From contig JAMYWO010000121.1 of the NCBI GenBank assembly GCA_024220525.1, positions 51,057-72,333 of the forward strand: a stretch of 21,277 nt of DNA, in the 5' to 3' direction. The notes below the pieces were generated by a model. That model saw only the letters and a program-made list of their open reading frames with translations, was not told the origin of the DNA and did no database searches. Below are positions 1 through 21,277 of this stretch, piece by piece. This DNA comes from Cochliopodium minus (Eukaryota; Discosea; Himatismenida; Cochliopodiidae). Both the position numbers and the translations under genes were made by a program. Numbering within the stretch: the stretch's first letter is position 1; each line of letters begins with the position of its first letter.

Positions 1-1070
1 AACTTTCAGTTGAAGTCAAAGTATGATATGTTAAAAAGAGAGATTAAAATTATCAAGAAAGATATCTCTTCCAAAAAGGATCATCTTCCAAATGATCAAA
101 ACACAAAAGGTGAATAAAAAATATTTTTATATTTGATTAAAAGAATATTTATTAGTAATTTTTGAAAAGAAAAGGGTTTGATAAAGAAAGAAGAGGGTGG
201 GGAAGTTGGTCTAAATAAAGAGCCAATTCTTTTTTCCTTAGCTTCTGAAGGAAATAACGAAAAAGAAGAAGTTGATGTAAATAAGGAAAGAGTTGATGTA
301 GAAAAAAAAGAAAATATATGTATTGAAGAAGACAACTACAACGAGAGTAGCCTTGATGTTAATAAACAAACAAGTGAAATTTTAGAAAGAAATAATCAAA
401 GGGTGAAAGAGGTAATCAAAGAAGAAAGTAAACCCAAAAAAATCATCAGTACAAATAACGACGAAAATGAGTTAGTAGGATTTGGAGATAACAAGGTCGA
501 TGAAGATATACTTCATGAAGACAAAGTTGAAAATTTCCAAAAAAAAAAAATCTAATTTTTTAATTTTAATTTAATTTTTTGAAAAAAGCACTGGCTATTG
601 AAACTTTGGGAAAAAATTTCGGAAAAAATGCCTGATTTCGAAACAGCCAAAAAGGAAGCTATCTTTGAAGGTGAGTTACAGAAAGAAGGAGAAATTTTTA
701 AGACCTGGAGGTACAATTCAAAATTTTTTTTCTCTTCATTTGTCATTTTCAAAAATAATCCTTTATTTATTAGAAGTAGATATTTTTTATTGACAAAAAA
801 TAATATTTATTATTATGTTCCCGAAAATAACAAGGTTAAAAAAAAAAAAATTTATCTTAAAATAAAAAAATTCACCACTCTATTTTGTATTTTTAGCCAA
901 AGGGTCGTATCATCATAGATGGCTCGAGTGTAATTGAAAAGTTGAAGCATACTTTACATCAACATTTGTTTAGGATTTATCATCCTAAATATAGGACTTT
1001 CTATTTAAAAGCAAGTAATGACATTATTGCAAATTCTTGGATCGAAAACATAAAAAATACTTTAAAATAA
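1..1070 (+). CDS. PH-domain protein, 5' end cut by window edge
   Basis: Five exons read through in frame: 1-109, 170-525, 589-710, 774-834 and 897-1070, ending in TAA. All introns are GT-AG, 60-63 nt long, and every phase matches. The C-terminal ~100 residues form a pleckstrin-homology domain: a beta-1 start FEGELQKEG, then KTWRSRYFLLT (the WKKRWFVL position), IYYYVPEN, PKGRIIIDG, and a closing helix with the conserved Trp in NSWIENIKNTLK. PH domains usually bind phosphoinositides or proteins at membranes. The visible N-terminal part is Lys/Glu/Asp/Asn-rich and likely coiled coil or disordered, with no other recognisable domain. The end of exon 2 is the least certain boundary: the GT at 526 was chosen because it gives a 63-nt intron, but the GT at 495 is also in phase. 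An AATAAA lies at the stop (1071). The gene converges on a minus-strand fragment ending at 1167. Confidence 0.85.
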
Positions 1071-1166
1071 TAATAAATAGTTTGTAAATGAGTTAAAAAA
1101 TATTAAAAAAAAAAAAAATGAAATGGAAATCAAAATTTAATATATTTAACCGATCTATAAAGACTT

Positions 1167-1509
1167 TTATTTAATCAGATCAGTAAAGATTCTATTCCAT
1201 TTTCGAAAATGGTCTTTTGCCTGATTCGTATAGTTGTTCATCCAAAAACAAAACCAATTTTTTGCTTGAAGATTATATCCAAAGAAATCTTGTTTTGATC
1301 CAATAAATGAATTTAATAAATGAATTTAATAAATATGTTTCAATACAAACACCATTAATAAAAGGAATGCAAAGCGGGATTGAATTCTGTCCAAAAAAAA
1401 ATGCAAGATCAACTAGATTTATACACGAATTGTTTTTACTATTATTATACAAATTACATTTACTGTGAAACGATAGCCAGTGCCCTTGTTCTTCGTCATT
1501 CTTATTCAA
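1167..1509 (-). pseudogene. Unrecognised gene fragment with a frame-breaking 13-bp tandem duplication
   Basis: Read on the minus strand, 1509 down to about 1335 is open and protein-like (for example EEQGHWLSFH and IPLCIPFINGVCIETY). From about 1314 down to a TAA at 1169-1167 another frame is open and also protein-like (QAKNWFCFWMNN, HFRKWNRIF). A perfect tandem copy of 13 bp at 1302-1314 and 1315-1327 lies exactly between the two frames. Thirteen is not a multiple of three, so one unit would leave a single frame. No GT-AG intron was found that bridges the change. The 5' part is lost at the N at 1583. A possible small intron inside the upstream part (a GTAAATG donor near 1455) is unresolved. 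The product family is not recognised. The damage could be a real pseudogene mutation, a length polymorphism or an assembly error in a short repeat. Confidence 0.4.
1302..1334. repeat. 13-bp direct tandem repeat, two units plus partial third
   Basis: The unit AATAAATGAATTT is present twice without mismatch, followed by the first seven bases of a third copy. It sits inside the minus-strand fragment at 1167-1509, where the extra unit shifts the reading frame. Confidence 0.9.
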
Positions 1510-1582
1510 AAAAAATATTTTTCGATTTTTTTCTTTCTTTTTTGCAAAAAATATTCATTTTTTTCCTTTTTTTTTTTCACAA

Positions 1583-1583
1583 N
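1583..1583. other. Single-N scaffold join A/B
   Basis: A lone N follows a poly-pyrimidine tract ending TTTCACAA. The gene fragments on either side do not continue across it. Bases 1510-1776 around the join hold no gene I can support: low-complexity T-rich DNA, then a short + frame (1584-1652) too small to judge. Confidence 0.7.
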
Positions 1584-1776
1584 GATCAATTTGGAAGCAC
1601 CTTTTTCCCTTTTCCCTCTTTTAAAAGGAATTATTCAAAAATCAAAATTTAAATCACAACTTATTTTATTCTATCTCTTTTCAATTAAAATTTTATATTA
1701 AATTTTCTTCAAAATTTAATGGCTGAAAAATTTATTATAAAATTGTTAAAAATAAAATAAATACAAAAAAAATTCA

Positions 1777-3687
1777 TTATTTGGATTCAGAATTCTTCTT
1801 TTTCTCCTTATCTTTGTCCTTCTTTTTATCTTTTTCTTTTCTATCTTTGTCTTTTTTATCTTCTTTTTCTCGGTCCTTTTGTTTATCTTTTTTTGGAATT
1901 TTTGAATCACGAGTAATGAAACCTCCAGTGCTCTTAGATTTCCAATTTTTTTCGCAAGTTTTGGAACCTTCATCATCACTAATGGGGAGAGAAACAACAG
2001 AAGATTTTTTTCTCTCAGGACTGCTGGGACTAATAGATTTGGTAGGACTATTTGGGCTAGAATCACTGCTGTTTTGTAAGGGAGCATAATTAGGGAGTTC
2101 ATCTTTGCTAATGTTGTTGGAGTTCCCCGTGCTTCCTTTCTTCTTGTGAGGAGAAGATTTGTTTACTTTGTTCGTTTCGTTCATATTCTTGGATAATCTT
2201 TTCTTTTTGTCTTTTTGGTTGGGAGAACTGGAAAGAGAAGAAAGAGCGTTGAAGCTGAGCGTAGGTTCAGAGGAAAAGAGATCTTTGTTTTCTTCTTCTT
2301 CGAGTTGCAACAAACCTTTTTTGAAAAGTTGAAAAGAAGAAGAATAATGGTTTTGAATTCTCTCCACTGTGTTTCTGAAATCCCAACAATCACCTTCTCT
2401 CAAATCAAAAATGAAAAAATAGTTTTCGGAAGAAACTTTGTTGTTGGATCCAGGAGGGGTGGGTATTAATTTCTCATTGCTGGAAAGCATGTGGAGATGA
2501 GAAGGATGTAAGAAATCGCTACTGTTTGGTGATTTTGGTTGAACGGGAAGAGAAGAATGATGAGAATGTTTTTCGCTGTTCGATGTTCGTTTCAATGCAC
2601 CAGAAAATGTATTATTATTTACATTATTTAAATTATTATTTGATTTATTATTTACATTAAGAAGATTTGTATTAGATGTGGAGATAATCGAATTGGAAGA
2701 GGTAACATCTGAGTTATCTATCGAGATATTGGTGGTAGTGATAGAGATATTAGTTTTAGAAAGAGGGATATCAGTGTTATCATTTTGATTGGGAAGATGA
2801 TTGTTAGAAGAGGAAAGAAAGGGGAGATCATGGTTGGAAGTGGAAATGTTAGTTCTGGAATCTGTAAGAAGGGAAAGATCAGAGAGAGTGAGAGTATCAG
2901 TGGAAGAGATGAGAGAATCAGTGTTTGTGGTGGACAATTTTAAACTTTGAGAAGAAGAGTCAACACTGCTGTTCTCCACAGTCATGCCCCTCACTTTCAA
3001 TTCCTCCCTTTCATCTTGAATAGATTGATTGTCATTGTTGGCAGTACCAGAAGAAGAAATATCTTTTTTGTCATGTTTGTGAAGAGAAAGGAGGATGGGA
3101 GAAAAAGTAAAATCTTCCAATGAATTTGAAAAAATGCTCCTCACATTTCCCGAGTTATAACTGGTACCACTGTTGTCGTTGTTGTAGCCGAAAGTGTCGT
3201 TGGTGGAATTGGTGGAGAAGAGAAGGGAGTTCGGGGGGAGAATGGAAGGAGTTTCACTAGAAAACTGATTGAAATTGTTGGAAACGGTAATGTTGTGAAG
3301 GGAGGAGGATTGGTTCACGTTTCTGTTCACTGTTGGAGAGTTTGTCAATGAAAGAGACTTTGATCTGTTGAGATTTTCTTTGTCGCTGATGTTTTTTTCT
3401 TCATTATAATTACCACTACCATTAATATTGTTGTTGTTATTGTTAATTAATTTAGGAAGAGGATTGTTTCTATAAACAACGTTGGAACCTTCTCCACTGA
3501 GTCTATTATTGATGTTATTGGTTTGTTTGGGAGAATGAGATTGTTTAGGAGAATGTTTATTGCTTCCATTCCCACTTCCATTTTTGGGAGAAAAAGAAAG
3601 GGTTTTGGGAGAATGGTAAGAAGTAGAGGTGATGGTATGCAAAAGAAGGTTGAGGGAAGAGGGGGTGGAAGAGGGGAGAGTCTCCAT
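1777..3687 (-). CDS. Long low-complexity Ser/Asn-rich protein, function unknown
   Basis: One uninterrupted frame of 636 codons runs from ATG (3687) to TAA (1779-1777). The frame is open up to the N at 3694, so the true start could lie further upstream in missing sequence. Residues 1-400 are rich in Ser, Asn and Thr, with repeated SPK sites (SFSPKN, KHSPKQ, SHSPKQ), as in a disordered, proline-directed phosphoprotein. A compact, non-repetitive stretch around ENYFFIFDLREGDCWDFRNTVERIQNHY is the only part that looks folded, and I do not recognise it. A second SP-rich section follows, and the last ~45 residues are almost entirely Lys/Asp/Glu, a charged tail that often marks nuclear or RNA-associated proteins. 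The motif ELPNY followed by SP-rich sequence also occurs in the SH3-RapGAP protein of this window, which may be a shared docking motif or chance. Confidence 0.7.
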   Translation of the reverse strand: METLPSSTPSSLNLLLHTITSTSYHSPKTLSFSPKNGSGNGSNKHSPKQSHSPKQTNNINNRLSGEGSNVVYRNNPLPKLINNNNNNINGSGNYNEEKNISDKENLNRSKSLSLTNSPTVNRNVNQSSSLHNITVSNNFNQFSSETPSILPPNSLLFSTNSTNDTFGYNNDNSGTSYNSGNVRSIFSNSLEDFTFSPILLSLHKHDKKDISSSGTANNDNQSIQDEREELKVRGMTVENSSVDSSSQSLKLSTTNTDSLISSTDTLTLSDLSLLTDSRTNISTSNHDLPFLSSSNNHLPNQNDNTDIPLSKTNISITTTNISIDNSDVTSSNSIISTSNTNLLNVNNKSNNNLNNVNNNTFSGALKRTSNSEKHSHHSSLPVQPKSPNSSDFLHPSHLHMLSSNEKLIPTPPGSNNKVSSENYFFIFDLREGDCWDFRNTVERIQNHYSSSFQLFKKGLLQLEEEENKDLFSSEPTLSFNALSSLSSSPNQKDKKKRLSKNMNETNKVNKSSPHKKKGSTGNSNNISKDELPNYAPLQNSSDSSPNSPTKSISPSSPERKKSSVVSLPISDDEGSKTCEKNWKSKSTGGFITRDSKIPKKDKQKDREKEDKKDKDRKEKDKKKDKDKEKKKNSESK

Positions 3688-3693
3688 CTTCTT

Positions 3694-3694
3694 N
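3694..3694. other. Single-N scaffold join B/C
   Basis: A lone N separates the 5' end of the minus-strand low-complexity gene from sequence that begins in mid-exon of an unrelated plus-strand gene. The 77 bases immediately to its right reappear as the last 77 bases of the window. Confidence 0.8.
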
Positions 3695-5553
3695 TAGTAA
3701 AATGATTGAAAATGCAAACAGTTTTTACATCACATTTAACGGATATACACCAGATCCTTCATTTGAATCAGATACAATTCTAAAATGGAGTTGTAAAAAA
3801 TTTAGTAGTTTAGAAGAAGAAAATTCCTTTTTGGAGAACGAACTCGATACTTTTGTTGAAAACGATTTAATTGCAAGATTACTTTTTGGGTAATTGTTAA
3901 CCTTTAAAATACTTTTAATTATTTTTTAATTCTATTTACTAAATTATAATAATTTTTTTAAAAAATAAAAGATTTTTCAAAAAGCTTATTGTTGAGCCAT
4001 CTCCTGAACAACATGACTTTTCTTATGCTGATAAAGGAAAACTTCTTTGGTTTGAATTTAGTTCTCAAATCACAAGTCTGTTGGAAAAAAAAAAATACAA
4101 TTTAGATAAATTTGTGAAAGTTTTGAACCAAATTTGGAGAGAAGAAGTAGTTCAAATAGATAAAGAAAATAAAATGTTCACTTTCTTCAATGTTGATGAT
4201 TTGGCAAATGTAGAACCAGAAAATCTTAGAATGATCTATTTCAAGAAAATCAAGTCCATAGCAAACTCGGGAAAACATGTAATCTTAAAAACAATTACTT
4301 CGATCAATCCCAAACATATGTGGCCTAATAATGAAATTAAACTGGGAAAAGTAATAAAGTTTTCAAAATCAAATATTTTTTGGGAAGCTTTCCAAAATTA
4401 TGGTGATCAATTCGAAATTTTTGAGTTTAGTGTCTTTCAATATTTGAAAAACGAAATTAATCAAGAAAAGAACAAAGGAAAATGGAGTTTTGTGAAAGAA
4501 AATTTGGATGATCTCGAGAATTCTCATTTTTGGCAGCTGGTCAAGTCATTACTTTGGTGCTCTGGTTTCCACTTCAGGGCTATACAATTTTACTTTGATG
4601 AAATGATCAAATCTAAAATTTATACTCCTGATCGATTTAAAGACATCATTAACATTACTCTTCCCAACGTTAGTGTGTTTCAAACAATCCACTGGGAATG
4701 GATTGCATTGGCTGTTCTTCAACTTCCCTTTCATTTGGACGAAAAGATTGATAAAGAAGAGATATCTACTTTCTTAATAAATGGGTTGTTGATTCCTTAT
4801 CAAAAAATTGAATCTTATGAGTTTTTCTCCAATATCCTTGTCAAATCAGCTTATTCCACTTGTGGCTTTCTATATTCATTTTTAGGAAATTTAAGCGGAA
4901 GTGATCATTTGGATCATTTGCAATTTTTGCTAGATAACATAATTTTGAATGCATCGACCCACTACGATCCAAAACATTTTGAAAAATTCGTTGTTTATCA
5001 TCTTTGCATGGTTATGTTTCTCAGATCTTATTTTGCACTCACTAATTACCAAACAAAATTCAAGGAGCCAAAATCAATTCCACTCAGCCTTTCTAATTTG
5101 TACAATCAGAAAACCATTTCTTTGGATCTTCTTTTTAGTGGAATCAAAGTTAAAGGAAGAAATGAATTTTCCCCAAAAAACTGCTTGATAAAACTTTCAA
5201 AAGAAGAGAAAACAATCTTCTTTACTGTTGATGAAGATTGGGGTAGAAATAGATCATTGAAGAATAGTTTTGAAGATAAAGAATTCAAAATGAACACTTT
5301 TTATCTTTCTAGTTGGGACAAACAAGCAGCTATTGAGGGTTTTATTGCATTAGAAACTCACGAGGGGGAGATATTGTACATTCTTCTTCAGTGCAAATTG
5401 GGCTTGGACACATCATCCAAAATCTCTTCATTTTCAGAGGAAAAAGTTATAATTAATCTTGAAAATGCATCCAAGTTTATGGAAGAAATGAATAAAGAAT
5501 GCAAATTACCAAAAAAAATGGATGAAACAAATACAATCTTCTTGTATTTTGCT
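3695..5553 (+). CDS. 3' portion of a Crinkler/RHS-like P-loop ATPase with nuclease-like C-terminus (partial)
   Basis: Two exons are visible, 3695-3889 and 3972-5553, joined by an 82-nt GT-AG intron in phase 2. Neither a start nor a stop codon is present because both ends are scaffold joins. The segment begins at SKMIENANSF, in the middle of a domain. KMFTFFNVDDLANVE looks like a Walker B strand (hydrophobic run ending DD), so this is the second half of an NTPase module. A long helical region follows (HFWQLVKSLLW, TIHWEWIALAVLQLPF). Near the C-terminus, AAIEGFIAL then EILYILLQCKLG resembles the acidic residue plus (E/Q)-x-K core of PD-(D/E)XK nucleases, which is the usual C-terminal domain in Crinkler and RHS families. 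These family calls rest on motifs and layout, not on a search. The gene looks intact where visible. The first 77 bases match the right window edge exactly, so it is probably the continuation of the gene starting at 20306. Confidence 0.6.
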
Positions 5554-5554
5554 N
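5554..5554. other. Single-N scaffold join C/D
   Basis: A lone N lies between a coding exon cut in mid-codon and a 9-bp AT microsatellite. Neither the + gene on the left nor the minus LRR gene on the right continues across it. Confidence 0.75.
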
Positions 5555-5640
5555 AAAATAAATAAAATAAATAAAATAAATAAAATAAATAAAATAAATA
5601 AAATAAATAAAATAAAATAAATAAATAAAATAAATAAATA
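5555..5640. repeat. AT microsatellite, 9-bp unit
   Basis: The unit AAAATAAAT is repeated about seven times and then degrades into 4- and 5-bp variants. It marks the left edge of contig D and is a plausible reason for the assembly to break inside the LRR gene. Confidence 0.9.
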
Positions 5641-5702
5641 AATACAATTAATAAAATAATTAAATAAATAAATAATATAAATAATTAGGAAAGGGGGATT
5701 AC

Positions 5703-7465
5703 CAATGTTATTTTCACTTAAAATTAAACTTTTTAAAGATTTGTTTCCTTTTAAAGCAGCGGAGATCGCTATTGCTCCTTCTTCTTCCAACTCATTCCCT
5801 GTCTATTTAAAATAACCAAATAAAAAAATATTTATAATCAGATTAAAATTAAAAATATATTAAATTAAAAAAAAAATGATAAAATAAAAATAATAAACGA
5901 ATAAAAAATTGAATAAATAAAAAATAATAAAAAAAGAATTTTTTTTTTAATTGATAAATAAAAAATATATTTTTAAAAGAATAAAAAATAAACAAAAAAT
6001 AATAATTTTTTTTTTGTGGAATTAAAAAAAAAGAAAGAAAAAAAGGGAACAAGGTCGAGAAGAGTGAGGCAAGTAGAACGAAGAAGACCATTGATCAACA
6101 TGGCAACACCTTCACTGGCGAGAAGATTCCACTGAAGTTGAAGAGTTTTGATGAGAACACGTTGATGAAGAAGGATCTCTCCGAGTGTTTGAGCTCCCAT
6201 AATCTGCATGTCATTCCCTCCAAATGCCAAAGAAAGGGGTTGGGAATGGGGAAGTTTAGAAAGTTCAATCACCATCTGTGAATCATCCAATCCCTGATCC
6301 ACCAAATCTATCGCCAACAACCCTTTTTCTTCTCCTCCCCCTCCCTCTCCTCTCTCTTCTTCTTCTTCTTTTTCTTCCTCCCTTGGTGATTCTGTCTTTT
6401 TGGTGTTACTGGAAGGAGTGGTTTTGGTGGGGGAGGTGGTGGGAGAGGAGGAATCACTGTTTTCCAAAATGAATTGATTTAATTCATCTTCAAAATTGGA
6501 ATCATTGCTGCTATTACCACTAGTATTGTTAGAATTGCTTGTATTGTTTGTATTGCTAATATTGTTATTATTTCCTTCTATTTTTACGAGGAGAGGCTTC
6601 GTTTTTTCAGAGACACTCACATTTTCTACTTTGGTGAGGGTGGCAGTGTTGACAGAAGTGGCGGTGGTAGTGGAAGAGGTGATAATAGAATTGGAGGAAA
6701 GAACAGTCAAAGAGGGAATTTCTATTTTGGTTGATTGAACACTCACCACTTTTACAGAATTAGAAGGAGAAATACTGATAGGGATGGATGTATTGGTTGG
6801 ATTTACTGTTTTTATTTCCAAATTGGATGGTTCAACAACTTTTATTTGATTGGATGGTTGTACATTTATTACTTTAATCTGATCATTGGATGGTTCCATA
6901 ACTTTAATTTCATTGTTGTTGGAAGATGGGAATTTAGGCTTTGCTTCAGTAATTAAAATTTTTCTTGGATTAACATTTTTATTGATAAGCAAATCTCTTC
7001 TTGTTGGTTGTTTTGGTTTGATTTGATCATTTCTCTTCAAAACATCCATCACCTTTTTATCTTCTTCTGCTTCTTCTATTTCTGAAGAAATTTTATCAGT
7101 CATAAGATTCAAGTTCTTTCTTGGTAATAAATCTTGTTGAGTCTTTGTATATTTTTTATCATTTGTTTTATGTGTTGCTGTTGTTCTAATTCTCTTCACA
7201 TCTTTTTTGGATGCTCTTTGTACAATATCTTTCAAATTTTCCTCACTCAAAATTTTATCCAATTCATTCGTACCCATTCTTTGCAAATCACTAATTTCTA
7301 TTTCCCATAAAAAATAATTAAAAATTTCATTTATAATTTTCTATTTCAGGTTTATATTTTACTTTTCGCTTCAATATTTATACTTATTGTAGAAAATTGT
7401 TGGGTTTTCTTGGTTTCCAAATTTTCATTTGTGACATTAACTATTACAATCTCTTTTTTGCTCAT
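5703..7465 (-). CDS. Leucine-rich-repeat protein (NLRC3/ribonuclease-inhibitor type repeats), 3' end missing
   Basis: Three exons are visible on the minus strand: 7465-7384 (ATG in an A-rich context, MSKKEIVIVN), 7297-6051 and 5802-5703. Phases agree (1, then 0), and the last exon ends at a GTAATC donor in phase 1, so more exons are lost beyond the contig edge. The splice at 6051/5802 joins LTLLDL to TGNELEEEGAIAISAAL and restores a perfect repeat, followed by LKSLILSENNIG; its donor GTTCCC is weak. Earlier repeats are LSLAFGGNDMQIMGAQTLGE and LKTLQLQWNLLASEGVAM. Such 28-residue LRRs form a horseshoe that binds proteins. The N-terminal ~330 residues are disordered, with a degenerate repeat (IKVMEPSN, IKVINVQPSN, IKVVEPSN, IKTVNPTN) and a Glu/Gly-rich tract just before the LRRs. 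The partner is unknown. It is divergent from the AMP-binding gene, with 147 bp between starts. Confidence 0.8.
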
Positions 7466-7612
7466 TTTTTTTATATTTTATTTTCATATTTTATACTGTT
7501 TTTATTTCAAGCCATTTTATAAATCAGATATCTTTAAAATTTGGATAGATCTTTGCTTTTAATTTTTGTTCAAATATAAATTCTTGAAAACAAAAGAATA
7601 TATAAAAAAAAA
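7466..7612. promoter_or_regulatory. Shared divergent intergenic promoter region
   Basis: These 147 bp separate the start codons of the LRR gene (minus) and the AMP-binding gene (plus). The region is about 85% A+T, with TATA-like stretches (TTATAAAT near 7517, ATATAAA near 7601) and A-runs directly before both ATGs. Its promoter role is inferred from position only. Confidence 0.45.
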
Positions 7613-9482
7613 ATGTTTAAAAAGAAAATATCTATCAAGAAAGAAACAATAAATAAAGTATTTTCTTATAGATATGCTTCATCTTTGAGTGGAAAGAAAA
7701 AAGATTTACAAAACATCACAATTGGCCAATTTTTGAATAATTATTCCCAACAAAATCCTTACAAAGATTGGTTGAGATATTGCCCATCAAAAGATTTAAA
7801 ATGGACATATGATGAATTTAATGTAAGAACTCTTCAAAAAAAAAAAAATATTTATATAAAATTTTTTTTTATCAAATATTTTTATGATCTATTCTTTGAC
7901 AATTACTCGCAGAAAATTATAAATACATTTGCCGAAGGATTTTTGGATTCAAGAGGAAGAGATGTTTTTACATCAATTCTTGAAAATGATACAGATAATT
8001 TGATCACTCAATTCGCATGTGCTCGTGCAAACATTAAATACGCATTTCTACCACCAAATACAGAAAAAGAATTAGTCAAGTAAAAATTTAAAGAGAGATT
8101 AATATATATTATATCTTGTTATAATATCAAAAAATAATTTTTTATTGATTGATATAATCCTAATATTCTCCTTCTCATATAAGAAAAACATTGCAAGAAA
8201 CAAATTCAAGAGCATTGATTGTAAATGAAAAACATAAAGATAGAAATAATTTTAAAATGGTGGAAGAGATTGTACCTCATTTGAATGAATGGCCTTTTGG
8301 AGTACCACTCAAAGTGAAAGAATATCCAAATTTGAAATTGATAATCCAAACAGCACACGAATTCAGGAAAGGATTCGTCAGTTTGAGAGATTTAAAGATT
8401 AAAAATGGGATTAGAGATCCATTGCCTTCCATCCAAAAACAAATTTTACCAACCAGTGTTGCTTCTGTTTTTTATGGAAAGGAAGAAAAAGGAATCGCTT
8501 TTTCTCACTCTTCTCTTGTCAACAATTCTCTTTACTTTGCTGAAGCTGTTGGATTGGGTTGGGAGGACAGAGTTTTGGTAATTTTTTTTTATCCTTCATA
8601 ATCTATCTCTTCTATTCTTATTATTTAAAGAAATAAAAGATACCATTATGGATGGTTTATAAAAGTAGTATATTAATTTATATCATCCTCAATATTCAAA
8701 TATGAATTAAATTATATAACACATTTTTGTCTTTCAATTTATTGGAATTCCATCTTTAATCTTTTCGAATTTAATTCTTTTAATTATTTCAAATTTAATT
8801 TGGTCCGTGCAATTTGTTAACTAAAAAAAAAACATTTTTCAAATAGGTTGACTTGCCATTTTGGAAGAGTTATGGACAAACAGCAGGGTTGCTTTCTCCA
8901 TATTCTTCACTATCTCTCGTTGTGATTGCATCTCCTGTTTTCAATGAAGAAAAAACTCTGAAGAAAATTTTTGAAGAAAAAATAAACACTCTTTTCCTCA
9001 CTCCTTCTCAAGCTCTTCTTCTCATTCAACATCCTCTCTTTTCTTCTTTCAAAAAAGATTCTCTTAAAAAAATAGTGTTGGTGGCTTCTACCAACGATAA
9101 ATTGAATGCAGAAGAAATATTGAAAGTGAAAAACTCTTTTCCTTCTCTTGAAAACTTTTTCTTTTCTTTTTCTTTGGATCATTTTGCTGGAATTTCTTTT
9201 CTTGGAAAAATTAACAACAATGACAAAGTTATTTCTCAAAATGACTCTTCTTCTACCCCTGCTGGACATTTATTGCCAAACATGGAAGCTAAAATTGTTG
9301 ATCCTTCTGGCAAATCTCTTCCTCAAGGAACAAAAGGGAACTTGCTTCTTAAAGGTCACAACCTCTTTTCTGGTTTCTTGATTTCTCAATCTTTGCAAAC
9401 TCCCACTCTTGATTCTCAAGGTTTTTTCAATACTGGTTTAAATGCTTCTGTTGATTCTGATGGATTTTTCTCCATTTATTAA
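7613..9482 (+). CDS. Truncated, degenerate AMP-binding (acyl-CoA synthetase-like) protein, probably mitochondrial
   Basis: Four exons (7613-7822, 7913-8079, 8184-8577, 8847-9482) give 468 residues with matching phases. ATG follows an A-run. The N-terminus is Lys/Arg-rich without acidic residues until KKETIN and runs into FSYRYASSLS, resembling a mitochondrial presequence. The body follows the ANL-superfamily N-domain, closest in feel to ACSF2-type medium-chain acyl-CoA synthetases: TIGQFLNNY, KWTYDEFN, LITQFACARANIKYAFL, ALIVNEKH, FWKSYGQTAGLLSPY and GHLLPNMEAKIVDPSGKSLP. The catalytic motifs are eroded. The P-loop TSGTTGxPKG position reads FYGKEEKGIAFSH, the YGxTE motif is replaced by SLDHFAGISF, and the YxTGD motif reads NTGLNASVDSDGF with the Asp lost. 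The protein stops right after it, so the C-terminal lid with the catalytic Lys is absent (the family is usually 550-650 residues). It is likely a pseudoenzyme or structural subunit. The frame is clean with ordinary splice sites, so decay by neglect seems less likely. Confidence 0.8.
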
Positions 9483-9687
9483 GAAATTAAAACCATTTAT
9501 ATTTCAAATCTAAAAGAATTTTTGATATCTTCATTATTTATTTCTAAAAATCTATAATTCTTTTATTTCAAACAAATTGCACATCTTCCTGAATGTTTTT
9601 TTAAAAAGAACATTTATTTATTTATTATTACAAAGATTTTTCCAGTTTTCAAAAGAAAAAATTATAAAAAAGAAGTTAATTAGTTTT

Positions 9688-12600
9688 TCAAAACATGTCG
9701 ACCATTTCTTTCAAGTATTTTTTGTTTGTATTTTTTAACTTTGCTCTGAAATCAACAGCATGCATGGCAGCTCTTTCCCCATTGATTCCTTTTCTTAACA
9801 ACCAAGAACGAAAAACTTTTTTGCTCGTTTCTATTTCCTCTTGTGACTTCTTTTTCGGGATTTCAAAAATAGGAGGGAAATGTAATTGTGGTTGATAACA
9901 AGGAACACCTGGTTTAGAAGAGACACCAACTCTATACCTTGAATATTCTTTTTATTGTAAAAATAAATAAAAAGTAGAAAAGAATAAACAAAATTTACCC
10001 TCATCTGAAGAAGAATCTTTTTCAACGACGATGTATATATCTTTTTAAAAAATTTTAAAATTTTTCAAAAAATTGGATTTTTTCATACAATTGAATTGAG
10101 ATCGGAGCATTTTAGGATCAAAAGGAGTGTTTCCTTCTTTAAAAATAAAATTTACAACATCATTTCCTATGTGTCTTTTTCTTTCCAACTTTTGAGGATC
10201 TTCAGGATGAAAAGGTAAAAGAGTTGAAACATGAAACATCACTTTAAATTTGTCTATTTCTGCATATACGGACTCTTCTCCTGTGTTTCCGTCTTTTTGA
10301 TATCAAATTAAATTCAAATTTAAAAAAAATTAAATAAAAATAAAATAAAACATGAAAAAATGATAAATATTGAAATAAAATGAAATAAAACATGAAAAAT
10401 GCTTTTTTTTTTTTTTTGAATAGAATTAGATGTTACTTTTGGTGTCAAGACCTCCTCTAAAATGTTCCCATCCGTTTAGTTTGATCCTTTCTCCCAAAAT
10501 GCCAATGAAATCATCAAAATCAGGTGAACTTTCTGAAAAATAATAAAAAAAACAAATAAAATTAAAATAAAAATAAAAATAAATCAAAAATAAATAAAAA
10601 ATAAAAATAAATCAAAATAAAGAAAAATGAATAAATTACGATTGGAAAAAGCTTCATTTTCAGATTGAGATTCCTTGAGATAAAGGACACCAAATTTGTG
10701 GTTGAGATGGATGTTAGAGTTTTCAAAATGAATGAGTTTGGGAATGATGAGAGAATTGTCTGCTTTTTTCCATTTAACTTTTTCAAATTTTTCGAGGAGA
10801 AGGGGTTTGAGGGAGGGAAAAGGTTTTTTGCCAGTAACAGTGAGACGTAAATTGTGATTTTTACAAGTTCGAATCAAAACTTTGAAGATGTTTTCTCCCT
10901 TTTTCACTTTTTCTTCATTGCTTGATATGGAGACGACGATGGGTCCTTCTTTCTCGCTTAGTCCCACGTAGGTTTTGTGTTGGTAATCTTTGAGATGTTT
11001 GGAGAAGAAGGGGATGGTGAGGTCATAATTGAACCATTTCAAATATTCGTTTTCTATTTCCTTTTCCTCTTTTTTGTTTATTTCCTTGTAATCCACCCCC
11101 TCACTATTTTTTCCTCCTCCAGAACTTCCTTCTACTCCTGTGCTCCCTACTCCTGTGCTCCCTACTCCTGTGCTTCCTACTCCCGTACTTCCTGTTCCTG
11201 TGCTCCCTACTCCTGTGCTCCCTACTCCCGTGCTTCCTGTTCCTGTGCTTCCTAATCCTACTCCAGAACTTCCTCCAGTGCTTCCTCTATTGATTATTAT
11301 ATTATTATTATTATTAATAGGATTGTTGATTGTATTGTTTGTATTATTATTGTCAATAGCATTGTTCGTATTATTATTGTTTTTATTTTCGTTATTATTA
11401 TTGTTATCATTACTAAAAGTGTTCTTGTTGCTATTATTATCATTACTAAAAGTGTTGTTATTGTTATTAGAAGTGGAAGTATTGGTATTGTTATCATTAT
11501 TGTTGTTGTTAGAAGGAATGGCTTCAGAAAGAGGATCAAAAAAAGGAATACTACCTGAATCACGAAAACTGCTGTTTCTTATCTTTTCAATCTCTCTGCT
11601 CTCATTCTTTTCTTCATTATTGTAATCATTAACTTTATCTTTATTACCATTTTTTTCATTTTTGTCATTATCATCTTCAATATTATTATCTTTCTTTTCT
11701 TCAATATTTTTATTATTATTTTTAATATTTTTATTATTTTCTTTAATATTATTATTATTTTTATTATTTTCTTTAATATTATTATTATCAAGGTCGGTAG
11801 ATTGAAGATTTGGATCATCAACATGATTGTTAGATTGATCGTTGGAGGGTTGGTCATTAGAAGAAGAAGAGGAAGAAGAGGAAGGAGGGGCGGAGAATAT
11901 TTTGTTGAAATTGGTGTGAGAAAAAAGAAGAGGAGAAATGAGGTTCCTGTTTCCATTTTCTATATGATACCCCTCCGTTTTATCAATCAACATTGTTGGT
12001 TTTCTTTCATCTTCCGTATGTTCCTAAAATATAAGAACAGTATTAAAAATATGTTTATTGAAGTTAATATTAAAAAAAACATTTAATAATAAAAATAGAA
12101 AAATAAAATTAAAATTGATTTAAATTAAAATTGAATATCAAAAATATAAAAAAAAATTAATTTAAAATTAAATTTTAAAAAAAAATTAATTAAATAAAAC
12201 TGAATATCAAATTTAAATTATTTTAAAATTTTAAAATTTAATCAATTTATTTTAAATTTGAAAAAAATAAATTGATTTAAATCAAAAATTAAAAATTAAT
12301 TTATATTACATCATTCCAATTAAGAGAAGGGGAAACTTTGGAACACCAATATTTTTCGATGTTGAGTCTATTGGTGAGGAGGATGTTTTCTTGGGAGTTG
12401 CCCCCCAAAATCTTTTCGAATTTGGTTTTTGATTTTTTGTTGAAATTAGGAAAACGAAGAGAATTGTAAGCACGAGGAGAATTGTTTCCACTGCCTCCCT
12501 TTCTCTCCGAATCTCCATTCTCCGTACCATAATGATGAAACAAAGGAAGATTAGAAGGAGAAATACTGAGAGAAGGATGATGAGTTGTAAAAGTGACACC

Positions 12601-14821
12601 ATTGGTGTTCCCGTTCTTATTTCCGTTCTTTTCTTTGTTGGTTTTTGTTTGGCTTTTTTTGTTTTTTCCGAAAAACTTGTTGGGAGAAGAGGAAGGGGGA
12701 GAGGCGGTGGGAGAAGAAGAAAGATTGCTCACGATGTGGGGAGATCGGGATTGAGGTGAACTGAAATCTTTACTGATGTAGTTGGGAAGTTCTGTTTTTA
12801 AAAGAGCCAACAAATTATCAGAAGAACTCGATTTTTTCAACACCTTTTTCTCCTTTGCTCCTTTATTTCCTTCGTTGTTTCCTTCTTCATCATTTCCGTT
12901 CAAAATGCTTTGCTCTTTTGGGCTTCTGTTGGAGAGGGGTTGATATTTTGGAGGGTCCGTTTGTTTGTTTTCTGTTTCAAAGTGTTCTTTGAGATTGTTG
13001 GTTGAACTCTCTTTCATCAGTTTGTCAAACAATTTGTTTTTTTCTTTTTCGTTGAGGTTTTTGTTGTTTGGAGAATCAATTATTTCAATCATCTTTTTTA
13101 TGTTTTCTTTTTTCATACTTGATTTTCCTCCGATTTTGAGAGAAAGATGTTTTTTGGTGTTAATCTTTTTTTTCAAAACTTTTTCTTTTCCTTTTTTAGG
13201 AGAATCTTTGTTGTTAAGAGAGATAGAAAAATCAGAAGGAGGAGGAGTTTTTGTATCTTCTTTGAAGGAAATAGAGCTTTTGGGTGAATCTCTGGGAGAG
13301 CTCTTTGGTGAGTTTTTCGGCGAAGAGGAAGATTTAAAAGAAAGAGACAAAATGGGAAGGACGTGGGTAGAAGGAGAGCCATTCTTCTTTAATCCTTTCT
13401 TTTTAGAATCTACACTGGAAGGTGAGTTTGGATCAGATTTAGAAGAGGTTCTTGATGTCTTTGATTTAGGACTCCATTTAAAAGTGTTGCTAGAAGAATT
13501 AGGAGAAGGAAGATTAGAATCAAGAATAGAAGGGTTATGAGGAGAAGTAGGTGAAGTAGGAGGTAATTTCTGCTTAAAAGAATGAATTAGATTGGGATTT
13601 GAACTAAAAGTGTTTCTCGGAAGAGCCAGAGATTTGGGATTGGGGGAGGGATCTTTTAATAAATTGCGAAGACGAGGAGAGTATAATATGGGATCACTGC
13701 TTGGACTGTGCGAAGTAGTTGATTTTTTAGGGGAGGAAGAGCTATCTGAATTTACTTGGAAATGAGATAGATTGTGAAATGTGCTTGTATGTGTGTTTCC
13801 TTTATTGAATCTTGGAGAATAACAATCTGAAAAAGATCCCCTCGTTTTTGGTGATTCTATTTTGTTTTGAATATCCAAATTAAGAGATTTGATTGATGGA
13901 TTCTCTTGATTTATTTCTGTTTCATTCAATTTCTGCAAGTTATAGAATTTCCCTATTTCATTGTTTTTCAAAAGTTGTGATTTTCTCATATTATCTATAG
14001 AAAAAATTGATTAGAAACTTAAAATCACAAAAGATTTATGCAAATCTTTTATCAAAAGCTATTTATCAGATTATATTACCTGTTTGATTTTGATTTTTCT
14101 TTTTATCTTCTTTTTCTTTGAGAAAATTGATTTCCTTATTTGATGATTCTTCTATTTTCTGTTTGATATTTGGTTGATTTTCATTTTTTTTGAGAGAACC
14201 AAGATTTAATTTCAAAGACTCTTTGATGTTGGGAGATGGATTTGATAGCTTTAATTGATTTGTTTGATTTGGAGCGGTTGTGGTGCTTTCTGATTTTTCA
14301 TTGCTCTTCTTTTTGATTTTTCTTTTAACTTTTGGTTTATTATTGTCAGTATTAATTCTTTCTCTCGATAATGAAGAAGATCTATGCCTAATCTTTATAT
14401 TAACAGTATTATTTGTTACTGGATCTTTATTATTTCCATCTGAATTTGTATTTTCTGTGGTTGCATTCATCATTAAAGCGTTATCTGAATTCCTGCTAAA
14501 TGTAGTTCCCTCTTTGTTTGTATCCACTTCAGATGATTGAATAGGAGGCATTGTATTTGTTTTTTTATACCTCTTTTCTGGATGATATATTTGAACAAAA
14601 TTAGAGGGAAAATATCCAATCTTTCCGTTACATAATCCTTTCCACCAACATTTTTCTTCACTAATTTTGGTATCTTTTACAAGAGTTATTTTATCTCCTT
14701 TTTTGATATTCAAATATTTTTCTGATGATTTGCTGAAATCAAACAGAGATATAAATAATGTTCCAACTTTATGCTGAGATAATGTATTTTTTGTTTGCAG
14801 ATCTGTTGAATCTGATTCCAT
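9688..14821 (-). CDS. SH3-domain RapGAP protein, 1470 residues, seven exons
   Basis: Exons on the minus strand are 14821-14080, 13994-12310, 12023-10640, 10532-10437, 10292-10089, 10040-9999 and 9947-9688; all phases fit and the total is 4413 nt. Residues ~18-80 are an SH3 domain: FISLFDFSKSSEKYLNIKKGD (ALYDY box), CWWKGLCNGKIGYFPSNFV. Residues ~85-1130 are disordered: SP-rich and basic, then Asn-rich, then eight GSTGV/GSTGT pentapeptides. From ~1135 comes a Rap/Ran-GAP region: HKFGVLYLKESQSENEAFSN, WEHFRGGLDTKNGNTGEESVY, IMFHVSTLLPF-like KVMFHVSTLLPF, and LERKRHIGNDVVNFIF. The catalytic Asn thumb (N1346) and the nearby His (H1343) of Rap1GAP/SIPA1 are conserved, so it should stimulate GTP hydrolysis by a Rap-type GTPase, with the SH3 recruiting it to proline-rich partners. 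The separate-looking SH3, middle and GAP frames join by good GT-AG introns (the largest 286 nt). Its 3' end converges on the AMP-binding gene. Confidence 0.85.
11133..11255 (-). repeat. 15-bp coding minisatellite in the RapGAP gene
   Basis: About eight near-identical 15-bp units (on the + strand ACTCCTGTGCTCCCT with few substitutions) encode tandem GSTGV or GSTGT. The repeat stays in frame. Its GC content is well above the neighbouring AAT-codon runs. Confidence 0.85.
11290..11475 (-). repeat. Asn-codon (AAT/AAC) trinucleotide-rich tract
   Basis: Runs of AAT/AAC on the coding strand encode a polyasparagine-rich linker (NNNTNNAIDNNNT and similar) in the RapGAP protein. A second such tract lies at about 11690-11790. 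Typical replication-slippage sequence within a disordered region. Confidence 0.75.
12024..12309 (-). other. 286-nt AT-rich intron of the SH3-RapGAP gene
   Basis: It starts GTAATATA and ends ATATTTTAG. Phase 0 joins NWND to EHTEDERK. It is over 90% A+T with no coding signal on either strand. This is the largest intron of the gene and the one most likely to make a gene finder split it in two. Confidence 0.7.
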
Positions 14822-14989
14822 TTTTTATTTATTAAATTTGAAGAAGGATTTTAAAATAAATTGCCACACAATACTATTTACATATTAAATCTTTGATAAC
14901 TTCCACCAAATCTCATAATTAACCATCAATCATATATTAAATTTTGTTCTTTAAAGTTTAAATAAAAAAAAAAAAGGAATTGAGTGATC
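14822..14989. promoter_or_regulatory. Shared divergent promoter region of SH3-RapGAP and WDR92
   Basis: These 168 bp separate the two start codons, are strongly AT-rich, and include poly-A before the WDR92 start. No specific element is recognised. The role is inferred from position. Confidence 0.45.
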
Positions 14990-16346
14990 ATGATTGAGAT
15001 AAATAATTATATTCAACATACCACAAATTTTGTTTCATTTGATATCAAATGGATGCCATCCAGTTCTAAAATTGTTTCAGTGGGAAGATATCCAAATAAT
15101 AATGGTGTTATATCTTGCTTTGAAATGAAAAAGGATAAATTGCAAATAATACACGAAAGTGAAAAGAATTTTGTAAGTGATTTTCCAAGAATAAGATTCA
15201 AAGAGAATTTTTATTGAATTTTAGCCATTTAAATGTTGTACTTTTGGTGCGTCATTTTTAGATGAAAGATATATTGCAACTGGAGATTTTTATGGACAAC
15301 TAGCTCTTTGGTAAATAACTCAATTTTCTTTTAATCAACTCAAAAATATCTTTAATAAAGGGATATTCAATCAAATCATACAGAAATTCCTTTATATTAT
15401 ACAAATAAACACAAAGGTAATCATTAAATCAACTTGAAAAGCAAAGATTGAATAAATTACATTTTTTTTAGGAGTGATAAATTGTATTGATGGAATTGGA
15501 GGAGGACAATATGAATCAAATAGAAAAAATTCACCAGAATTAGGTAAAACCATTAAAGAATAAGATCACAATTGACATTAAAATCTTTTTTTTTTTTTTC
15601 AAAAAAAATAGTTACAAGCGGAGAAGATAAGAAAATAAACGTGTGGGATATCAGACAAAAAGAAAAACCAGTTTCAGAATTCGAGGGAAAGACAGATTGT
15701 TGGACAATTTCATTTATTGATGATTTAAATGAAAGTAATAGATACGTAGGTTGTGGTTTTTCAGATGGGACAGTGAGTGTATATGATTTGAGAGCTAACA
15801 AACTTTTTTCTACTTTTTCTTTTCCTGATTCAAAAGGGATTGTTTCTCTTCAATTCAATCCTTCTCCTTCTTCTTTATCCTATAAATCTTTGATTGCCAC
15901 CTCTGCTGATTCTCATGTTTACTCTCTCAACTTTTTCGATAATAACAAAAACGGCAACAATAAAGACAAGAATAATAATGATTTTAAAAAACAAATTTTG
16001 AATGAGTCTCATCATTCCACTATTTGGAGTAATTTTTATTTATTTTAAAAACCAACTTTTTAAAACTTTGATTTTATATATTTTCCTTTAAATTTTTACA
16101 TTTCTTTTTTTTAATTAAGGTGTCAAACATCTTCCTCAAAATAGTGATTATTTTATTACTTCAAGTGGAGTGGGATCTTTGCAGCTTTATGAACAACAAA
16201 AAGGAAAAATTAATGCTATCACTTCCAAAAAGATTTCAAATTCTATCCCTTCTTTTGATTGGTCTCCTGATAAAAAAGGTTTATTCTCATTGACCGATTT
16301 TAAAAATAAAATTATTGTTGGCTTTGTAACAAACCTCAAAAATTAA
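14990..16346 (+). CDS. WDR92: WDR92/DNAAF10 (Monad) WD40 protein, dynein assembly factor
   Basis: Six exons (14990-15172, 15225-15310, 15361-15416, 15472-15543, 15612-16028, 16120-16346) encode 346 residues, close to the ~357 of human WDR92. Diagnostic stretches match in order: QHTTNFVSFDIKWMPSSSK, PFKCCTFGASFLDERYIATGDF, INCIDGIGG, VTSGEDKKINVWDIRQKEKP, DCWTISF, GFSDGTVSVYDLRANK, SHHSTIWSVKHLPQNSDYF and FDWSPDKKGLFS. The protein is a seven-bladed WD40 propeller that works with the R2TP/prefoldin-like HSP90 co-chaperone complex in cytoplasmic preassembly of axonemal dynein arms. A species-specific Asn/Lys insert (near NNKNGNNKDKNNN) lies in the blade 5/6 region. The first donor is consensus GTAAGT. 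It starts 168 bp from the divergent SH3-RapGAP gene and ends 196 bp before the carnitine acetyltransferase gene. Confidence 0.93.
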
Positions 16347-16542
16347 ATCAAAAAACTTTTCTTCATATTTTTTTTTTTTTTTTTCTTTTCGGGTAAATTA
16401 ACGGACTATTTCTCCGAATCTCACATTAAATTAAATTTTTTTCCTTTATCAACATCTTGAACTTTTGTTTCAAAATTTTTTCTATTTTGATCAAAATAAA
16501 AAAAAAAATTTAAAAAATAAAAAATAAAAAAAAGATCAAGAA

Positions 16543-19500
16543 ATGGAAAAACCAATACCAAGAACATTCGATTTTCAATCCAAATTACCAAAATTACCAA
16601 TCCCAACCATCGAAGAAGTAAATAAAAAAGAATAGAAAAGAAATATAAATAATTATATAAATTTATTTTATTGGGATTTTATATTTACCCTCTTTTTTTT
16701 GATTATATGAAAGACTTGCAAAACATTAATTGAGAGCTGTAAACCATTATTGAATGAAGAACAATTGAAAGAAACGATCAAATTGACGAATGAATTCAAA
16801 GAAAGTGAGATTTCAACAAAATTGCAACAAGCTTTATTGGAATATGCAAAAACACAAGAAAGTGAAGGAAAATCATGGTTAGAAGATTGGTGGTTACGTT
16901 TTGTAAGCAAAAAAACAAACGATATTCAAAATAATTTCTCTTATTTTAAAAAATCTTCTTTCTGAAAGGCTTATTTATCTTATAAAGCACCATTACCTAT
17001 CAATTCTAATTGGTATGTTTCTGTTCATCCACATCCTGCAGCCAAAGATTTTGAACATGGAGAAAAAATCGATCCAATTACCAGATCCGCCATCATCATG
17101 AGATTGGCATTGGATTTCAAATCGAAATTAGACAGAGAAGAATTACCAATCGAAATGATTGGAAAAAAGCCTCTTTGTATGAATCAAATGACTGTAAACA
17201 TCTCAAATTATTTTTATATCAACAAATTATTTCCTACTCATTTTTCTTTTTTTCTTTTCCTTCTTTTCTTTCCAATTCACCTTTTAAAAAATTTTTTTAT
17301 ATTAATTATTCTTTGAATTTTATATTTTTTAATTTAAAGTTTGTTTCAATCATATTCACTTTTTTTCTTTCCTTTTTTCTTTTTTGAGCAAATCTATTCA
17401 TTTTAATTTATCAACCAAAAAAATTTTATTGTTATCATTATTTATTTATTATTTTTTTATTTTTTATTCATTATCATTATTTTTTATTTATTTTAATTTT
17501 TATGAAAATTTTAAAAATATATTTTCAACATTTTTTTTTTGAAAGAGAATATACGGAGTAACAAGAGTGCCAAAGGAAGACGTGGACATTTTGGTAACAC
17601 ACAAAGAAAGCAGACACATGATGGTGATGTTTGAAGATCAAATTTTCATTTTTGATGTTTACAATAAAAACAATCAACGCTTAACTCCTCAAGAAATTCA
17701 AAGTCAATTAGAAAGAATTCAAAATGCTGTTTCTTCCCCTTCTTTTGAAAAACAACCTGCCATCGGTATTTATTCTCTTATTTTTAGTTTTTTCAAATTG
17801 TTTAATATTTTTCATTATGTTATTTTATTTTATTTTTATTTTTATTTATTTTCATTTTATTTTTCTTATTTTTAATTTTTTAAAATTATTTTTTGTTTAA
17901 TATTTTCATTATGTTATTTTAATTTAAATTATCTTATTATAATTTAAATTAAATTTTTATTAAATTTTTTTTAATTTTTTTTTTTTTCATAATTTATTTC
18001 AGAATTATTATTCAAAATTTTTTTTACCATTATTTTTTCAGGAAAGTTGACAGGGATGGAGAGAGGAGAGTGGGCAAAGGCAAGAAAGGAGCTTATTTCT
18101 TTTTCCCCACAAAACGCACAAAACTTGGAATTTATTGAATCTGCCCTCATGACTTTTTCTTTCGATAACTATGAAGTCCTTGATGAAGATAAGAGAGGTA
18201 CTTTTTAAATTATTTTTTTGATGTTTAATATTTTTTATCATTTTAATTTTTAAATAAATATTTTTTTATCATTTTTATTTTATATGAATATTTTTTAATT
18301 TTTATTTTATTTTTTTTAATTTTTTAAATTTTATTTTATATTTTAAATGTAGCAAAGAACTCTTTGATTGGAGTGAACAACAGATGGTTTGACAAATCTG
18401 TTAATTTCATCACCTACGCAGACGGAAACATGGGTGCCACTGGTGAACACTCACCCTCTGGTATTCTTCTATTCACATTTTTTTATTTCTATTTTTTAAT
18501 TTCTATTTTATTTTTTTATTATTTTTTTTATTATTATTATTTTTTTATTTTTTTATTTTTTTATTTTTTATTTTTTATTTTTTATTTTTTATTTTATTTT
18601 TTTGAATAGATGCACCTGCACCAGCATCCATATTTCAATGGTCATATGCATTGGAGACAAAGGAATCATACTTTGAAGTTTTGAAAACGAGAAACTTTGA
18701 AGCAAAACATCTACCTCACCCCACCCACCTCAAATGGGTCCTCCAACCTTCTTTCAACACAACCCTTGATCTTTCTACTTCCCATCTTCAACAACTCTAC
18801 AACAGCGTCGATTTGAGAACTTTTAGGTATTTTCTAAAAAAAAACTTACAAATATTTTCTTAAATATTATTTTTGTATTTTTTTTTTATTTTTATTTTTT
18901 TATTTTTTACTTTTTTTCATTTTTTTTTATTTTTTTATTTTTTTTATTTTTAATCAAATTTATTTGTGTAATTAGATTCAGTGATTATGGTACTAGTTTT
19001 ATTTTGGGCTTCAAGTTATCACCAGATAGGTAATTTTTTATTTAATTTTTTTATTTATTTTTTATTTTTTGTTTTCAAATTTATTTTTTATTTTCTTTTT
19101 ATTTTTACAGTTGGGTACAAATTGCTATTCAACTTGCTCATTATCGTTTACATCGCAGATTAACTGCTGTTTATGAAACTGGTAAAAAATAAAAAATAAT
19201 GTTGTTTTTCTAAATAATAATTGACTAAAGGATCTACAAGAGGTTTTTTCCACGGAAGAACTGAAACTGGTAAATTTAAAAATATTAAATAAAATAGAAA
19301 TGTACTTTATCTTCAATCTTTTAAAAATAAGAAATAAAAAAATAATATTATGAAAATAAAATTATAAATTTATTATAAGATCATTTTAAAAATTTTTGAA
19401 TTTCAAATTTAATCAATCATTTTTTTTTATTTAATAAAAGTGCGTAGTTTGACAGAAAAAGTGGGAATTTTTGCAAAGAAGTTTGATGATCAAAATTTGA

Positions 19501-19922
19501 CAAATCTTCAAAAAGCAAAATTACTTCAGGACGCTGTAGCATCTCACAGAGATTATTTGATTATGACAGTTAGAGGAAAGTCAATAGACAGACATCTTTT
19601 GGGATTGAGAATTATGGCAGGACAGTTGGGTGTAAAAGTTCCTCTTTTTGACAATTTTGGCTTCAAAGAATCTTCTACTTGGAGAATCAGTACTTCTAAT
19701 ATGAATCCTTCCGATTATTGGTTCTGTGGTTTTGGTCCTGCTTATGAAGATGGTTATGGCATCTGTTATTGTACAAGAAACAACCATCTCAAATTTTCAA
19801 TCACAAACTTTGTAAACAACCATGGAACTTCTTCTATCAAGTTTAGAGAATCTCTCAACAGATCTCTCTATGACATGAAATTCATGTTGTTGGAAGCCCA
19901 AAATTCTTTGTCCAATCTCTAA
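16543..19922 (+). CDS. CRAT: Carnitine O-acetyltransferase (CRAT-type)
   Basis: Eleven exons (16543-16617, 16714-16902, 16969-17193, 17546-17765, 18042-18197, 18353-18460, 18610-18826, 18976-19029, 19111-19181, 19231-19269, 19441-19922) encode 611 residues, near the 626 of human CRAT. It transfers acetyl between CoA and carnitine, buffering acetyl-CoA and moving acetyl units across mitochondrial or peroxisomal membranes. Matches in order: N-terminal RTFDFQSKLPKLPIPTIEE, WLEDWWLRFAYLSYKAP, GKKPLCMNQM, NNRWFDKSVNFI, the catalytic His region TGEHSPSDAP (His321), IAIQLAHYRLH, FFHGRTETVRS, and CoA/carnitine motifs GKSIDRHLLGLR, ISTSN and PAYEDGYGICY. All key residues are present, so it should be active. 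No clear N-terminal presequence is seen; the C-terminus ends SNL, at best a weak PTS1-like signal. Introns are T-rich on the coding strand, and exon 10 is only 39 nt. Confidence 0.93.
17194..17545 (+). other. 352-nt AT-rich intron 3 of the carnitine acetyltransferase gene
   Basis: It starts GTAAACATC and ends in a T-run plus GAAAG. It is strongly T-rich on the coding strand, with no ORF, RNA gene or mobile element visible. It interrupts the sequence between MNQMT and RIYGVTRV. Confidence 0.75.
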
Positions 19923-19982
19923 AGTATGGAGAACAAGTTCACAAATAAACATTTTAAATTATTATTCCACTTTTGGAAATAA

Positions 19983-20264
19983 ATTTATTTCTTTTCATTT
20001 TATTCAAAAAAAAATATTTTTGTGGCAATTGATCCCATTAATGATTTAAAGAAACCCATTTTTGAAAAGTTGACTCGAGAACATATAAAAATTGTGAATT
20101 ATTTGAAGAGATTAAGAAAAACTTTAATCTTCATTCGAATCGACCTCAAACATGTAGCTATTGATATTTACCGCGAGATTTCGAAACAAAAAAAGTGGGA
20201 AAATGTTGGTGAGGTAGAGATTTTAAAATTATTTATCGATTTAAATGAAAAAAAGGTATTATAA
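19983..20264 (+). CDS. Small open frame without ATG, function unknown
   Basis: The frame is open from 19983 to a TAA at 20262-20264. From the GTG at 20022 it encodes about 80 residues that look protein-like (LTREHIKIVNYLKRLRKTL, IDLKHVAIDIYREISKQKKW), rich in Lys and Ile, and probably helical. It has no ATG. An ATG in the same frame at 19926 is separated from it by one TAA (19980-19982), and no AG acceptor exists between them that would splice it out. It begins 60 bp after the carnitine acetyltransferase stop and ends 41 bp before the SAM gene. It could be a decayed gene, a gene with an assembly error near the A9 run at 20006-20014, or an exon with an unseen start. Family not recognised. Confidence 0.35.
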   Translation: MYFFSFYSKKNIFVAIDPINDLKKPIFEKLTREHIKIVNYLKRLRKTLIFIRIDLKHVAIDIYREISKQKKWENVGEVEILKLFIDLNEKKVL

Positions 20265-20305
20265 TTTTTCTAAAAAGATTATTGGGTTGAGTTTAAAAAA
20301 AAAAA

Positions 20306-21277
20306 ATGAATGAAAATGATATAGAACATAAAGAGATATTTAATTTCCTGAATTCAATCAAATTACAAAAATATTACACTAATTTTGTTGAGGGGGGTTA
20401 TATATCTTCTGAAAGCTTAGAGGATATCAACAATAATGAACTTTTGATTCTCAATATTCCATCTCCTCATAGAAAAATGATCTTAAAAGAACTTGAAGAG
20501 CAGGGAATCGTAATCAATTATATAAGAAATCAAATATTTAATTAATCCTAATCTAATCTTATTTTATTTGATATTGAAATCCCTAATCCACAAATTAAGC
20601 AGATGGCGATAAATTATTTTTCCTTATGAATTAAACAATATTAATTTTATGAACAAAATAAAATTTTTTAATATTTCTTATCCCAAATTTCTCTTTTCCC
20701 TAAAAAAATTTTTTTAAGAATTTATTCAGAATATTCTGATAATTTTCAAAAAATTAAAGACAAAAATTTTTTCCAAAATAGCTCACAGAAAAGAATCGCC
20801 CAAAGGCAAAAGAAGAAGATTATCTTGAAATAATAAAACAAGTAAAAGAGATAAATCCGAGAACAACCAAAATAGTTGACCAACAATGTTTTATTACCAA
20901 CAAGAAGACCTACAGAGATTTTAATAAACAAACATTTAGAATTCAGGTTCACCCTTCGTACCATGATGACAACGTAATTTGGGAAGCATTCATATCTTTA
21001 ATGGAATCAGCAATTAATGGGTCTTCAGAAAGAAAATTTTATTTCTTTGCTTATGGAGCATCGGGGATTGGAAAAACGAGATTTCTTGAGATGATTTCTT
21101 CATTAGCACTCTCTGGTGGGTTGCTTGAACATCTTCTTTCATTGGTGGAAGATAATGGAGCTTTGAAAAATAAAAATCTGCTCAAAAATTTAAGTGAAAT
21201 TAGTAAAATGATTGAAAATGCAAACAGTTTTTACATCACATTTAACGGATATACACCAGATCCTTCATTTGAATCAG
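20306..21277 (+). CDS. SAM-domain plus P-loop ATPase gene, 5' part, runs off the window
   Basis: Exon 1 is 20306-20509 and exon 2 is 20782-21277 (open at the edge); the 272-nt intron runs GTAATC to AATAG in phase 0. ATG follows an A12 run. Residues ~8-68 are a sterile alpha motif: IFNFLNSIKLQKYYTNFVE, GYISSESLEDINNNELLILNI, PSPHRKMILKELEEQ. SAM domains oligomerise or bind other SAMs. Exon 2 carries a P-loop after a beta strand, KFYFFAYGASGIGKTRFLEM (GxxGxGKT/S). It is preceded by VIWEAFISLMESAI, the layout seen upstream of the Walker A in Crinkler/RHS-type and STAND-like ATPases. The last 77 bases equal 3695-3771, and the frame is the same there. Without using the intron, the first exon would be a stand-alone 79-residue SAM protein, so the fusion rests on the splice call. 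Confidence 0.7.
20510..20781 (+). other. 272-nt intron between SAM and P-loop exons
   Basis: Donor GTAATCAATT and acceptor CCAAAATAG are both in phase 0. The stretch contains the fallback stop of the single-exon reading (after NQIFN) and otherwise only AT-rich sequence on both strands. Confidence 0.55.
21201..21277 (+). repeat. 77-bp exact duplicate of 3695-3771
   Basis: Every base from TAGTAAAATG to GAATCAG is identical at the two sites. The left copy begins immediately after an N and the right copy ends exactly at the last base of the window. Confidence 0.97.

Follow-up and report, generated by a model that had tools for sequence, protein, structure and literature searches.

Pieces and half genes of the window

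The window, by which we mean the whole stretch of 21,277 bases analysed here, is interrupted by three single Ns (at positions 1583, 3694 and 5554), which separate it into four pieces referred to as A to D (Table 1). Its genes and base composition suggest AT-rich, intron-bearing eukaryotic DNA. The features considered below lie at the right end of D, in C, and on both sides of C as assembled, where B ends and D begins.

At the right end of D, a frame encoding a SAM domain is followed by an exon region with a Walker A motif, GASGIGKT. An intron may separate the two, which probably belong to a single gene with the SAM frame as its first part, as judged by the predicted linkage of the exons. This gene is truncated at 21277, its 3' part being absent, and what is present of its 5' part, if the SAM frame is counted in, takes up the final 972 bases of the window. 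When the six frames of the window were searched for the pattern G-x4-G-K-[ST], its sole occurrence was at 21055 in D, 146 bases before the overlap described below, and it is absent from C. No Pfam family was accepted for the Walker A part of D, the matches to the D piece of NLRC4_HD (E 0.079 and 0.13 in two runs) and Kinesin (E 0.013) all being below cut-off. Five solved-structure matches for 20806-21276, all of them weak (best E 0.034, Monopolin subunit CSM1), were judged to be chance.

Piece C opens inside a coding frame that is identical to the frame of D in the overlap, and the 5' part of its gene is absent. The gene continues through a putative short intron into a long second exon, which is itself cut at the right end of C. 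In Pfam, the first exon (3695-3889) has no match and the second has only DUF1102, below cut-off (E 0.055 and 0.033 in two runs), while a comparison of 3979-5553 with solved structures gave no match up to E 10. A Walker-B-like stretch was spotted by eye in the second exon, and a Walker-B-like pattern matched this exon twice elsewhere; neither was used as evidence.

Table 1. Positions of the pieces, their junctions and the gene features next to them.
Feature	Positions	Strand	Evidence or remark
Piece A	1-1582		N-separated
Piece B	1584-3693		N-separated
Scaffold junction B/C, single N	3694	.	Sequence; compare the single 'n' of LINKS
Piece C	3695-5553		N-separated, 1.9 kb
First 77-base copy, left end of C	3695-3771	+	Sequence identity, piece-end comparison
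Exon fragment at left end of C	3695-3889	+	Open in the frame of 3696; putative donor GT at 3890; no Walker A
Putative 82-base GT-AG intron	3890-3971	+	Stops and negative scores in all six frames
Following exon (exon 2 of C)	3972-5553	+	527 codons open from 3973 to right end of C; cut by N at 5554
Scaffold junction C/D, single N	5554	.	Sequence
Piece D	5555-21277		N-separated
Left end of D, putative intron of minus-strand gene	5555-5702	-	9-base tandem repeat at start; putative donor GTAATC at 5702
Putative exon with weak LRR match	5703-5802	-	Pfam LRR_6; match stops part-way through the repeat
Open frame with SAM domain	20306-20542	+	Pfam SAM_1, E 9.2e-09, above cut-off
Exon region with Walker A	20782-21277	+	GASGIGKT at 21055; open until cut at window end
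Second 77-base copy, right end of D	21201-21277	+	Sequence identity, piece-end comparison

An exact 77-base overlap between the end of D and the start of C

Direct comparison within the window shows that the left end of C and the right end of D are identical at 77/77 bases. The earlier note had claimed this base-for-base identity, and it holds over exactly 77 bases; its description of the edges and of the frame is likewise borne out, one copy standing directly after an N and the other at the window end, both in one open frame (the D frame from 20782 and the C frame from 3696). Leftward extension of the identity is halted by the N at 3694, and its right edge is the window end. We compared the ends of all four pieces, in all orientations, for exact overlaps of 8-399 bases. 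The step from the end of D to the start of C is the sole exact end-to-start overlap among them, with none of 8-399 bases at any other piece end in the window. The identity has the form expected of a de Bruijn overlap, a fixed length shared by one contig end and the start of another (here both on the plus strand), with 21277 taken as the probable end of a contig.

The flush position of both copies is partly automatic, as it would arise whenever two contig ends truncate the members of an identical pair, one on the left and the other on the right. The informative points are the length of 77 and the dovetail orientation rather than flushness by itself. A chance repeat is rejected, because the longest exact repeat was 15-21 bases in 20/20 first-order random sequences of the window length, i.e., 21 bases at most versus 77. 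As for an inverted or mobile-element repeat, no inverted 18-base match to the 77-base block was listed.

Gene structure across the joins of C

The frame of D can be followed through the overlap into C. Codon scores, trained on nine other open reading frames of the window, are 0.20 for the continuing frame in D before the overlap, 0.25 in the overlap, 0.14 in C beyond the overlap and 0.19 in exon 2 of C. In all four stretches, this frame has no stops and outscores the other five. The open run of C past the overlap says little by itself, since about 21% of random 39-codon frames from the window are stop-free; in this 118-base stretch one minus frame is also open, with a score of 0.07. When the halves are compared separately, frame and gene content carry on sensibly across the join of D to C, and the D half, with its Walker A, and the C half, without one, are complementary in both respects. 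In Pfam, no known family spans or covers both halves.

The present neighbours of C fit less well. On its left, B extends to 6 bases upstream of the first Met in a minus-strand frame (METLPSS...), which we have taken as a gene start. Since B would thus end at the start of an oppositely directed gene, the absent 5' part of the gene in C would need to be concealed by the one N at 3694.

On the right of C, the minus-strand gene of D appears to be interrupted, with its next exon expected to the left of 5554. The LRR_6 match at the edge of this gene (E 0.00053; 20.3 bits, below the curated cut-off of 23.4) covers profile positions 2-15 of 24. The minus strand of C has 16 stop-free runs of at least 30 codons, the 10 longest of which contain no LRR family in Pfam. 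A loose LRR pattern has one match on this strand, at 4482, in a run that is blank in Pfam. An LRR exon could still be present on the minus strand of C if it were very short or lay within the six runs outside the scan. It thus seems that neither the junction of B with C nor that of C with D forms a coherent gene as assembled. In two of these 10 runs, there were three weak non-LRR matches below cut-off (best GET4, E 0.0033), which were judged to be chance.

The left end of D has two further features of note. A nine-base tandem repeat, (AAAATAAAT)n, occupies 5555-5608, flush with the end of the piece, and is a possible cause of the contig break. The minus-strand frame at 5703-7286, truncated at the left end of D, encodes a long low-complexity N-terminal part and has a loose LRR-pattern match at 6152.

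Comparisons with outside collections have limited reach, since these are mostly prokaryotic and viral with few eukaryotes, and null results there say little for eukaryotic sequence. The D piece gave pattern matches in viral contigs and in prokaryote genome contigs, with 0 of 6 and 0 of 36 stretches, respectively, confirmed as relatives; the same was true for exon 2 of C in viral contigs (0 of 3). There was no match to the D piece among phages or to 21001-21277 among plasmids (megablast), and a 27-base part of the repeat had no exact match in viral contigs.

Placement of piece C

We consider it likely, with a probability of about 0.8, that the 77 bases are a k-mer overlap and that C is a misplaced contig, set between B and D instead of to the right of D. 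A de Bruijn assembler would have left the k-mer overlap between D and C as contigs adjacent in its graph. This assembler was most likely SPAdes with 77 as its largest k, which is a usual value. Later scaffolding would have put C between B and D, with one N on each side, rather than beyond the right end of D. The effect would have been to split a single gene, with a SAM domain and a Walker A (P-loop), so that its 5' half came to lie at the window end and its 3' half in C. A contig squeezed into too small a space would have computed overlaps at its left and right ends alike, in keeping with the single Ns at 3694 and 5554. Among scaffolders, SSPACE writes a single n in a similar way to LINKS.

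Published accounts of assembly tools offer close parallels. In the passages of the COBRA paper that deal with contig ends (PMC10914622), metaSPAdes-type assemblers are described as leaving end overlaps of length maxK, fragmentation at such end sequences is ascribed to repeats, and the methods give 77 among the k values of a metaSPAdes run, the largest being 99. The overlap reported here shares with that description (PMC10914622) its exact identity, its end-to-start arrangement and a length compatible with a standard k. However, whereas the part of the COBRA paper concerned treats separate contigs, the two ends here lie within one scaffold, apparently in the wrong order. As for the junctions, the description of output in the LINKS paper (PMC4524009) has gaps written as N-pads and computed contig overlaps as a single 'n'. 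The three junctions of the window likewise consist of one N each, which would be consistent with a scaffolder of that type. A counterpoint is that the N at 1583 is also single, without an end overlap, so that a single N is not specific to the misplaced piece.

The proposal of the earlier note that the identity is a k-mer overlap is thus strengthened by the 77-base dovetail and by two half genes that complement each other in frame and content. The same can be said of its view that the gene order seen around 3694-5554 does not represent real synteny, given that neither junction of C appears coherent. It had also set a misplaced contig against two near-identical gene copies. Misplacement gains support from our analysis, but the two do not stand as mutually exclusive alternatives, since a second sequence may share the 77-mer. 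An unbranched path is normally merged by the assembler, and the fact that D and C were left unmerged suggests another path through the 77-mer, which could come from a second copy, from an allele or from an error path. In the assembly graph D and C probably adjoin one another, and they may have other true neighbourhoods too. The duplicated 77 bases are very probably an ordinary assembly artefact and not a biological repeat of interest.

For users of this assembly, synteny, gene models and copy counts are unreliable around 3694-5554 and at the scaffold end. If annotation picked it up, a single gene would appear there as two fragments, and the genes next to the Ns are truncated. In draft assemblies, looking for exact k-base overlaps among the pieces of a scaffold is an inexpensive way to spot misplaced contigs.

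Alternatives with a second copy

The alternative that survives best, which we nevertheless regard as unlikely, is that C is a collapsed repeat standing for two gene copies that are nearly identical, of which one would lie to the right of D and one truly between B and D. The 77-mer would still be a de Bruijn overlap, and the placement of C would be right for one copy, the 5' part and flanks of which would have been lost in the one-N gaps. Such a copy would supply the branch that a break at a shared k-mer needs, as can be gathered from the relevant part of the COBRA paper (PMC10914622), but it would do so at the price of hiding about 1 kb of 5' gene sequence (estimated from the D copy, 20306-21277) in a gap of one N, and the remainder of the gene truncated at the left end of D likewise in one N. 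This sits poorly with the single n as a sign of overlap, which it is in the output of LINKS, for one, as described in part of that paper (PMC4524009). Nor does the window contain a second Walker A, although another 5' half could be present outside it.

Somewhat less probable still is a recent duplication of the gene with SAM domain and P-loop, by which two nearly identical copies would lie about 16 kb apart, with their shared part collapsed into one contig. What bears on it here is that the identity runs up against an N on one side and the window end on the other, and that the six frames of the window, which set the scope of this search, contain no second Walker A.

Finally, two separate genes that share 77 identical bases by recent duplication or gene conversion, the length being a coincidence, would account for both copies being coding and in the same frame, but this is very improbable, as the shared length would have to match a standard assembler k by chance, one copy would be without any upstream sequence and the other without any downstream, and there are zero differences in 77 bases. 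A misplaced contig remains our preferred reading.

Other features of the window

The remaining single-N junction, at 1583 between A and B, lies beside a T-rich tract, and the ends of these two pieces do not overlap (8-399 bases). The C-terminal part of a choline/carnitine O-acyltransferase is encoded at 19440-19922 (Pfam, E 2.2e-36), part of an AMP-binding enzyme at 8853-9482, an SH3-domain protein at 14066-14821 (minus strand) and a WD40-like frame at 15572-16048. The AMP-binding and SH3 matches are above the Pfam cut-off, and the matches listed for the WD40-like frame are all below the curated cut-offs. At 11132-11228, a coding minisatellite with a fifteen-base unit specifies Gly-Ser-Thr-Gly-Val/Thr repeats on the minus strand.
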